A stretch of DNA of 64,000 bases from an uncultured Paracoccaceae bacterium (GTDB lineage Bacteria; Pseudomonadota; Alphaproteobacteria; Rhodobacterales; Rhodobacteraceae). This document shows positions 1-64,000 of the stretch, one piece after another. The position numbers and the translations under genes are program-made. The notes under the pieces were generated by a model. It had not been told where the DNA came from, did no database searches, and was given only the letters and a program-made list of their open reading frames with translations. The stretch is from contig CANMPK010000003.1 of assembly GCA_947499725.1 (NCBI GenBank), forward strand, positions 310,001 to 374,000. Reading direction: 5' to 3'. Every line of letters starts with the position of its first letter. Position 1 is the stretch's first letter.

Positions 1-284
1 GTCATCCGATGGAACGGAGCGTCGCGCGTAATGCCTGCATTTGCGACAACAACGTCAACTGGGCCCAGATCGGCCTCAACCTGTGCGATGCCAGCTTTAG
101 ACGCCTCATAGTCCGCAACATTCCACTTATAGGTTTTTATTCCTGTGGCTTCTGTAAAGGCAGCCGCCTTCTCATCATTGCCTGCATATGTTGCAGCAAC
201 GTTATATCCCTCTGCTTTAAGTGCTTTGGAAATCGCTTCGCCAATACCGCGTGATCCGCCGGTGACGAGTGCTACTTTAGCCAT
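1..284 (-). CDS. phaB: acetoacetyl-CoA reductase PhaB, 5' part (runs off window edge)
   Basis: Reading the minus strand from an ATG at 284 gives about 94 residues beginning MAKVALVTGGSRGIGEAISK and cut by the window start. The nucleotide-binding TGGSRGIG motif near residue 8 and the later ANAGIT motif are those of short-chain dehydrogenases. The gene lies directly after phaA on the same strand, which fits NADPH-dependent acetoacetyl-CoA reductase of polyhydroxybutyrate synthesis and of the entry to the ethylmalonyl-CoA pathway. A strong Shine-Dalgarno (CGGAGG) lies 7 nt upstream of the ATG. The catalytic Tyr/Lys region is outside the window, so FabG-like paralogues cannot be excluded from the sequence alone. 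Confidence 0.85.
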   Translation of the reverse strand, partial: MAKVALVTGGSRGIGEAISKALKAEGYNVAATYAGNDEKAAAFTEATGIKTYKWNVADYEASKAGIAQVEADLGPVDVVVANAGITRDAPFHRM

Positions 285-322
285 GGTGTTCCTCCGAAAG
301 TGCCGTAAGTATTCTGTAATTA

Positions 323-354
323 AATTGCATTTAAATTAATTAATTTGCAATTAA
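323..354. promoter_or_regulatory. AT-rich inverted repeat in the phaB leader, candidate operator
   Basis: Arms AATTGCA (323-329) and TGCAATT (346-352) form an inverted repeat with a 16-nt spacer made only of A and T. Inside it, 340-354 reads TTAA-N7-TTAA, the form of the CtrA consensus known from Alphaproteobacteria. The element lies 40-70 bp upstream of the phaB start, between the phaA terminator and phaB, where a promoter is expected. An AT-only stretch produces TTAA words easily, so the CtrA reading is weak; a PHA regulator is an alternative. No regulator can be assigned. Confidence 0.35.
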
Positions 355-423
355 GTTTCGCCATCAAATTGGGAAAAATTTCCCTTTCTTTGACTAATAA
401 AAGCACAGTTTCAGGTTGAGACC

Positions 424-455
424 ACAAAAAAAGGGTTCCCAAAGAGGGAACCCTT
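424..455 (-). terminator. Rho-independent terminator behind phaA
   Basis: A perfect 10-bp stem (AAGGGTTCCC 431-440, GGGAACCCTT 446-455) with a 5-nt loop is followed on the minus strand by a T run at 430-425. It lies 25 bp after the phaA stop and before phaB, so phaA and phaB are probably not one simple transcript. The plus strand also has a T-rich run at 461-470, so the hairpin may work in both directions. Confidence 0.85.
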
Positions 456-479
456 AAAGATTTTTTCTTTTGCCTAATT

Positions 480-1658
480 TCAGGGACGTTCAACGCAAAG
501 CGCAACACCCATGCCACCACCAATACATAGGGTCGCTAGGCCTTTTTTCGCATCACGACGCTGCATTTCAAACAGCAGTGTATTGAGTACACGGCAACCA
601 GAGGCGCCGATCGGGTGACCGATTGCAATCGCGCCGCCATTGACGTTCACGATGGACGGGTCCCAACCCATGTCTTTGTTCACAGCACAGGCCTGTGCAG
701 CGAAGGCTTCGTTGGCTTCAACCAGATCCAGATCATCCACAGACCAGCCCGCTTTTGCCAATGCTTTACGCGAAGCATGGATCGGGCCAACACCCATGAT
801 GGATGGGTCAAGACCTGCTGTTGCATAAGATGCGATGCGCGCCAGCGGTGTGATGCCACGCTTTTCAGCATTGTCTGCTGTCATCAGCAACGTTGCAGCT
901 GCGCCATCGTTGATGCCTGATGCGTTGGCTGCTGTTACAGTACCACCGTCACGTACGAAAGCAGGGCGCAGTTTCTGCATGCCTTCAATGGTCGCGCCAT
1001 GGCGAATGTATTCGTCTTTGTCGACAATGATGTCGCCTCTACGGTTCTTCACTGTGTAGGCAATGACTTCGTCGTCAAACTTGCCAGCTTTTTGCGCGGC
1101 TTCCGCTTTGTTCTGCGATGCCAACGCGAATTCATCCTGCATATCGCGGGAAATCTGCCATTTTTCAGCAACGTTTTCAGCGGTTTGACCCATGTGGTAG
1201 CCGTTAAATGCATCCCACAGACCGTCTTTGATCATAGAGTCGATATACTTCATATCGCCCATCTTCTGACCATTGCGCAGATTCGCCACATGCGGCGACA
1301 TGGACATGTTTTCTTGACCACCAGCAGCTACAATATCCGCATCGCCCAACTGAATGTGCTGCGCGGCCAGGGCAACTGCGCGTAGACCAGAGCCACAGAC
1401 TTGGTTCATGCTCCAAGCGGCGCTTTCAATAGGCAGGCCCGCATTGATGTGCGCTTGGCGTGCAGGGTTTTGGCCCTGGCCGGCTGTCAGAACTTGGCCC
1501 AGAATTGTTTCAGAGACTTCGGACTTGTCGATACCAGCGCGCTCAACCACAGCTTCCAAAACCGCTGCGCCCAAATCGTGCGCCGGCACGTTTGCCAAAG
1601 ACCCACCAAAGCTGCCGACTGCTGTACGCGCCGCAGAAGCAATAACCACATTTGTCAT
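480..1658 (-). CDS. phaA: acetyl-CoA C-acetyltransferase (beta-ketothiolase) PhaA
   Basis: This 392-residue thiolase condenses two acetyl-CoA to acetoacetyl-CoA, the first step of polyhydroxybutyrate synthesis and of the ethylmalonyl-CoA pathway. The acylated cysteine is in NQVCGSGL (Cys88), the catalytic His in [12 protein letters not shown] near residue 348, and the second Cys in LCIGGGMG near 379. Length matches the biosynthetic thiolase family. The start ATG follows a GAGGAAG ribosome site. phaB follows on the same strand across a terminator. Other genes of the same carbon route (ccr, ecm, mch, mcl2) lie further along the window. A purely degradative thiolase role is possible, but the phaB neighbour favours PhaA. 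Confidence 0.95.
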
Positions 1659-1791
1659 AAAATTCTTCCTCTTAGATTCAGAAATGAGCGCCCTCCCAGA
1701 CGTCTCAAACGATCCACTCCAACATCGTCATTAATCGATTTTCTGCACTGCGGCAATTAAAACCTGTCCTTAAAAATAAAGCCCAAACCGT
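1659..1791. other. phaA upstream region
   Basis: This 133-bp gap between the EAL protein's end and the phaA start should hold the phaA promoter. It includes TTCTGCACTGCGGCAA (1740-1755), which contains TGC/GCA half-sites of the kind reported for the PHA regulator PhaR, but it is not a clean palindrome. No convincing -35/-10 pair was identified. Confidence 0.3.
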
Positions 1792-2619
1792 TTAAGCAAC
1801 CCGTTCCTGCAAATTATCCTTATCCCACGGTGGATTAACGGTCGGGGCGCCGAATAAAAAACCTTGAAGGCAATGAAAGCCAAGCTGCCCTAACATTGCT
1901 GCATCTGCTCGGTTTTCCACCCGTGTGGCCACCGTGAAAATATCAAACTCATGCGCGATCGTTGCCATTGCACCTGCCAGCACCTGATTTTCACGATCCG
2001 CGCTGATATTGCGTGTGAACTGCCCGTCGATCTTCAAAATGTCGAAAAAGAAGTCTTTGAAGTACCGAAACGAGGTCAGTTCTGAGGCGTAGTCATCAAG
2101 CGCAAAGGCGATCCCTTTTGGTTGAAGCTCATCCATAAAGTCCATCACAAGTTCAGGCACTTGCATGGCCGAAGGTTCTGAGATTTCGAGGATCAAGCGT
2201 TCCGCCGTATCGGAACGCCGCTTAATCCCGTTCTGCAGTGTACGCATCCAGCGCCGATACCCGATCGAGCGTGCCGACATATTCACAGACAACCGCAAAC
2301 CGGGATTTTTGTTCAAAGCCCGCAGGCCCAATTCCAAGGCAAGGCAGTCCAAATCGCGGCCTGCTTCGGTGTCGGATACACTTCCCATAAAGTCTTTTGC
2401 GGGAATCACACGCCCCGTTTCATCCAGCACGCGGATCAGCCCCTCGTAAAAGGCGACTTTATGCGGGGCGGCAGACTGCACAATGGGCTGATACGCCAGC
2501 ATCACCTCTTTATGGGCGATGGCCGCTTTGACCATATCCAATGTGCCACCATCACGCGTAGAGACCGCATAATCTAGCGGATTGCCTTTATTGGCTTTGG
2601 CCCGTTTTCGATCATTCAT
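1792..2619 (-). CDS. stand-alone EAL-domain protein (cyclic-di-GMP phosphodiesterase family)
   Basis: The 275-residue product is a single EAL domain with no sensor, GGDEF or membrane segment. The residues that bind metal and substrate in active EAL enzymes all appear present: Glu59 (as EGL), Asn113, Glu145, Asp175-Asp176, Lys196, Glu235 and Gln252. Loop 6, normally DDFGTG, reads DDYASE, which in this family can weaken dimerisation and activity. The ATG at 2619 is preferred over a TTG at 2640 because AAGGGAAG sits just upstream. It stands between phaA and a thioredoxin-like gene with no functional link to either. Activity on c-di-GMP is inferred and could be weak. Confidence 0.85.
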   Translation of the reverse strand: MNDRKRAKANKGNPLDYAVSTRDGGTLDMVKAAIAHKEVMLAYQPIVQSAAPHKVAFYEGLIRVLDETGRVIPAKDFMGSVSDTEAGRDLDCLALELGLRALNKNPGLRLSVNMSARSIGYRRWMRTLQNGIKRRSDTAERLILEISEPSAMQVPELVMDFMDELQPKGIAFALDDYASELTSFRYFKDFFFDILKIDGQFTRNISADRENQVLAGAMATIAHEFDIFTVATRVENRADAAMLGQLGFHCLQGFLFGAPTVNPPWDKDNLQERVA

Positions 2620-2687
2620 CAGCGCTGCTTCCCTTACCAACGCAAGAGAAACGCAAGCCTATGAACAAGTCGTTAATATTTCAGTGA

Positions 2688-3251
2688 TTAGCTCTCAGGC
2701 TGACCGATTAATTCAGTCAAAATTGCCTTAGCAGAATCGCTAGACCAATCCGCATCCCCGCGCAGGCGGGCGATCTCTTGGCCCTCAGGGTCGATGATCA
2801 CTGTGATCGGCAGGCCCAACACCTTCATATCACGCGCAATTTTCTGCTTTGGGTCTTGATGGCGGGGCAGGTTGTCGACCTCGATCTCGGCAAAGAACTT
2901 TTTGATCGCAGGCGGCATATTGCGGCCTGTCGCCAAGGTCACCACTTCAAAGGCATCGCTGCCCAGTTCCGTTTGCAACTCAGACAGCATCGGCATTTCA
3001 GCGCGGCAGGGCGCACACCACGTGGCCCAGAAGTTCAAAAGCACATATTTGCCTTCGTAGTCAGCCAGAAATCCGTCACCGCCATCTTCATGTACAAAAG
3101 CAGATGTGCTGATGGCGACAGGCTCTTGATGAAACACAAGTTTCTTCATATCGCCTTCGCGTAAGGCTTCGGCTGATTTGATATCAGCAGACGCAACATT
3201 TGCGCTAAGGGCCAAGGCCATATAAAGCACGCTAAACCGTAACAGACGCAT
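2688..3251 (-). CDS. TlpA-family thioredoxin-like protein, exported
   Basis: The 187-residue protein starts with a hydrophobic signal peptide ending near ANVASA, so it acts in the periplasm. The redox centre is WCAPC (Trp78 to Cys82), followed by the fold's cis-proline in GLPIT. Such TlpA/ResA-like proteins reduce disulfides, often in cytochrome c or oxidase maturation. The ATG at 3251 is chosen because CGGAGG lies 4 nt upstream; a start 18 nt earlier would put the ribosome site inside the gene. It is divergent from argH with only 21 bp between the two starts, so promoters must overlap coding DNA. The substrate is unknown. Confidence 0.88.
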
Positions 3252-3272
3252 AGTTCCTCCGAAGGGCACGAC

Positions 3273-4664
3273 ATGACAGAAAAATCCTCAAACCAGATGT
3301 GGGGCGGCCGCTTTGCCGCCGGTCCGGACGCGATCATGGAGGCGATCAATGCCTCGATCGGGTACGATCGACGGATGGCGACGCAGGATATCACTGGTTC
3401 GCGGGCCCACGCAGCCATGTTGGCCAAAGCAGGCATCATTACGGATAAGGATGCTGAGGCGATTAGGGAAGGCTTGCTCACGGTCTTGTCAGAGATCGAT
3501 AACGGAAATTTCAACTTTTCCGCCGCTTTGGAGGACATTCACATGAATGTCGAAGCGCGTTTGAAAGAAATCATTGGCGAGCCTGCAGGTCGTTTGCACA
3601 CAGGTCGGTCTCGGAATGACCAAGTGGCGACAGACTTTAAACTCTGGGTGCGTGATCAGATCGACGCCGCAATTTCCGGTATCGAGGCGCTTATGAAAGC
3701 GCTGATCGCCCAAGCCGAAGCTGGCGCGGAATGGGTTATGCCGGGCTTTACGCACCTGCAAACAGCACAGCCTGTCACATGGGGCCACCATATGATGGCC
3801 TATGTGGAAATGCTGGCGCGCGACCGCTCTCGTTTCATCGATGCGCGCAAACGTATGAACGAATCGCCTTTGGGCGCGGCGGCTCTGGCAGGCACATCTT
3901 TCCCGATTGATCGCCACATGACGGCCGAGGCTCTGGGCTTTGATCGTCCAGCCGCCAATTCCTTGGACGCGGTATCTGATCGTGATTTTGCGCTGGAATT
4001 CCTGTCTTGTGCATCTATTTGCGCCGTCCACCTGTCTCGTCTGTCTGAAGAACTGGTGATCTGGTCCTCTGCGCAATTCCGCTTTGTGACCCTGTCAGAT
4101 CGGTTCTCAACCGGCAGCTCGATCATGCCGCAAAAGAAGAACCCAGACGCGGCAGAGCTGATCCGTGCTAAAATCGGCCGCATCTTTGGCGCCAACACAG
4201 CGCTGACGATTGTCATGAAAGGCCTTCCGTTGGCCTATTCCAAAGACATGCAGGAAGACAAAGAGCAAACCTTTGACGCTGCCGATAACCTGATGCTGGC
4301 ACTGGCTGCGATGGAAGGCATGGTCAAAGACATGTCTGCAAACACCGAAAGCCTCGAAGCTGCAGCAGGCAGCGGGTTCTCTACTGCGACAGACTTGGCT
4401 GATTGGCTTGTGCGTGCATTGAACATGCCGTTCCGCGATGCACACCACGTCACTGGGACATTGGTAGCAATGGCGGAATCTCGCGGCTGTGATTTGCCGG
4501 ATCTGACGCTGGAAGATATGACATCTGTCCATGAACACATCACCGAAGAGGTGTTTGGCGTGCTGGGCGTACATAATTCCGTGGCCTCTCGCACCTCTTA
4601 CGGTGGCACCGCGCCCGCGCAAGTACGCGCGCAGGTCAGCCGTTGGAAGGAACAACTGGGATGA
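3273..4664 (+). CDS. argH: argininosuccinate lyase
   Basis: This 463-residue enzyme splits argininosuccinate into arginine and fumarate, the last step of arginine synthesis. The family signature [12 protein letters not shown] is present near residue 282, and the N-terminal MWGGRF segment and HTGRSRNDQ substrate loop are intact. The length is normal. It begins 21 bp from the divergent thioredoxin-like gene and its last codon overlaps the ATG of a small lipoprotein gene (ATGA). The argH-lipoprotein-lysA order suggests a shared amino-acid biosynthesis transcript. Confidence 0.97.
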
Positions 4665-4834
4665 AACGCATTGCCGCGCTGATGGCTTTGATGATCTTGG
4701 CGAATTGTGGTGTTGACGGGGAACCGCTGACACCGCAATCAAACGCAACTGTTTCTGTGGGCACCAATGGGGTGTCTGTGGGTGGCAGTACATCCATCCG
4801 CAAAGGCAATGTCACGCTCGGCGTGGGGTTCTAG
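4661..4834 (+). CDS. small putative lipoprotein
   Basis: This 57-residue protein overlaps the argH stop by 4 bp (ATGA). It has a positively charged start, a short hydrophobic stretch and a lipobox-like LANC with the lipidation Cys at residue 16, then a Gly/Ser/Val-rich tail. The -1 residue of the box is Asn, which is unusual, so lipidation is probable but not certain. AAGGAA upstream serves as ribosome site. Short lipoproteins at this position beside argH are annotated in related bacteria from memory; no function is known. Confidence 0.7.
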
Positions 4835-4843
4835 GCCTTGCTT

Positions 4844-4887
4844 TGCGCTGAACTGTCAGCGCAGTAGGTATTTGGACCAAGAAGAAG
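4844..4887 (+). repeat. dispersed 3'-end repeat, copy A (hairpin plus GGTATTT module)
   Basis: A perfect 8-bp hairpin (TGCGCTGA 4844-4851, TCAGCGCA 4856-4863) is followed by GGTATTTGGACCAAGAAGAA at 4867-4886. The same arrangement, hairpin then GGTATTTnnnnCAAGAA, occurs at 33880-33925 and 53898-53962, always behind a plus-strand gene and in the plus orientation. It probably marks or makes a transcript 3' end. The copy follows the argH-lipoprotein pair. Confidence 0.6.
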
Positions 4888-4955
4888 CCTGTGTGATTGC
4901 ATAACGGCCAAAGCTTGCCTAAAGAAGCGCGGTAAGCTTGGCTGGAGTGCTTTAG

Positions 4956-6221
4956 ATGGATCATTTTCTGTATCGTGACGGGGCATTGTTTGCCGAAGAC
5001 GTCCCTGTGTCCGAAATCGCGGCACAAGTTGGCACGCCGTTTTATTGCTATTCCACTGCAACCTTCGAACGCCACTTCCGTTTGTTTGATGAGGCGCTGG
5101 AAGGCACAGATCATTTGATCTGCTACGCCATGAAGGCCGCCAGCAACCAAGCCATCTTGAAAACCCTTGCCGCGCTGGGCGCAGGTATGGATGTGGTCTC
5201 TGGCGGGGAATACGCGCGCGCCAAGGCCGCTGGCGTGCCGGGTGATCGCATTGTCTTCTCGGGTGTTGGAAAAACCTACGATGAAATCCACGCGGCACTG
5301 ACAGGCGGCATCCGCCAGTTCAACGTTGAATCCGAGCCTGAGATGGCTGTGATCAACAAAGTCGCCCTGGAGTTAGGCGTGCGCGCGCCTATTACCGTGC
5401 GTGTGAACCCAGACGTGGATGCAAAAACCCACGCCAAAATCGCGACAGGCAAATCTGAAAACAAATTCGGCATCCCAATCAGCCGCGCGCGTGAGGTCTA
5501 TGCCCATGCGGCCAGCCTGCCGGGCCTCGAGGTGATTGGCATTGATGTGCACATCGGTAGCCAGCTGACTCAGCTAGAGCCGTTCCGCTTGGCCTATGAA
5601 AAAGTCGCTGCGCTGACGGAAGAGCTGCGCGCAGACGGCCATAACATCAAACGCCTCGATCTGGGCGGTGGCCTTGGCATTCCCTATGAGCGTTCCAACG
5701 AAGCGCCGCCACTGCCTGTGGAATATGGCGCCATGGTTAAGGAAACGCTGGGCCATCTGAATTGCGAGATCGAAATCGAGCCAGGCCGCCTGATTGCAGG
5801 CAATGCCGGCATCATGGTCAGCAAGGTAATCTACGTCAAAGAAGGCGAAGACCGGAAATTCATGATTGTTGATGGCGCGATGAACGATTTGATCCGTCCA
5901 GCCATGTATGAAGCGCATCATGACATCGTGCCTGTTGTCGAAGCCGAACCCGGCACCGAACCACAGGCCTATGATATCGTTGGCCCCGTTTGCGAAACTG
6001 GCGATACCTTCGCCAAGGCGCGCAATATGTCACCGGTTGCGCCAGACGATCTGATCGCTTTCCGTTCGGCAGGTGCCTATGGCGCCGTGATGGCCAGCGA
6101 ATATAACACCCGTCCTCTGATCCCAGAGGTTCTGGTGAATGGTGATCAATTTGCGGTTATCCGCCGTCGTCCGACCTTTGACGAAATGATAAATCGCGAT
6201 ACCATTCCTGAGTGGCTCTAG
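4956..6221 (+). CDS. lysA: diaminopimelate decarboxylase
   Basis: This 421-residue PLP enzyme decarboxylates meso-diaminopimelate to lysine. The PLP lysine lies in CYAMKAASNQ near residue 52, the glycine-rich phosphate-binding loop is LDLGGGLGIPY near 232, and the C-terminal GPVCETGDTF motif with the substrate-binding Cys is present. The length is typical. It lies 120 bp after the lipoprotein gene, beyond a repeat hairpin, and is followed at 36 bp by a TIGR02302 gene. Confidence 0.97.
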   Translation: MDHFLYRDGALFAEDVPVSEIAAQVGTPFYCYSTATFERHFRLFDEALEGTDHLICYAMKAASNQAILKTLAALGAGMDVVSGGEYARAKAAGVPGDRIVFSGVGKTYDEIHAALTGGIRQFNVESEPEMAVINKVALELGVRAPITVRVNPDVDAKTHAKIATGKSENKFGIPISRAREVYAHAASLPGLEVIGIDVHIGSQLTQLEPFRLAYEKVAALTEELRADGHNIKRLDLGGGLGIPYERSNEAPPLPVEYGAMVKETLGHLNCEIEIEPGRLIAGNAGIMVSKVIYVKEGEDRKFMIVDGAMNDLIRPAMYEAHHDIVPVVEAEPGTEPQAYDIVGPVCETGDTFAKARNMSPVAPDDLIAFRSAGAYGAVMASEYNTRPLIPEVLVNGDQFAVIRRRPTFDEMINRDTIPEWL

Positions 6222-6257
6222 GACAATCCCGTCCATAGCGCTCAGAAACGGAGCATC

Positions 6258-8870
6258 GTGGCACCATCTGGTCCCGTCAAAACCGTTTTAAATAAGCTCT
6301 CTTGGGTTCTTTCGCTGACGCGGCTGGGCCTTCTGGCAGAGCAATTGATTCGTGCATTCTGGCCCCTGTGGTCTGTGGCTTTCGTGGCCCTCGCCGCGCT
6401 GATGTTCGGTCTGCAAGATGTGTTGTCCGTCGAGTTGGTTTGGGCGAGCGGCATTGTTTCGCTGATTGCTTTGGCAATGTGCCTGTTTTGGGGGCTGCGT
6501 CGCCTGTCGTGGCCAAGCCGCCAAGATGCATTAGAGCGGCTGGATGCCACGTTGCCGGGCCGTCCGGTTCAGGCCCTGCTCGATCAACCGGCCATGGGCA
6601 AATCCGATCCGGCAAGCGCCGCCATCTGGCAAGCCCACCAAGCGCGCATGGCGAAAGCCGCTGAAAAGGCACGTCCGCCAAAGCCCGACTTTAAAACCGC
6701 GCATCTTGATCCATTTGGTCTCCGCTTTGTGGCCGTCCTTTTGTTGTCACTCGGCCTGCTGTTCGGCAGTTTTGAACGGCTTTCCAGTTTGAAAGCCATG
6801 GCGCCCCAAAGCAACGCGCCGGTCCTTGCTGCGGCCTCGTGGGAAGGCTGGATAGAGCCGCCCGCCTACACCGGCCTGCCAACCCTTTACCTAAACGATC
6901 AGCCTGAAGGCGATCTGAACGTGCCAATCAACAGCCGCGTCACCCTGCGGCTTTATGGTGAAGTCGGCGCCCTGACTGTGCAAGAAACCGTCTCTGCGCG
7001 TATCGGTGAAGTGCCAAGTGCTGCAAACCCATCCCACGACTTCACCCTTCGCCAAGACGGCACGCTTGAAATCGCGGGCGAGGGAGGGCGCCTTTGGCAA
7101 GTTGCGCTGAAACCCGATCTTACGCCGCAATTGATCGCAATTGGTGAAGTAGAGACCTCTGGCATCGGCGAAATGTCTTTGCCCTTCACCGCCGAGGACG
7201 ACTATCGCGTCATCAATGGAACGGCGGTGATTTCGCTTGATCTGGCAAAGGTCGATCGCCGATTTGGCTTGGAAACGGCTCCAGAAGACACGCTGCCCGT
7301 TCAATTGCCTTTACCCCTGCCAATTTCCGGCAAACGTGACATCTTTGATGAAGTCTTGGTCGAGGACTTCTCAGATCATGTTTGGGCGCATCTCCCTGTG
7401 AAAATCTCATTGCAGGTCGAAGATGCTGCGGGGCAAACCAGCCTGCCCGAGGTGATCGAAATCCCGCTGCCAGCGCGACGTTTCTTTGATCCAATGGCCA
7501 GCGCGTTGGTGGAACTGCGTCGCGATCTTCTGTGGTCTCGCACCAATGCGCCGCGCGTGTCACAACTGATCCGCGCCATTTCACATCGCCCTGAAGAGGG
7601 CGTCTTCCGCAAAGAAACCGATTACCTGCGCCTGCGCACGATCCTACGCAGCTTAGAAAGTGAAACCCAATCAGGTCTCACTATCGAAGCACAGGCTGAA
7701 ATCGCGGCGCAATTGTGGGAGCTGGCGATGGCGCTTGAAGAGGGCGATCTGAGCGATGCCTTGGAGCGTATGGAACGCGCACAAGAACGCCTGTCGGAAG
7801 CGATTGAAAATGGCGCCAGCCCAGAAGAGATTGCCCGCCTGATGCAAGAATTGCGCGAGGCCACGCAAGATTACCTGCGCCAACTGGCGCAACAGAACCA
7901 AAACCAAGGCGACGAATTTGACCGTGACCAACAGCAAGCGCAGGACTCGATCGATCTGACGCAACAAGATTTGCAGGCGATGATGGACCGCATTCAAGAG
8001 CTGATGGAGCAAGGCCGCATGGCCGAAGCCCAGCAAGCCTTGGAAGAATTCCAGCGCATGTTAGAAAACATGCAAGTCGCGCAAGGCGGGCAGGGCGAGC
8101 CTTCTCCTGGGCAGCAAGCTATGAACGATCTGGGGCAAACCCTGCAAGACCAACAAGGCCTGTCTGATGAGGCCTTCCAGCAATTGCAGGATCAGTTCAA
8201 TCCGAATGGCCAACAGGGGCAGCAGGGCCAAGGCAGCCAACAAGGTCAAAGCACGCAGCAACAGGGAACCCAGCAAGGGCAGGGCACTCAGCAAGGCCAA
8301 GGAAACCAAGGACAAGGTGGCAGCCCTGAGGGTACGCAAAACGGTGAAAACGGAGCGCCAACCGGCGAAGGCCAAACCACCGAGGAAAGCCTCTCTAACC
8401 GCCAACAAACTCTGCGCCGCGAGCTTCAGCGCCAGATGCAAAACCTGCCAGAGCAAGGCACAACAGAGGGCGAAAATGCCCGCCGTTCCCTTCAGCGCGC
8501 AGATAATGCCATGGAAGGTGCCGAAGAAGCCCTGCGCAACAATCAACTGGCCGAAGCACTCGATCAACAAGCAAATGCGATTGAAGCGCTACGCGAGGGG
8601 ATGCGCAGCTTGGGCGAGGCCATGGCGCAAGCGCAAGGCGGCGAGGGCGGTGAAGCCTTTGCCGAAGATGATATGGGGTTTGGCCAAGACCCTCTTGGGC
8701 GCAATCCGGGTGGCTTTGGCGCTGTAGGCTCTGATGAAAACCTATTGCAGGGCGAAGATGTGTATCGCCGCGCCCGCGACCTGCTTGACGAAATCCGCCG
8801 CCGCTCTGGCGATACAGAACGAACAGAGCAAGAGCGCAATTACCTGCGCCGCTTGCTAGATCGCTTCTAG
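6258..8870 (+). CDS. TIGR02302-family membrane protein with Gln-rich region
   Basis: This 870-residue protein has two to three N-terminal membrane segments (about residues 30-75 and 155-175), a soluble middle part, and a long Gln/Gly-rich low-complexity tail (about 645-700) inside an alpha-helical Glu/Gln/Arg region. This architecture matches the alphaproteobacterial TIGR02302 family, whose function is unknown. The start is GTG at 6258 with ACGGAG 4 nt upstream. The gene follows lysA on the same strand. It ends 26 bp before a convergent zinc-ribbon gene. The repeat QGQ runs are easily expanded or contracted, so length may vary between strains. Confidence 0.85.
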   Translation: MAPSGPVKTVLNKLSWVLSLTRLGLLAEQLIRAFWPLWSVAFVALAALMFGLQDVLSVELVWASGIVSLIALAMCLFWGLRRLSWPSRQDALERLDATLPGRPVQALLDQPAMGKSDPASAAIWQAHQARMAKAAEKARPPKPDFKTAHLDPFGLRFVAVLLLSLGLLFGSFERLSSLKAMAPQSNAPVLAAASWEGWIEPPAYTGLPTLYLNDQPEGDLNVPINSRVTLRLYGEVGALTVQETVSARIGEVPSAANPSHDFTLRQDGTLEIAGEGGRLWQVALKPDLTPQLIAIGEVETSGIGEMSLPFTAEDDYRVINGTAVISLDLAKVDRRFGLETAPEDTLPVQLPLPLPISGKRDIFDEVLVEDFSDHVWAHLPVKISLQVEDAAGQTSLPEVIEIPLPARRFFDPMASALVELRRDLLWSRTNAPRVSQLIRAISHRPEEGVFRKETDYLRLRTILRSLESETQSGLTIEAQAEIAAQLWELAMALEEGDLSDALERMERAQERLSEAIENGASPEEIARLMQELREATQDYLRQLAQQNQNQGDEFDRDQQQAQDSIDLTQQDLQAMMDRIQELMEQGRMAEAQQALEEFQRMLENMQVAQGGQGEPSPGQQAMNDLGQTLQDQQGLSDEAFQQLQDQFNPNGQQGQQGQGSQQGQSTQQQGTQQGQGTQQGQGNQGQGGSPEGTQNGENGAPTGEGQTTEESLSNRQQTLRRELQRQMQNLPEQGTTEGENARRSLQRADNAMEGAEEALRNNQLAEALDQQANAIEALREGMRSLGEAMAQAQGGEGGEAFAEDDMGFGQDPLGRNPGGFGAVGSDENLLQGEDVYRRARDLLDEIRRRSGDTERTEQERNYLRRLLDRF

Positions 8871-8896
8871 GAAAGCACAGAAACTCAGCTCTGGAC

Positions 8897-10066
8897 TTAG
8901 CCTTGGCCCGCTTTGCTTGCTATGCCATCAAGCCAAAGCATCAGCTTTGTCATTTGCGCATCCAACGCCAAGCGGCCATTGTCTACAAAATTCACAAAAC
9001 CAGACACATAAGGCTCGCCTTTCGGGAAGGCTTCGTTGACCTGTGGTGCGCTGGTATACACATAAACACCGGCTGCAATCACGAGCAGCGCAAGGGCGAA
9101 CCCCATTCGGCGCCCACCAGAGCGGCGCTGACCAATGGTCGGGCGACCGTCTGGCTGCTCTGAAGGAGAACGATCCTCTGTCGCGCGTAGGGTCGAATTG
9201 ATTTCTTCAATATCTGGCAGCAAATCGCGCCGCGAATTGGCTGGAACCACCTCTGGCTCCTGCTGAGGCGCATCAACGGGTACACCACGCATCCGCGCCA
9301 TCCGCTCGCGCGCCTGACGCGCCCGCGTTGCCGCTTCGTCATTTTGGTCCGGTTCATCAAGGCCAAGGTCAGGCTGGCTTTCCAGAATCTCTTCTTTGCG
9401 CAAAGACGCTTCCAGAGCGGCTTCTTCTTGCAATACACCCGCAACCGAAGGGTCTAACGAACGCCGTGGCAATTCAGAAGTGCGCGGCTCAACCTCTAGC
9501 TCATCCAATTGGTCATCAAAATCGTCTTCCGGAACCGCTTGGTGACTGTCTTCAAAGGTTTCTACATCTTGGATGTCTTGGTCCGCCGCGTCTTCCGCAT
9601 GGTCCTCGACATCAGCATCCAAATGCGCTTCCAGCTCGCTTTCAAACGCATCCGCTTGAGGATGCTCTGCGTCTTCTGCGGGGGCATCTTCCGCTTCAGG
9701 TAATTCTTCAGACACATCCGTTTGCTGCACAACATGATCCGGACGTGCGCGTGCCACAGCAGCCTTAACAGCCGCCGCAAGTGCTTCATCCGTTGCATCA
9801 CTCGATACAGTGACAGCAGGCGTTTCGCTCACGTCTGTCTCGACCGCGGCCTCTTCAGCCAAGGTGTCACTGGCATCAACCGCCGGAACCCAGTCTTCGT
9901 CAGGTCGTGTGACCGTCTCAAATTCATCGGGCTCAACAGGTGTCTCTACAGCGTCCTGAAACCAGGTCGAGCCACAGCTAGAGCATTGAACGTCCCGCCC
10001 TTCAGGCGGAATCACGTCCTCTGGTACTTCGTACTGAGCACCACAATTTGGGCAAACTAACCGCAT
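8897..10066 (-). CDS. zinc-ribbon (MJ0042-type) single-pass membrane protein
   Basis: The 389-residue protein begins MRLVCPNCGAQYEVPEDVIP and has a second CSSCG about 20 residues on, the paired CxxC of an MJ0042 zinc finger-like domain. A very acidic, Glu/Asp/Ala-rich stretch fills residues 45-290, and one hydrophobic segment lies near 325-345 before a short tail. The start at 10066 is chosen because the zinc motif begins there and GAGGGG lies upstream; longer in-frame reading has no family support. It diverges from ftsE. The role is unknown. Confidence 0.85.
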   Translation of the reverse strand: MRLVCPNCGAQYEVPEDVIPPEGRDVQCSSCGSTWFQDAVETPVEPDEFETVTRPDEDWVPAVDASDTLAEEAAVETDVSETPAVTVSSDATDEALAAAVKAAVARARPDHVVQQTDVSEELPEAEDAPAEDAEHPQADAFESELEAHLDADVEDHAEDAADQDIQDVETFEDSHQAVPEDDFDDQLDELEVEPRTSELPRRSLDPSVAGVLQEEAALEASLRKEEILESQPDLGLDEPDQNDEAATRARQARERMARMRGVPVDAPQQEPEVVPANSRRDLLPDIEEINSTLRATEDRSPSEQPDGRPTIGQRRSGGRRMGFALALLVIAAGVYVYTSAPQVNEAFPKGEPYVSGFVNFVDNGRLALDAQMTKLMLWLDGIASKAGQG

Positions 10067-10195
10067 GAACCCCTCAACCCCTGCAGGAAACCTCTTTAAA
10101 CCCAACATATTGTGTTTCTGATGCGCAGGAAAGTGCAAAGCTTGTGCGCACTGCATTGCAACCAAAGCGATGCTGCGGCACAACAGGACAAACCA

Positions 10196-10885
10196 ATGAG
10201 GGACCCTGTGATTGAACTGGACAACATCGCCTACAATTATGGCGGAGGCGAATTGCTAAGCGAAATTTCGCTCTCAATTCAGCCCGGGGACTTCTATTTC
10301 CTGACCGGCCCGTCTGGTGCGGGTAAAACAACGTTCCTGAAACTTTGCTATGGCGAGTTGACACCAACAGCAGGCCATACACGCCTATTCGGCCAAGATG
10401 TGCGCAGCATGTCACGCGATGACCATGCTATGTTGCGCCGCCGCGTTGGCGTTGTGCATCAGGATTGCCAGTTTCTGGATCACCTGCCTTTGGCGGACAA
10501 TGTGGCTTTGCCACTTACCGTGTCAGGCCGCGATGAGCTTGATAACCTTGCCAACCTCAAAGAGTTGCTCACATGGGTCGGTTTGAAAAACCGCGCCAAA
10601 GCTCTGCCGCCAGAATTGTCGGGGGGGGAACGACAGCGCGCCGCATTGGCCCGTGCCATCATCATGTCGCCAGACCTTGTTCTAGCAGATGAGCCTACTG
10701 GCAACGTGGATTGGGAAATGTCCCAGCGCCTTCTGCAATTGCTGGTCGAGCTGAATCACATGGGTAAGACCGTCGTGATTGCGACCCACGATATGAATCT
10801 GATCCGCGCTGCGAAATCCAAGGTCCAAGCTCGCGTGTTGCGTATTGCAAACCGCCGACTGCAATTGGCAGGGGCAGACCTATGA
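10196..10885 (+). CDS. ftsE: cell division ATP-binding protein FtsE
   Basis: The 229-residue ABC ATPase carries Walker A GPSGAGKTT, the signature LSGGERQRAALARA and Walker B LVLADEPTGNVD. With FtsX it forms the FtsEX complex at the division septum, which activates peptidoglycan hydrolases. The ATG at 10196 gives the family's normal N-terminus (MRDPVIEL); an upstream start would add 28 unsupported residues. AGGA precedes it. The ftsX ATG overlaps the ftsE stop (ATGA), so the two are translationally coupled. Confidence 0.93.
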   Translation: MRDPVIELDNIAYNYGGGELLSEISLSIQPGDFYFLTGPSGAGKTTFLKLCYGELTPTAGHTRLFGQDVRSMSRDDHAMLRRRVGVVHQDCQFLDHLPLADNVALPLTVSGRDELDNLANLKELLTWVGLKNRAKALPPELSGGERQRAALARAIIMSPDLVLADEPTGNVDWEMSQRLLQLLVELNHMGKTVVIATHDMNLIRAAKSKVQARVLRIANRRLQLAGADL

Positions 10886-11787
10886 AGCGTATTCTGGCAG
10901 ATATCATCGCTGTTTTCGTGGGCGACGCCCAAGCTGACCGAATGGTGCCGCCTACCGGATTTACCGCGCGTCTCACCCTGTTTGCCTCTGGCGCAATGGC
11001 GTTCCTTGCGGTCTTCGCATTGGCTTTGTCACTGGCGTCTGGCCGTTTGGCTCACCGTTGGGGGCAAGAATTGGCCCAAAGCTCGACCCTGCGCATCTCT
11101 GCACCCGTCGAGCAAATCGCCGCCCAAACCGAAGCCGCAATGCGCGTTTTGCAAACCACCCCAGGCATCGCCAGCGCGGCCCCGCTGAGCGACGAAGAAC
11201 AACGCGCCTTGCTTGCCCCGTGGTTTGGCCCAGACCTACCAGTCGAAAGCCTGCCAATCCCGCAGTTGATCACCATCGAAGAAACCGCCGAAGGGTATGA
11301 CGCGGCTGGCCTGCGCTTGCGCCTTCAAGCCGAGGTCCCTGGCGCCATCCTTGATGATCACACCCGCTGGCGTAAGCCTTTGCAGCAATCTGCAAGCCGC
11401 CTGCGCCTGTTGGGTTTCTTATCCATTGTCCTGATCGCAGCCGTCACAGCGACCATGATCACCCTCGCGGCCAACGCCGCCCTTGCTGCCAATGCCAAGG
11501 TGATCGCGGTTTTGCGCGTCGTGGGTGCGCAAGACAGCTATATTGCCAAAGCCTTTGTACGCCGCTTTACCCTGCGCGCCCTAACAGGTGCCGCTGCCGG
11601 CACCATCTTAGGGTTGGGGGCTGTGCTATTGCTGCCCTCTGCACAGGAGCAAGCAGGATTTCTAACAGGGCTCGGTTTCCAAGGGTTCTCGGCGGTTTGG
11701 CTGATCCTGCTACCGATCCTCGCGGCCACTGTGGCCTTCCTTGCGACGGGCGCGGCTGCGCGTCGCACTCTGTCGGAGCTTCGCTAA
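10882..11787 (+). CDS. ftsX: cell division protein FtsX
   Basis: The 301-residue permease has an N-terminal membrane segment near residues 30-55, a periplasmic domain to about 170, and three C-terminal membrane segments (about 173-198, 225-250, 268-292), the FtsX topology. It overlaps ftsE by 4 bp. Periplasmic domains of FtsX recruit amidase activators in other bacteria; the partner here is not visible. plsC starts 1 nt after its stop. Confidence 0.92.
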   Translation: MKRILADIIAVFVGDAQADRMVPPTGFTARLTLFASGAMAFLAVFALALSLASGRLAHRWGQELAQSSTLRISAPVEQIAAQTEAAMRVLQTTPGIASAAPLSDEEQRALLAPWFGPDLPVESLPIPQLITIEETAEGYDAAGLRLRLQAEVPGAILDDHTRWRKPLQQSASRLRLLGFLSIVLIAAVTATMITLAANAALAANAKVIAVLRVVGAQDSYIAKAFVRRFTLRALTGAAAGTILGLGAVLLLPSAQEQAGFLTGLGFQGFSAVWLILLPILAATVAFLATGAAARRTLSELR

Positions 11788-11788
11788 T

Positions 11789-12532
11789 ATGATCTTTCAG
11801 TGGATTCGCTCGCTGGTCTTTATCATCCAGATGTATGTGATGATGCTCTTGATGGGCGTGGCCTGCTTTATCCCATCCTTGCTGAGCCGTAAAATGGCCA
11901 TCGCCAGCATGCGGGCCTATTGCGCTTGGGTGCAGTTTTCCCTGCGCTGGATCTGCGGCCTGACCACCGAAGTGCGCGGCGCGGTCCCGCAAGAGGAAGT
12001 GATCGTCGCCTCCAAACACCAATCCTTCTTGGATATCCTCCTGCTGATGGGGGCTCTGCCATCCGGCAAGTTCATCATGAAGCGAGAGTTGATCTTCACC
12101 CCGATCCTCGGCCAATACGCCCTGCGCATCGGCTGCGTGCCGGTCAATCGCGGCAAGCGCGGCAAAGCCATTGCCAAGATGAAAGCAGATGTAGAAAACG
12201 GCGCACAGCACCCGGGCCAGCTGATCATCTATCCGCAGGGCACACGGATCAAGCCAGGCGTCAAAGCCCCTTTTAAGGTGGGCACCTTCATCCTGTATGA
12301 ACAACTCGAACAGCCATGCGTCCCAGCCGCCACCAACGTTGGCCTGTTTTGGCCACGCAAAGGCATCATGCGCAAACCGGGTCATGCGGTGATCGAGTTT
12401 CTAGAGCCGATCCCTGTCGGGCTCGATCAAAAAGCCTTTATGGATCGCCTCGAAACTCAGGTGGAAACGCGTTCAGACGCGCTGATGCAAGACGCCGGTT
12501 TTGCGCCTGAGGCAGAGCTGTCAAAAGCCTGA
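11789..12532 (+). CDS. plsC: 1-acyl-sn-glycerol-3-phosphate acyltransferase
   Basis: The 247-residue membrane-bound acyltransferase converts lysophosphatidate to phosphatidate in phospholipid synthesis. The catalytic HX4D motif is KHQSFLD near residue 75, with the VNRGKRG substrate motif and the IYPQGTR motif further on. Two N-terminal hydrophobic segments anchor it. The ATG lies 1 nt after the ftsX stop and GGAG lies within the ftsX end, so ftsE-ftsX-plsC are one operon. The gene is followed by a candidate terminator. Confidence 0.92.
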   Translation: MIFQWIRSLVFIIQMYVMMLLMGVACFIPSLLSRKMAIASMRAYCAWVQFSLRWICGLTTEVRGAVPQEEVIVASKHQSFLDILLLMGALPSGKFIMKRELIFTPILGQYALRIGCVPVNRGKRGKAIAKMKADVENGAQHPGQLIIYPQGTRIKPGVKAPFKVGTFILYEQLEQPCVPAATNVGLFWPRKGIMRKPGHAVIEFLEPIPVGLDQKAFMDRLETQVETRSDALMQDAGFAPEAELSKA

Positions 12533-12539
12533 TCACCAA

Positions 12540-12587
12540 TTCTCAAACCGACGCACGGGTTTGTGACAGGGCTTGAGAAGACTTTTT
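12540..12587 (+). terminator. candidate terminator behind plsC
   Basis: TTCTCAA (12540-12546) pairs with TTGAGAA (12573-12579), and an inner AAACC/GGGTTT pair can stack inside it. TTTTT follows at 12583-12587. The stem is AU-rich and the loop long, so termination may be modest. Confidence 0.45.
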
Positions 12588-12649
12588 AAAACAAATCCCT
12601 AAATTGAACTTAACGAAGCCGACCGCGCCGTGCGGCGACGTTGCATAGC

Positions 12650-12701
12650 GCGCAGAGCGACAGCGTATCTCCCCCGGTACAAACCCCCTGTCGTTCTGCG
12701 C
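12650..12701. ncRNA. strong intergenic stem-loop, possible small RNA
   Basis: Between plsC and lpd, GCGCAGAGCGACAG (12650-12663) pairs with CTGTCGTTCTGCGC (12688-12701): 14 bp with one G-U pair on the plus strand. The 24-nt loop carries a run of five C and another of four to five C. No ORF is credible here and no T run follows directly, so it is not a plain terminator. Either strand could be the transcribed one. No known RNA family is recognised. Confidence 0.35.
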
Positions 12702-12744
12702 ATCCCCCAACTGCGCACTACCCTGAGTACCCAGAGTAACAAGT

Positions 12745-12772
12745 AAAAAGGCGACCCGATTGGGTCGCCTTT
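12745..12772 (-). terminator. Rho-independent terminator behind lpd
   Basis: A perfect 11-bp stem (AAAGGCGACCC 12747-12757, GGGTCGCCTTT 12762-12772) with a 4-nt loop ends in a minus-strand T run (AAAAA at 12745-12749). It lies 25 bp after the lpd stop and closes the suc operon. Confidence 0.9.
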
Positions 12773-12796
12773 CTTTGTGTCTATGTCTCCGATCGC

Positions 12797-14191
12797 TTAC
12801 GCGTGGATTGGGCCATCGCCACAAGCCAGCGCCGCTTCGCGCACTGCTTCGGAGTAGGTCGGGTGCGCGTGACATGTCAGCGCGATGTCCTGTGCAGAAG
12901 CGCCAAATTCCATCGCAACACAGATCTCGTGGATCATGTCGCCCGCCGCAGGACCGATGATCGCCGCGCCCAGCACACGATCTGTTTCCGCATCTGCGAT
13001 CAGCTTCACAAAGCCTTCTGCTTGGCCAACAGCCTTCGCACGGCCATTGCCCATGAAGGAGAATTTACCAACCTTCACCTTGCGGCCTTCAGCCTTCAGC
13101 GCGTCTTCGGTTTGGCCCACTGTTGCGACTTCTGGTGTTGTGTAAACAACGCCAGGGATCACAGAGTAGTTCACGTGGCCATGTTTGCCCGCCAGAACCT
13201 CAGCGACGGCCATGCCTTCGTCTTCAGCTTTGTGCGCCAGCATTGGGCCTTCGATCACATCGCCAATCGCGTAAACGCCAGGCACGTTTGTGGCCCACTG
13301 GCCATCCACAGCCACTTGGCCACGCTCTGTCATCTTCACGCCAAGCGCATCCAAGCCCAGACCTTCGGCAAATGGCTTACGGCCTGTGGCCACCAGCACA
13401 ACATCTGCGTCGATCACAACATCATCGCCACCCGCTTTCGGTGCATAAGTCACCTTGGTTTTGGTCTTAGAGGCTTCTGTGCTTTTCACAGCCGCACCCA
13501 TGATGAAGTTCAGACCCTGCTTTTCAAGGATCTTCTTGAAAGAACGCTGAACGTCTTTGTCCATACCTGGGCAAACCGCGTCCATGTATTCAACAACAGT
13601 CACTTCCGCGCCCAAACGAGCGTAGACAGAACCCAGTTCCAAACCAATCACGCCCGCGCCGATCACAACCATCTTCTTCGGTGTTTTCTTCAGCTCCAGC
13701 GCGCCTGTGCTGTCCACGACAACGCCCGCGTCATTGTCAACGTTTACGCCCGGCAGGGAAGACGGCACGGAACCAGAGGCAATCACGATGTTCTTAGTGT
13801 CGTAAGTTGTGTCGCCCACAGTGACCTTGCCAGCCGCAGGAATAGACGCCCAGCCTTTCAGCCAGTCGATCTTGTTCTTCTTCATCAAGAACTCAACACC
13901 GCCAGTGTTCTGGCCGATGACTTCGTCTTTGTAAGTCAGCATCTGCTTCCAATCCACGGAAGGAGATTTGCCTTTCAGGCCCATGCCAGCAAAGTTATGC
14001 TCTGCTTCATGCAGCATGTGTGTGGCGTGCAGCAGCGCTTTGGAAGGGATACAGCCTACGTTCAGGCAAGTGCCGCCCAATGTCTCGCGGCCTTCCACGA
14101 TAGCGGTTTTCAGGCCCAGTTGGGCACAGCGGACAGCGGATACATAGCCGCCAGGGCCTGCACCGATGATGATGACGTCATATTGGGACAT
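12797..14191 (-). CDS. lpdA: dihydrolipoyl dehydrogenase (E3 of the 2-oxoglutarate complex)
   Basis: The 464-residue flavoprotein reoxidises dihydrolipoamide with NAD+. The redox disulfide is in [12 protein letters not shown] (Cys42, Cys47), the FAD site is [13 protein letters not shown] at the start, and the catalytic His-Glu pair is in HAHPTYSE near 440. Its place at the end of the suc operon, after sucB, points to the 2-oxoglutarate dehydrogenase complex, though such enzymes can serve other complexes. A small membrane-protein gene separates it from sucB. The ribosome site (GAGGTT) is moderate. Confidence 0.96.
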
Positions 14192-14221
14192 GGTTAGATA
14201 ACCTCAGTTGAAATAGCGGTA

Positions 14222-14617
14222 TTAGGTGACAGAGGGGTTTTCAATGACACCTAAGACAAGTGTAAGAACGCCAGAAAGAAATACTGCAGTAGAGCACAAA
14301 GTACCTATGGCGTTTAGTGTAACGATATTTTCACTTAGTCGTTTAAGTGGGTTTTTCTGTGATTGGCGCGCTGCGTTCACGTAGTTAGTGACCACCAATA
14401 AAAGGCAAATGGCCAAGCTTGTTAGAAAGAGAATTAGCGAAATTCTGAGCCCATTTAACGAGATGGTAAAATTAACTTGGACATGTGAGTTCCCAAGAAA
14501 TGTTAACACCACAACAAACGCGCCACTGTTGAGTGTAACCAAGGTACGAAGCGCAAATAGACCAAGTTCACGAACAATGTTCGCTTGCCATTCTAGGTGC
14601 TTTTCCAGTTCACTCAA
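14222..14617 (-). CDS. hypothetical small membrane protein between sucB and lpd
   Basis: The 131-residue product has three hydrophobic helices (about residues 30-46, 57-80 and 104-126) separated by short polar stretches, and no recognised domain. The best start is a TTG at 14617 preceded by AGGAGA; no nearby ATG fits. Its AT-richer composition than sucB and lpd, and the palindromic repeat just upstream, suggest later insertion into the operon. It reads in the same direction as its neighbours and leaves 30 bp before lpd, so it is probably co-transcribed. No function can be given. Confidence 0.65.
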   Translation of the reverse strand: MSELEKHLEWQANIVRELGLFALRTLVTLNSGAFVVVLTFLGNSHVQVNFTISLNGLRISLILFLTSLAICLLLVVTNYVNAARQSQKNPLKRLSENIVTLNAIGTLCSTAVFLSGVLTLVLGVIENPSVT

Positions 14618-14631
14618 ACTCTTCTCCTACA

Positions 14632-14678
14632 GCCCGGCACCGCCGGGCAGCGCCCGACCCTCCCCACGGGAGGGCGCT
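14632..14678. repeat. GC-rich palindromic intergenic element
   Basis: Two hairpins lie side by side: GCCCGGC/GCCGGGC (14632-14638 and 14642-14648) and AGCGCC...CTCCC-CAC-GGGAG-GGCGCT (14649-14678), followed by more C-rich sequence. It sits between sucB and the inserted membrane-protein gene. The shape is that of a REP-like palindromic repeat; only one copy is in this window, so dispersal is an inference from memory of similar elements in Roseobacter genomes. Confidence 0.5.
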
Positions 14679-14730
14679 TCGCACCCACCCAGGGTCAGGC
14701 GCAGCCCTCTGTGAGGAAGGTCGGATTGCA

Positions 14731-16230
14731 TTACAGATCCATCAGCAGGCGACGTGGATCTTCCAGCGCTTCTTTCACGCGCACAAGGAAGGTCACCGCG
14801 CCTTTGCCGTCAACGATACGGTGGTCATAAGACAGCGCCAGATACATCATCGGGCGGATTTCCACTTTGCCGTTGATCGCCATTGGGCGGTCCTGAATTT
14901 TGTGCATGCCCAGAATACCAGACTGCGGTGGGTTCAGGATCGGGGAAGACATCAGAGAGCCATAGACACCACCGTTAGAGATGGTGAACGAGCCGCCCTG
15001 CATCTCTGCCATAGACAGTTTGCCGTCACGGGCGCGTTTGCCTTTTTCAGCAATCGCTTTTTCGATGTCAGCAAAGCCCATCGCGTCCGCGTCGCGGATC
15101 ACAGGCACAACCAAGCCCGTTGGTGTACCGGCTGCGATACCCATGTGGACGAAGTTCTTGTACACGATGTCTGTGCCGTCGATCTCAGCGTTCACTTCTG
15201 GCACTTCTTTCAGTGCGTGAACACAGGCCTTTGTAAAGAAGGACATGAAGCCCAGCTTTACGCCGTGTTTCTTCAGGAACAGATCTTTGTACTCGTTGCG
15301 CAGCGCCATCACCTCGGTCATGTCGACCTCGTTGTAGGTGGTCAGCATCGCCGCTGTGTTCTGAGAGTCCTTCAGACGTTTCGCAATTGTCTGACGCAGG
15401 CGTGTCATCTTCACACGCTCTTCACGAGACGCATCGTCTGCGGCCACTGGCGCACGAGGCGCGGCTGCGGCTGCTGGCGCAGGGGCCGCCGCTGGGGCGA
15501 TCGCTGCTTTCAGCACGTCTTCTTTCATGATGCGACCATCACGGCCAGAACCTTGAACCTGACCTGCGGTCAGACCTTTTTCAGCCATCAGCTTGTTGGC
15601 AGACGGCGCGTTTTCCACGTCTTTGCCGGCTGTCGCTGCGGCAGGTGCCGCCGCCGCTGGGGCCGCTGCAGGTGCTGCTGCACCGCCGCCAGAAGACAGA
15701 ACCGCCAGTTTCGCAGTTGCATCCACTGTTGTGCCTTCCGCTGCAACGATTTCTGTCAGAACGCCTGCTGCTGGGGCTGGAACTTCAACAGACACTTTGT
15801 CTGTTTCCAGCTCACACAGCATTTCGTCTGCTGCTACAGTGTCGCCAACTTGCTTGAACCATGTGGAAACAGTTGCTTCTGTTACGGATTCACCAAGTGT
15901 TGGCACCATAACGTCAACAGTCGCTGCTGCCGCTGCCGGAGCTGCTTCTGCCGCTGGAGCTGCCGCCGCCGCTGGGGCAGGGGCCGCGCCTTCGCCAGCA
16001 ACGATGGTCGCCAGCAGCGCGTCAACACCAACAGTGTCGCCTTCGGCTGCAATGATTTCGCCCATCACGCCAGCGGCCGTCGCAGGCACTTCAACAGTCA
16101 CCTTGTCTGTTTCCAGCTCACACAGCATTTCATCAACAGCAACCGCGTCGCCTGGTTTCTTGAACCATGTTGCAACTGTTGCTTCGGTCACGCTTTCGCC
16201 CAGTGTCGGGACGCGTACTTCGGTGGTCAT
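14731..16230 (-). CDS. sucB: dihydrolipoyl succinyltransferase (E2 of 2-oxoglutarate dehydrogenase), two lipoyl domains
   Basis: This 499-residue E2 protein moves succinyl groups to CoA. It has two tandem lipoyl domains with the lipoyl lysines in ELETDKV (Lys43 and Lys146), Ala/Pro-rich linkers, an E3/E1-binding domain near 210-245, and a catalytic domain ending in [10 protein letters not shown] near residue 470. E. coli SucB has only one lipoyl domain; the duplicated form occurs in several Alphaproteobacteria. It follows sucA by 6 bp, so the two are coupled. Confidence 0.96.
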
Positions 16231-16236
16231 TGTTTT

Positions 16237-19194
16237 TTACCCTTTAGTGGTAAGCGCGGCGTCCACCAGCGCTTCTTGTTGAGATTTGTGTTGGCTTGCC
16301 AAACCAGTCGCCGGAGAGGCAGAGGCTGCACGGCCTACATAGACCGGACGTTGATGTTTCGCTTTGGTGCGACCCAGAACCCATTCGATGTTTGGCTCAA
16401 TAAAGCTCCAAGCACCTTGGTTCTTTGGCTCTTCCTGACACCAAACCATTTCCGCATCTGGGAAACGCTCCAGTTCTTTCACCAGAGAAACTGCTGGGAA
16501 TGGGTAGAACTGTTCGATCCGCAGCAAGTAAACATCATCGATGCCACGCGCATCACGCTCTTCCAGCAGGTCATAGTAAACCTTACCGGAACACATCACG
16601 ACGCGTTTGATCTTGTTGTCTTTCACCAGCTTTGTATCGCTGCTGCCCATCTCGGCATCGTCCCACAGAACGCGGTGGAAGCTAGAGCCTTCCAAGAAGT
16701 CCTCGGCCTTAGACACAGCCAGCTTGTGGCGCAGCAAAGACTTCGGAGTCATCAGGATCAGCGGCTTACGGTAGCTGCGGTGCAGCTGACGACGCAGAAT
16801 GTGGAAGTAGTTCGCAGGCGTTGTACAGTTCGCAACGATCCAGTTGTCGCCGCCACACATCTGCAAGAAACGTTCCAGACGCGCGGAAGAGTGCTCTGGG
16901 CCTTGGCCTTCAAAGCCGTGCGGCAACAGAACAGTCAAACCGGACATACGCAGCCATTTGCTTTCACCAGAGCTGATGAACTGGTCGAACATGATCTGCG
17001 CACCGTTGGCGAAGTCACCGAACTGCGCTTCCCACAGGGTCAGCGCGTTTGGTTCTGCCAGCGAGTAGCCATATTCAAAACCCAGAACCGCATATTCAGA
17101 CAGGGCAGAGTCGATCACTTCGTACTGTGCCTGACCTTCGCGAATATTGTTCAGCGGGAAATAACGGTCTTCGGTGTTCTGGTTGATAATGCCAGAGTGA
17201 CGCTGCGAGAATGTCCCGCGTGTCGCATCTTGGCCAGACAGACGCACAGGGTAGCCTTCGGTCATCAAAGACCCAAACGCCAGCGCTTCGCCGGTTGCCC
17301 AGTCGATACCCTCGCCAGAGGCAAACATCTTACCGCGGTTTTCCAGAAGGCGGCCCACTGTTTTGTGCAGCGGATAGTCACCCGGTACGGAAGACAAAGC
17401 CTTGCCCACATCGTCAAATGTGTCGCGCTTAATGGCTGTTTCGCCGCGCTGGTAATCTTCGTCTTGCTTGTCTAGGTGAGACCACTTGCCATCCAGCCAG
17501 TCAGCTTTGTTTGGCTTGAATTCTTTCCCAGCTTCGAATTCTTGGTTCATGCGGGCCTGGAATGCGGCCTTCATGTCTTCGATTTCGCCCTCTGGGATCA
17601 GGCCGTCTTTGACCAGACGTTCTGTGTACAAAGACAGAGTCGTTTTATGGCTCTTGATCTTCTTGTACATCACCGGGTTGGTGAACATCGGCTCGTCGCC
17701 TTCGTTGTGACCAAAGCGGCGGTAGCAGAAGATGTCGATCACGACGTCTTTGTGGAACTTCTGACGGAACTCTGTCGCAACTTTCGCAGCGTGTACAACC
17801 GCCTCTGGGTCATCGCCGTTCACGTGGAAGATCGGCGCTTCAACAACCAGTGCGTTGTCTGTTGGATATGGCGAAGAACGCGAGAAGTGCGGCGCCGTTG
17901 TGAAACCAATCTGGTTGTTCACAACGATATGCATTGTGCCGCCTGTCTTGTGGCCACGCAGGCCAGACAGGGCGAAACATTCCGCAACAACGCCTTGGCC
18001 GGCAAAGGCCGCGTCACCGTGCAACAGGATCGGCAGAACCTGTGTGCGGTCTTCGTCGTTCAGTTGGTCCTGCTTGGCGCGCACCTTACCCAGAACAACT
18101 GGGTTCACCGCTTCAAGGTGCGATGGGTTTGCTGTCAGGGACAAGTGCACTTCGTTGCCGTCAAATTCACGGTCAGAAGAGGCGCCCAAGTGGTATTTCA
18201 CATCGCCAGACCCATCAACGTCTTCCGGCTTAAAGCTACCGCCTTGGAATTCGTTAAAGATCGCGCGATACGGCTTTTGCATCACGTTCGCCAGAATGTT
18301 CAGACGACCACGGTGCGGCATACCAATGACGATGTCTTTAACACCAAGGTTACCACCGCGTTTGATGATCTGTTCCATCGCGGGGATCAGGGATTCACCA
18401 CCGTCCAGACCAAAACGCTTTGTGCCCATGTATTTCACATGCAGGAACTTCTCAAAGCCTTCAGCCTCAACCATTTTGTTCAGGATCGCTTTGCGTCCTT
18501 CACGGGTAAAGGTGATCTCTTTGTTGAAACCCTCGATGCGCTCTTTCAGCCAGCTCGCTTCTTCTGGGTTCGAGATGTGCATGTACTGCAGCGCGAAAGT
18601 GCCACAGTAGGTGCGTTTCACAATGTCCAAGATCTGGCGCATGGTTGCGATCTGCAGGCCAAGAACATTGTCGATAAAGATCGGGCGATCCATATCCGCG
18701 TCTGCAAACCCATAAGAGGCTGGGTCCAGTTCCGGATGAGGCGTGCCATCGCGCATGCCCAATGGGTCAAGGTCCGCGACCAGGTGGCCACGAATACGGT
18801 AAGCGCGGATCAGCATCAGTGCGCGGATCGAGTCCAGAACTGCGCGTTTGATCGCCTCGTCAGAGACCTCCACACCTTTTTCAGCCGCTTTGGCTTTGAT
18901 TTTGTCGCCTGCGCCTTTGGTTTCTGCTGGGGCAGGGTATTCGCCTGTCAACGCGCCAGTCAGTTCATCATTTGGCACCGGTGGCCAGTCGCCACGTGTC
19001 CAGCTCGGGCCAGCGGCCTCTGCTTTTACGTCGAGATCGGCGTCGCCAAGCTGTTTGAAGAAGTCTTGCCAGACCTCGTCTACAGCATTTGGGTCGCTCG
19101 CGTAGCGTGCGTAAAGCTGTTCAAGATACTCAGCGTTATGCCCTTGCATAAAGCTGGATGCATGAAAAATGTCGTTAGGGGATTGGTCGGTCAT
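16237..19194 (-). CDS. sucA: 2-oxoglutarate dehydrogenase E1 component
   Basis: The 985-residue thiamine-diphosphate enzyme decarboxylates 2-oxoglutarate in the TCA cycle. The active-site stretch LTANPSHLEAVNP near residue 357 and the thiamine-diphosphate motif from GDAAFAGQG to NNQIGFTT (about 393-430) are present, as is the transketolase-like C-terminal half. The length is normal for SucA. It lies 96 bp after sucD with a hairpin terminator in that gap, so it may have its own promoter. AGGAGG lies directly upstream of the ATG. Confidence 0.97.
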   Translation of the reverse strand: MTDQSPNDIFHASSFMQGHNAEYLEQLYARYASDPNAVDEVWQDFFKQLGDADLDVKAEAAGPSWTRGDWPPVPNDELTGALTGEYPAPAETKGAGDKIKAKAAEKGVEVSDEAIKRAVLDSIRALMLIRAYRIRGHLVADLDPLGMRDGTPHPELDPASYGFADADMDRPIFIDNVLGLQIATMRQILDIVKRTYCGTFALQYMHISNPEEASWLKERIEGFNKEITFTREGRKAILNKMVEAEGFEKFLHVKYMGTKRFGLDGGESLIPAMEQIIKRGGNLGVKDIVIGMPHRGRLNILANVMQKPYRAIFNEFQGGSFKPEDVDGSGDVKYHLGASSDREFDGNEVHLSLTANPSHLEAVNPVVLGKVRAKQDQLNDEDRTQVLPILLHGDAAFAGQGVVAECFALSGLRGHKTGGTMHIVVNNQIGFTTAPHFSRSSPYPTDNALVVEAPIFHVNGDDPEAVVHAAKVATEFRQKFHKDVVIDIFCYRRFGHNEGDEPMFTNPVMYKKIKSHKTTLSLYTERLVKDGLIPEGEIEDMKAAFQARMNQEFEAGKEFKPNKADWLDGKWSHLDKQDEDYQRGETAIKRDTFDDVGKALSSVPGDYPLHKTVGRLLENRGKMFASGEGIDWATGEALAFGSLMTEGYPVRLSGQDATRGTFSQRHSGIINQNTEDRYFPLNNIREGQAQYEVIDSALSEYAVLGFEYGYSLAEPNALTLWEAQFGDFANGAQIMFDQFISSGESKWLRMSGLTVLLPHGFEGQGPEHSSARLERFLQMCGGDNWIVANCTTPANYFHILRRQLHRSYRKPLILMTPKSLLRHKLAVSKAEDFLEGSSFHRVLWDDAEMGSSDTKLVKDNKIKRVVMCSGKVYYDLLEERDARGIDDVYLLRIEQFYPFPAVSLVKELERFPDAEMVWCQEEPKNQGAWSFIEPNIEWVLGRTKAKHQRPVYVGRAASASPATGLASQHKSQQEALVDAALTTKG

Positions 19195-19231
19195 AGGAGG
19201 ACTCCCGAGCCATTAGGTTTCTATTGTTATT

Positions 19232-19247
19232 CCGACATATATGCCGG
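19232..19247. promoter_or_regulatory. palindrome upstream of sucA
   Basis: CCGACATATATGCCGG is a 16-bp near-perfect palindrome (only one pair mismatched) 38 bp before the sucA start. It lies between the sucD terminator hairpin and sucA and could be an operator or a leader hairpin. No matching regulator is known to me. Confidence 0.3.
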
Positions 19248-19250
19248 CTG

Positions 19251-19283
19251 AAAAGGGATGGGCCCTGTAAAAGCGCCCATCCC
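19251..19283 (-). terminator. intra-operon terminator between sucD and sucA
   Basis: In the minus-strand transcript, GGGATGGGC and GCCCATCCC (plus-strand 19275-19283 and 19255-19263) form a perfect 9-bp stem with an 11-nt loop, followed by TTTT (19254-19251). It lies 8 bp after the sucD stop. Partial termination here would make sucCD more abundant than sucAB-lpd. Confidence 0.65.
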
Positions 19284-19290
19284 CAAAGAT

Positions 19291-20178
19291 TTAGCCAAGT
19301 TCGATTGCTTTTTGAACAGCTTCACCCAAAGTGGCTGGGCTGTCAGCAACAACGATACCTGCTTCTTGCATCGCTGCGATCTTGTCTTCTGCGCCACCGA
19401 CGCCACCAGCAACGATCGCACCCGCGTGACCCATACGACGGCCCGGAGGCGCTGTACGGCCAGCGATGAAGCCCGCTGTTGGTTTCCAACGGCCTTTCTT
19501 ACGCTCGTCTGCTAGGAATGCCGCGGCTTCTTCTTCCGCAGAACCACCGATTTCACCAATCATGATGATAGACTGTGTTTCTTCGTCAGACAGGAACATG
19601 TCCAGCACTTCCAAGTGCTCTGTACCTTTGATCGGGTCGCCGCCGATGCCCACAGCTGTGGACTGGCCCAGACCGATGTCAGCCGTTTGCTTAACCGCTT
19701 CATAAGTCAGTGTACCGGAACGGGACACAACGCCAACAGAGCCACGCTTGTGGATGTGACCTGGCATAATGCCGATCTTACATGCGTCAGGTGTGATAAC
19801 GCCTGGGCAGTTCGGGCCGATCAGACGGCTAGAAGAGTTCTCCAGCGCGCGCTTAACCTTCATCATGTCCAGAACAGGAATACCTTCTGTGATACAGATG
19901 ATCAGTTCCATCTCCGCGTCGATCGCTTCCAGAATGGAATCCGCCGCGAATGGAGGAGGAACATAGATCACAGATGCATTTGCTTCTGTTTTCGCTTTTG
20001 CGTCGTGAACAGAGTCAAACACTGGCAGACCAAGGTGCTCCATGCCGCCTTTGCCTGGTGTTACGCCGCCAACCATGTTGGTGCCGTATGCGATTGCTTG
20101 TTCACTGTGGAAAGTACCCTGAGAGCCAGTCAGACCCTGACAGATTACCTTTGTATTTTCGTCAACGAGAATGGCCAT
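19291..20178 (-). CDS. sucD: succinate-CoA ligase, alpha subunit
   Basis: The 295-residue subunit carries the phosphorylated histidine in [10 protein letters not shown] near residue 250 and a CoA-binding N-terminus ([15 protein letters not shown]). With SucC it interconverts succinyl-CoA and succinate with substrate-level phosphorylation. It follows sucC by 4 bp. Length is typical. Confidence 0.97.
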
Positions 20179-20182
20179 CTTC

Positions 20183-21376
20183 TTATCCTTTCACCGCTTT
20201 AACGATCTTTTCGGCACCATCAGACAGGTTGTCCGCAGCAATTACGTCCAGACCGGAGTTGTTGATGATGTCTTTACCGGCTTCAACGTTTGTACCCTCA
20301 AGGCGTACAACCAGCGGAACCTGCAGGCCAACTTCTTTAACAGCAGCCACAACGCCCTCTGCGATCACGTCGCAGCGCATGATGCCACCGAAGATGTTAA
20401 CCAGAATGCCTTTAACGTTCGCATCGGATGTGATGATTTTGAACGCTTCAGTCACTTTCTCTTTCGTAGCGCCACCGCCAACGTCAAGGAAGTTTGCAGG
20501 CTCTGCACCGTACAGTTTGATGATGTCCATTGTGGCCATCGCCAGACCGGCGCCGTTCACCATACAACCGATTTCACCGTCAAGCGCGATGTAGTTCAGG
20601 TCGTACTTAGAAGCTTCCAGCTCTTTGGAATCTTCTTCTGTTTCGTCGCGCAGCTCAGCAACATCCGCGTGGCGGTAGATTGCGTTGCCGTCAAAGCTTA
20701 CTTTCGCGTCCAGAACTTTCAGGTCGCCAGAGTCAGACACGATCAGCGGGTTGATTTCCAGCATCTCCATGTCTTTTTCGATGAAGGCTGTGTACAGCTG
20801 ACCCATCAGTTTAACGCACTGCTTAACCTGTGCGCCTTTCAGGCCCAAAGAGAACGCGATGCGGCGGCCGTGGTACGCTTGGTAGCCAGTCGCTGGATCA
20901 ACAGAGAAAGACAGGATCTTCTCAGGAGTTGCCGCTGCAACTTCTTCAATGTCCATGCCGCCTTCAGTGGAGCATACGAAAGACACGCGAGATGTCACAC
21001 GATCCACCAGCAGAGCCAGGTACAATTCTGTTTCAATGCCAGAACCCGCTTCGATGTAGATGCGGTTGACTTGCTTGCCCACTGGACCAGTTTGGTGCGT
21101 GACCAATGTACGGCCCAGCATCTTTTTGGCTTCTTCAGCGGCTTCTTCAACAGATTTGGTCAGGCGTACACCGCCCTTTTCACCCGCATCTGCTTCTTTG
21201 AAAGAGCCTTTGCCGCGACCACCTGCGTGGATCTGCGCCTTTACAACCCAAAGAGGGCCGTCCAGTTCGCCGGCTGCTGTTTTAGCGTCCTCGGCCTTCA
21301 GGACAACACGTCCTTCAGAAACCGGGGCACCGTAAGAGCGAAGCAATGCCTTCGCTTGGTATTCATGGATGTTCAT
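20183..21376 (-). CDS. sucC: succinate-CoA ligase, beta subunit
   Basis: This 397-residue ATP-grasp subunit begins [16 protein letters not shown], the family's hallmark, and has [12 protein letters not shown] and [15 protein letters not shown] motifs for nucleotide binding and the catalytic loop. It is the first gene of the suc operon, and the twin TGTGATCACA operator lies 94-130 bp upstream of its start. Confidence 0.97.
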
Positions 21377-21469
21377 GAACCTATCCCATTTTGCTGCAGT
21401 TGGGATCGGTATAGACCTGAAGTTACTATTATTCTAAGCGGTTTTTGCAATTTCCAGAAAGTTTTCGAC

Positions 21470-21506
21470 ATTTGTGATCACACGCCAAAAATGTGTGATC
21501 ACAAAT
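21470..21506. promoter_or_regulatory. twin palindromic operator upstream of sucC
   Basis: TGTGATCACA occurs at 21473-21482 and 21494-21503, 21 bp apart (two helical turns). The pair also forms 14-bp inverted arms (ATTTGTGATCACAC, GTGTGATCACAAAT) around a 9-nt centre. The same composite, with the same 21-bp spacing and AAAAAT in the spacer, lies upstream of sdhC at 29368-29398. This strongly suggests a shared dimeric regulator of TCA genes. Which protein binds is not visible in the window. Confidence 0.8.
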
Positions 21507-21817
21507 TAAGAAAATACATTGCAAGTGACGATTCGAACTAGCGATTTAGCTGCAATGCAGCATTGTTTGTAGGGCATTCTGCGTTCCAATGCCCATTTAA
21601 TTTAAATCCGTAACATCGGTATGACAAACCCTCTTGCAGGGGCAAAGCAATGGCAACACTCTCGTCTAAGTCAGCGCATGTTTCTTTGGAAAATGAAAAT
21701 ACACGTGACTTCTAGCGTCGTATTGATAGAAAAAAGACAACTAATGATAAATGTGTAAGCGAGTAGAGTTGAGCCGTGTTTGAAGCAGAACGCCTTTGGC
21801 CCCTTCGAGGAAGGGAT
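21507..21817. other. intergenic region between the sucC operator and the asparagine-synthase-like gene
   Basis: About 310 bp without a credible gene. It holds a 13-bp palindrome GCTGCAATGCAGC (21549-21561) that resembles the CTGC-N3-GCAG form reported for PHA regulator PhaR, and a small CCCT/AGGG hairpin near 21630. The promoter of the plus-strand gene must lie here. GATTCGAAC at 21529 resembles a tRNA T-loop but no tRNA can be folded. Confidence 0.35.
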
Positions 21818-23332
21818 ATGTTCACCGTATTCCGGTTCCAATATGTTCTGTGCGAACTCTCCCAAAAGGCCGATTACCTACCTCAGCGTTTCGAATTTTC
21901 CGGACGTCAAATTTTGGCGGGCAAGGATACAAATATTGTAAAGCTCTTTGACGCCGAAGGCGCGCCAATTGGCTATATGCTCGGGATCGCGGTGGGGCCG
22001 GATGGCCTTTTCAAGAAAACCTACCCCTTCGCCTTCACCAAAGATGATCCGGAATTTTGGCGCAAATTCGAAGAGATTCTGATCGACTGCGCGGGCCGCT
22101 ACACCTTCTTTATCGACACGGGGACCGAAGCACGTCTGTATTGCGATCCCGTAGGGATGAATGGTGTCGTCTATGAAACCCAGGCGCACCGCATCGCGTC
22201 TTCTCCGCTTTTGGCCATTGATCGGCCGGTGATCGCGAACAAGCTGTATGACACAGAGCTACTTGCGGGTCATAAAGTACGCTATACGCTGCATCACACC
22301 TGCGACGAACACGTGAAACGCTTGAACCCTAACTGTTTCATTGATCTTAAAACCTTTGAAACGCAACGTTTCTGGCCGCGTGATGAAGACTTCGCTCTGG
22401 GAGAGCGACCCCACGCTCAAGTCTATGATCAAATCATCGAGGGCCTTGCCTTCAATATCGATGAGATCACGGAGGGCCATCCTTGCGTTATGCCCATCTC
22501 AGGCGGGCGCGACAGTCGCATTTTGGCAGCGGTGGGTAAGAAGAGCCTGCACAAATTGCATATGTTCTACACCCATGTGAAAAACTATGCCTCCGAGGTC
22601 GACGCCCATGTCGGCGCAGGCGTAGCCCATGCGTTGAAGGTGCCGCATCTTATTTTGGGTGGGCGGTTTGAGGATCGATCCTCACGGTGGGAGCGTAAAT
22701 TCCTCGCGCATGCCTACAAGATCTCTCATGCCTCCGAGGCGGCCCCGCCCAAAGAATACGAAACAGGCATCCTCAAAAGCATCCCCTCCGACAAAGTTAT
22801 TCTGCGCGGTCACCAAACAGATCTATTGCGCGCGGTGTTTGTCTTTAAGTCCAAAAGCCGCTGGCACCGCCACGGGTGGCAGCTTGAGCGCATGCAGATC
22901 GTACCGCGAGATGACTTTCACCGTGGCATCTCCGAGCATTTCAAAAAAGAATTCTTCAAATGGCAGCGTACACTGCCCGAAAACGCGATGGAAAAAGCTG
23001 CGGATTTCATGTTCCTAGAGGTGTACTACAATTCCTCTATCGGCGCATCCTTCCCGGGGCTATGGCAGCATTTCTACATGTCCCCGTTCAACAGTCGTCG
23101 GTTGATCAGCCTATCTCTCAGTTTTGAAGAGGCTGAACGCCGCAAAGGCAACCCGGTGAATGACATCATTCAGCGTTGCGCCCCAGAATGCGCCCGCGTC
23201 CCTTACTACGGAGAGGGCGGGGAGCATTTCCCTGAAAACCTTGATCCGAAGAAGTTTGCCCCTCTTTCAGGCCCTCGCTACGAAGCAACAGCCGAGCGTC
23301 TGCGTAACTTGTACAAAACCGCCGCGGAATAG
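21818..23332 (+). CDS. asparagine-synthase-like PP-loop protein
   Basis: The 504-residue protein has an N-terminal domain resembling a class-II glutamine amidotransferase fold (GRYTFFIDTGTEARLYCDPV near residue 90) but starts MFTV, without the Cys2 nucleophile, so it should not release ammonia from glutamine. The C-terminal half has the ATP-pyrophosphatase PP-loop SGGRDS near residue 227. Such proteins adenylate a carboxylate and join an amine. ATG at 21818 has AGGA 6 nt upstream; a GTG at 21776 is an alternative. It stands alone on the plus strand between sucC and mdh, both minus. The substrate is unknown; a surface-glycan or peptide amidation role is only a guess. Confidence 0.75.
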   Translation: MFTVFRFQYVLCELSQKADYLPQRFEFSGRQILAGKDTNIVKLFDAEGAPIGYMLGIAVGPDGLFKKTYPFAFTKDDPEFWRKFEEILIDCAGRYTFFIDTGTEARLYCDPVGMNGVVYETQAHRIASSPLLAIDRPVIANKLYDTELLAGHKVRYTLHHTCDEHVKRLNPNCFIDLKTFETQRFWPRDEDFALGERPHAQVYDQIIEGLAFNIDEITEGHPCVMPISGGRDSRILAAVGKKSLHKLHMFYTHVKNYASEVDAHVGAGVAHALKVPHLILGGRFEDRSSRWERKFLAHAYKISHASEAAPPKEYETGILKSIPSDKVILRGHQTDLLRAVFVFKSKSRWHRHGWQLERMQIVPRDDFHRGISEHFKKEFFKWQRTLPENAMEKAADFMFLEVYYNSSIGASFPGLWQHFYMSPFNSRRLISLSLSFEEAERRKGNPVNDIIQRCAPECARVPYYGEGGEHFPENLDPKKFAPLSGPRYEATAERLRNLYKTAAE

Positions 23333-23364
23333 CCTGCGCGACCTCTAAATTCCCATCGCCCAAT

Positions 23365-23400
23365 AAAAAACGGCGCCGAGGAAACCTCGACGCCGCTTTT
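23365..23400. terminator. bidirectional terminator between convergent genes
   Basis: CGGCGCCGAGG (23371-23381) pairs with CCTCGACGCCG (23385-23395) around an AAA loop with one C-A mismatch. TTTT follows on the plus strand and a run of six T on the minus strand. It serves both the asparagine-synthase-like gene and mdh. Confidence 0.88.
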
Positions 23401-23420
23401 AATTTAATGCTGATAACAGC

Positions 23421-24431
<1,011 letters not shown>

Positions 24432-24503
24432 TTAAGCCTCACGCAAGCACTTTGCGCCGCACTGCGGCGCCAAAAATGACAGTAAACTTACATAAAAGTA
24501 TCA

Positions 24504-24519
24504 GTATACGCTCGTATAC
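24504..24519. promoter_or_regulatory. GTATAC repeat palindrome in the mdh/TauE divergent region
   Basis: GTATAC-GCTC-GTATAC at 24504-24519 is a palindrome made of two self-complementary hexamers. It lies 120 bp upstream of mdh and 31 bp upstream of the exporter gene, so it could regulate either. Confidence 0.3.
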
Positions 24520-24549
24520 ATTGGCTTTTTAGCGTGATTGGCGGCTCGA

Positions 24550-25290
24550 ATGGCACCTGAAATTTTGTTGGTAACCGCGCTGGCAGTGTTCTTTGCGGGC
24601 TTCTCCAAAGGTGGCTTTGGCGGCAGCGTGGCCTTTGTCAGCTCCGCGATTCTTGCAATCGTGATGAAACCAACAGAGGCCGTTGCGTTCATGGCACCGC
24701 TGCTCATTCTGATGGATGTCGGCACGCTTCGCTCCTTCTGGGGCGGCTGGGATGCGCGCCAAGTCAAAGTGCTTCTGATCGGCAGCGCACCGGGCATGAT
24801 CCTAGGAACAATACTGTTTACCGTCATCAGCGACGACATGCTGCGCATTTTGCTCGCAACCATCGCCTTAGCCTTTGTGATCTGGCGTCTTTGGCCCAAG
24901 GGCACCAAAACGCCCAAGCCCTATTCCGAGAACCTCGGCTATGTGGCGGGCGCAGTGGCGGGCTTTTCCAGCTTCGTCAGCCACGCAGGTGGCCCGCCGA
25001 CAGCGATGTATTTGCTCACGCAAAAGCTCAGCAAAACGCAATACCACGCCACCGTCACCTTGGTCTTCTGGATCGTCAATACGCTCAAAATCATCCCATA
25101 TGCCTTCCTCGGCATCTTCAGCGTCGAGCTGTTCTTATACGGTCTTTACATGGTGCCAATCGCGATCTTCGGCGTTTGGCTTGGCATTCGCGCCCATCAC
25201 TGGATCCCAGAACACCTGTTCTTCCGCTTCACCTATGTTTGCCTTGCGCTGACATCCGTGAAGCTGATCTATGATTCAGTGATGAACTAA
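24550..25290 (+). CDS. TauE/SafE-family membrane transporter
   Basis: The 246-residue protein is nearly all hydrophobic with about eight helices and the glycine-rich AGFSKGGFGG and AGFSSFVSHAGGPP repeats of the TauE/SafE family, which export sulfite, sulfoacetate or related organic anions. ATG at 24550 is chosen over TTG at 24538. The ribosome site is weak. Its last codon overlaps the end of a small convergent gene by 4 bp. No sulfur gene lies nearby to name the substrate. Confidence 0.88.
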   Translation: MAPEILLVTALAVFFAGFSKGGFGGSVAFVSSAILAIVMKPTEAVAFMAPLLILMDVGTLRSFWGGWDARQVKVLLIGSAPGMILGTILFTVISDDMLRILLATIALAFVIWRLWPKGTKTPKPYSENLGYVAGAVAGFSSFVSHAGGPPTAMYLLTQKLSKTQYHATVTLVFWIVNTLKIIPYAFLGIFSVELFLYGLYMVPIAIFGVWLGIRAHHWIPEHLFFRFTYVCLALTSVKLIYDSVMN

Positions 25291-25592
25291 GCGTCCTTGC
25301 CATCATCGGGCAACGCTTCAGCCAAAGTCTCAAACGCTTGGCCCGAGGCCACCAAACACATCATCCCATTCGGTTTGGTCACCGTGATCGTCCACGAACC
25401 GCTGTCGGGGCTGGCGAACACTTCAACCAAATCATTGTTCTTCCCAAGGCCAAGCGACTGCCGCGTCTCGCCGTAAGAATTGGTCAATCGCTGCACAATG
25501 GCCTCGCGTGGGCCGCAGTTGCGCAGACTTTGGGCCCAAACTGGCCCTGCAAGCATCATTAAAATTAGTCCAAGTGCGATCTTACCCTTCAT
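25287..25592 (-). CDS. hypothetical exported protein
   Basis: This 101-residue protein has a clear signal peptide (charged MKGK, hydrophobic core, cleavage after VWAQ-like site near residue 20) and two Cys (NCGPREA, MMCLVA) that could form a disulfide in the periplasm. AAGGAGC lies upstream of the ATG at 25592. Similar short proteins of unknown function are common in Rhodobacterales. Its end overlaps the convergent exporter gene. Confidence 0.7.
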   Translation of the reverse strand: MKGKIALGLILMMLAGPVWAQSLRNCGPREAIVQRLTNSYGETRQSLGLGKNNDLVEVFASPDSGSWTITVTKPNGMMCLVASGQAFETLAEALPDDGKDA

Positions 25593-25889
25593 TGCCTTGC
25601 TCCTTTTGCGAAAGCGCGCAGACACCGGCACATCTTCAAGGGGTCTTTACGCATGTCTCCTAGGCTGCGCTCTAAGCAGGAAATATTCGTTAACGCAGCG
25701 CACGGCGGGGCAGGGAAGTTGGCTAAAATCTCTCTCAAATCAAGACCGTCTATCCCAGACGCCTTGCCTATTCCTGCGCGCCCCACCAAAATGACGTCCC
25801 GTATTTCTGCGGTGCGGCGTCAAATCCCTTGCAATCTTTTCGTAAAAAATGCCACTACTGCACGCAACTTTATTTCACGGAGAAAACTC
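25593..25889. other. region between the exported-protein gene and mcl2
   Basis: This 297-bp stretch should hold the promoters of the minus-strand exported-protein gene and of mcl2. An in-frame extension of mcl2 reaches back to 25653 but has no family match or ribosome site, so I read the stretch as noncoding. The last 70 bp are AT-rich. No confident promoter was identified. Confidence 0.4.
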
Positions 25890-26756
25890 TTGTCCGCCTC
25901 AACCTCATCTCGCGCTCGCCCGTTTCGCTCCGTTCTTTACATTCCAGCGTCCAACAGTCGCGCTCTGGAAAAAGCCAAAACACTGCCCGTGGATGCGATC
26001 ATCTTCGATCTGGAAGACGCAGTGGCCCCAGCCGAAAAAATCAACGCCCGCGCCACTTTGGCCGAGGCGCTGAACACCGGCGACTACGGCGCCCGCATGC
26101 GCATCGTGCGCATCAATGATCTCTCCACCGAATGGGGCGCAGACGACGCCAAGGCGATCAAAGACATGCAGGCAGATGCAGTCCTGTTGCCCAAAGTCGA
26201 AAGCGCCGCTCAAGTTCAGGCGCTGGCCGACATCACCGGTGATCTGCCCATCTGGGCGATGATGGAAACGCCGCGCGGCATGCTCAAAGCCTTGGAAATC
26301 GCCGAACATCCCCTGATGCAAGGCTTTGTCATGGGCACCAACGATCTTGCCAAAGAGCTGCAATCCCGCTTCCGCCCAGATCGCCTGCCCATGCAAGCGG
26401 GCCTTGGTCTGTGCCTGCTGGCCGCCAAAGCCGAAGGGATCACAATTGTCGATGGCGTCTACAACGCCTTCAAAGACACCGAGGGCCTGAAAACCGAATG
26501 CGACCAAGGCCGCGACATGGGCTTTGACGGCAAAACTCTAATCCACCCAGCGCAGGTCGAAACCGCCAATGCCGCCTTTGCCCCGTCTGATGCGGAAATC
26601 GATCTCGCCAGCCGCCAAATCGAAGCTTTCGAACAAGCCGAAAAAGACGGCTCCGGCGTCGCTGTGGTCGATGGCAAGATCGTCGAAAACCTGCATGTCG
26701 TCACCGCCCGCGAGATCCTCGCGAAAGCAGATGCAATTTCAGCACTAAGCGACTAA
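25890..26756 (+). CDS. mcl2: (3S)-malyl-CoA thioesterase-like CitE-family protein
   Basis: The 288-residue CitE/HpcH-type TIM-barrel protein has the opening RSVLYIPASNSRALEKA, Asp/Glu metal residues in IIFDLEDAVAP, the METPRG stretch near 125, and a C-terminal AKDGxSG-like QAEKDGSGVAV. In Rhodobacter sphaeroides the shorter paralogue Mcl2 hydrolyses (3S)-malyl-CoA to malate and CoA in the ethylmalonyl-CoA pathway. Length and the neighbouring mch support that. The start is TTG at 25890 with GGAG 7 nt upstream; the reading frame is open further upstream but lacks support. Mcl1 (malyl-CoA lyase) activity cannot be ruled out. Confidence 0.83.
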   Translation: MSASTSSRARPFRSVLYIPASNSRALEKAKTLPVDAIIFDLEDAVAPAEKINARATLAEALNTGDYGARMRIVRINDLSTEWGADDAKAIKDMQADAVLLPKVESAAQVQALADITGDLPIWAMMETPRGMLKALEIAEHPLMQGFVMGTNDLAKELQSRFRPDRLPMQAGLGLCLLAAKAEGITIVDGVYNAFKDTEGLKTECDQGRDMGFDGKTLIHPAQVETANAAFAPSDAEIDLASRQIEAFEQAEKDGSGVAVVDGKIVENLHVVTAREILAKADAISALSD

Positions 26757-26792
26757 CTATTAGGCGATACCAACCAACTCGGAGATCGCATC

Positions 26793-27341
26793 ATGTTCGT
26801 GCTTATCCTAGGTTTAGCTCTTTGGGTCGCAGCCCATGTGTTCAAAAGAGTCGCCCCGGCAAAACGCGCAAGTCTCGGCGAGGCCTTTAAAGGCCGCATC
26901 GCCCTTATCCTTTTCCTCTCTGTCGCCCTGATGATTGTGGGCTACCGCATGGCAGACACCATCCACCTATGGGGCCGCCCCGGCTGGACCACTCCGGTGA
27001 ACAACATCCTGATGGTGCTGGCGCTGTATTTCACTACCCCAGGCCCAAAGAAGGGCGTGCTGTTTCACAACATGCGCCATCCCATGCTCTTTGGTTTCAT
27101 GCTCTGGGTTGTGGCGCACCTTCTGGTCAATGGCGATCTCGCCTCGCTGATCCTGTTCGGCGGCTTGGGCCTCTGGGCTGTCACGCAATTGACCATGATC
27201 AACCGCGCAGAGCCTGAATTTACCGGAAATCCAAAAGGCAGCATCGCAAAAGATGGCATGTTCTTTGGCATTTCCATCTTACTCGTCGGCGTGATCGGCT
27301 ATATCCACACCCTTTTCGGTCTAACCCCGTTCGGAGGATAA
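26793..27341 (+). CDS. NnrU-family membrane protein
   Basis: The 182-residue protein has about five membrane helices and the RHPMLFGFMLWVVAHLLVNGD stretch typical of the NnrU family, where the histidines may bind heme or a quinone. NnrU in denitrifiers is linked to nitric-oxide metabolism, but other members are of unknown function, and here the genes around it are for acetyl-CoA metabolism. The next gene starts 1 nt after its stop. The GGAGG in its last codons serves as the next gene's ribosome site. Confidence 0.85.
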   Translation: MFVLILGLALWVAAHVFKRVAPAKRASLGEAFKGRIALILFLSVALMIVGYRMADTIHLWGRPGWTTPVNNILMVLALYFTTPGPKKGVLFHNMRHPMLFGFMLWVVAHLLVNGDLASLILFGGLGLWAVTQLTMINRAEPEFTGNPKGSIAKDGMFFGISILLVGVIGYIHTLFGLTPFGG

Positions 27342-27342
27342 T

Positions 27343-27546
27343 ATGAAAGCCTATCGCCTACTCACAGAGGATGACACATCCGCCTTCTGCCACAAAGTCA
27401 CCGAAGCCCTGAACAAGGGCTGGGAACTGCATGGCGACCCAAGCTACGCCTTTGATTCCGCAAAAGGAATGATGCGCTGCGCGCAGGCCGTCGTGAAAGA
27501 AGTGGAAGGCACCTACACCCCTGAGACAAAGCTAGGAGCTCTCTAA
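27343..27546 (+). CDS. DUF1737 small protein
   Basis: This 67-residue protein (Lys/Trp-rich, with the KGWELHGDPSYAF segment in the middle) matches the DUF1737 family, small soluble proteins of unknown function. It lies 1 nt after the NnrU gene and its stop overlaps the mch start (TAATG), so it is part of the operon. Confidence 0.85.
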   Translation: MKAYRLLTEDDTSAFCHKVTEALNKGWELHGDPSYAFDSAKGMMRCAQAVVKEVEGTYTPETKLGAL

Positions 27547-28577
27547 TGGCCAAGACCAACCCGGGTCGGTTCTTCGAAGACTACAAAGTGGGCGAGGTGA
27601 TCAAACACGCCGTCCCACGCACCATTTCCGGCGGCGAGCGTGCCTTGTATCACGCGCTCTATCCCGCCCGTCATGCGCTGTATTCTTCCGATGAATTTGC
27701 CCGCGCGTCTGGTCTGCCCAAAGCGCCGCTGGATGATCTGGCGGCCTTCCACGTGATCTTCGGCAAGACCGTGCCAGATGTCTCGCTCAACGCCGTGGCC
27801 AACCTTGGCTACGCCGAAGGGCGCTGGCATCTGCCGGTCTACGAAGGCGACACTCTACGCTCTGAATCCGAAGTCATCGGGGTCAAGCAAAACTCAAACG
27901 GCAAATCCGGCGTGGTCTATGTGCGCACGCGGGGTTTGAACCAAAACAATGACGTGGTCATGGACTACGTGCGCTGGGTCATGGTGCGCAAAGGCAACCT
28001 TGATGCGCCCGCGCCAGAAACGGTGATCCCAGACCTCTCCAAAGCCATTCCCGCGGATCAATTGGTGATCCCAGACGGGCTGGATTTCACAGGCTACGAC
28101 TTTGACCTCGCAGGCGAGCCGCACCGCTGGGGCGACTACGACATCGGCGAAACCATCGACCATGTCGATGGCGTGACGATCGAAGAAGCCGAACACATGA
28201 TGGCCACGCGCCTCTGGCAGAACACCGCCAAAGTGCATTTCGACACCACCGCCCGCCCAGACGGCACCCGCCTGATCTATGGCGGCCACGTGATCTCCAT
28301 GGCGCGCGCGCTGTCGTTCAACGGATTGGCCAATGCGCAAATGATCGTGGGCCTGAATGGCGGTGCCCACGCAAACCCGTGCCTGTCGGGCACAACGGTG
28401 CGCGCATGGTCCGAGGTGCTGGACAAAGCTGAAACCACAGCGCCGGGTGTCGGCGCCATTCGCCTGCGCCTCGTGGCCACAAAGGGTGGCGAACCCTTTG
28501 CGCTGAAAGGCGAAGACGGCAAATATCAAGCTGACGTTCTGTTAGACCTTGATTACTGGGCCCTCATGCCGCTTTGA
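27546..28577 (+). CDS. mch: mesaconyl-C1-CoA hydratase (MaoC-type double hotdog)
   Basis: The 343-residue enzyme hydrates mesaconyl-C1-CoA to (2R,3S)-beta-methylmalyl-CoA, the step before malyl-CoA lyase in the ethylmalonyl-CoA pathway. It has two MaoC-like halves (about 1-165 and 175-343), and its 343-residue length equals that of the characterised R. sphaeroides enzyme as I recall it. Neighbour mcl2 and window genes ecm and ccr support the assignment. Translation is coupled to the DUF1737 gene. Stop at 28577 is followed 7 nt later by a metallopeptidase-like gene. Confidence 0.92.
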   Translation: MAKTNPGRFFEDYKVGEVIKHAVPRTISGGERALYHALYPARHALYSSDEFARASGLPKAPLDDLAAFHVIFGKTVPDVSLNAVANLGYAEGRWHLPVYEGDTLRSESEVIGVKQNSNGKSGVVYVRTRGLNQNNDVVMDYVRWVMVRKGNLDAPAPETVIPDLSKAIPADQLVIPDGLDFTGYDFDLAGEPHRWGDYDIGETIDHVDGVTIEEAEHMMATRLWQNTAKVHFDTTARPDGTRLIYGGHVISMARALSFNGLANAQMIVGLNGGAHANPCLSGTTVRAWSEVLDKAETTAPGVGAIRLRLVATKGGEPFALKGEDGKYQADVLLDLDYWALMPL

Positions 28578-28584
28578 TACTGGC

Positions 28585-29337
28585 ATGATACGTGCAGCAC
28601 TCACCGCAACCGCTCTCACTCTGGCCTGTCCCGCACAGGCCGAGTTCTCTTATGACCATACCGACGAAGCCACGCAGCGCTTTGTTGAAAGCAATCTTTT
28701 GGGCATTTTCTACCACGAATTTGGCCACGCCCTGATCGACATCTTAGAGCTTCCGATCTTCGGCCAAGAAGAAGACGCAGCGGATGTGCTCTCTGTTTTT
28801 CTGATCTCGGAATTCTTTGAAGAAGAAACTGCTGTCCAACTGGCCTATGACACGGCTTTTGGTTTTCTTGGCGAAGCCGAGCAAGTCGACGAAATTTCCT
28901 ACTGGGGCGTGCATGGCCCTGATCTTCAACGGTATTATAACCTCGTCTGCCTGTTCTACGGTGCCAACCCAGAGGAACGCGACGACGTGGCCGAAGAACT
29001 TGGCTTGCCAGAAGAACGCGCGGAATATTGCCCTGAAGAATACGATCAAGCCGCCCACAGCTGGGGCGGGGCGCTCGATCAGATCACCTCAGAAGATGGG
29101 GGCAACTCCATGCGCTTAGGGCGTGTCGAAACAGATACCGACGGCGCAGTCGTTACCGCTAACGTGATCACAGAAGAAATCGATGCGTTAAATCAAGAGT
29201 TTGACCTTCCGTACAGCCTGACGATTCACATCGAAGCCTGCGACGAAGCCAACGCCTTCTACGATCCAGCAGACCAAAGCGTGACAATGTGTACAGAATT
29301 TGCCGACTCACTGGTAGAAATGGCCCCTGAGGGCTAA
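28585..29337 (+). CDS. DUF4344 metallopeptidase-like exported protein
   Basis: The 250-residue protein has a signal peptide (MIRAALTATALTLACPAQA) and the zinc-binding motif HEFGH at residues 44-48 with the family's nearby acidic residues. This is the DUF4344 family of putative metallopeptidases. The start ATG at 28585 has only a weak ribosome site, which fits translational readthrough from mch. Two later Cys pairs suggest disulfides. It ends 30 bp before the sdhC operator. The substrate is unknown. An operon position after mch is seen, but any role in the pathway is unlikely. Confidence 0.82.
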   Translation: MIRAALTATALTLACPAQAEFSYDHTDEATQRFVESNLLGIFYHEFGHALIDILELPIFGQEEDAADVLSVFLISEFFEEETAVQLAYDTAFGFLGEAEQVDEISYWGVHGPDLQRYYNLVCLFYGANPEERDDVAEELGLPEERAEYCPEEYDQAAHSWGGALDQITSEDGGNSMRLGRVETDTDGAVVTANVITEEIDALNQEFDLPYSLTIHIEACDEANAFYDPADQSVTMCTEFADSLVEMAPEG

Positions 29338-29367
29338 TTTTCCGACAGTAATTGTCGAGAATAAACA

Positions 29368-29398
29368 TGTGATCACAGCAGAAAAATCTGTGATCACA
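29368..29398. promoter_or_regulatory. twin palindromic operator upstream of sdhC
   Basis: TGTGATCACA occurs at 29368-29377 and 29389-29398, exactly 21 bp apart. The 11-nt spacers here (GCAGAAAAATC) and upstream of sucC (CGCCAAAAATG) share AAAAAT in the same place, and both right-hand boxes run on into AAATT. It lies 137 bp upstream of the sdhC start. A shared regulator of the sdh and suc operons is the simplest reading. Confidence 0.8.
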
Positions 29399-29534
29399 AA
29401 TTTCACTACCTGCTGCTAATTTGATCGTTTTTTGTGAAAATTCTACGAAAAACGGCTCACTTTTCTGCCCTGCCAACGTGACATAAGCCAGATTTTCTGT
29501 ACTAAGAAGGCAACGGAACCTGAAAGGAGCCAGC

Positions 29535-29918
29535 ATGGCCGATGTAAATCGTGGCAATCGCCCGCTTTCACCGCATTTGACCATCTACCGCCCGCAAATG
29601 ACTTCCATGTCTTCCATCATGGTGCGGGTAACAGCAATCGCCTGTTTCTTGGTCGCAGTGCTTGTAGTTTGGTGGCTTGTCGCTGCCGCATCATCTGAAA
29701 CCGCTTTCCAATTCATCGACGGGCTGCTGCGCAGCTGGCTTGGTGACCTCGTGCTGTTCGGCGCGACATGGGCGATTTTCTATCACATGCTGGGACGCCT
29801 GCGCCACTTGATCTGGGATCTGGGCTACTGCGTCGAAGTTGAAATCTCTGAGAAAATGGGCATTGGCATGTTCGCACTGGCGACCATCCTGACGTTCATC
29901 ACTCTGGTTGTGGTATAA
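29535..29918 (+). CDS. sdhC: succinate dehydrogenase cytochrome b556 subunit
   Basis: The 127-residue membrane anchor begins RPLSPHLTIYR, the SdhC signature after a short leader, and has three helices with a heme-ligating His in FYHMLGRLRHL near residue 80. It binds heme b and ubiquinone with SdhD. AAAGGAG lies 8 nt upstream of the ATG. sdhD follows by 10 bp. Confidence 0.93.
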   Translation: MADVNRGNRPLSPHLTIYRPQMTSMSSIMVRVTAIACFLVAVLVVWWLVAAASSETAFQFIDGLLRSWLGDLVLFGATWAIFYHMLGRLRHLIWDLGYCVEVEISEKMGIGMFALATILTFITLVVV

Positions 29919-29928
29919 GGAGCCTGTC

Positions 29929-30300
29929 ATGAGCTATCTGACTGATCGCAAACGCGCCCAAGGCCTCGGAGCAGGCGGCGGCGGCACCCACCACCACTGG
30001 CAAATGATGGCAAGCTCTCTGGCGCTTGTTATTCTGGTTCCACTCTTTGTGCTGGTCTTCGGCGCGGGTCTTGGCGGCACTTACGAAGAAGTGCTGGCCT
30101 ATTACTCCCGCCCATTCCCAGCAATCGTCACCGGCCTGTCTTTGGTTGTTGGCATTATTCACCTGATGCGCGAAGCACATGCCGCCATCGAAGATTACAC
30201 GCACGGCACTGTACAAAAGCTAAGCCTGATCGCCACAACAGCGTTTTCCTACACGCTGATCGCGACTGCGCTATTCGCTCTTGTAAAGCTCGCTCTGTAA
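29929..30300 (+). CDS. sdhD: succinate dehydrogenase membrane anchor subunit
   Basis: The 123-residue anchor has three membrane helices and the heme and quinone-site motif [10 protein letters not shown] near residue 80. The ATG at 29929 has AAGGAG just upstream; an earlier TTG would add 7 residues without support. sdhA begins 22 bp after its stop. Confidence 0.93.
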
Positions 30301-30322
30301 GCCGCGCAAAGGAATACGTATC

Positions 30323-32131
30323 ATGACAGCTGCATATGAATATGAAACGCACGAATACGACGTTGTTGTCGTAGGTGCCGGCGGCGCCGGCCTGCGTGCG
30401 ACACTGGGCATGGCCGAGCAGGGCCTGCGCACAGCCTGTGTCACCAAAGTTTTCCCAACCCGTTCCCACACGGTTGCGGCGCAGGGTGGTATCGCTGCGT
30501 CCCTGTCCAACATGGGCCCAGACAACTGGCAGTGGCACATGTATGACACTGTGAAAGGCTCTGACTGGCTGGGCGACACAGACGCGATGGAATACCTCGC
30601 GCGTGAAGCCCCAAAAGCGGTTTACGAACTAGAGCACTACGGTGTGCCATTCTCCCGTACGGAAGAAGGTAAAATCTACCAGCGTCCGTTCGGTGGCCAC
30701 ACAACAGAATTCGGCGAAGGCCCAGCGGTACAGCGTACTTGTGCTGCAGCAGACCGGACGGGTCACGCGATCCTGCACACGCTGTATGGTCAGTCCCTGA
30801 AGAACAACGCGGAATTCTACATCGAATATTTCGCGATTGACCTGATCATGTCCGAAGAGGGCGAATGTCAGGGTGTTGTCTGCTGGAAGCTGGACGACGG
30901 TACAATGCACGTCTTCAACGCGAAGATGGTTGTTCTGGCGACAGGCGGTTACGGCCGTGCTTACTTCTCCGCAACATCTGCACACACATGTACAGGTGAC
31001 GGCGGCGGCATGGTGGCCCGTGCAGGTCTGCCTCTGCAAGATATGGAATTCGTTCAGTTCCACCCAACCGGCATCTACGGCTCCGGCTGCTTGATCACCG
31101 AGGGTGCGCGCGGCGAAGGCGGCTACCTGACCAACTCCGAAGGCGAGCGTTTCATGGAACGTTACGCACCGCAGTATAAAGACCTCGCACCACGCGATTA
31201 CGTCTCGCGCTCCATGACTATGGAAATCCGCGAAGGCCGCGGTGTGGGCGCTGAAGGCGATCACATCTTCCTGAACCTGAACCACCTCCCAGCCGATGCG
31301 CTGGCCGAGCGTCTGCCAGGTATCTCTGAATCCGCGAAGATCTTCGCCGGTGTTGACGTAACCAAAGAGCCAATTCCGGTTCTGCCAACGGTTCACTACA
31401 ACATGGGTGGTATCCCAACCAACTATTGGGGTGAGGTTCTGAACCCATCCAAAGACGATCCAACCGCTGTTGTGCCGGGCCTGATGGCCGTGGGTGAAGC
31501 GGGCTGTGCCTCTGTGCACGGTGCGAACCGTCTGGGTTCCAACTCTCTGATCGACCTTGTTGTGTTCGGCCGTGCCTCCGCGATCCGCGCAGGCAAAGTG
31601 GTGGATGCAGATGCAGCCAACCCAACGCTGAACCAAGCCTCTGTTGATGCAGCCTTTGATCGTTTCGACGGTCTGCGCAACGCAAAAGGCAACGTCGCAA
31701 CCGCAGAGCTGCGTCTGGAAATGCAGAAAACCATGCAGTCTGACGCTGCTGTTTTCCGTACAGACAAGACCCTGAAAGAGGGTGTTGCCAAGATGACAGA
31801 CATCGCAGCCAAGATGGACGATCTGAAAGTCACAGACCGCTCTCTGGTGTGGAACTCTGACCTGATGGAAACGCTCGAGCTGGACAACTTGATGCCAAAC
31901 GCTCTGGCAACCATCCACGGCGCTGAGGCACGTAAGGAATCTCGCGGTGCGCACGCACACGAAGATTACGCAGATCGTGACGATAAAAACTGGCGCGTCC
32001 ACACAGTGTCCCGCGTGGAAGGCAACAAAGTTGAGCTGTCTTACCGTCCGGTCATCACCGATCCGCTGACCACCGAAGATGAAGGTGGCATCGAGCTTAA
32101 GAAGATCGCGCCGAAAGCGCGTACGTTCTAA
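30323..32131 (+). CDS. sdhA: succinate dehydrogenase flavoprotein subunit
   Basis: The 602-residue subunit oxidises succinate to fumarate. FAD attaches to the His of [10 protein letters not shown] near residue 50, and the catalytic and substrate region [15 protein letters not shown] appears as [14 protein letters not shown] near 395. A gene encoding a sulfotransferase-like protein begins 5 bp after its stop, before sdhB, which is unusual for this operon. Confidence 0.97.
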
Positions 32132-32136
32132 AGCAG

Positions 32137-33015
32137 ATGGCAGATCAGGCGCATAAACCCATTCAGCAGGCGCTCGGCTTTCAGCCGGGCACCACGCTGC
32201 GTGTGTTTGGCATGCGCCGTTCAGGCAATCATGCGCTGATCAACTGGCTGACTCGCAACCGCGAAAAGAACAGCGTGTTTCTCAACAACTGTATTGTTGG
32301 AAAATCCGCTGCCCTCAGCTGTCGTGGGCTTGAAATGAACACCCGTCGCTTGCCGCATAAAACCGGTCAGGCGATGGATGACACAACTTACGCTGCGGGC
32401 GATGGCGCGCTGCTGGTCGTGTCATATGAAGATTTCGCGCCAGATGTGGATGATCTGATGTCAGGCCTCACGCCTGATCTTCCAGATGATCAAGTCACGC
32501 GTAATATCTTGCTGTATCGCAACTTCATGAACTGGGCGGCGTCTTTGCTGCGCAAGATTCAGCAGAACGATGCGCAGGAAACCTTTGATTGCTTGCGGGT
32601 CATGATTGTTGCGTTGAACCGGTACCGAGATATGCTCGAACTGGTGGCCAACTCTCAATCTGTCGGGGCTCTCCCGATCAATTATGATCGCTGGGTGGCT
32701 CGTCCACGCTACCGTCGGCGCATCCTGCAAGAGCTGGGATTGCCGATTAAAGACAACGATCTGGGTCAGGTTCAGCCTTATGGCGGCGGCTCTTCTTTCC
32801 AGAAGGGCGCCGAAAATGCGGCGGAGCTTAAAACAGATCAACGCTGGCGCGAGATGATGAATGATCCATCGTTTCAAATCGTGCTCTTGGCCGCGAGCCA
32901 AGATGCAGAGCTTGTCGCTCTGATGCACCGTTTGATGCCAGAAGATGCAAATATGCTGACGGCCTACCTACATCAGGCCCAGTTCCCTTATGACGTACAG
33001 GTGTCTGACTCATGA
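32137..33015 (+). CDS. sulfotransferase-like P-loop protein inside the sdh operon
   Basis: The 292-residue protein has GMRRSGNHALINWL at residues 25-38, which fits the phosphosulfate-binding P-loop of sulfotransferases, and a later INYDRWVARPRYRRRILQEL stretch of the type these enzymes use near the sulfate donor. No other domain is recognised. It lies between sdhA and sdhB, 5 bp after one and 72 bp before the other, and is read in the same direction, so it is probably transcribed with sdh. Function is unknown; the link to succinate dehydrogenase is positional only. Confidence 0.72.
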   Translation: MADQAHKPIQQALGFQPGTTLRVFGMRRSGNHALINWLTRNREKNSVFLNNCIVGKSAALSCRGLEMNTRRLPHKTGQAMDDTTYAAGDGALLVVSYEDFAPDVDDLMSGLTPDLPDDQVTRNILLYRNFMNWAASLLRKIQQNDAQETFDCLRVMIVALNRYRDMLELVANSQSVGALPINYDRWVARPRYRRRILQELGLPIKDNDLGQVQPYGGGSSFQKGAENAAELKTDQRWREMMNDPSFQIVLLAASQDAELVALMHRLMPEDANMLTAYLHQAQFPYDVQVSDS

Positions 33016-33087
33016 TGATGCGCACCTGTGAACCCAATTCAAACCCACGCGCTGCCGGCGCGTTAGGCAACTGAAGGAGACGACGAG

Positions 33088-33867
33088 ATGGTCGAATTAG
33101 CGCTCCCTAAAAACTCCCGTGTAACAACCGGGAAAACCTGGCCCAAGCCGGCTGGCGCGACAAACCTGCGTAAATTCCAGATTTACCGCTGGAACCCAGA
33201 CGATGGCAAAAACCCATCTGTGGACACGTATTTCGTAGATATGGACAACTGCGGCCCAATGATCTTGGACGCGTTGATCAAAATCAAAAACGAGATCGAC
33301 CCAACCCTGACCTTCCGCCGCTCTTGCCGCGAAGGCATCTGTGGTTCTTGCGCGATGAACATCGACGGCATCAACACCTTGGCCTGTATCTATGGCATCG
33401 ACGAGGTGAAGGGCGCGGTGAAGATCTACCCACTGCCGCACATGCCGGTTGTGAAAGACTTGATCCCAGACCTGACGCACTTCTATGCGCAGCACGCCTC
33501 TATCATGCCGTGGCTGGAAACCAAAACAAACCGCCCTGCGAAAGAATGGAAGCAATCCATTGAAGATCGCAAAAAACTGGACGGCCTGTATGAGTGTGTG
33601 ATGTGCGCATCCTGCTCGACGTCCTGCCCATCTTACTGGTGGAACGGCGACAAATATCTTGGGCCAGCAGCACTGCTGCACGCCTACCGCTGGATCATCG
33701 ACAGCCGTGATGAAGCAACTGGCGAGCGTCTGGACGATCTGGAAGATCCGTTCAAACTGTATCGCTGCCACACCATCATGAACTGTGCGAAGACCTGCCC
33801 GAAAGGTCTGAACCCAGCGAAAGCGATCTCTGAAATCAAAAAGATGATGGTAGAGCGCGCGGTTTAA
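33088..33867 (+). CDS. sdhB: succinate dehydrogenase iron-sulfur subunit
   Basis: The 259-residue subunit carries electrons from SdhA to quinone. It has the 2Fe-2S site CREGICGSC plus a further Cys in NTLAC, the 4Fe-4S site [11 protein letters not shown], and the 3Fe-4S site built from [18 protein letters not shown] precedes the ATG. A repeat hairpin follows 13 bp after the stop. Confidence 0.97.
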
Positions 33868-33879
33868 GCTTTGGACATT

Positions 33880-33925
33880 GGGGGCTCTGCCCCCAAACCC
33901 CCGAGGTATTTAAGCCAAGAAAAAG
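33880..33925 (+). repeat. dispersed 3'-end repeat, copy B
   Basis: GGGGGC-TCT-GCCCCC (33880-33894) is followed by GGTATTTAAGCCAAGAAAAA at 33905-33924. It matches copies A and C and closes the sdh operon. Confidence 0.65.
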
Positions 33926-33936
33926 TATTCAGTTTT

Positions 33937-33964
33937 AAGAGGGCGTGCCACGGCGCGCCCTCTT
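33937..33964. terminator. second hairpin behind sdhB
   Basis: AAGAGGGCGTGCC (33937-33949) pairs with GGCGCGCCCTCTT (33952-33964): a 13-bp stem with one G-U pair and a 2-nt loop. T runs flank it only loosely (TTTT before, CTTGACG after), so it may be a structural element rather than an intrinsic terminator. Confidence 0.4.
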
Positions 33965-34027
33965 GACGTTTGGAGAGGATTGCAGCGTTTTCATTGCGCC
34001 TTATGATTTCACCAAAGGGAGAGAGAC

Positions 34028-35668
34028 ATGGCAGACGTAGTGATCATCGGATCCGGCCTCGCAGGTTTGGTGGCCGCCCATGTGGCAGCAGAGCGTGGGC
34101 GCACGGTGATCCTGCTGGATCAAGAGGGGCCGCAATCGCTTGGTGGGCAGGCCTTCTGGAGCCTTGGTGGTCTCTTCATGGTCGACACCCCCGAACAGCG
34201 CCGCTTTGGCGTGCGTGATAGCCTAGAGCTGGCCCGCGCTGATTGGATGGGCTCTGCCCAGTTTGATCGCCCTGAAGATGCCAACCCCAAGAAAGTCGCT
34301 GAAGCATACCTGAACTTCGCCTCAGGCCGTATGCGCCCTTGGTTGCATAAGCTTGGCATGCGCTGGTTTCCTGCCGTGGGCTGGGCAGAACGCGGCGGAG
34401 AGAAGGCGAACGGCCATGGCAATTCGGTGCCGCGCTTTCACGTCACCTGGGGCACAGGCCCGGGGGTTGTGAAACCCTTTGCAGATCGGGTGCTCGCCGC
34501 GGCAGATGACGGAAAAATCACCCTGAAGTTCCGTCATCAAGTCAAAGGCTTGATCGTGGAAAACGGCACGGTTGTGGGCGTGCAGGGCAATATCCTTGCA
34601 GATGATCCCGCAGATCGCGGCAAGCCCACCAATCGCACCATCATTGATAGCTTCGAATTGCGTGCCCCCAATGTCATCGTCACCAGCGGCGGCATTGGCG
34701 GTGATCACGATATGGTGCGCCAATATTGGCCCACAGACCGCCTTGGCCCAGCCCCTGAAAAGATGGTGGCGGGCGTGCCCAATTATGTTGACGGCCAAAT
34801 GCAACGTGTCGCCGAAGCGGCTGGCGCGGGGCTGATCAATGCAGATCGCATGTGGCATTACACCGAAGGTCTGCAAAACTGGGATTCCATCTGGCCCAAC
34901 CACGGCATTCGCATCCTTCCGGGCCCGTCTTCGATTTGGCTGGATGGCAATGGCGACCGGATGGAAGCTCCCTACATGCCGGGGTTTGACACCTTGGGCA
35001 CCCTGAAACGCATTCTCTCGACAGGCCATGAACACAGTTGGTTCATCCTGACGCAAAAGATCATCGAGAAGGAATTTGCCCTTTCTGGCAGCGAACAAAA
35101 CCCAGACCTGACAGATGGAAATCTCTTGTCTGTTGTGGCGTCGCGCTTGCTGAACAAGGGCGCGCCTGCACCTGTCGAAGCCTTCAAAGAACACGGCGCC
35201 GATTTCGTTGTGGCTAATGATCTGGAAACCCTCGTCAGTGAAATGAATGCGCTGATGCCACAGGCGCCCGTGTCGCTAGATCACATCCGCACCCAGATCG
35301 AAGCACGCGATGGGCAGCTGACCAATAAGTTTGCTAAAGACGCGCAGATCAACGCCATTCGCGAAGCGCGCAATTATCTGGGCGACAAGCTGATCCGCAC
35401 GGCTAAACCCCATCCGATCTTAGATGCCAAGAATGGCCCGCTGATCGCCGTGCGCCTAAATGTGCTAACGCGCAAATCCTTGGGCGGTTTGCACACCGAT
35501 CTGCAATCGCGCGTATTGCGCGCAGATGGTAGTGTGTTTGACGGGTTGCTCGCAGCAGGTGAGGTCGCCGGTTTCGGGGGCGGCGGCTACCACGGCTACA
35601 ACGCGCTCGAAGGCACCTTCTTGGGTGGGTGTATCTTTTCAGGCCGCGCCGCAGGGCGCAGCGTGTGA
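34028..35668 (+). CDS. FAD-binding dehydrogenase (COG3573-like)
   Basis: The 546-residue flavoprotein begins with the FAD-binding motif VVIIGSGLAGLVAAHVAAERG, has the second GGIGG segment near 225, and ends with GGGGYHGYNALEGTFLGG, as in fumarate-reductase/KsdD-like oxidoreductases. GGGAGAG lies upstream. Substrate is unknown. It follows the sdh operon on the same strand, separated by about 160 bp of repeat and hairpin. A small Cys-rich gene follows. Confidence 0.82.
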   Translation: MADVVIIGSGLAGLVAAHVAAERGRTVILLDQEGPQSLGGQAFWSLGGLFMVDTPEQRRFGVRDSLELARADWMGSAQFDRPEDANPKKVAEAYLNFASGRMRPWLHKLGMRWFPAVGWAERGGEKANGHGNSVPRFHVTWGTGPGVVKPFADRVLAAADDGKITLKFRHQVKGLIVENGTVVGVQGNILADDPADRGKPTNRTIIDSFELRAPNVIVTSGGIGGDHDMVRQYWPTDRLGPAPEKMVAGVPNYVDGQMQRVAEAAGAGLINADRMWHYTEGLQNWDSIWPNHGIRILPGPSSIWLDGNGDRMEAPYMPGFDTLGTLKRILSTGHEHSWFILTQKIIEKEFALSGSEQNPDLTDGNLLSVVASRLLNKGAPAPVEAFKEHGADFVVANDLETLVSEMNALMPQAPVSLDHIRTQIEARDGQLTNKFAKDAQINAIREARNYLGDKLIRTAKPHPILDAKNGPLIAVRLNVLTRKSLGGLHTDLQSRVLRADGSVFDGLLAAGEVAGFGGGGYHGYNALEGTFLGGCIFSGRAAGRSV

Positions 35669-35703
35669 TTGACTTCGCTTGATCCAGCGACCAGACCAAA
35701 GAC

Positions 35704-35934
35704 ATGCATATTCTGATCGGTCTGCTTCTGGCTTTTGTTTTGATCGCGATTTTCTCAAATCGCAAAACGCGGGGTTGCCGTTGGCGACTGGATCGCGCGC
35801 GCAATGAAAATGGCCAGCAGTTTCACATCTGCATGGCCTGTGGCGCGCAGTGTTTTACCAAAGACAGCACGCCGCCAAAAACCTGCCTACGCCCTGATCC
35901 GAAGGAGGGCGACGGGCAGGAAAGCGCGAAATGA
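35704..35934 (+). CDS. small membrane-anchored Cys-rich protein
   Basis: The 76-residue protein has one N-terminal membrane segment (residues 2-18) and five Cys at 25, 43, 46, 50 and 61, with CMAC-type spacing suggestive of metal binding. It begins 35 bp after the oxidoreductase. No family is recognised. The ATG lacks a strong ribosome site, so the call is moderate. Confidence 0.5.
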   Translation: MHILIGLLLAFVLIAIFSNRKTRGCRWRLDRARNENGQQFHICMACGAQCFTKDSTPPKTCLRPDPKEGDGQESAK

Positions 35935-35980
35935 TCATTTCAGCGATTCAAATGTACCAATTGCCACATTTCCAAAAGAT

Positions 35981-36685
35981 TTACGCAAAGGCCGCTTCTA
36001 GGGCGATTTCCACCATATCTCCAAAAGACCGCTCGCGCTGATCGCTGGGCAGGGCATCGCCGGTTAGCAGGTGATCAGAGACCGTCAAAACCGCCAATGC
36101 GCGGCAGTTGTGGCGCGCGGCGAGGTTGTACAATTCCGCGGCTTCCATCTCGACCCCAAGAATGCCGTGACGCACCATTTGTTCATTTAAATCAGGGCGT
36201 TCGTCGTAAAAGACATCACTCGAATAGATGCCGCCCACATGGGTTTTTGTGCCTTTTTGCGCTGCCGCATCCGCCGCGGCCCGCAGCAAATCATAGTCTG
36301 CGCAGGGGGCGAAATTGATCTCTTTGAAGATGCCGCTTGAGGGTGTGTTCAATGACGTTGCGGTCATCGCCAAAATCACGTCGCGCACATCCACTTTTTT
36401 CTGCATGCCGCCACAAGAACCAATACGAATCAATGTCTTAGCGCCATAATCCTTGATCAGCTCGTTCACATAGATCGACAGGCTTGGCATGCCCATGCCG
36501 GATCCGTGGATCGTGACAGGGTTGCCCTTCCATGTGCCGGTGAAGCCCAGCATCCCTCTGACTTCATTGACTAATTTCACATCTTCTAAAAAAGTTTCTG
36601 CCGCCCATTTTGCGCGGTACGGATCACCCGGCAACAAAACGGTTTCAGCAATATCTTCGGGTTTGGCGCCAATATGAATGGTCAT
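35981..36685 (-). CDS. deoD: purine-nucleoside phosphorylase, DeoD type
   Basis: The 234-residue enzyme cleaves purine (deoxy)nucleosides with phosphate. It has [11 protein letters not shown] at the start (phosphate-binding), IRIGSCGGM and the VEMEAAELY nucleoside-binding segment near 180. Length is typical of hexameric DeoD. It is the last gene on this strand before ecm. The nucleoside ABC transporter further along could supply its substrates. Confidence 0.95.
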
Positions 36686-36729
36686 GTGGTATCTCTTTGT
36701 CTGTTTCCCTTAACAGACGCCCAGACGCC

Positions 36730-36764
36730 AAAAGGCGCAAGCCCAAAAGTATTGAGCTTACGCC
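36730..36764 (-). terminator. candidate terminator behind ecm
   Basis: In the minus-strand transcript GGCGTAAGC pairs with GCTTGCGCC (plus-strand 36756-36764 and 36734-36742), 9 bp with one G-U pair, followed by TTTT from the run at 36733-36730. It lies 22 bp after the ecm stop and before deoD. Confidence 0.55.
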
Positions 36765-36786
36765 AGAGGAGTCACTTCGAAAGTGT

Positions 36787-38754
36787 CTATTCCGCTGCCA
36801 CCAAAGCCGGATCGGCCAAGATAACAATGTCTTGCATGATGGTGTTTAGTTCAAAATCTTTCGGCGTATAGACGCGAGCGACACCCATCGCCTTTAGACG
36901 TTCTGCATCAGCATCAGGGATAATTCCCCCAACGATAACAGGGGTTTGCGAAAGGCCTGCGTCATGCATGCGCTGCATCAGCTCTTCGACCAAGGGCACG
37001 TGAGACCCGGAGAGGATCGACAATCCCACCACATGCGCCGCATCTTTTTTGGCCTTTGAAACGATCTCTTCGGGGGTCAGGCGGATGCCATCATAGGTGA
37101 TATCCATCCCACAATCGCGCGCACGGAAGGCGATTTGTTCAGCACCATTAGAGTGCCCATCCAATCCTGGTTTACCGATCACGAATTTCAGACGACGTCC
37201 CAATTTGTCGCTGACCAAATCAACGGCATTCCGCAGATCGTCCAATCCTTCGGTTTTGTTCGAAGGGTTACCCGAAACCCCTGTCGGCCCACGATATTCC
37301 CCAAAAACAGCGCGCATCTGCGCGGCCCATTCTCCGGTGGTCACGCCCGCTTTCGCGGCCTTGATCGATGCTGGCATGATATTGTCGCCAGCGCTTGCGG
37401 CGGCGCGTAGCTCTGCCAAGGCAGCCTCAACCACCGTAGCATCGCGCGCGTCGCGCCATTCTTTAACGCGTTGAATTTGTTCGTTTTCCACGGCCGGATC
37501 GACAACCATGATACCGCCGTCACCGGTCATCAATGGTGAGACCTCGCCTTGCTGCCATTTGTTCACGCCAACTACGACAGTCTCGCCGGCTTCAATGCGG
37601 TTCAGGCGTTCTGCGTTGGATTCAACCAAACGGCCTTTCATATAATCGATCGCGCCAATCGCGCCGTCCATCGTTTCAAGTGTCGCCAATTCATGGCGTG
37701 CGGCCTCTTTTAGCTCCGCCACCTTTCGATCCACTGCGGGGTTGCCATCAAACAGGTCGTCATACTCCAATAGGTCCGTTTCATAGGCCATGATCTGCTG
37801 CATCCGCATAGACCATTGCTGATCCCATGGGCGTGGCAAGCCAAGCGCTTCGTTCCAAGCTGGCAACTGTACCGCGCGCGCGCGAGCCTTTTTCGACAAG
37901 GTCACCGCCAACATCTCGATCAAGATGCGGTAAACGTTGTTCTCTGGCTGTTGTTCCGTCAGTCCAAGAGAGTTCACCTGTACCCCATAGCGAAACCGGC
38001 GAAACTTAGGGTTTTCAACACCATAGCGGGTTTGCAGAATTTCATCCCACAGGTCCACAAAGGCGCGCATCTTGCACATCTCGGTCACAAAACGAATGCC
38101 TGCATTCACAAAGAACGAAATACGCCCGCATAGGGCAGGGAAGTCTTCAGCCGGAACGCGTGGCTGCAGCTCGTCCAAAACAGCAATGGCAGTCGCCAAC
38201 GCGAAGGAGAGCTCTTGCTCTGGCGTCGCGCCTGCCTCTTGCAGGTGATAGGAGCAGACATTCATGGGGTTCCATTTTGGCACATGCGTATAACAATACT
38301 CGGCCACGTCCCCGATCATTTTAAGGCTTGGCTTTGGCGGGCACACATATGTGCCGCGGCTCAGGTATTCTTTGATCAGATCGTTCTGAACGGTGCCCTG
38401 TAGCTTTGAAACATCCGCACCCTGTTCTTCAGCCACCGCAATATAGAGTGACAACAACCAAGGCGCAGTGGCGTTGATCGTCATGGATGTATTCATTTGT
38501 TCAAGCGGGATTTGATCGAACAATGCGCGCATATCACCGAGGTGACATACAGGCACACCCACTTTCCCAACCTCACCACGTGCAAGAACGTGGTCGCTGT
38601 CATAGCCCGTTTGGGTCGGCAGATCGAATGCGACCGAGAGGCCAGTCTGACCTTTCTCTAGGTTAGAGCGGTAGAGAGCATTCGAGGCTTTGGCTGTAGA
38701 ATGGCCCGCATAAGTGCGGATAAGCCATGGGCGGTCTTTTTCTTGCTGAGACAT
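36787..38754 (-). CDS. ecm: ethylmalonyl-CoA mutase
   Basis: The 655-residue coenzyme-B12 mutase converts (2R)-ethylmalonyl-CoA to methylsuccinyl-CoA. It has the substrate half (FDLPTQTGYDSDHVL, an Ecm-type variant of the methylmalonyl-CoA mutase loop) and a C-terminal B12 domain with the DxHxxG motif as LDGHSNGAEQ near residue 540. The length and single chain separate it from two-subunit methylmalonyl-CoA mutases. It is divergent from ccr, which makes its substrate after epimerisation, and so is a reliable marker of the ethylmalonyl-CoA pathway. Confidence 0.94.
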   Translation of the reverse strand: MSQQEKDRPWLIRTYAGHSTAKASNALYRSNLEKGQTGLSVAFDLPTQTGYDSDHVLARGEVGKVGVPVCHLGDMRALFDQIPLEQMNTSMTINATAPWLLSLYIAVAEEQGADVSKLQGTVQNDLIKEYLSRGTYVCPPKPSLKMIGDVAEYCYTHVPKWNPMNVCSYHLQEAGATPEQELSFALATAIAVLDELQPRVPAEDFPALCGRISFFVNAGIRFVTEMCKMRAFVDLWDEILQTRYGVENPKFRRFRYGVQVNSLGLTEQQPENNVYRILIEMLAVTLSKKARARAVQLPAWNEALGLPRPWDQQWSMRMQQIMAYETDLLEYDDLFDGNPAVDRKVAELKEAARHELATLETMDGAIGAIDYMKGRLVESNAERLNRIEAGETVVVGVNKWQQGEVSPLMTGDGGIMVVDPAVENEQIQRVKEWRDARDATVVEAALAELRAAASAGDNIMPASIKAAKAGVTTGEWAAQMRAVFGEYRGPTGVSGNPSNKTEGLDDLRNAVDLVSDKLGRRLKFVIGKPGLDGHSNGAEQIAFRARDCGMDITYDGIRLTPEEIVSKAKKDAAHVVGLSILSGSHVPLVEELMQRMHDAGLSQTPVIVGGIIPDADAERLKAMGVARVYTPKDFELNTIMQDIVILADPALVAAE

Positions 38755-39141
38755 GAGAACCTCGAAAACCTTAGGGTAATAATATTTCGCTTAACTCCTG
38801 AATAGAGGCAGTTTACCCCCTTTGTCAATTCGCTGCGACGCGGCGTTTACTGTTCGATTCAGTCGAATTTGGGTGTTTTTAGTCGTGTTTGTTGTCTATT
38901 TTTATTGAATTTGGGCAGTATTTTTATCTTTTGGGTAGCGTATTTCTACCTATTTTCTGTAAAAATAGTTTTTTAACAGTGAGTTAGGGTGGATTTTTGA
39001 TCGGACTTTGGTTTTTCTGCGATTGCAGGGTTATAAAATTACTCAAATTTGGTAAATAATGTTGAAATCGTGCGCGACAGATTCTATCGGTTGTTGCAGA
39101 AAGCGATTCTGCATCGCGGCAAAACAACCCCGGAGGCTGCA
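38755..39141. promoter_or_regulatory. ecm-ccr divergent control region
   Basis: This 387-bp gap is AT-rich and carries no credible gene. TTTGGG-like words lie at 38869, 38911 and 38931, spaced 42 and 20 bp apart, so all on about one face of the helix. The region must hold promoters for both ecm (minus) and ccr (plus). No -35/-10 pair is convincing. Confidence 0.5.
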
Positions 39142-40428
39142 ATGGCACTCGATACAAACACATCATTGGCGTCTTACGACGCACCAGAAAAAGATCTTTA
39201 TGAACTGGGCGAAATGCCTCCGATGGGGCATGTTCCGAAGCAAATGTATGCTTGGGCAATCCGTCGCGAGCGTCATGGCGAGCCGGATAAGTCATTTCAG
39301 GTCGAAGTGGTGGATACGCCAAAGCTAGATAGCAACGAGGTTCTTGTTCTCGTGATGGCAGCGGGCGTGAACTACAATGGTGTTTGGGCAGGCTTGGGGG
39401 TTCCAATCAGCCCGTTTGATGGCCATGGCGAACCCTATCACATCGCGGGTTCCGATGCTTCTGGCATCATCTGGGCCGTTGGTGACAAGGTGAAGAACTG
39501 GAAAGTGGGCGACGAGGTTGTCATTCACTGTAACCAAGATGATGGCGATGATGAGGAATGTAACGGTGGTGATCCGATGTATTCCAACTCTCAGCGTATC
39601 TGGGGTTACGAAACACCGGACGGATCTTTTGCGCAGTTTACACGCGTTCAAGCGCAACAGCTTTTGCGCCGCCCAAAACACCTAACTTGGGAAGAAGCGG
39701 CTTGCTACACTCTGACGCTCGCAACGGCTTACCGCATGCTGTTCGGCCACCCGCCACACGAGTTGAAACCAGGTATGAACGTTCTGGTTTGGGGCGCTTC
39801 AGGTGGTCTGGGTACATATGCGATCCAGTTGATCAAAGCCGCAGGAGCGAATGCGATCGGCGTGATCTCGGATGAAAGCAAGCGTGACTTTGTGATGGGG
39901 CTTGGCGCGAAGGGCGTGATCAACCGCAAAGACTTTACGTGCTGGGGGCAACTGCCAACGGTGAACACGCCTGAATATGATGCGTGGTTCAAAGAGGCGC
40001 GTCGTTTCGGCAAGGCGATTTGGGATGTCACCGGCAAAGGCAATAACGTTGATATCGTGTTCGAACACCCGGGTGAAAGCACATTCCCTGTGTCTAACTT
40101 GGTGTGTAAAAAAGGCGGCATGGTTGTGATCTGCGCGGGTACGACAGGGTTCAACCTTACGTTTGATGTGCGTTACACATGGATGCACCAGAAACGTTTG
40201 CAAGGCAGCCACTTTGCGCACCTAAAGCAGGCGGCGGCGGCGAACCAGATGATGATCGAAAAGCGTATTCATCCGTTCCTGTCCGAGACTTTCTCTTGGG
40301 ATGAGATCCCAGATGCGCATATGAAAATGCTGCGCAATGAGCACCTGCCAGGCAATATGTCTGTTCTCGTTCAGTCCCCGAAAAAGGGCCTGTCAACGTT
40401 GCAAGAAGTTCTCGACGCGGGGAAGTAA
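39142..40428 (+). CDS. ccr: crotonyl-CoA carboxylase/reductase
   Basis: The 428-residue enzyme adds CO2 to crotonyl-CoA with NADPH to form (2S)-ethylmalonyl-CoA, the key step of the ethylmalonyl-CoA pathway. It has the zinc-less MDR fold, the glycine-rich NADPH motif VLVWGASGGLGTYAIQLIK near residue 215, and the WGYETPDGSFAQF segment. The ATG at 39142 has CGGAGG upstream. A terminator follows. Confidence 0.95.
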   Translation: MALDTNTSLASYDAPEKDLYELGEMPPMGHVPKQMYAWAIRRERHGEPDKSFQVEVVDTPKLDSNEVLVLVMAAGVNYNGVWAGLGVPISPFDGHGEPYHIAGSDASGIIWAVGDKVKNWKVGDEVVIHCNQDDGDDEECNGGDPMYSNSQRIWGYETPDGSFAQFTRVQAQQLLRRPKHLTWEEAACYTLTLATAYRMLFGHPPHELKPGMNVLVWGASGGLGTYAIQLIKAAGANAIGVISDESKRDFVMGLGAKGVINRKDFTCWGQLPTVNTPEYDAWFKEARRFGKAIWDVTGKGNNVDIVFEHPGESTFPVSNLVCKKGGMVVICAGTTGFNLTFDVRYTWMHQKRLQGSHFAHLKQAAAANQMMIEKRIHPFLSETFSWDEIPDAHMKMLRNEHLPGNMSVLVQSPKKGLSTLQEVLDAGK

Positions 40429-40451
40429 GTTAAAACTTTCCAAATTACTGG

Positions 40452-40482
40452 CCGCTCACAGGGGGAACTCTGTGGGCGGTTT
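40452..40482 (+). terminator. terminator behind ccr
   Basis: CCGCTCACAG (40452-40461) pairs with CTGTGGGCGG (40470-40479), 10 bp with one G-U, then TTT. It lies 24 bp after the ccr stop. Confidence 0.65.
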
Positions 40483-40615
40483 ACGTTTGAGAAACGGTTT
40501 CACTGATAATTTCATGCCACGTTGGCCGAAAAAATGCAGAAGCGTTTCCTGGCCCAGAGAGTGCGCCGTTTGCTTGACGCATCCTTTGGCGTGTCGGCAC
40601 AACTCGAGGGCTGAG

Positions 40616-40804
40616 ATGACATATAGCTGGATACTGGAGGTCCTTTCGGACCTTAAAACCTTTTCAGATGCGAATGGGATGCACCGTTTGTCTAAAGAAC
40701 TTGATGAAGCGCGATTAATGGCTGCGGTAGAAATTGCCCATCTATCTGGGATTGACCAAGAGGAAGAGGCGCAATCAGCGTCGTCCCCAAAACAACTGCA
40801 ATAG
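40616..40804 (+). CDS. small conserved protein of unknown function downstream of ccr
   Basis: The 62-residue protein (MTYSWILEVLSDLKTFSDAN...) is acidic with an amphipathic helix. The ATG at 40616 has GAGGG upstream. The reading frame extends back to 40337, but that overlaps the end of ccr and has no support, so I use the later start. Related short proteins occur in Roseobacter genomes as I recall; function unknown. Confidence 0.6.
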   Translation: MTYSWILEVLSDLKTFSDANGMHRLSKELDEARLMAAVEIAHLSGIDQEEEAQSASSPKQLQ

Positions 40805-40870
40805 CCCGCGTTGCAGAGATAACAGCGATTGCCGCTGGCGCTTTTTAAGGGGCGGATGTAGGGTCGCCAC

Positions 40871-42394
40871 ATGACCTCGACGGCGCTCACTTTATCGCAT
40901 GATCAGGCGGAAGCCTTTGACCAAATTTCCGCAACGCTTAAGGCGGCTGGGGTCGATCTGGACAATGGCGTTTTGCTGCCCCCCAAAGAAACACATACCT
41001 CGGTTGCGGCCGTTATGGGGAAGGCGGGTTCTGGTAAGACCATGCTGTTGGCGGAACTGGTGAAAGCCCTGAAAGAGGCAGGCGTTTCTATTGTATCCGG
41101 CGATTATGAAAGCAAAAAAGCGCTGGATAAGCGCACACTTGCGATTTTGGCCCCAACGAACAAAGCAGCCAGTGTTTTGCGCAACCGCGGCGTGCCAGCA
41201 ACGACCATTCACCGTATTCTGTACAGCCCAGTCTACGATCCTGAATATGAAAAGATTGCTGAGTGGCTTGCCGAAAATGGCGAACGCCCCGAGATCGAAG
41301 GGCTGACGGATGAAGCACTGGATCGCGCGTATCAGTTTTACCAAACCCACAAATCCATTCCGGGGGCTTTGGCTGCGGCTGGATTGCGCGGTTCAGATTT
41401 TATCACTGGTTGGAAGCGCCGTGATGAAGGCTTGGATATTGGCTTCGTGGATGAATCCTCCATGTTGGATGATCGTCAGTTCGAAGACCTAAAAGAGATC
41501 TTCCCAACCCTGCTAGTGTTCGGTGACCCCGCGCAGCTCGCTCCGGTGAACCAGTCGGGTTCTATGGTGTTTGATAAGCTGCCAGAGAAAGCCAAGTTCG
41601 AACTCAGCCGCATTCACCGCCAAGAGGCTGATAACCCTATTCTGGATCTGGCGCATGCTTTGGCGGATCCACAGCTGAGCTTCGAAGATTTCGAGCGCAT
41701 GATCGAACAAAAGGCCCGCGAAGATGAGCGGGTGGTTTGGGCGCAGCGGGTTGAGGTCGACCTGATGGCGCGCTCTCCTGTTTTGGTATGGCGTAATGCA
41801 ACCCGCGTGCGACTGATCAATGCGTTTCGGCATGTCCATGGCGCACCTGATGACGAATTGCTGGAAGGTGAGCCACTGATTTGCGACGGGATCGAGTTGC
41901 CTCAACGCCACCGTAAAAAACGCCTCGATCTCGAGGCGCGTGGCCTGATCAAAGGCGCGCAAGTCGTGTATTTGGGGCCGGGTCGCAAGCCGGGATTTTC
42001 TCGACTTCATGTGATGGGCGCAGAAGATCCGCAGGTGTCCGCCGCGTCGATTGTGAAAATCGAAATGCCCGATGAAGAAGAACCGTTTATCCCCTTCGCA
42101 GCGCGTATGGGCGCCGCTTTTCTGCACGGCGCGGCTGTGACCATTCATAAGGCGCAGGGCTCGCAATGGGAGAACGTGCAAGTGTTCGGCCCCGATCTCT
42201 ACGCCGCAGCGCGTATGGGGCGTGTGGAAGCTGGGCAACCGCTTTGGAAACGCTTGGCATATGTGGCCATCACGCGATCACAAGAGCGCTTGTTTTGGGT
42301 TGTGCGCAACCGATTGGCGAAACCCACAGGGCCTCTGCAAATTGACGATCTAAAAGGGCCGGCAGCGCCTTTGACACTTGAGGAACAGTCATGA
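40871..42394 (+). CDS. RecD-like ATP-dependent DNA helicase
   Basis: This 507-residue SF1 helicase has Walker A MGKAGSGKT near residue 53, motif II VDESSM, GDPAQLAPV (motif III), HKAQGSQW (motif V) and ITRSQERLFW (motif VI). It resembles exonuclease V alpha chain/RecD2-type helicases but is short and has no RecB partner here. ATGA overlap links it to the next gene. Its job, probably in repair, is not established. Confidence 0.85.
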   Translation: MTSTALTLSHDQAEAFDQISATLKAAGVDLDNGVLLPPKETHTSVAAVMGKAGSGKTMLLAELVKALKEAGVSIVSGDYESKKALDKRTLAILAPTNKAASVLRNRGVPATTIHRILYSPVYDPEYEKIAEWLAENGERPEIEGLTDEALDRAYQFYQTHKSIPGALAAAGLRGSDFITGWKRRDEGLDIGFVDESSMLDDRQFEDLKEIFPTLLVFGDPAQLAPVNQSGSMVFDKLPEKAKFELSRIHRQEADNPILDLAHALADPQLSFEDFERMIEQKAREDERVVWAQRVEVDLMARSPVLVWRNATRVRLINAFRHVHGAPDDELLEGEPLICDGIELPQRHRKKRLDLEARGLIKGAQVVYLGPGRKPGFSRLHVMGAEDPQVSAASIVKIEMPDEEEPFIPFAARMGAAFLHGAAVTIHKAQGSQWENVQVFGPDLYAAARMGRVEAGQPLWKRLAYVAITRSQERLFWVVRNRLAKPTGPLQIDDLKGPAAPLTLEEQS

Positions 42395-43125
42395 AAACTA
42401 TCATCATTACGGGTGCAAGTTCAGGTATTGGGCGCGCAACAGCGCATGCGTTTTTGGAGCAGGGCTGGACGGTTGGCTTGATCGCGCGCCGCGGTGATCT
42501 CCTCACAGAATTGGCGCAGCAGTATTCAAACGCGATGGCTTTGCCTGTTGATGTGACGGATGCGGCCGGCATGGAGGCCGCCTTTGCAAAGTTTGTCGCG
42601 AAAGTTGGGCGTCTGGATGCGCTGTTTAACAATGCGGGTATCTTTGGTCCAACGGCGACCATTGATCAGGTCGATATCGACGATTTTGATAACGTGCTGA
42701 ACGTGAATATCCGCGGCATGTTTATTGCAGCGCGTTTGGCGTTTAAGCATATGAAAGCGCAATCTCCGATGGGGGGGCGTATCATCAACAATGGCTCGTT
42801 GTCGGCCCATAGTCCGCGCGCAGAGTCTGTGTGTTACACAACCAGCAAACACGCGATCAGCGGTTTGACCCGTAGCCTTTCATTGGATGGGCGGGCTTTT
42901 GACATCACATGCGGTCAAATCGATATCGGCAATGCCGAAACAGAGCTGGTTGCTGATCTGAACGCCCGCATTAAGGCCGAAGACCCTAACGCGGACTTGA
43001 TGCCGATGATGGATGTGCAAGATGCGGCGCGTCTGGTGCTGCATATGGCGGAACTGCCGCCCGGCGCGAATGTGCATAATATTACGGTGATGGCGAGCAA
43101 GATGCCATTCGTAGGGCGCGGTTAA
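42391..43125 (+). CDS. short-chain dehydrogenase/reductase
   Basis: The 244-residue SDR has TGASSGIG at the start, NNAG near 75 and the catalytic YTTSK in the middle (near 150). It overlaps the helicase gene by 4 bp. The substrate is unknown. Confidence 0.85.
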   Translation: MKTIIITGASSGIGRATAHAFLEQGWTVGLIARRGDLLTELAQQYSNAMALPVDVTDAAGMEAAFAKFVAKVGRLDALFNNAGIFGPTATIDQVDIDDFDNVLNVNIRGMFIAARLAFKHMKAQSPMGGRIINNGSLSAHSPRAESVCYTTSKHAISGLTRSLSLDGRAFDITCGQIDIGNAETELVADLNARIKAEDPNADLMPMMDVQDAARLVLHMAELPPGANVHNITVMASKMPFVGRG

Positions 43126-43130
43126 AGCCG

Positions 43131-43895
43131 TTAAGCGCCCTGACGGACATAGCGGAAGAAGGCTGAGGCACCCCAGCCTGCGATGACTGCAATGGCCAAG
43201 GAAAGCAGGCCATAGACCAAAGGTTGCTGGCGCGACAGGTTGAACAAGAACCGCTCCAGTCCAACTTTTCGTACGGCGATCTGAGTTTTGTAGGACGAGA
43301 TCACCTCGCCGCCGCGCGTTAGGAAAACGCGTGTTTGATAATCGCCCTCTGTCAGGTTGGCCGGCATCGAAATCGACGTGCGAAACAAGGTTTCTTGGTC
43401 AAGCTCTACAGTGTTTTCATGCAAGGCATACAAGCCATTGTCGGTGCGAATACGGGCCACGGCGGTTGCAAAGTCCGCGCCGTTCTCGTGGGTTTCTTGG
43501 GCGTTGACCGATGTAATGGCTTTGCCCACAGAAATGCGATGGGTTGTATCTGCCTCAGCACTTAGGACCTCTGACAAGGGGCCAGTTGTTGCAACGGCAT
43601 AAAAGCTTGGCGCGCTGTCGATTGTCACGCTTTCGGTGTTGACCCAAATGCCAAACCGTTTGGCTTTGCGGCGCACTGTAATGGGTTCGCTCGGGCCGGA
43701 TACGGCAACCACAACTTCTAGCGGTGCGCCATCTGGGATAGGGTCTTCGCGTTTTACGGCGCCGAAAACTAAGATTTCAGAGCCATCAAAGTTGGCTGTA
43801 ATGGCGACACGGTTTTGGCTGAGGCCCAGCACAACCTGTTCATTTGCGTGCAGGGGCAGGGCGAAGCAGATCAACAGCAAGGCAAGACGCAGCAT
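43131..43895 (-). CDS. TIGR02186-family exported membrane protein
   Basis: The 254-residue protein has a signal peptide (LRLALLLICFALPLHA) and a C-terminal membrane helix near 220-245, with an Ig-like middle part. This is the alphaproteobacterial TIGR02186 family, usually beside a TauE-type exporter as here. ATG at 43895 has AGGAGG upstream, overlapping the stop of the exporter gene. Function unknown; a periplasmic partner of the exporter is a reasonable inference. Confidence 0.85.
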   Translation of the reverse strand: MLRLALLLICFALPLHANEQVVLGLSQNRVAITANFDGSEILVFGAVKREDPIPDGAPLEVVVAVSGPSEPITVRRKAKRFGIWVNTESVTIDSAPSFYAVATTGPLSEVLSAEADTTHRISVGKAITSVNAQETHENGADFATAVARIRTDNGLYALHENTVELDQETLFRTSISMPANLTEGDYQTRVFLTRGGEVISSYKTQIAVRKVGLERFLFNLSRQQPLVYGLLSLAIAVIAGWGASAFFRYVRQGA

Positions 43896-43896
43896 C

Positions 43897-44814
43897 TTAG
43901 TGTCCTCCTGCCGCGCCAAGCGAATATAGCTCGCTTGGCATGATCAGCAAATCGAGCGCCAGTTTAAAGCAAACGCCCATCACCATGAGCGCCAGCAAAA
44001 TACGTAGCTGTTCGGCTTTCAAACGTGTGCCGATGATCGCGCCAAATTGGGCGCCAACCACTCCGCCAACAAGCAGCAACACGGCCAAAGCCATATCGAC
44101 GGTATAGTTGGTGGTGGCGTGCAGTAGGGTTGTGAAGGCGGTGACAAAGATGATCTGAAATAGGGATGTGCCCACAACCACTTTGGTTGGCATGCCCAGC
44201 AGATAGATCATGGCAGGCACCATGATAAAGCCGCCGCCGACGCCCATGATCGCAGATAGAATACCGACGAAGACACCGACCAAAATTGGCGGAATGACAG
44301 AGATATAGAGCCCAGACACACGGAAGCGCATTTTGAACGGTAGCCCATGCACCCAATTGTGGTTTTTGCGCTTAACGGGTGCAGATGCACGTTTGGATCG
44401 GCGGATCGCATTTAGGCTTTCAACGAACATCAAGGTGCCGATGATGCCAAGGAAAACGACGTAGCATAGCTTCACCAGTAGATCGACTTGGCCCAAGGAT
44501 TTCAGATAGTTAAACAGCACCACGCCGATGGCTGCTCCGGTGAGACCGCCGATCAGCAAGACCGTGCCCATCCTAAGATCAACGGTCTTTCGCTTGAAAT
44601 GCGCGAGCACACCCGAAAAGGATGACGCGACAATTTGGTTCGCTTCGGTCGCCACGGCGACAGCGGGTGGAATGCCAATGAAAAACAGTAGGGGCGTCAT
44701 CAGAAAGCCGCCGCCAACGCCAAACATTCCCGAGAGCACACCCACTAAACCGCCTAGCCCCAGCAAGAGGAAAGCGTTCACAGAAACTTCGGCAATCGGG
44801 AGATATATCTGCAT
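43897..44814 (-). CDS. TauE/SafE-family exporter
   Basis: The 305-residue protein has about eight hydrophobic helices and the repeated GGGFLMTPLL and GGGFIMVPAM motifs of TauE/SafE exporters of sulfite or organosulfonates. It ends 1 nt before the TIGR02186 start and is the upstream gene of the pair. The ribosome site at its ATG is weak. Confidence 0.88.
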   Translation of the reverse strand: MQIYLPIAEVSVNAFLLLGLGGLVGVLSGMFGVGGGFLMTPLLFFIGIPPAVAVATEANQIVASSFSGVLAHFKRKTVDLRMGTVLLIGGLTGAAIGVVLFNYLKSLGQVDLLVKLCYVVFLGIIGTLMFVESLNAIRRSKRASAPVKRKNHNWVHGLPFKMRFRVSGLYISVIPPILVGVFVGILSAIMGVGGGFIMVPAMIYLLGMPTKVVVGTSLFQIIFVTAFTTLLHATTNYTVDMALAVLLLVGGVVGAQFGAIIGTRLKAEQLRILLALMVMGVCFKLALDLLIMPSELYSLGAAGGH

Positions 44815-44850
44815 GGGCTCAGATAGATAGAAAATGGTTCCGAATGCAAG

Positions 44851-44878
44851 CGGGCCACCTCATTTGGTGGCCCGTTTT
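44851..44878. terminator. hairpin between exporter and ABC operon
   Basis: CGGGCCACC (44851-44859) pairs with GGTGGCCCG (44866-44874); TTTT follows on the plus strand only, though the genes on both sides run minus. For the minus-strand ABC operon it gives a stem but only a weak T tail, so it may terminate by other means. Confidence 0.55.
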
Positions 44879-44901
44879 ACGTGTTTTTTTGTGAACTGGA
44901 C

Positions 44902-45867
44902 TTATCGTTCTTTCACATATGGCTCGCCACCGGCTCTAGGCGGGATTGCGCGGCCCACAAAGCCCGCCAAGATGACCACTGTTAGGATGAAGGGCAGGGC
45001 CTCCATGAACTGCACGGGAATCACCACACCGCCCAAATCGATGCTTTGGAAGCGCACGGCGATGGCCTGAAGGAAGCCAAACAACAGGCAGGCATATAGC
45101 GCATGCCAAGGACGCCATTTGGCGAAGATCAAGGCGGCCAGCGCGATGAAGCCACGCCCTGCTGTCATTTCCTTGATGAAGCCGGCTTGTAGGCCAGTTG
45201 CTAGATACGCCCCAGCGACGCCACATAGGATGCCGCAGATCGCAACAGCTGCAAACCGCAGGCGCACAACTGATACGCCTGCCGTGTCCACCGAGGCAGG
45301 GTTTTCGCCCACAGCCCGCAGGCGCAGACCAAAACGTGTTCGGTACAAAATCCACCAAGTGATCGGGACAAGTGCGACCGCAACATAAACAAGTAAGCTG
45401 TGGCCCGAAATCAGTTCTTTATAGGTGGGTCCGAACAGCGGGATGCTTTCGAACATATCCGCAAATGGCAGATTGATTGGGGACAGGCGTCCCTCGCCAG
45501 ACAGTGCCGGGGTGCGTCCGCCTTGTTTGAACCAGTTTTGCGCGATCAACACCGTTAAGCCTGAGGCCAGCATGTTGATTGCCACGCCTGAAATGAGTTG
45601 ATTGCCACGGAAGGTGATCGAGGCGATCCCATGGATCGCTGACAACATCAGCGAGGCCCCGATGCCGGCCAGAAGACCAACCCAAACGCTGCCACTGACG
45701 GCTGCAAAAGCGCCCGCTGCAAAGGCGGCGACCAGCATTTTGCCCTCAAGGCCAATGTCAAAAATACCGGCCCGTTCAGAATAAAGACCAGCCAAACAAG
45801 CCAGAAGCAAAGGAATGGCCAAACGCACAGAGCTGTCTAGGATTTGTAGAAGGGTCACAAGATCCAT
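44902..45867 (-). CDS. ABC transporter permease, nucleoside (BMP) type
   Basis: The 321-residue permease has about ten hydrophobic helices and the FDIGLEGKML stretch near residue 35 of the RbsC/NupQ-like family. It is the last gene of a four-gene transporter. Overlaps: its ATG region shares the upstream permease stop. Confidence 0.9.
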   Translation of the reverse strand: MDLVTLLQILDSSVRLAIPLLLACLAGLYSERAGIFDIGLEGKMLVAAFAAGAFAAVSGSVWVGLLAGIGASLMLSAIHGIASITFRGNQLISGVAINMLASGLTVLIAQNWFKQGGRTPALSGEGRLSPINLPFADMFESIPLFGPTYKELISGHSLLVYVAVALVPITWWILYRTRFGLRLRAVGENPASVDTAGVSVVRLRFAAVAICGILCGVAGAYLATGLQAGFIKEMTAGRGFIALAALIFAKWRPWHALYACLLFGFLQAIAVRFQSIDLGGVVIPVQFMEALPFILTVVILAGFVGRAIPPRAGGEPYVKER

Positions 45868-46964
45868 TACGAAGCCTCCTTTTTACCGATGATGAGGAAA
45901 AGACGCTCGAGCGGCATCCGCACCATATTGTCCAAGGCGCCGGTGAACAGGATTACGAGGGCTTGGATCACGGTGATCAACTCACGCGGAATGCTTGTCC
46001 AAAGCGCGAGTTCCGCGCCACCTTGAGCAAGGAAGCCAAACAGCAAGGCTGCCATCAAAATCCCAATGGGGTGGTTACGGCCCATCAAGGCCACGGCAAT
46101 GCCCACGAAGCCCGCGCCTTCGGTGGAGTTTAGGATCAAACGTTCGGTTTCGCCCATGGTGGTGTTTACCGACATCATGCCCGCCAAAGCCCCTGATAGA
46201 AGCATTGCGACAACCGTGATCCTAAGCGGCGAGATGCCTGCATATTTCGCGGCGGTTTCGGATTTACCGAAGCTGCGGATGTCATATCCCAAACGGGTGC
46301 GCCAAATCAGAAGCCACACAAACACGCAGGCCAGAAGCGCCAAGAAGAATGTCACATTGGCAGGAGCGCCACGGAACATGCGGGAGCCTTCTGGTGCGAA
46401 CATCTCGTGGAAGTTGGGCAAGTGAACCGCTTCTGGGAAGGCCGCAGAGGCTGTGTCCATGGACCCCGTAGGGCGCAGGACTTCTACAAGCAAATAGCCC
46501 AACACGGAAAAGGCGATGTAGTTGAACATGATTGTGGTGATCACAACGTGGCTGCCGCGTTTGGCCTGCAAGTAAGCCGGAATAAAGGCCCATGCTGCGC
46601 CAAACAGGGCCGCGCCTGTGGATGCGCCTACAATCGCAAGGCTCCAATGTGGCCAAGGGATGTAAAGGCAAACAAGCGCAACACCCACACCACCGATCAT
46701 CGCCTGACCTTCGCCACCAATGTTAAACAGGCGCGCATGGAAAGCGACCGCAACGGCGAGGCCGGTAAAGATGTAGTTGGTGGTGTAATAAAGCGTATAC
46801 CCCCAACCTGCGCTGCGTTTCAGCGCACCATCCACCATCAGGTTAAAGGCCTCGATAGGATTTTCCCCAATACCCAGAATGACCAGCGCACTAAAGAAGG
46901 CCGCAAGAGCCAAGCTTAACAAAGGAACAAGCAGAGCATCTGCCCAGAGTGGCATTTTCCCCAT
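45867..46964 (-). CDS. ABC transporter permease, nucleoside (BMP) type
   Basis: The 365-residue permease has eight to ten helices and the FNIGGEGQAMIGG motif near residue 80. With the second permease it forms the transmembrane pore. Its start overlaps the end of the ATPase gene by 1 bp. Confidence 0.9.
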   Translation of the reverse strand: MGKMPLWADALLVPLLSLALAAFFSALVILGIGENPIEAFNLMVDGALKRSAGWGYTLYYTTNYIFTGLAVAVAFHARLFNIGGEGQAMIGGVGVALVCLYIPWPHWSLAIVGASTGAALFGAAWAFIPAYLQAKRGSHVVITTIMFNYIAFSVLGYLLVEVLRPTGSMDTASAAFPEAVHLPNFHEMFAPEGSRMFRGAPANVTFFLALLACVFVWLLIWRTRLGYDIRSFGKSETAAKYAGISPLRITVVAMLLSGALAGMMSVNTTMGETERLILNSTEGAGFVGIAVALMGRNHPIGILMAALLFGFLAQGGAELALWTSIPRELITVIQALVILFTGALDNMVRMPLERLFLIIGKKEAS

Positions 46965-48544
46965 TACGACGCCTCCTCGGTTACGCCAGCCATCAACAGG
47001 CCAAGTTCTTTTTCATTTGTTTCCGCCGCAACACGTTCGCCCATGATATGGCCGTCAAACATCACCGCAACGCGATCTGACAGAGACAAGATCTCCTCAA
47101 GTTCAACACTTACCAGCAAGATCGCCTTGCCTTGATCACGTAGCTTGATGATTTGATCATGAATGAACTCAATTGCGCCAATGTCTACGCCGCGCGTAGG
47201 TTGACCGATCAAAAGCAAATCTGGATTGCGTTCAATCTCGCGTGCCACAACGATCTTTTGTTGGTTGCCGCCAGAGAAGTTCTTTGCTGCCAGTTGCGGA
47301 TCAGGTGGACGTACGTCAAAGCGCTGCATTTGATCCGTGGCTTTGGCCAGAATGCCTTTGTTATCCATGAAAATACCGGCCTGATATTCTGGTTCATGGT
47401 GATAGCCAAAGACTGTGTTTTCCCAGGCGCTGAAATCCATGATCAGCCCTTCGCGTTGGCGATCTTCTGGCACATGGGCGATCCCCGCATGACGTCGGGA
47501 CATACCGTCGGCGCCTTTGCCCCGTAAAGGCAGCTCGGTGCCGTTCACGCGAATGGTGCCTGTGGCTTCAGCAAAACCGCCCAAAACTTCAAGCAATTCG
47601 GACTGACCATTACCGGCAACTCCTGCAATGCCGAGGATTTCTCCAGCGCGGACTTGCAGATCAATACCTTTGACGCGCGTTACGCCCTTGTCGTCTACAA
47701 CTTGCAGGTTCTCGATCTCTAGGATCGTGTCGCCCAGCGTGGCGGCTTCTTTGTCGACTTGCAGGAGAACCTTGCGGCCCACCATCAATTCAGCCAAGCC
47801 TTCTGGGCTGGTGTCTGCGGTCTGTACTGTGGCGGTCATTTCGCCGCGGCGCATCACGCTGACAGTATCTGTGTATTCCATGATCTCGCGCAGTTTATGC
47901 GTGATCAGAATGATGGTTTTTCCCTCGCTGCGCAGGCGATCCAAAATGCGGAACAGCTGATCTGCTTCCGCTGGGGTCAGAACGCCGGTTGGCTCATCCA
48001 AGATCAGAATATCGGCGCGGCGGTACAGTGCCTTTAGGATCTCAACGCGTTGTTGATGACCCACGCTTAGGTTTTCGATCAACGCATCCGGATCAACGTT
48101 CAGCTCGTATTCTTTCGCAAGCTGCGTCAGCTCTTTGCGTGCTTTGGACAGGGAAGGGCGCAACAGCGCGCCGTCTTCTGCGCCGAGAATGATATTCTCG
48201 AGCACAGTGAAATTCTCAACCAGTTTAAAGTGCTGGAACACCATGCCAATCCCCGCGGCAATCGCCGCTTGGCTATCGGGAATTAGGGTCTTTGTGCCAT
48301 GAATGAAAATCTCGCCTTTGTCAGCTTTGTAGAACCCGTAAAGGATTGACATCAAAGTCGACTTTCCCGCGCCGTTCTCTCCGATAATACCGTGGATCGT
48401 TCCCGGTCGAACTGAAATCGAGATATCTTTGTTGGCTTGAACGGGGCCAAAGGCTTTGGAAATTCCTTTTAGCTCTAAAGCCAAAGGGGCGTCAGCGGGA
48501 AGGGCGGCCATTGCTGGCCGCCCTGTATTCGGCGTTTCACTCAT
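46964..48544 (-). CDS. ABC transporter ATP-binding protein with two nucleotide-binding domains
   Basis: The 526-residue protein is two fused ATPase domains. The first has Walker A GENGAGKST and LSVGHQQRVEILKAL; the second has a degenerate loop GVAGNGQSE and FSGGNQQKIVVAREI with LIGQPTRGVD as Walker B. This is the sugar/nucleoside CUT2-type arrangement and resembles NupO. It follows the binding-protein gene by 7 bp and is translated with the permeases. Confidence 0.92.
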   Translation of the reverse strand: MSETPNTGRPAMAALPADAPLALELKGISKAFGPVQANKDISISVRPGTIHGIIGENGAGKSTLMSILYGFYKADKGEIFIHGTKTLIPDSQAAIAAGIGMVFQHFKLVENFTVLENIILGAEDGALLRPSLSKARKELTQLAKEYELNVDPDALIENLSVGHQQRVEILKALYRRADILILDEPTGVLTPAEADQLFRILDRLRSEGKTIILITHKLREIMEYTDTVSVMRRGEMTATVQTADTSPEGLAELMVGRKVLLQVDKEAATLGDTILEIENLQVVDDKGVTRVKGIDLQVRAGEILGIAGVAGNGQSELLEVLGGFAEATGTIRVNGTELPLRGKGADGMSRRHAGIAHVPEDRQREGLIMDFSAWENTVFGYHHEPEYQAGIFMDNKGILAKATDQMQRFDVRPPDPQLAAKNFSGGNQQKIVVAREIERNPDLLLIGQPTRGVDIGAIEFIHDQIIKLRDQGKAILLVSVELEEILSLSDRVAVMFDGHIMGERVAAETNEKELGLLMAGVTEEAS

Positions 48545-48551
48545 GTGTGGA

Positions 48552-49547
48552 TCAGAAGTCCAGAACTGAGCAAGCTTCTGCGTCAGCGTAGTTTTCTACG
48601 ACAACATCACCCGCGATGATTGCGGCAGATGCTGCGTCAACCGCGGCTGTCATTTCCGCTGTTACGATAGGCGCGTTGTTGTCGTCCATCGCAACGCCAA
48701 CACCTTCGGCTGCCAGGTTCAGGTTTTTAAAGCCTGTTTCCAGATCTGCACCAGCTGTCAAAGCGTTGTAAACCGCAACGTCTACGCGCTTCAGCATGGA
48801 TGTTAGAACTTTGCCTGGGTGCAGGTGGTTCTGGTTGGAGTCAACGCCGATAGACAGGATGCCTTCGTCCGCTGCGACTTGCAGAACACCAACACCAGTA
48901 CCGCCGGCTGCTGCGAAGATAACGTCCGCACCGCCAGAGATTTGCGCTTTGGTCAGCTCGCCGCCTTTTACAGGGTCGTTCCATGCTTCAGGTGTGGAAC
49001 CTGTCATGTTGGAAATCACGGTCGCATCTGGGTTCACAGACTTCACGCCTTGCGCATAGCCACACGCGAATTTGCGGATCAGAGGGATGTCCATGCCGCC
49101 GATAAAGCCAACAGTACCGGATTCAGACGCTTCTGCGGCCATGACGCCCGCCAGATAAGAGCCTTCGTGCTCAGCAAAGCTGATTGTCAGAACGTTTGGC
49201 AGGTTCGCCCAACCGTCGATGTTCACGAATTTTGTGTCAGGGTAGTCTGGCGCAACGGTTTCGATTGGCGTTGTCATGGCAAAGCCCATGGTCACAATCG
49301 GGTTTGCACCCGCTTCTGCAAAGCGGCGCAGTGCTTGTTCACGCTGTGCTTCGGATTGCAGTTCGATTTCCAGATACTTGCCACCGGTTTCTTCGGCCCA
49401 ACGCTGCGCGCCGTTATAGCCCGCTTCGTTAAAAGATTTGTCGAACTTACCGCCAAGGTCAAAGATTACGGCAGGCTCTGCAGCGGCTGCACCAGCGGTC
49501 ATCGCGATGGCAGCGGCAGCGCCCATCAATGTTTTCATCAGGGTCAT
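48552..49547 (-). CDS. BMP-family substrate-binding protein
   Basis: The 331-residue periplasmic protein has a Sec signal peptide (GAAAAIAMTAGAAAA) and the BMP fold with VIFDLGGKFDKSFNEAGYNG near residue 28 and FAEHEGSYLAG near 130. In other bacteria such proteins bind purine nucleosides. deoD elsewhere in the window would fit nucleoside use. It is the first gene of the four-gene transporter. Confidence 0.92.
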   Translation of the reverse strand: MTLMKTLMGAAAAIAMTAGAAAAEPAVIFDLGGKFDKSFNEAGYNGAQRWAEETGGKYLEIELQSEAQREQALRRFAEAGANPIVTMGFAMTTPIETVAPDYPDTKFVNIDGWANLPNVLTISFAEHEGSYLAGVMAAEASESGTVGFIGGMDIPLIRKFACGYAQGVKSVNPDATVISNMTGSTPEAWNDPVKGGELTKAQISGGADVIFAAAGGTGVGVLQVAADEGILSIGVDSNQNHLHPGKVLTSMLKRVDVAVYNALTAGADLETGFKNLNLAAEGVGVAMDDNNAPIVTAEMTAAVDAASAAIIAGDVVVENYADAEACSVLDF

Positions 49548-49644
49548 TTTTGTCTCCCAAGGTTTATTTGGCCCAGCCTATCCCTCACGCTGGGTTGCGA
49601 TCATTTTTGATCAATGTGCAAATTTGGCCGGAGTGACACGGGAG

Positions 49645-49664
49645 GGTCAACCGGTTTTTTGACC
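49645..49664. promoter_or_regulatory. GGTCAA/TTGACC inverted repeat upstream of the BMP operon
   Basis: GGTCAA (49645-49650) and TTGACC (49659-49664) are inverted repeats with an 8-nt spacer, 98 bp upstream of the binding-protein start. The half-sites are like those of RutR-type regulators but in the opposite arrangement. A second inverted pair, GATCAnnnnTGATC-like, lies closer at 49599-49612. Confidence 0.4.
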
Positions 49665-49696
49665 AATTGGGCGAGTTTTGCCTAAGGAATGGGCAG

Positions 49697-50110
49697 CTAA
49701 ATTAGGTTTCGGGTAAGGATTAGGGCATCCGCAGCGGGGCCCTCTGGGCGTGGGTAATAGGATTTGCGCACAGAGGTCTGGTCATATCCATCTGAAATAT
49801 AAAGATTAATCGCTGGGGCGTTGTCCTGTGCAACTTCTAAGAAGCACTGTGATGCACCGCGTTTTAACGCTTCTTGATGATATGCGGTCAGCAGAGTTTG
49901 CCCAATCCCTTGGCGCTGAAAATTTGGGAGAACAGCGATTGTAAGCAGCTCACTTTCGCCGGCGATGGCACGCCCAAAGGCAAAGCCTTTTGAGTCGCCG
50001 ACGCAAAAGCAGAACTTTTGATCCAGAAGCGCACGAAATTCTTGCGATTCCCATGGGCGAGAATCGGTGAAGGCTGCTTTGTGTATGGCGGCCAGCGCGT
50101 CAGGGGTCAT
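49697..50110 (-). CDS. rimI: GNAT acetyltransferase, RimI-like
   Basis: The 137-residue N-acetyltransferase has the acetyl-CoA-binding QRQGIGQTLL near residue 68 and the family's NAPAINLY segment near 100. Adjacent to tsaB with a 4-bp overlap, it is probably the ribosomal protein S18-alanine acetyltransferase. GNAT family function is broad, so moderate certainty for RimI. Confidence 0.8.
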   Translation of the reverse strand: MTPDALAAIHKAAFTDSRPWESQEFRALLDQKFCFCVGDSKGFAFGRAIAGESELLTIAVLPNFQRQGIGQTLLTAYHQEALKRGASQCFLEVAQDNAPAINLYISDGYDQTSVRKSYYPRPEGPAADALILTRNLI

Positions 50111-50682
50111 AGGATCTTGGGGGGCAGGTCGCGTGATGGAGCCGCGTCGGCAGCGCGAATATACATCGGAGCAGGGCGGCTGGCCTCGGTTGACTGCGCC
50201 GCGCGCTTAGCGATGTTTTCAGCTAAAATGCGCGCTGATGGCGGCATGACAATCGGGCGGTCTGTGTCGAATGGGCCCTGCGTTAGAAACGGCGCCTGTG
50301 CACGGTCATCTACGTAGACTTGGTCGCGCGGGGCAGGGACAATACCAACCGCGTTATCATCTGCGCCCAGCAGGCTTGCTTGGAACGTAGACACCCCAAC
50401 CGCTGGAATGCCCAGCCCCAAGGCCAATCCACGCGCGGCAGATACGGAAATGCGAATACCGGTGAAGTTACCAGGCCCAATGCCAACACCAATTTTGGTT
50501 AAATCGGACCAAGCCACATCATGGCGTTGCAACAGCCCCTCGAGCAAAGGCATCAAGGCTTCGGCCTGTCCGCGTGTCATGTCTTGTTGAAGGCTTTCAA
50601 CAATCTCATCACCACGCAGCAAAGCGGCCGCGCAATGCGCGGCCGATGTGTCAAACCCAAGAACGAACGGTTTACATGTCAA
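50107..50682 (-). CDS. tsaB: tRNA threonylcarbamoyladenosine synthesis protein TsaB
   Basis: The 191-residue protein has FDTSAAHCAAAL at the start and the GIGPGNFTGIRISV segment near residue 67 typical of TsaB, which partners TsaD in making the t6A base of ANN-reading tRNAs. The start is TTG at 50682, with GAGG upstream, overlapping the nfu stop by 11 bp. Confidence 0.9.
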   Translation of the reverse strand: MTCKPFVLGFDTSAAHCAAALLRGDEIVESLQQDMTRGQAEALMPLLEGLLQRHDVAWSDLTKIGVGIGPGNFTGIRISVSAARGLALGLGIPAVGVSTFQASLLGADDNAVGIVPAPRDQVYVDDRAQAPFLTQGPFDTDRPIVMPPSARILAENIAKRAAQSTEASRPAPMYIRAADAAPSRDLPPKIL

Positions 50683-51235
50683 CCGGACGTACCTCTGTGA
50701 CTTCAGGGATGTAATGGCGCAGCAAGTTTTCGATGCCCATTTTCAGGGTCACTGTCGAAGACGGGCAGCCCGCGCAAGCGCCTTGCATGTGCAGATACAC
50801 AACGCCGCGCTCGAAGCCGTGGAACGTAATATCGCCACCATCTTGCGCAACGGCAGGGCGTACGCGTGTGTCCAGCAGTTCTTTGATCTGGTCTACGATT
50901 TCACCATCTTCGCCGTCATGTGCCGCGTGGCCAGAAGGCGCAGTTGCTTCGCTTGCCAGAACCGGCTTGCCGGATTGGAAATGCTCCATGATTACGCCCA
51001 AGATGGACGGTTTCATGTGATCCCACTCAACGCCATCTGCTTTGGTGACAGTCACGAAGTCATGGCCGAAGAACACGCCGGTGACGCCTTCGATGCCGAA
51101 AATGCTCGACGCCAGCGGGGAGTTTTCCGCGCTGCTTGAACTTGGGAAATCCGCTGTGCCCGCTGACAATACCGTTTGTCCTGGCAAAAACTTCAGCGTT
51201 GCAGGGTTCGGAGTAGATTCAGTTTGAATAAACAT
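50672..51235 (-). CDS. nfu: NifU-like iron-sulfur scaffold protein (Nfu)
   Basis: The 187-residue protein has an N-terminal Nfu domain (IQTESTPNPATLKFLPGQ) and a C-terminal NifU domain with the cluster-binding GACAGCPSS (Cys154, Cys157). It transfers Fe-S clusters to client proteins. The ATG at 51235 has AAAGG upstream; an earlier in-frame start adds five residues without gain. Downstream on the minus strand is tsaB, and upstream usp. Confidence 0.92.
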   Translation of the reverse strand: MFIQTESTPNPATLKFLPGQTVLSAGTADFPSSSSAENSPLASSIFGIEGVTGVFFGHDFVTVTKADGVEWDHMKPSILGVIMEHFQSGKPVLASEATAPSGHAAHDGEDGEIVDQIKELLDTRVRPAVAQDGGDITFHGFERGVVYLHMQGACAGCPSSTVTLKMGIENLLRHYIPEVTEVRPVDM

Positions 51236-51333
51236 CAGCAGGCCTTTCATGTCTGACCATGGATATGCGACCCGCGAGGCGGGCTGTCAAGGTTTAGAAT
51301 AGTTCTAAGACTTATGAAGGCCTAAGGAAAGCC
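51236..51333 (-). promoter_or_regulatory. nfu leader with candidate promoter
   Basis: On the minus strand TTGACA occurs at 51289-51284 and CATATC about 17 bp on, a plausible -35/-10 pair for the housekeeping sigma factor, with a CCCGC/GCGGG hairpin (51271-51283) in the spacer. The -10 match is only moderate. Confidence 0.3.
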
Positions 51334-51789
51334 TTATGTGATAGCCTCTAGGCGTTCTTTTGAAAGATCACCTGGCACAATGGTTACGGGAATCGGGAAG
51401 GATCCAGCATTGCGCGCCATCTGCGAGACAAGCGGACCGGGGCCGGATTTATCGGTGCCAGCCCCGAGAACCAAAACGCCAACTTCTGCGTCTTCTTGGA
51501 TTTGCGCCAAAATTTCAGTCAGCGGTTCGCCTTCACGGATCACCAATTCAGGGTCCACATTCTGGCGGTCTCTCATCCACTTGGCGAAGACTTCGAAATG
51601 CACTTCGATCCGCTCACGCGCTTCTTGGCGCATGATGTCGCCCACACCAATCCAGTGATTGAATTCTTCCGGAGGGATTACAGCCACGATTTCAACACCG
51701 CCGCCCGTATTCGCAGCCCGCATCGCTGCAAACCGCATGGCATTCAGACATTCTCTGCTGTCATCCAGCACGACCATAAACTTGCGCAT
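51334..51789 (-). CDS. universal stress protein, UspA family
   Basis: The 151-residue cytoplasmic protein has the conserved C-terminal LVLGAGTD region and PVTIVPG end of the Usp fold, with an N-terminal MVVLDDSRECLNA. AGGAGG precedes the ATG at 51789. It is a separate transcript from nfu. Such proteins bind ATP or nucleotides in some family members; no target is known. Confidence 0.9.
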   Translation of the reverse strand: MRKFMVVLDDSRECLNAMRFAAMRAANTGGGVEIVAVIPPEEFNHWIGVGDIMRQEARERIEVHFEVFAKWMRDRQNVDPELVIREGEPLTEILAQIQEDAEVGVLVLGAGTDKSGPGPLVSQMARNAGSFPIPVTIVPGDLSKERLEAIT

Positions 51790-52048
51790 GATATCGCCTC
51801 CTGAGATGCATCATGGCGTATGCTGTAACAGAGGGCAACGATTGAAATAAGTCAGCCCTTAAAAACAGAAATTGCCCAAGAGCGAGGCTCTGAGGCAGAC
51901 ACTTCTGAAATATAAATCGGCCGAAGCCAAAAGGTCTTAAGCGGCTTGAACTCGGGGAAGGCAAGCCAGCGGGTTTGTCACGATCAAGCGACAACCTTAA
52001 CGTGAAGGAGAATTGTTTCAGGATTACGACAGCCCGAAGGATCGCAAT
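51790..52048. other. region between usp and trpS
   Basis: About 260 bp without a credible gene. It should include the usp promoter. TTGTC and GACAA (51975-51994) form a weak inverted repeat. A long frame on the minus strand crosses the stretch but has no family match, biased composition and no ribosome site. Confidence 0.4.
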
Positions 52049-52073
52049 AAAAAGGGCGCAGAAACCTGCGCCC
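52049..52073 (-). terminator. Rho-independent terminator behind trpS
   Basis: GGGCGCAG (52054-52061) pairs with CTGCGCCC (52066-52073) around AAAC, and TTTTT follows on the minus strand (52053-52049). It lies 28 bp after the trpS stop. Confidence 0.85.
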
Positions 52074-52100
52074 GATCTATCTAATTCTGGGTATGCGGGG

Positions 52101-53132
52101 TTACCCGACCATGCCAACGATCTTGTAAGTTTCTTTCAAAATCGGCGTAGCAATATCGCGTGCTTGCGCCGCACCCTTTGCCAAAATCGCATCGATCTGG
52201 CTGGTGTCTGCCATTAGGCGCGTCATCTCGGAAGAGATCGGCGACAGTTTTTCGACAGCCAATTCCGCCAACATCGGTTTGAATTCAGAGAATTGCTTGC
52301 CACCAACATCTGCCAACACTTGATCGACGCTTTGTTCGTTCAAAGCCGCATAGATATTGACCAAGTTACGCGCCTCTGGGCGATCTTCCAGACCTTTGGC
52401 TTCAGAAGGTAGACCCTCTGGGTCTGTTTTGGCTTTGCGGATCTTCTTGGCGATCGTGTCGCTGTCATCACGCAGGTTGATGCGAGACGCATCAGATGGG
52501 TCAGACTTGGACATCTTCTTAGAACCATCACGCAAAGACATAACGCGTGTTGCGGTCCCTTCGATCACAGGTTCCGGGATTGGGAAGAAATCAACGCCAT
52601 AGTCGTGATTGAACTTGGTCGCGATATCGCGTGTCAGTTCAACGTGTTGTTTCTGATCTTCGCCAACCGGCACATGTGTTGCGTGATACAGTAGAATATC
52701 AGCAGCCATCAGGGCAGGGTAGGCAAACAGACCCAAAGACGCATTTTGCGAATTCTTACCCGCTTTGTCTTTCCATTGCGTCATACGCTGCATCCAGCCC
52801 ATGCGGGCGACGCAGTTAAACACCCAACCCAATTGCGCATGTTCTGGCACTTGGGATTGGTTGAACAGAATGGACTTTTCAGGATCAAGGCCAGAGGCGA
52901 TGTAGCCCGCGCACAGCTCGTACGTCGCGTGGCGTAGTTTTTCTGGGTCTTGCCAGACGGTGATCGCGTGTTGGTCGACCATACAATAGATCGATTGAAC
53001 ACCTGTATCCTGTGTATCCACAAAACGCTTCATCGCGCCGAGGTAATTGCCAAGGGTCAGGCCGCCAGAAGGCTGGATGCCGGAAAAGACCCGAGGGGTA
53101 AAAGCAGAGGACGTTTGGACCGCCTCGTTCAT
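52101..53132 (-). CDS. trpS: tryptophanyl-tRNA synthetase
   Basis: The 343-residue class I enzyme charges tRNA-Trp. It has the ATP-site motif [13 protein letters not shown] (HIGH-type) near residue 20 and KMSKSDPSD near residue 200. ATG at 53132 has GGAG 8 nt upstream; a frame extending 46 residues further is unsupported. It diverges from the rhomboid-like gene with 73 bp between starts. Confidence 0.95.
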
Positions 53133-53205
53133 ATCAGATACTCCGTCTGGAATTTGTTGCCTGCATGGCTTACCCATGCGCTTAAATGCCGTCAAGGAGT
53201 GCGCC

Positions 53206-53892
53206 ATGTCAGAGCAGCCCAACACCAGCCCGTTTAACGCCATCCCCCCCGTGATTGCCGCTTTGGCCATTGTGATTATCGGAATCGAAGTTGTGTTCTA
53301 CTTAGGTAGCACGGGCCTTGTGGGCGGCCCGCAGGCGATTGGTTGGCGCTTGTCTGCGGTGCAAAGCTACGCATTCTCTCCGGATATCTTTGCGTGGATG
53401 CTACAAAGCGGAAGTTGGCCTGCCGAGCATCTGCTGCGCACTGTGAGCTATTTGTTTTTGCACGGCGGCTTTACCCATGCGCTGTTTGGCGCTGTGATTG
53501 TTTTGGCTTTGGGCAAAATGGTGGGCGAGATTTTTCATCCGCTGGCCGTTGTTGCTGTGTTCTTGATCTCTGGCGCCGCTGGCGCGATCGTTTATACGCT
53601 GGTTTGGCCTGATCCAACGACTTTGCTTGGTGCCTATCCTGGGGCTTATGGTTTTATTGGCGCGTATACGTTTCTGATGTGGACGCAATTGCGCATGTTG
53701 GGTGAAAACCAAAACAAAGCCTTCACGCTGATCGCAATGCTTTTGGGGATTCAGCTTCTGTTTGGTGCGTTGTTTGGCGGCACGGGCGACTGGCTGGCAG
53801 ACCTTACCGGGTTTGTTGTAGGCTTCTTGCTGTCGTTTTTGTTTGTGCCAGGTGGCTGGACGCGGCTGCGCGAGATGATGCGGCGCGATTAA
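53206..53892 (+). CDS. rhomboid-family membrane protein lacking catalytic residues
   Basis: The 228-residue protein has six to seven hydrophobic helices and the rhomboid-like layout: [12 protein letters not shown] in helix 2 and [11 protein letters not shown] in the expected active-site helix. Active rhomboids need GxSG, a later His and a helix-2 Asn. Here the Ser position is Tyr148, the His position is Asp199 and the Asn position is Gly95, so it should not cleave. The ATG at 53206 has AAGGAG 6 nt upstream. Repeat C follows. It may act as a pseudoprotease. Confidence 0.8.
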
Positions 53893-53897
53893 TACAG

Positions 53898-53962
53898 GTG
53901 GGGAAAGGGCTTTGCCCCTCGCCCTGACGGGCTCACCCCAAGGTATTTCGGTCAAGAAAAAG
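53898..53962 (+). repeat. dispersed 3'-end repeat, copy C
   Basis: A GC-rich imperfect hairpin region (GGGGAAAGGGCTTTGCCCC, 53900-53918) is followed by GGTATTTCGGTCAAGAAAAA at 53942-53961. Copies A and B share the layout. It lies between the rhomboid-like gene (plus) and convergent murJ (minus), whose transcript would see T-rich CTTTTTCTT. Confidence 0.6.
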
Positions 53963-53964
53963 AA

Positions 53965-55500
53965 TTAGCGTCCTGCGCGTAGGATATCTTTGAGCTTGAA
54001 GGCCCCAAGGATCTGGCCTGCGAAGGCATAGCTGGCGCCGCCGAGCACGACCAGACCGGTCAACGCGAGATAGCGAATGTGGTCTGCGAAAAGCGCGGAT
54101 TGCATGAGCGTAGCGCCAGCGAACAGGGCCGCGCCCATCAGCACGGAAGCGAAACAAATGCGGATGATACGTGTGTTGAAGCGCGTATCGAACCGCGCGA
54201 CCTCACCAAAAGCGCGGGCTTTGTAGGCAAGGAGCCCGACCATGACCCAGCCAGCGACCGTGGTAGCAATCGCAGGGGCGAGCCAGCCAGCCCATACATG
54301 CAAGCCAAAGGCCAGAGCGGCATTCACCACCATCGAGATCAGTGCATAGCGGAAGGGTGTTTTGGTATCTTCGCGCGCGAAATAAAGCGGCTGGACCAAT
54401 TTCTGCAAAACGAAAGCAGGCAATCCTAAGCCATAGATGGCAACCGCCCAAGCAATCGCTTGCGCGTCCGCAGCGCTGGTCGCGCCGCGCTCGTACATGA
54501 CAGAGACAAGCGGTAAAGGGATCACCAGCAGCGCAATTGCGCTTGGCAAGGTCAACGCCATCGCAAACTCCGCTGCGCGAGAATAAGCGTTGCGCGCACC
54601 CACATCGTCGCCTGCTTTTAGGCGGCGTGACAAATCAGGCAATAAAACGATCCCAATTGCGATACCAATCACCCCAAGTGGCAGTTGGTAAAGACGGTCT
54701 GCAGCAAAGAGCCACCCGATTGCGCCTTCGGTGCGCGAAGCCACCAATTGCCCCACCACCAAATTGATCTGCATGACCCCAGACGCGAGGGCGGCTGGGA
54801 CTGCGACTGTAACCAGACGCGACATATCAGGCGACCAGCGCGGACGGGCTGGTCGAATAGAAATGCCGGCTTTTGCGGCCGCATACCAAACCAAAGCAAG
54901 TTGCGCGATGCCCGCGAAGGGAATGGTCCAGATCAGCCAAAGAATGATCTCTTGGCCCAAAATGGCACCAACAGCCATCGCTGTGACTGCAAAGATATTC
55001 AACAACACGGGTGCGGCGGCGGCCACGGCAAATCGGCCTGTGGCGTTCAGGATGCCCGAGAACAATGCCGCCAGCGACATGCAAACGATGTAAGGGAAAG
55101 CGATGCGCCCATAGCCAACCGTCAGGTCAAAGCGTTCATCGCCATAAAAGCCTTCGGCCGTCAACCAAACGAAAGCTGGCATAAACACCATTGCCAGCCC
55201 CGTTAAGGCCAGCACGCAAGCCGCCAGACCATTAAAGGCCTGTTGGGCAAACCCCTGAGGGTCTTCATCCGCTTGAAGCTTCTTGGAGAACATCGGAACA
55301 AAGGCGGCGTTGAAGGCGCCTTCTGCAAAGAAGCGGCGGAACATGTTTGGCAGCCGGAAAGCCGCCACAAACGCATCGAGCGCCACGCCGGGGCCAATGA
55401 AATTCAGGATCATGATCTCGCGCGCAAATCCAAGAATGCGGCTTAGCAGGGTCCAGAACCCTACTGTCATAAACCCTTTCATCAGCCGGATGGGCTTCAT
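53965..55500 (-). CDS. murJ: lipid II flippase MurJ
   Basis: The 511-residue protein has about 14 membrane helices and the family's Arg-rich MFRRFFAEGAFNAAFVPMF near residue 55, matching MurJ/MviN, which moves lipid II across the inner membrane for peptidoglycan synthesis. It overlaps the glnD stop by 4 bp, so the two are coupled. Confidence 0.93.
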   Translation of the reverse strand: MKPIRLMKGFMTVGFWTLLSRILGFAREIMILNFIGPGVALDAFVAAFRLPNMFRRFFAEGAFNAAFVPMFSKKLQADEDPQGFAQQAFNGLAACVLALTGLAMVFMPAFVWLTAEGFYGDERFDLTVGYGRIAFPYIVCMSLAALFSGILNATGRFAVAAAAPVLLNIFAVTAMAVGAILGQEIILWLIWTIPFAGIAQLALVWYAAAKAGISIRPARPRWSPDMSRLVTVAVPAALASGVMQINLVVGQLVASRTEGAIGWLFAADRLYQLPLGVIGIAIGIVLLPDLSRRLKAGDDVGARNAYSRAAEFAMALTLPSAIALLVIPLPLVSVMYERGATSAADAQAIAWAVAIYGLGLPAFVLQKLVQPLYFAREDTKTPFRYALISMVVNAALAFGLHVWAGWLAPAIATTVAGWVMVGLLAYKARAFGEVARFDTRFNTRIIRICFASVLMGAALFAGATLMQSALFADHIRYLALTGLVVLGGASYAFAGQILGAFKLKDILRAGR

Positions 55501-58304
55501 GTGTCTGCCCTTTCACGACCTTCTTTGATCGCTTTAATCAAACGGTTCTCTAGCGTTTTCTGTTTGGATTCAGAGTGGAACTTCAAACCGAACATGTCTT
55601 TGACGTAGAAGGTATCGACCACCTGCTCGCCGTAAGTCGCAATCACAGCTGAGGCGATATAAACGTTGCTGCTGGCCAAGCTGCGCGTCAGATCATACAG
55701 CAAGCCTGGGCGATCGCGGGTATCGACCTCGATGATTGTGTAGATTTCCGATCCTTCGTTATCAAAAGTAATAGTCGTCGGTACGTTAAAGGCGCGCTCG
55801 CGTTTCTTGATGACATCGCGCGATTTCATCGCTTCAGATGCAACCACTTCGCCTTTCAGCGTTTTATGGATCATCTGGCTCAGGCGGTTCAACCGGCTGG
55901 CCTCATAGGGATGGCCTTCAGCATCCTGTACCCAAAAAGCTGCGGTCGCATAGCCGTCTTTTGTGGTGTAGCTGCGGGCGTCAACAACATTGGCCCCCAC
56001 AAGCGCCAAGGCCCCTGCGATGCGGGCAAAGATCCCAGGGTGGTCTGCAATCGCAAAACAGACGCGTGTGGCGTCTCGATCTTCATCGGGGCGCAGGTCG
56101 ATCCGGATCTCTTCGTCTGTGATGTTCAAAAGCAGCCGTGCGAATACAGCATGGGCTTCGGTCGGAAGACCCTGCCAATACGGAGCATAGTGGCGCATGG
56201 TCTCTTGTTTGACCGCTTTGGCATCCATATCGGCCAGCGCTGCGCGCAAACGTTTGCGGGCCTCAACACCGCGTTGCTCTTGATTAACGCCTTCCAGCCC
56301 GTTTTCTAAGGCTGTGCGGGTCAAGCTGTAGAGATTACGCAGCAAAGTGGCTTTCCAGTTATTCCAAACATCTGGGCCGACACCACGAATGTCGCAAACG
56401 GTTAGAACGGTCAGCAAATCCAGCCGTTTCACCGAGCCAACTGCCTTGGCGAAATCGCGAATGGTGCGTTCGTCAGACAGGTCACGCTTTTGCGCAACAT
56501 CGGACATCAGCAAGTGATACCGCACCAGCCATTCGACGGTTTGGCAATCTTGCTTAGTCAGGCCAAGCCGCGGCGCCACTTTGCGCGCGATTTGGGCGCC
56601 CAATATCGAATGGTCAATATCGCGACCTTTGCCGATGTCGTGCAAAAGCAAGGCCACCATCATCACTTTGCGGTTGATACCTGTTTTGATGATGTCGGAC
56701 GACAAAGGCAGCTCTTCGATCAGCTCTTCGCGTTCGATCTGTGCAAAGGTCGAGATCACCTGAATCGTATGCTCATCCACTGTATAAGAATGATACATAT
56801 TGAACTGCATCATCGCGACGATCGGTTCAAATTCAGGCACAAAAGCGGACAGCAAGCTGAGCTCATTCATCCGGCGCAAGGCGCGTTCTGGGTTGCCATG
56901 TTTCAGCAGTGTATCAAGGAAAATGCGCTGGGCTTCTTTGTTGCTGCGCACATCGTCGTTGATCAAATTCAGATTTGCCGTAATCAACCGCATCGCATCA
57001 GGGTGGATCAACAAACCTGTCCGTAGGGCTTCTTCAAACAGACGCATCAGATTGAGCGGATCACTCAGAAATTCGGTGTCGTCGGCAACGGCCAAACGGT
57101 TGTTGCTGACCACATAGCCCGCTTTGATTTTTGGACGCCGACGGAAGATCCGCTCCATCAAAGGCGCGGCTTTCTTGTGGGCATCTTCAAGTTTCGTCAG
57201 CAAAATACGCGTGAGATCGCCAACAGCTGTCGCATGTCGGAAGAAATCTTGCATGAAATGCTCAACCGCGCGTCGGCCGCCCTTGTCTTCATAACCCATG
57301 CGTTCAGCCACCATGACCTGCATGTCAAAAGATAGCTGCTCCATCGGACGTTTGTTGATCAAGTGAAGATGAGCACGGGTGGCCCACAAGAAGTTCTCGG
57401 CGCGTTCAAACAATTCAAATTCGTCGTCGTCAAAAACCCCAAGGTCCACCAGCTCTGTTTTGCTATTTACGTGATAGACGTATTTCGCGATCCAGAACAA
57501 AGACTGCAAATCACGCAACCCGCCTTTGCCTTCTTTGACATTCGGCTCAACCACATAACGTTGGCCTTGTTTCTTGTGCCGCTCATCGCGCTCGTTCAGC
57601 TTGGCTTCGATGAATTCACGTTCGGTGCCTTTGAACAATTGTCGTTCAAGCTTGTCCTTTAATTCGGGGGCGAGGGGCTGATACCCACCCAAGAAACGAT
57701 GCTCCAGCAACGCTGTGCGGATGGTAATGTCTTCGCCGCCCAGTCGGATACAGTCTTTGACCGTGCGAGAGCTGTGCCCAACCTTCAGGCGCAAATCCCA
57801 AAGCATATAGAGCATGGATTCAATCACGCTCTCAGCCCAGCTCGTGATCTTGTATGGGGTTACAAACAACAGGTCGACATCAGATTGAGGCGCCATTTCA
57901 CCGCGCCCGTAACCGCCAACAGCGAATAAAGCGAGCCGTTCGCCCTCTGTCGGGTTCGGCAGGGGGTGCAGCGCATGCGTGGCCACAAAATGCGTCGCGG
58001 CCACAAGACAATCTGTCAGCCATGTATAAGCGCGTGTCATTGGACGCGCGTCGAACGGCTTGCCTTCAAAGGCTTTGGCAATCGTCGCCATGCCTTCTTT
58101 GCGGGCTTGTGCAAGTGCCGCAACTGTCTCGGCGCGAAGCGCGCGGCTGTCTTCAGCGGTCTGGCAAGATTGAACAAGAGCCGCGCCCAATTGGGCGCGG
58201 TTCAGGATCAGGTCAGGATCGCAGATCAGTGTCTTCTCTGCGATTGGAAAAATATCGGCTGGATTAGAAGCCTGCTCCGCCAAAACGTCTTGGTGCTGGG
58301 TCAA
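55497..58304 (-). CDS. glnD: [protein-PII] uridylyltransferase
   Basis: The 935-residue protein senses glutamine and modifies PII proteins. It has the nucleotidyltransferase site GGYGRGEMAPQSDVDLLF near residue 130, an HD domain (LLHDIGKGRDIDHS near 557) and two C-terminal ACT domains near 750 and 865. The start is probably TTG at 58304, overlapping the upstream lppC-like gene by 41 bp; a later start cannot be excluded. Its stop overlaps murJ. Confidence 0.94.
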   Translation of the reverse strand: MTQHQDVLAEQASNPADIFPIAEKTLICDPDLILNRAQLGAALVQSCQTAEDSRALRAETVAALAQARKEGMATIAKAFEGKPFDARPMTRAYTWLTDCLVAATHFVATHALHPLPNPTEGERLALFAVGGYGRGEMAPQSDVDLLFVTPYKITSWAESVIESMLYMLWDLRLKVGHSSRTVKDCIRLGGEDITIRTALLEHRFLGGYQPLAPELKDKLERQLFKGTEREFIEAKLNERDERHKKQGQRYVVEPNVKEGKGGLRDLQSLFWIAKYVYHVNSKTELVDLGVFDDDEFELFERAENFLWATRAHLHLINKRPMEQLSFDMQVMVAERMGYEDKGGRRAVEHFMQDFFRHATAVGDLTRILLTKLEDAHKKAAPLMERIFRRRPKIKAGYVVSNNRLAVADDTEFLSDPLNLMRLFEEALRTGLLIHPDAMRLITANLNLINDDVRSNKEAQRIFLDTLLKHGNPERALRRMNELSLLSAFVPEFEPIVAMMQFNMYHSYTVDEHTIQVISTFAQIEREELIEELPLSSDIIKTGINRKVMMVALLLHDIGKGRDIDHSILGAQIARKVAPRLGLTKQDCQTVEWLVRYHLLMSDVAQKRDLSDERTIRDFAKAVGSVKRLDLLTVLTVCDIRGVGPDVWNNWKATLLRNLYSLTRTALENGLEGVNQEQRGVEARKRLRAALADMDAKAVKQETMRHYAPYWQGLPTEAHAVFARLLLNITDEEIRIDLRPDEDRDATRVCFAIADHPGIFARIAGALALVGANVVDARSYTTKDGYATAAFWVQDAEGHPYEASRLNRLSQMIHKTLKGEVVASEAMKSRDVIKKRERAFNVPTTITFDNEGSEIYTIIEVDTRDRPGLLYDLTRSLASSNVYIASAVIATYGEQVVDTFYVKDMFGLKFHSESKQKTLENRLIKAIKEGRERADT

Positions 58305-59436
58305 GGATTACCACCTGCTTGTCACGGATCGTGGCGATCGCCAAAGCCCGCTGGTTTGTTCCATCCGCACGAAGGCGGAAAATTCCATTCACCCCGTTAA
58401 AGCCAGCACCTTGCGTCAAGGCAGCAGCTGATAGGGCGTTGCTATTGCCCTGTTTAACAAGTGCACCGATAGCTGCAATACCATCATAGGCCAGTCCGCT
58501 GATTGGATGCGGAGATGTCCCGTATGCGGCAGAGAAACGATTGCGGTATTGCAAAGCGCTCGCAGGGTCAGGCAAGGCAAACCAGCCGTTTTGAACGCCT
58601 GGCAGGGCCAATGTTTGGGCTGGGATATCCCAGCGGGTCAGGCCGATGTACTGAATTGAGGCTGTGCTGAGCCCTTGTTCTGGCAGCAACTGCGTAAACA
58701 GCGGCAATGCGCCGGATGTATCTGCTGTGAGAAAGATCGAATCGGCGCCGCTGCTTTTAACGGTGTTTACGACATCATCAATCGCCGAAACGACCCCTTG
58801 TTGCGAGAACTCATAGCCAACCGATCCAGCGTTGGTAGCGCCTGACGCAGCAACCGCGCGTTGGATGGCATCCCGTCCAGCTGCCCCAGCGACATTTTGC
58901 GCATGCACAGTCACAATCTTAGATTTGCCGCTGCCTTTCGCATAAGAAACCAAGCGATCTGCTGTGTTTTGGAAGGTTGGCCCAAGCACAAAGACGTTTC
59001 CGCCGGCAATGGAAGAGTTGTTTGAGAAGGATAGAACATTCACGCCCTTGCCAGCCAAAGCCACGCCCACGGCATTGGTTGGTCCGCTCCGCACAGGGCC
59101 AAGAATAATTTTCGCGCCGCTGTCCACAGCACGCAACGCGGCAGTCTGTGCCGTCGCTTCATCGCCTGCGGTGTCGTAAACGCGTAGATCAATTTGCACG
59201 CCATCCAAATCGCTGATCGCCAAACGTGCAGCGTTTTCAAGACTTTGGGATAGGGTTGCGTCCCCTGCGGTGCCAGAGCTGCGCGGCAGCAATAGTGCGA
59301 CAGGGATTGGCTTGCTTGTATCAACCTTTGGGCTGGTTGTTGTCGCAACAGGTTCACAAGCCGCCAAGGCTGCGGCGACTCCAAGGGCCGCGACCCCTTT
59401 AAGAATGGTTCTACGGCGTTTAAAAGCAGCAAACAT
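58264..59436 (-). CDS. penicillin-binding protein activator, LppC/LpoA-like lipoprotein
   Basis: The 390-residue protein has a lipobox LAAC with the lipidated Cys at residue 27 and a periplasmic-binding-protein-like fold, with ALLLPRSSG and LGPVRSGPTNAVG segments near 58-120. It resembles LpoA/LppC, outer-membrane activators of PBP1A. ATG at 59436 has AGGA upstream; a longer start would spoil the signal sequence. rsmI diverges upstream. Confidence 0.85.
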   Translation of the reverse strand: MFAAFKRRRTILKGVAALGVAAALAACEPVATTTSPKVDTSKPIPVALLLPRSSGTAGDATLSQSLENAARLAISDLDGVQIDLRVYDTAGDEATAQTAALRAVDSGAKIILGPVRSGPTNAVGVALAGKGVNVLSFSNNSSIAGGNVFVLGPTFQNTADRLVSYAKGSGKSKIVTVHAQNVAGAAGRDAIQRAVAASGATNAGSVGYEFSQQGVVSAIDDVVNTVKSSGADSIFLTADTSGALPLFTQLLPEQGLSTASIQYIGLTRWDIPAQTLALPGVQNGWFALPDPASALQYRNRFSAAYGTSPHPISGLAYDGIAAIGALVKQGNSNALSAAALTQGAGFNGVNGIFRLRADGTNQRALAIATIRDKQVVILDPAPRRFGGAGF

Positions 59437-59532
59437 AATCACAATCCTCAATGTGCAAGCCAGCGACGTCAACGTATAGGACTCGCTTTGGGTTTGAGGA
59501 GATAATAAACACCGTCAGCGGAGGGTCCAGCT

Positions 59533-60387
59533 TTGAATCATCAGATCGTTACCTTGAAGCCTGGGCTTTACTTTGTCGCAACACCAATTGGTTCAGCCAG
59601 AGATATCACATTGAGAGCACTGGATATTTTGGCCAGCGCTGATGTGATCGCAGCTGAAGACACCCGCGCCATGCGCCGATTGCTCGAGATCCACGGGGTG
59701 CCACTGGGGGATAGACCTTTGCTCTCCTACCATGATCATTCTGGCGCGCCAGCACGTGACAAATTAATTCGTTTTCTGGAAGCTGGAAAATCGGTCGCCT
59801 ATGCCAGCGAAGCTGGGACGCCCTTGATTGCTGATCCAGGATATCATCTGTCAAAAGATGCGTCGGATGCAGGTTTTCTCGTGACCTCTGCGCCGGGGCC
59901 ATCAGCCGTTGTGACAGCTTTGTGCCTTGCTGGTTTACCGACTGATTCCTTTCATTTTTCAGGATTTTTGCCCAATTCGAAAAGTGGCCGACGTAAGGGC
60001 TTTGAGGCCCTCAAAGAAACGCAGGCAACGCTTGTCTTCTATGAAAGCCCAAGACGTTTGGTCGAGATGCTGAAAGATGCGGTTTTGGTCTTTGGAAACG
60101 ACCGACAGGCAGCCGTTTGTCGCGAGTTGACCAAGAAATTTGAAGAAGTTCAAAGGGGCAGCCTTGAAAGCCTGATCGAAGAATTCTCTGATCGGACAAT
60201 AAAAGGTGAAATCGTTGTATTGATTGATCGTGGCGAACCTACTGCAGCAAGCGCAGAGGATCTCGAAACTGCTTTGAAGACAGCCATGGAAACGCTTTCA
60301 ATCAGGGATGCTGCGGAAGTGGTTTCCAAGGCTCACGGCGTAAATAAACGCAAGGTTTACAATTTGGCGCTTAAACTCAAAGGGTAG
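59533..60387 (+). CDS. rsmI: 16S rRNA cytidine-1402 2'-O-methyltransferase
   Basis: The 284-residue SAM methyltransferase has YFVATPIGSARDITLRAL at the start and GPSAVVTALCLAGLPTDSF near residue 117. It modifies C1402 of 16S rRNA. The start is TTG at 59533 with GGAGG 9 nt upstream. yraN follows 19 bp later. Confidence 0.92.
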   Translation: MNHQIVTLKPGLYFVATPIGSARDITLRALDILASADVIAAEDTRAMRRLLEIHGVPLGDRPLLSYHDHSGAPARDKLIRFLEAGKSVAYASEAGTPLIADPGYHLSKDASDAGFLVTSAPGPSAVVTALCLAGLPTDSFHFSGFLPNSKSGRRKGFEALKETQATLVFYESPRRLVEMLKDAVLVFGNDRQAAVCRELTKKFEEVQRGSLESLIEEFSDRTIKGEIVVLIDRGEPTAASAEDLETALKTAMETLSIRDAAEVVSKAHGVNKRKVYNLALKLKG

Positions 60388-60406
60388 CAACCAAATTGGG
60401 GCTGTG

Positions 60407-60844
60407 ATGCAACTCGTCTTTGATTTTAATGCTCAAACTTGCAGCGAAAGTTCTCGTGCAAAAAACGATGGGGCACATCGTAAAAAACAGCGTGGTCTTT
60501 TGGCTTACCAGTCCGGAAAAGCGGCTGAAGAAATCGTTGCACGCAAATACACTGAGATGGGTTTGAAACCTTCCGCGAAACGTTGGCGTGGGGGTGGCGG
60601 TGAGATCGATTTGATATTTCAAGATGCTGATCGCTTTGTTTTCGTCGAAGTTAAAAAAAGTGGCAGTTTTCACCAAGCGGCCCACCGCATTTGCCCTCGG
60701 CAAGTCGATCGCATTTTCAACGCGGCCACTGCATTTGTGGCGAATCAACCCTTAGGTCTTTTGACTGAAATGCGCTTTGATGTGGCGCTGGTCGATGGTG
60801 TGGGACGAATAGAAATTTTAGAAAACGCGCTCTTTGCGGCCTGA
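60407..60844 (+). CDS. YraN family protein (UPF0102), nuclease-like
   Basis: The 145-residue protein has GGEIDLIFQDADRFVFVEVKK near residue 65, the Holliday-junction-resolvase-like core of YraN, with a variable N-terminus. GTG at 60404 and ATG at 60407 are both possible starts; I use ATG. Its function is unproven. It is usually found near rsmI, as here. Confidence 0.85.
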   Translation: MQLVFDFNAQTCSESSRAKNDGAHRKKQRGLLAYQSGKAAEEIVARKYTEMGLKPSAKRWRGGGGEIDLIFQDADRFVFVEVKKSGSFHQAAHRICPRQVDRIFNAATAFVANQPLGLLTEMRFDVALVDGVGRIEILENALFAA

Positions 60845-60904
60845 TCAACATTGCAAGCGCAAGGTGGCTACGCCATGTAATGGGCAGACAAGTTAGGATT
60901 GCCC

Positions 60905-61840
60905 ATGAAAATTGCCTTTCAAATGGACCCGATTGATCAGGTCGACATCAACGCCGATAGCACGTTCCGCATCGCAGAAGAGGCGCAGGCGCGCGGACAT
61001 GAGGTGTTTTACTACTCTCCTGACCAACTTGCGTTTGAAGAAGGTGAGATTACGGCCCGAGGTCAGGCCATGGTTTTGCGCCGTGAAGAAGGAAACCATG
61101 TTGATCTAGGTCCTGTTGAGCGCGTTAACCTGGCAGACTTCGATGTGGTCTGGCTACGCCAAGATCCGCCATTTGACATGCATTACATCACCTCCACCCA
61201 TTTGTTGGATCGCTTGAAAGATAAAGCGCTGGTGGTGAATGATCCGTTCTGGGTTCGAAACTACCCTGAAAAGCTTTTGGTGCTAGATTTTCCGGATCTG
61301 ACGCCGCCGACAACAATCGCGCGCGATATCGACATCATCAAATCCTTTAAGGCCAAACACAAAGACATCATTCTTAAGCCACTTTATGGCAACGGTGGAG
61401 CAGGGGTGTTTCGCCTAGATGAAAATGATCGCAATCTATCATCGTTGCATGAGCTGTTCACAGGCTTCAGCCGCGAGCCGCTCATTGTGCAAAAGTTCTT
61501 GCCTGATGTCAGCAATGGCGACAAACGCGTGATCCTGGTCGATGGTGAGCCAGTTGGCGCAATCAATCGAGTTCCTGCCGCCGGTGAAACCCGCAGCAAT
61601 ATGCATGTCGGGGGGCGTCCTGAAAAGGTTGGCCTTACAGAGCGTGATTCGGAAATTTGCGCTGCGATTGGTCCACTTTTGAAGGAAAAGGGTCAAATTT
61701 TTGTTGGGATCGACGTGATCGGCGACTACTTGACAGAAATCAACGTGACTTCACCGACTGGCATTCAAGAACTGGAACGTTTTGACGGAGTGAATATCGC
61801 TGAAAAGATCTGGCAGGCCATCGAAGCAAAAGTCGCTTGA
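60905..61840 (+). CDS. gshB: glutathione synthase
   Basis: The 311-residue ATP-grasp enzyme joins glycine to gamma-glutamylcysteine. It has MDPIDQVDINADSTFRIAEE at the start, the ATP site PLYGNGGAGVFRL near 160 and the end-segment INVTSPTGIQEL near 281. AGGA lies before the ATG at 60905. Confidence 0.95.
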   Translation: MKIAFQMDPIDQVDINADSTFRIAEEAQARGHEVFYYSPDQLAFEEGEITARGQAMVLRREEGNHVDLGPVERVNLADFDVVWLRQDPPFDMHYITSTHLLDRLKDKALVVNDPFWVRNYPEKLLVLDFPDLTPPTTIARDIDIIKSFKAKHKDIILKPLYGNGGAGVFRLDENDRNLSSLHELFTGFSREPLIVQKFLPDVSNGDKRVILVDGEPVGAINRVPAAGETRSNMHVGGRPEKVGLTERDSEICAAIGPLLKEKGQIFVGIDVIGDYLTEINVTSPTGIQELERFDGVNIAEKIWQAIEAKVA

Positions 61841-61842
61841 TG

Positions 61843-63354
61843 TCATAAACTGGCGTTGGTCAGCCGATAGCTGACCGCTTCGCCGATATGGTGGCGATGC
61901 ACGTTTTGCGCGCCTTCTAGGTCTGCAATCGTGCGTGCCACACGCAGGATGCGGTGGTAGCCCCGCGCGGTTAAGCCAAATTTTTCGGAAACTTTACTTA
62001 AAAGTTCACGTCCCTCGGCATCTGGGGCGGCGATGTCGGTCAGCAAGGTGCCTTGAGCGTCGGAGTTGGTGAAAATACTCGGATGTTCTGCAAAGCGCTC
62101 GGTTTGTATCGCGCGAGCTGCGGCAACTCGTGCGGCTACGATTTTCGACGTTTCCCCATGCGCGGGAATATCTAAGTCTTGGTAGCTGACGGGCGGCACT
62201 TCGATTCTGAGATCGATCCGATCCAACAATGGCCCTGAAATGCGCCCAAGATAGTCTTGGCCACACATAGGCACACGCGCACAAGCCTGCGCGGGATCGT
62301 ACATATAACCGCATTTACAAGGGTTTGCGGCGGCGATCAGCATAAAACGGCAAGGGTAGCTTACGTGTGCATTGGCGCGCGCGACCATGACTTCGCCGGT
62401 TTCGATCGGCTGCCGTAGGGTTTCTAGCACGGGGCGTGAAAACTCGGGCAGCTCGTCCAAAAACAACACCCCATTATGTGCCAAGCTGATTTCACCAGGT
62501 GAGGCTCGTCGCCCACCGCCTACGATCGCGGGCATCGAGGCTGTGTGATGTGGTTCGCGAAACGGGCGCAATCTTGAAATGCCGCCTTGTTCCATTAGAC
62601 CCGCAACGGAATGGATCATGCTGGTTTCTAAAGCTTCAGCAGGGCTGAGCGGCGGCAAAATAGAGGGCAATCGAGCGGCGAGCATAGACTTGCCGGACCC
62701 CGGAGTGCCCATCATCAGCATATGATGGCGTCCAGCAGCCGCAATTTCGAGAACACGGCGCGCGCGCTCTTGGCCCTTGATGTCGTTGAGGTTTTTGCGA
62801 CTGGGGGTCATTTCAACTTCGCCAGGTTCGCTTGGCTGTAGGGGACGCTGACCTGAAAAATGTTGGATTGCTTCCAGAAGTGTCGCAGGCGCGATCACTT
62901 GGGTCGCGGCAACCCACGCCGCCTCCGCGCCTGAAGCATGTGGGCAAAGCAGAGTGCGATCTTCTTCAGCCGCTGTCATTGCTGCAGGCAGGGCTCCGTT
63001 CACAGGTACCAGAGTGCCATCCAAAGACAGCTCGCCCAAGGCAAGCGTCGTTTCCGCGTAGTCTTTCGGGATGACATCTAAGGCAGCCAACAAAGCCACA
63101 GCGATCGGTAAATCGAAGTGGCTGCCTTCTTTAGGTAAATCAGCGGGGGATAGATTGATCGTGATGCGCTTGCTGGGCAATGCAAGGCTCATTGCGGTTA
63201 ACGCAGAGCGAACGCGATCGCGCGCTTCAGAAACGGCTTTGTCTGGCAGTCCTACGATTCCAAAGGAAGGCAGCCCTGGGGTGATGGCGCATTGCACCTC
63301 GACCTGATGGGCTTTCACCCCCTCAAAGGCCACTGTGTAGGTGCGCGCAACCAT
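61843..63354 (-). CDS. YifB/ComM-type AAA+ ATPase, Mg-chelatase-like
   Basis: The 503-residue protein has an N-terminal Lon-like domain, the AAA+ Walker A GTPGSGKSML near residue 218, the zinc-binding CKCGYMYDPAQAC segment near 345, and a Mg-chelatase C-terminal domain. ComM homologues help branch migration in natural transformation. The ATG at 63354 has GAGGG upstream; an earlier start adds eight residues. Confidence 0.9.
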   Translation of the reverse strand: MVARTYTVAFEGVKAHQVEVQCAITPGLPSFGIVGLPDKAVSEARDRVRSALTAMSLALPSKRITINLSPADLPKEGSHFDLPIAVALLAALDVIPKDYAETTLALGELSLDGTLVPVNGALPAAMTAAEEDRTLLCPHASGAEAAWVAATQVIAPATLLEAIQHFSGQRPLQPSEPGEVEMTPSRKNLNDIKGQERARRVLEIAAAGRHHMLMMGTPGSGKSMLAARLPSILPPLSPAEALETSMIHSVAGLMEQGGISRLRPFREPHHTASMPAIVGGGRRASPGEISLAHNGVLFLDELPEFSRPVLETLRQPIETGEVMVARANAHVSYPCRFMLIAAANPCKCGYMYDPAQACARVPMCGQDYLGRISGPLLDRIDLRIEVPPVSYQDLDIPAHGETSKIVAARVAAARAIQTERFAEHPSIFTNSDAQGTLLTDIAAPDAEGRELLSKVSEKFGLTARGYHRILRVARTIADLEGAQNVHRHHIGEAVSYRLTNASL

Positions 63355-63417
63355 GATCCCATCCCTCTTTTCCTCCACATTGCGAGCACATGGTTAGGGA
63401 AGGGTTAATTGCCATGA

Positions 63418-63987
63418 TTAGGGGAGGTGGTTCACTTTTCCACTGGTCCACGATGATCCGACAGTGAGTTCTGTCACCGATAGGTTATCAACAGATTGCG
63501 CGAATGTATCATAGGCGCTTTGACCTGTGGCTCTTTGCAATTGGGCCAAGATCACACCAAAATGGCACACGATAACAATGTCTTGCTTTGGATGCGTTTC
63601 AATTAGACGATCCACCGCAGCGCTTGTACGGGCCACCACTTGGTTCCAGCTTTCCCCATTCGGCGGGGTGACATCCCCCGGTGAATCCCAAAAGGCATAC
63701 AGGCGCTCTTGATCTTCAACCTCTTTCGCAGCCTTAAGTTCCCAATCCCCGAAATGCATTTCGCGCAAGTCAGGATCATGCGCTAGGCGCTGGCGATCAC
63801 CTTGGATTGCATCGGCCGTATGCGCGGCGCGCTGTAAATCTGACGACACCACCACGGCATCCCTTGGCAAATAGGCGTCAAGCCGCGCCAAGGCCTCTTT
63901 ATCTGACAGATCTGCAGGCAAATCCGACCAGCCCACCATGGATTTGGCATGGGTCGGGCCATGGCGTACTAGAAACAGGCGGCTCAT
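63418..63987 (-). CDS. histidine phosphatase family protein
   Basis: The 189-residue protein begins LFLVRHGPTHAKS, the catalytic RHG motif, and has a second His near residue 140 in IVCHFGVI. This is the phosphoglycerate-mutase-like phosphatase family; CobC-like activity is possible but not shown. It reads toward yifB, with 63 bp between. Confidence 0.85.
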   Translation of the reverse strand: MSRLFLVRHGPTHAKSMVGWSDLPADLSDKEALARLDAYLPRDAVVVSSDLQRAAHTADAIQGDRQRLAHDPDLREMHFGDWELKAAKEVEDQERLYAFWDSPGDVTPPNGESWNQVVARTSAAVDRLIETHPKQDIVIVCHFGVILAQLQRATGQSAYDTFAQSVDNLSVTELTVGSSWTSGKVNHLP

Positions 63988-64000
63988 GGCAGCGTGCCTT

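Follow-up and report, generated by a model that had tools for sequence, protein, structure and literature searches.

Twin palindromic boxes before sucC and sdhC as probable operators of the GntR-family regulator AkgR

Our analysis of a 64,000-nucleotide stretch of DNA (the window) showed that the palindromic box TGTGATCACA stands as an identical pair in front of sucC and again in front of sdhC, and that the same box precedes the gene of a GntR-family regulator elsewhere in the genome. Judged from sequence and from published passages, the twin pairs are very probably (about 0.9) operators of AkgR, on which dimers bound to the same face of the DNA would activate sucCDAB and sdh, with the regulator also controlling its own gene. 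This would assign a regulator to a site that was otherwise unexplained and would outline a compact TCA regulon of three promoters that can be found by eye. The boxes and the operons behind them are located as follows:

21473..21482, minus strand: putative AkgR box, promoter-proximal at sucC, exact TGTGATCACA
21494..21503, minus strand: putative AkgR box, promoter-distal at sucC, at a spacing of 21 bp
14731..21376, minus strand: sucC, sucD, sucA and sucB, a presumed operon (Pfam and NCBIfam matches; gaps of 4, 96 and 6 bp)
29368..29377, plus strand: putative AkgR box, promoter-distal at sdhC, exact TGTGATCACA
29389..29398, plus strand: putative AkgR box, promoter-proximal at sdhC, at a spacing of 21 bp
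29535..33867, plus strand: sdhC (by Pfam and NCBIfam) with presumed sdhD, sdhA and sdhB (by position and size of the open reading frames)

The twin boxes and their 31-bp composite had been proposed in a preliminary description of this DNA, and their coordinates (starts at 21473, 21494, 29368 and 29389) were reproduced exactly. The box is found at no other place in the window, where its four copies compare with a mean of 0.07 in 100 dinucleotide shuffles, and the composite (21 bp between box starts) occurs twice against 0 expected; in the whole 3.15-Mb genome it is restricted to these two sites. Chance or a dispersed repeat as the source of the boxes was ruled out by the shuffles and by this restriction. 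The box nearer to the start codon lies 96 bp away at sucC and 136 bp away at sdhC. The spacers between the boxes (CGCCAAAAATG and GCAGAAAAATC) and the AAATT that follows the right-hand boxes read as first described, but their likeness as a shared feature beyond A/T richness did not stand: spacers are weakly conserved in relatives (at most about 0.6 bit per column), and since the two genes lie on opposite strands (sucC minus, sdhC plus), AAATT is promoter-distal at the former and promoter-proximal at the latter. The resemblance is thus one of A/T richness, and what the two places share is the boxes and their 20–21 bp spacing.

The earlier remark that no copy precedes mdh was borne out for the pair in all loci with this gene (0/36, window included); two of these 36 had a single site upstream of mdh, a full box in L155 and a core box in L147, the latter being also one of three loci where sdhC has no good pair in front. 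Two further observations concern the window itself. An extra GTGATCAC core (CGTGATCACA) lies some 205 bp upstream of the sdhC pair, at 29164-29171 within a DUF4344 coding sequence, and a 518-aa open reading frame (21776-23332), divergent from sucC and situated between sucC and mdh, appeared by eye to be asparagine-synthase-like and had no Pfam match at 0.001.

Genome-wide, the 10-mer TGTGATCACA was found at seven places: four in the pairs, two in coding sequence, inside genes that resemble an arsenite transporter (arsB) and arsC (named by appearance), and one in front of a GntR/FCD regulator gene, 8 bases from its start codon, the sole full box outside coding sequence beyond the window pairs. 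The 11-mer TTTGTGATCAC likewise has seven copies, of which three lie in coding sequence, two at sucC and one each at sdhC and the regulator gene. As the strong sites fall at sucC, sdhC and the regulator gene, the regulon visible in the sequence by such sites is one of three putative promoters; a one-mismatch genome scan gave 143 forward matches, and this three-promoter regulon counts strong sites only.

The regulator gene lies away from the window, flanked by YgjP-like and accA genes, and encodes a 218-aa protein with Pfam GntR and FCD domains above cut-off. It was the only regulator gene of this genome for which a full box was found upstream. Among its relatives in named genomes (the best 80 of 401, 75–86% identity) the core GTGATCAC was present upstream in 80/80 and the full box in 73/80. 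We know of no TCA-cycle role for McbR (YncC) of Escherichia coli, the protein whose structure is the closest solved one to the regulator by sequence, a distant match (PDB 4p9f; E 4.1e-20). Four residues (N137, H141, H184 and D206) were invariant in 81 AkgR-like proteins (reference L011:6493-7149). The single box just upstream of the regulator gene would be expected to serve self-regulation of the gene, probably repression.

The four invariant residues presumably coincide only in part with the usual metal ligands of FCD domains. For the identity of the protein, we take RSP_0981 of R. sphaeroides and AkgR to be one protein. Passages of the literature describe RSP_0981 as a GntR-family protein whose predicted targets are succinyl-CoA synthetase, succinate dehydrogenase and 2-oxoglutarate dehydrogenase (PMC4344238), place GTGATCAC among AkgR sites and call AkgR an activator (PMC6365646); the name AkgR also occurs in PMC7471390 and PMC8557541. 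Our candidate is likewise a GntR-family protein (Pfam GntR, FCD), the AkgR motif GTGATCAC occurs in each of the four boxes as well as upstream of the regulator gene, and the pairs precede the corresponding targets, namely sucC, with sucD, sucA and sucB behind it, and sdhC. In one related locus (L161) sucC, mdh, sdhC and akgR follow each other in this order within 11 kb, which parallels the numbering of the sucCD, sdh and RSP_0981 loci in PMC4344238. The preliminary description had been able to match the site to neither CceR nor AkgR; this has to be revised for AkgR, as a GntR/FCD gene carries the same box and the literature links these operons to a GntR regulator and GTGATCAC to AkgR. For the CceR regulon, published passages describe a LacI-family regulator that responds to 6-phosphogluconate.

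The R. sphaeroides AkgR (RSP_0981) regulon therefore agrees with the present case in regulator family, targets and motif GTGATCAC, so far as the published passages go, and the activator role stated in them would fit it as well. It differs in being that of another organism; box pairing, the spacing of 20–21 bp and the phase towards the promoter are sequence-based descriptions of this study. How regulator, site and target relate is known in kind, and the paired, phased architecture is what is added here. The same GTGATCAC palindrome is reported in a passage of PMC6365646 for another GntR-family protein, PS417_07240 of the Pseudomonas simiae deoxyribonate cluster, where it lies at -47 to -40 of its regulator gene; this protein has other targets and is given there as 32% identical to AkgR. 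Among the matches listed for the 10-mer TGTGATCACA or the 8-mer core, none was by title a paper on a TCA regulator, and the listed 8-mer matches were without PMC6365646.

The architecture of the pairs was compared in 116 loci, of which 40 had been chosen for an exact pair and 75 cut around core pairs, with the window as the remaining one. A pair with at most 3 mismatches preceded sucC in 110/110 loci where this gene was found (spacing 21 in 102, 20 in eight), and a pair with at most 4 mismatches preceded sdhC in 97/100 (spacing 21 in 85, 20 in 12), proportions that describe the form of the site and give no unbiased rate of conservation, since the loci were chosen around pairs. The core GTGATCAC was nearly invariant in relatives, the outer T and A were more variable, and T runs were found on the outer flanks. 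Downstream of the pairs, promoter elements were predicted from conservation, and those of the window are:

21433..21438, minus strand: predicted -35-like element CTTAGA of sucC (conserved block, position weight matrix)
21408..21413, minus strand: predicted -10-like element TATACC of sucC
29478..29483, plus strand: predicted -35 element GTGACA of sdhC (conserved element)

Before sdhC, a conserved GTGAC[AT] was present in 86 of the 97 loci, with 89 matches against 5.5 expected in shuffled upstream regions, and is read as the predicted -35 element; it was not found in the other 11. The distance from the start of the nearer box to this element was 66–69 bp in 73 matches. The other 15 distances below 120 bp (45, 46, 56, 56, 58, 58, 59, 60, 80, 87, 89 four times, and 99, the last being the second match of a locus whose other match lies at 68) all lay within 0.28 turn of whole 10.5-bp multiples from the mode; a match at 223 bp was excluded from this test. 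Equally good phasing was reached by none of 200,000 random sets, and p was 0.0005 when each position was used once and 0.002 when near positions were merged by hand, values that are only guides because genomes of a family share ancestry. For sucC the promoter could be placed with a leave-one-out matrix in 95 of the 110 loci (15 scored too low); it was at the mode in 78, closer by one turn in 13 and elsewhere, off phase, in four; 0 of 200,000 random sets were phased as well, a figure to be read with the same reserve. In the window, compared with the family mode, the pair at sucC is about one turn closer to the promoter and that at sdhC about two turns farther away. Pair and predicted promoter are thus separated by distances that vary in steps of about one helical turn, a pattern for which no published description was found in the AkgR/RSP_0981 literature covered, the original 2015 mBio AkgR study lying outside this scope. 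The system would offer a testable helix-phased activator with natural distance variants across about a hundred genera.

This arrangement can be interpreted as follows. Each GTGATCAC-centred palindrome would bind one AkgR dimer, and a box spacing of 20–21 bp would bring both dimers onto one face of the DNA, in keeping with the binding to a single helix face first suggested for the twin boxes, which the phase towards the promoter also fits; the cooperativity proposed there may hold as well. Counted from the start of the nearer box, the pairs would precede the predicted -35 by about 45–89 bp, mostly in whole helical turns, and such upstream placement with a near-fixed rotational phase fits an activator that contacts RNA polymerase. 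We infer from this geometry, and from the published passage on activation, that AkgR may activate sucCDAB and sdh by touching RNA polymerase. A further reading, to which we give even odds, is that AkgR works as an obligate dimer pair forming a movable module, whose distance drifts over several turns while its phase hardly changes, a single box being sufficient for its own gene.

Many GntR/FCD regulators are repressors, and the akgR box, 8 bases before the start codon, occupies a repressor-like place. Both points were counted for the alternative that AkgR binds the same sites mainly as a repressor of sucC and sdhC. We consider this improbable, because the position of the pairs relative to the predicted -35 elements is well upstream and mostly in helical phase, and because PMC6365646 describes AkgR as an activator.

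Site and regulator were also compared in their distribution among genomes. In the host family, 394 genomes were searched, all from different genera except G000 and G308; the exact pair was present in 257 and a reversed control pattern in 0, and the regulator gene was present in 362 (E 1e-40). Exact pairs were found in 253/362 regulator-positive in comparison to 4/32 regulator-negative genomes (Fisher p 1.8e-10), so that the regulator gene and the exact pair co-occur; the preliminary description had called for a test of co-occurrence with one transcription factor family. A sample of 30 was searched from the 109 regulator-positive genomes without an exact pair; one (G037) had no sucC match, and 28 of the other 29 had a pair at 1–3 mismatches, the exception (G054) having a weak regulator match (5e-43). 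Two of the 32 regulator-negative genomes had no sucC match. Three loci were dropped from the sucC counts, L190 and L191 as paralogues (52 and 49% identity) and L221 as a second sucC of G106. At the regulator-negative sucC orthologue loci the pair was absent in 21/28 and present in 7/28. Completeness of the seven genomes that kept it was 74, 77, 77, 88, 91, 93 and 100%, and it is possible, given the incompleteness of most, that the regulator gene was overlooked in most of them. Of the 21 loci without the pair, two carry a decayed pair or an isolated near-box upstream of sucC: G157 (L173) has a regulator-like gene, 44% identical and with internal stops, and G109 (L171) has a regulator fragment. 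These possibly represent a natural series of co-loss of regulator and pair.

The same data bear on the alternative that the main reader of the twin boxes is another GntR/FCD paralogue. Many genomes have two regulator matches, and a related GntR gene from another family (27% identity) adjoins a similar pair; loss of the candidate gene, however, mostly goes with loss of the pair, and the candidate alone was found with a full upstream box in this genome, which makes a paralogue very unlikely. That the boxes are sites of a CRP/FNR-type protein is barely credible: TGTGA and TCACA are indeed CRP half-sites, but CRP sites have the form TGTGA-N6-TCACA, the half-sites within each box are adjacent without such a six-base spacer, and the box co-occurs with a GntR gene.

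Coordination of sucCDAB and sdh by one regulator, which had been postulated from the twin boxes, is well supported. A scan for the core pair in 72 further regulator-positive genomes, hand-picked among G002-G111 at a completeness of at least 90%, found it in 71, with exactly two copies in 60; G040 had no core pair. Eight eligible genomes were left out of this set: G054, known to lack a pair before sucC, G037, without a sucC match, G030, G064, G079 and G085, which have a pair at 1–2 mismatches, and G087 and G108, in which it is exact. Of 131 core-pair places in the 72 genomes, 70 were before sucC and 60 before sdhC (within 450 bp). The preliminary description had called for such a scan at TCA operons and had named random placement and a lack of conservation in relatives as grounds against its proposal; neither was seen, with 130/131 core pairs preceding sucC or sdhC. 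The one place elsewhere belongs to G061, whose only core pair, of spacing 22, is at neither gene; it lies near a contig end (L374, position 2620), after a gene that by eye is quinone-oxidoreductase-like. Outside the host family the core pair was found in 5/380 genomes of the class, and in one such locus (L223) it precedes a different GntR gene (27% identity to AkgR), which suggests that the GTGATCAC palindrome is common to a wider GntR clade.
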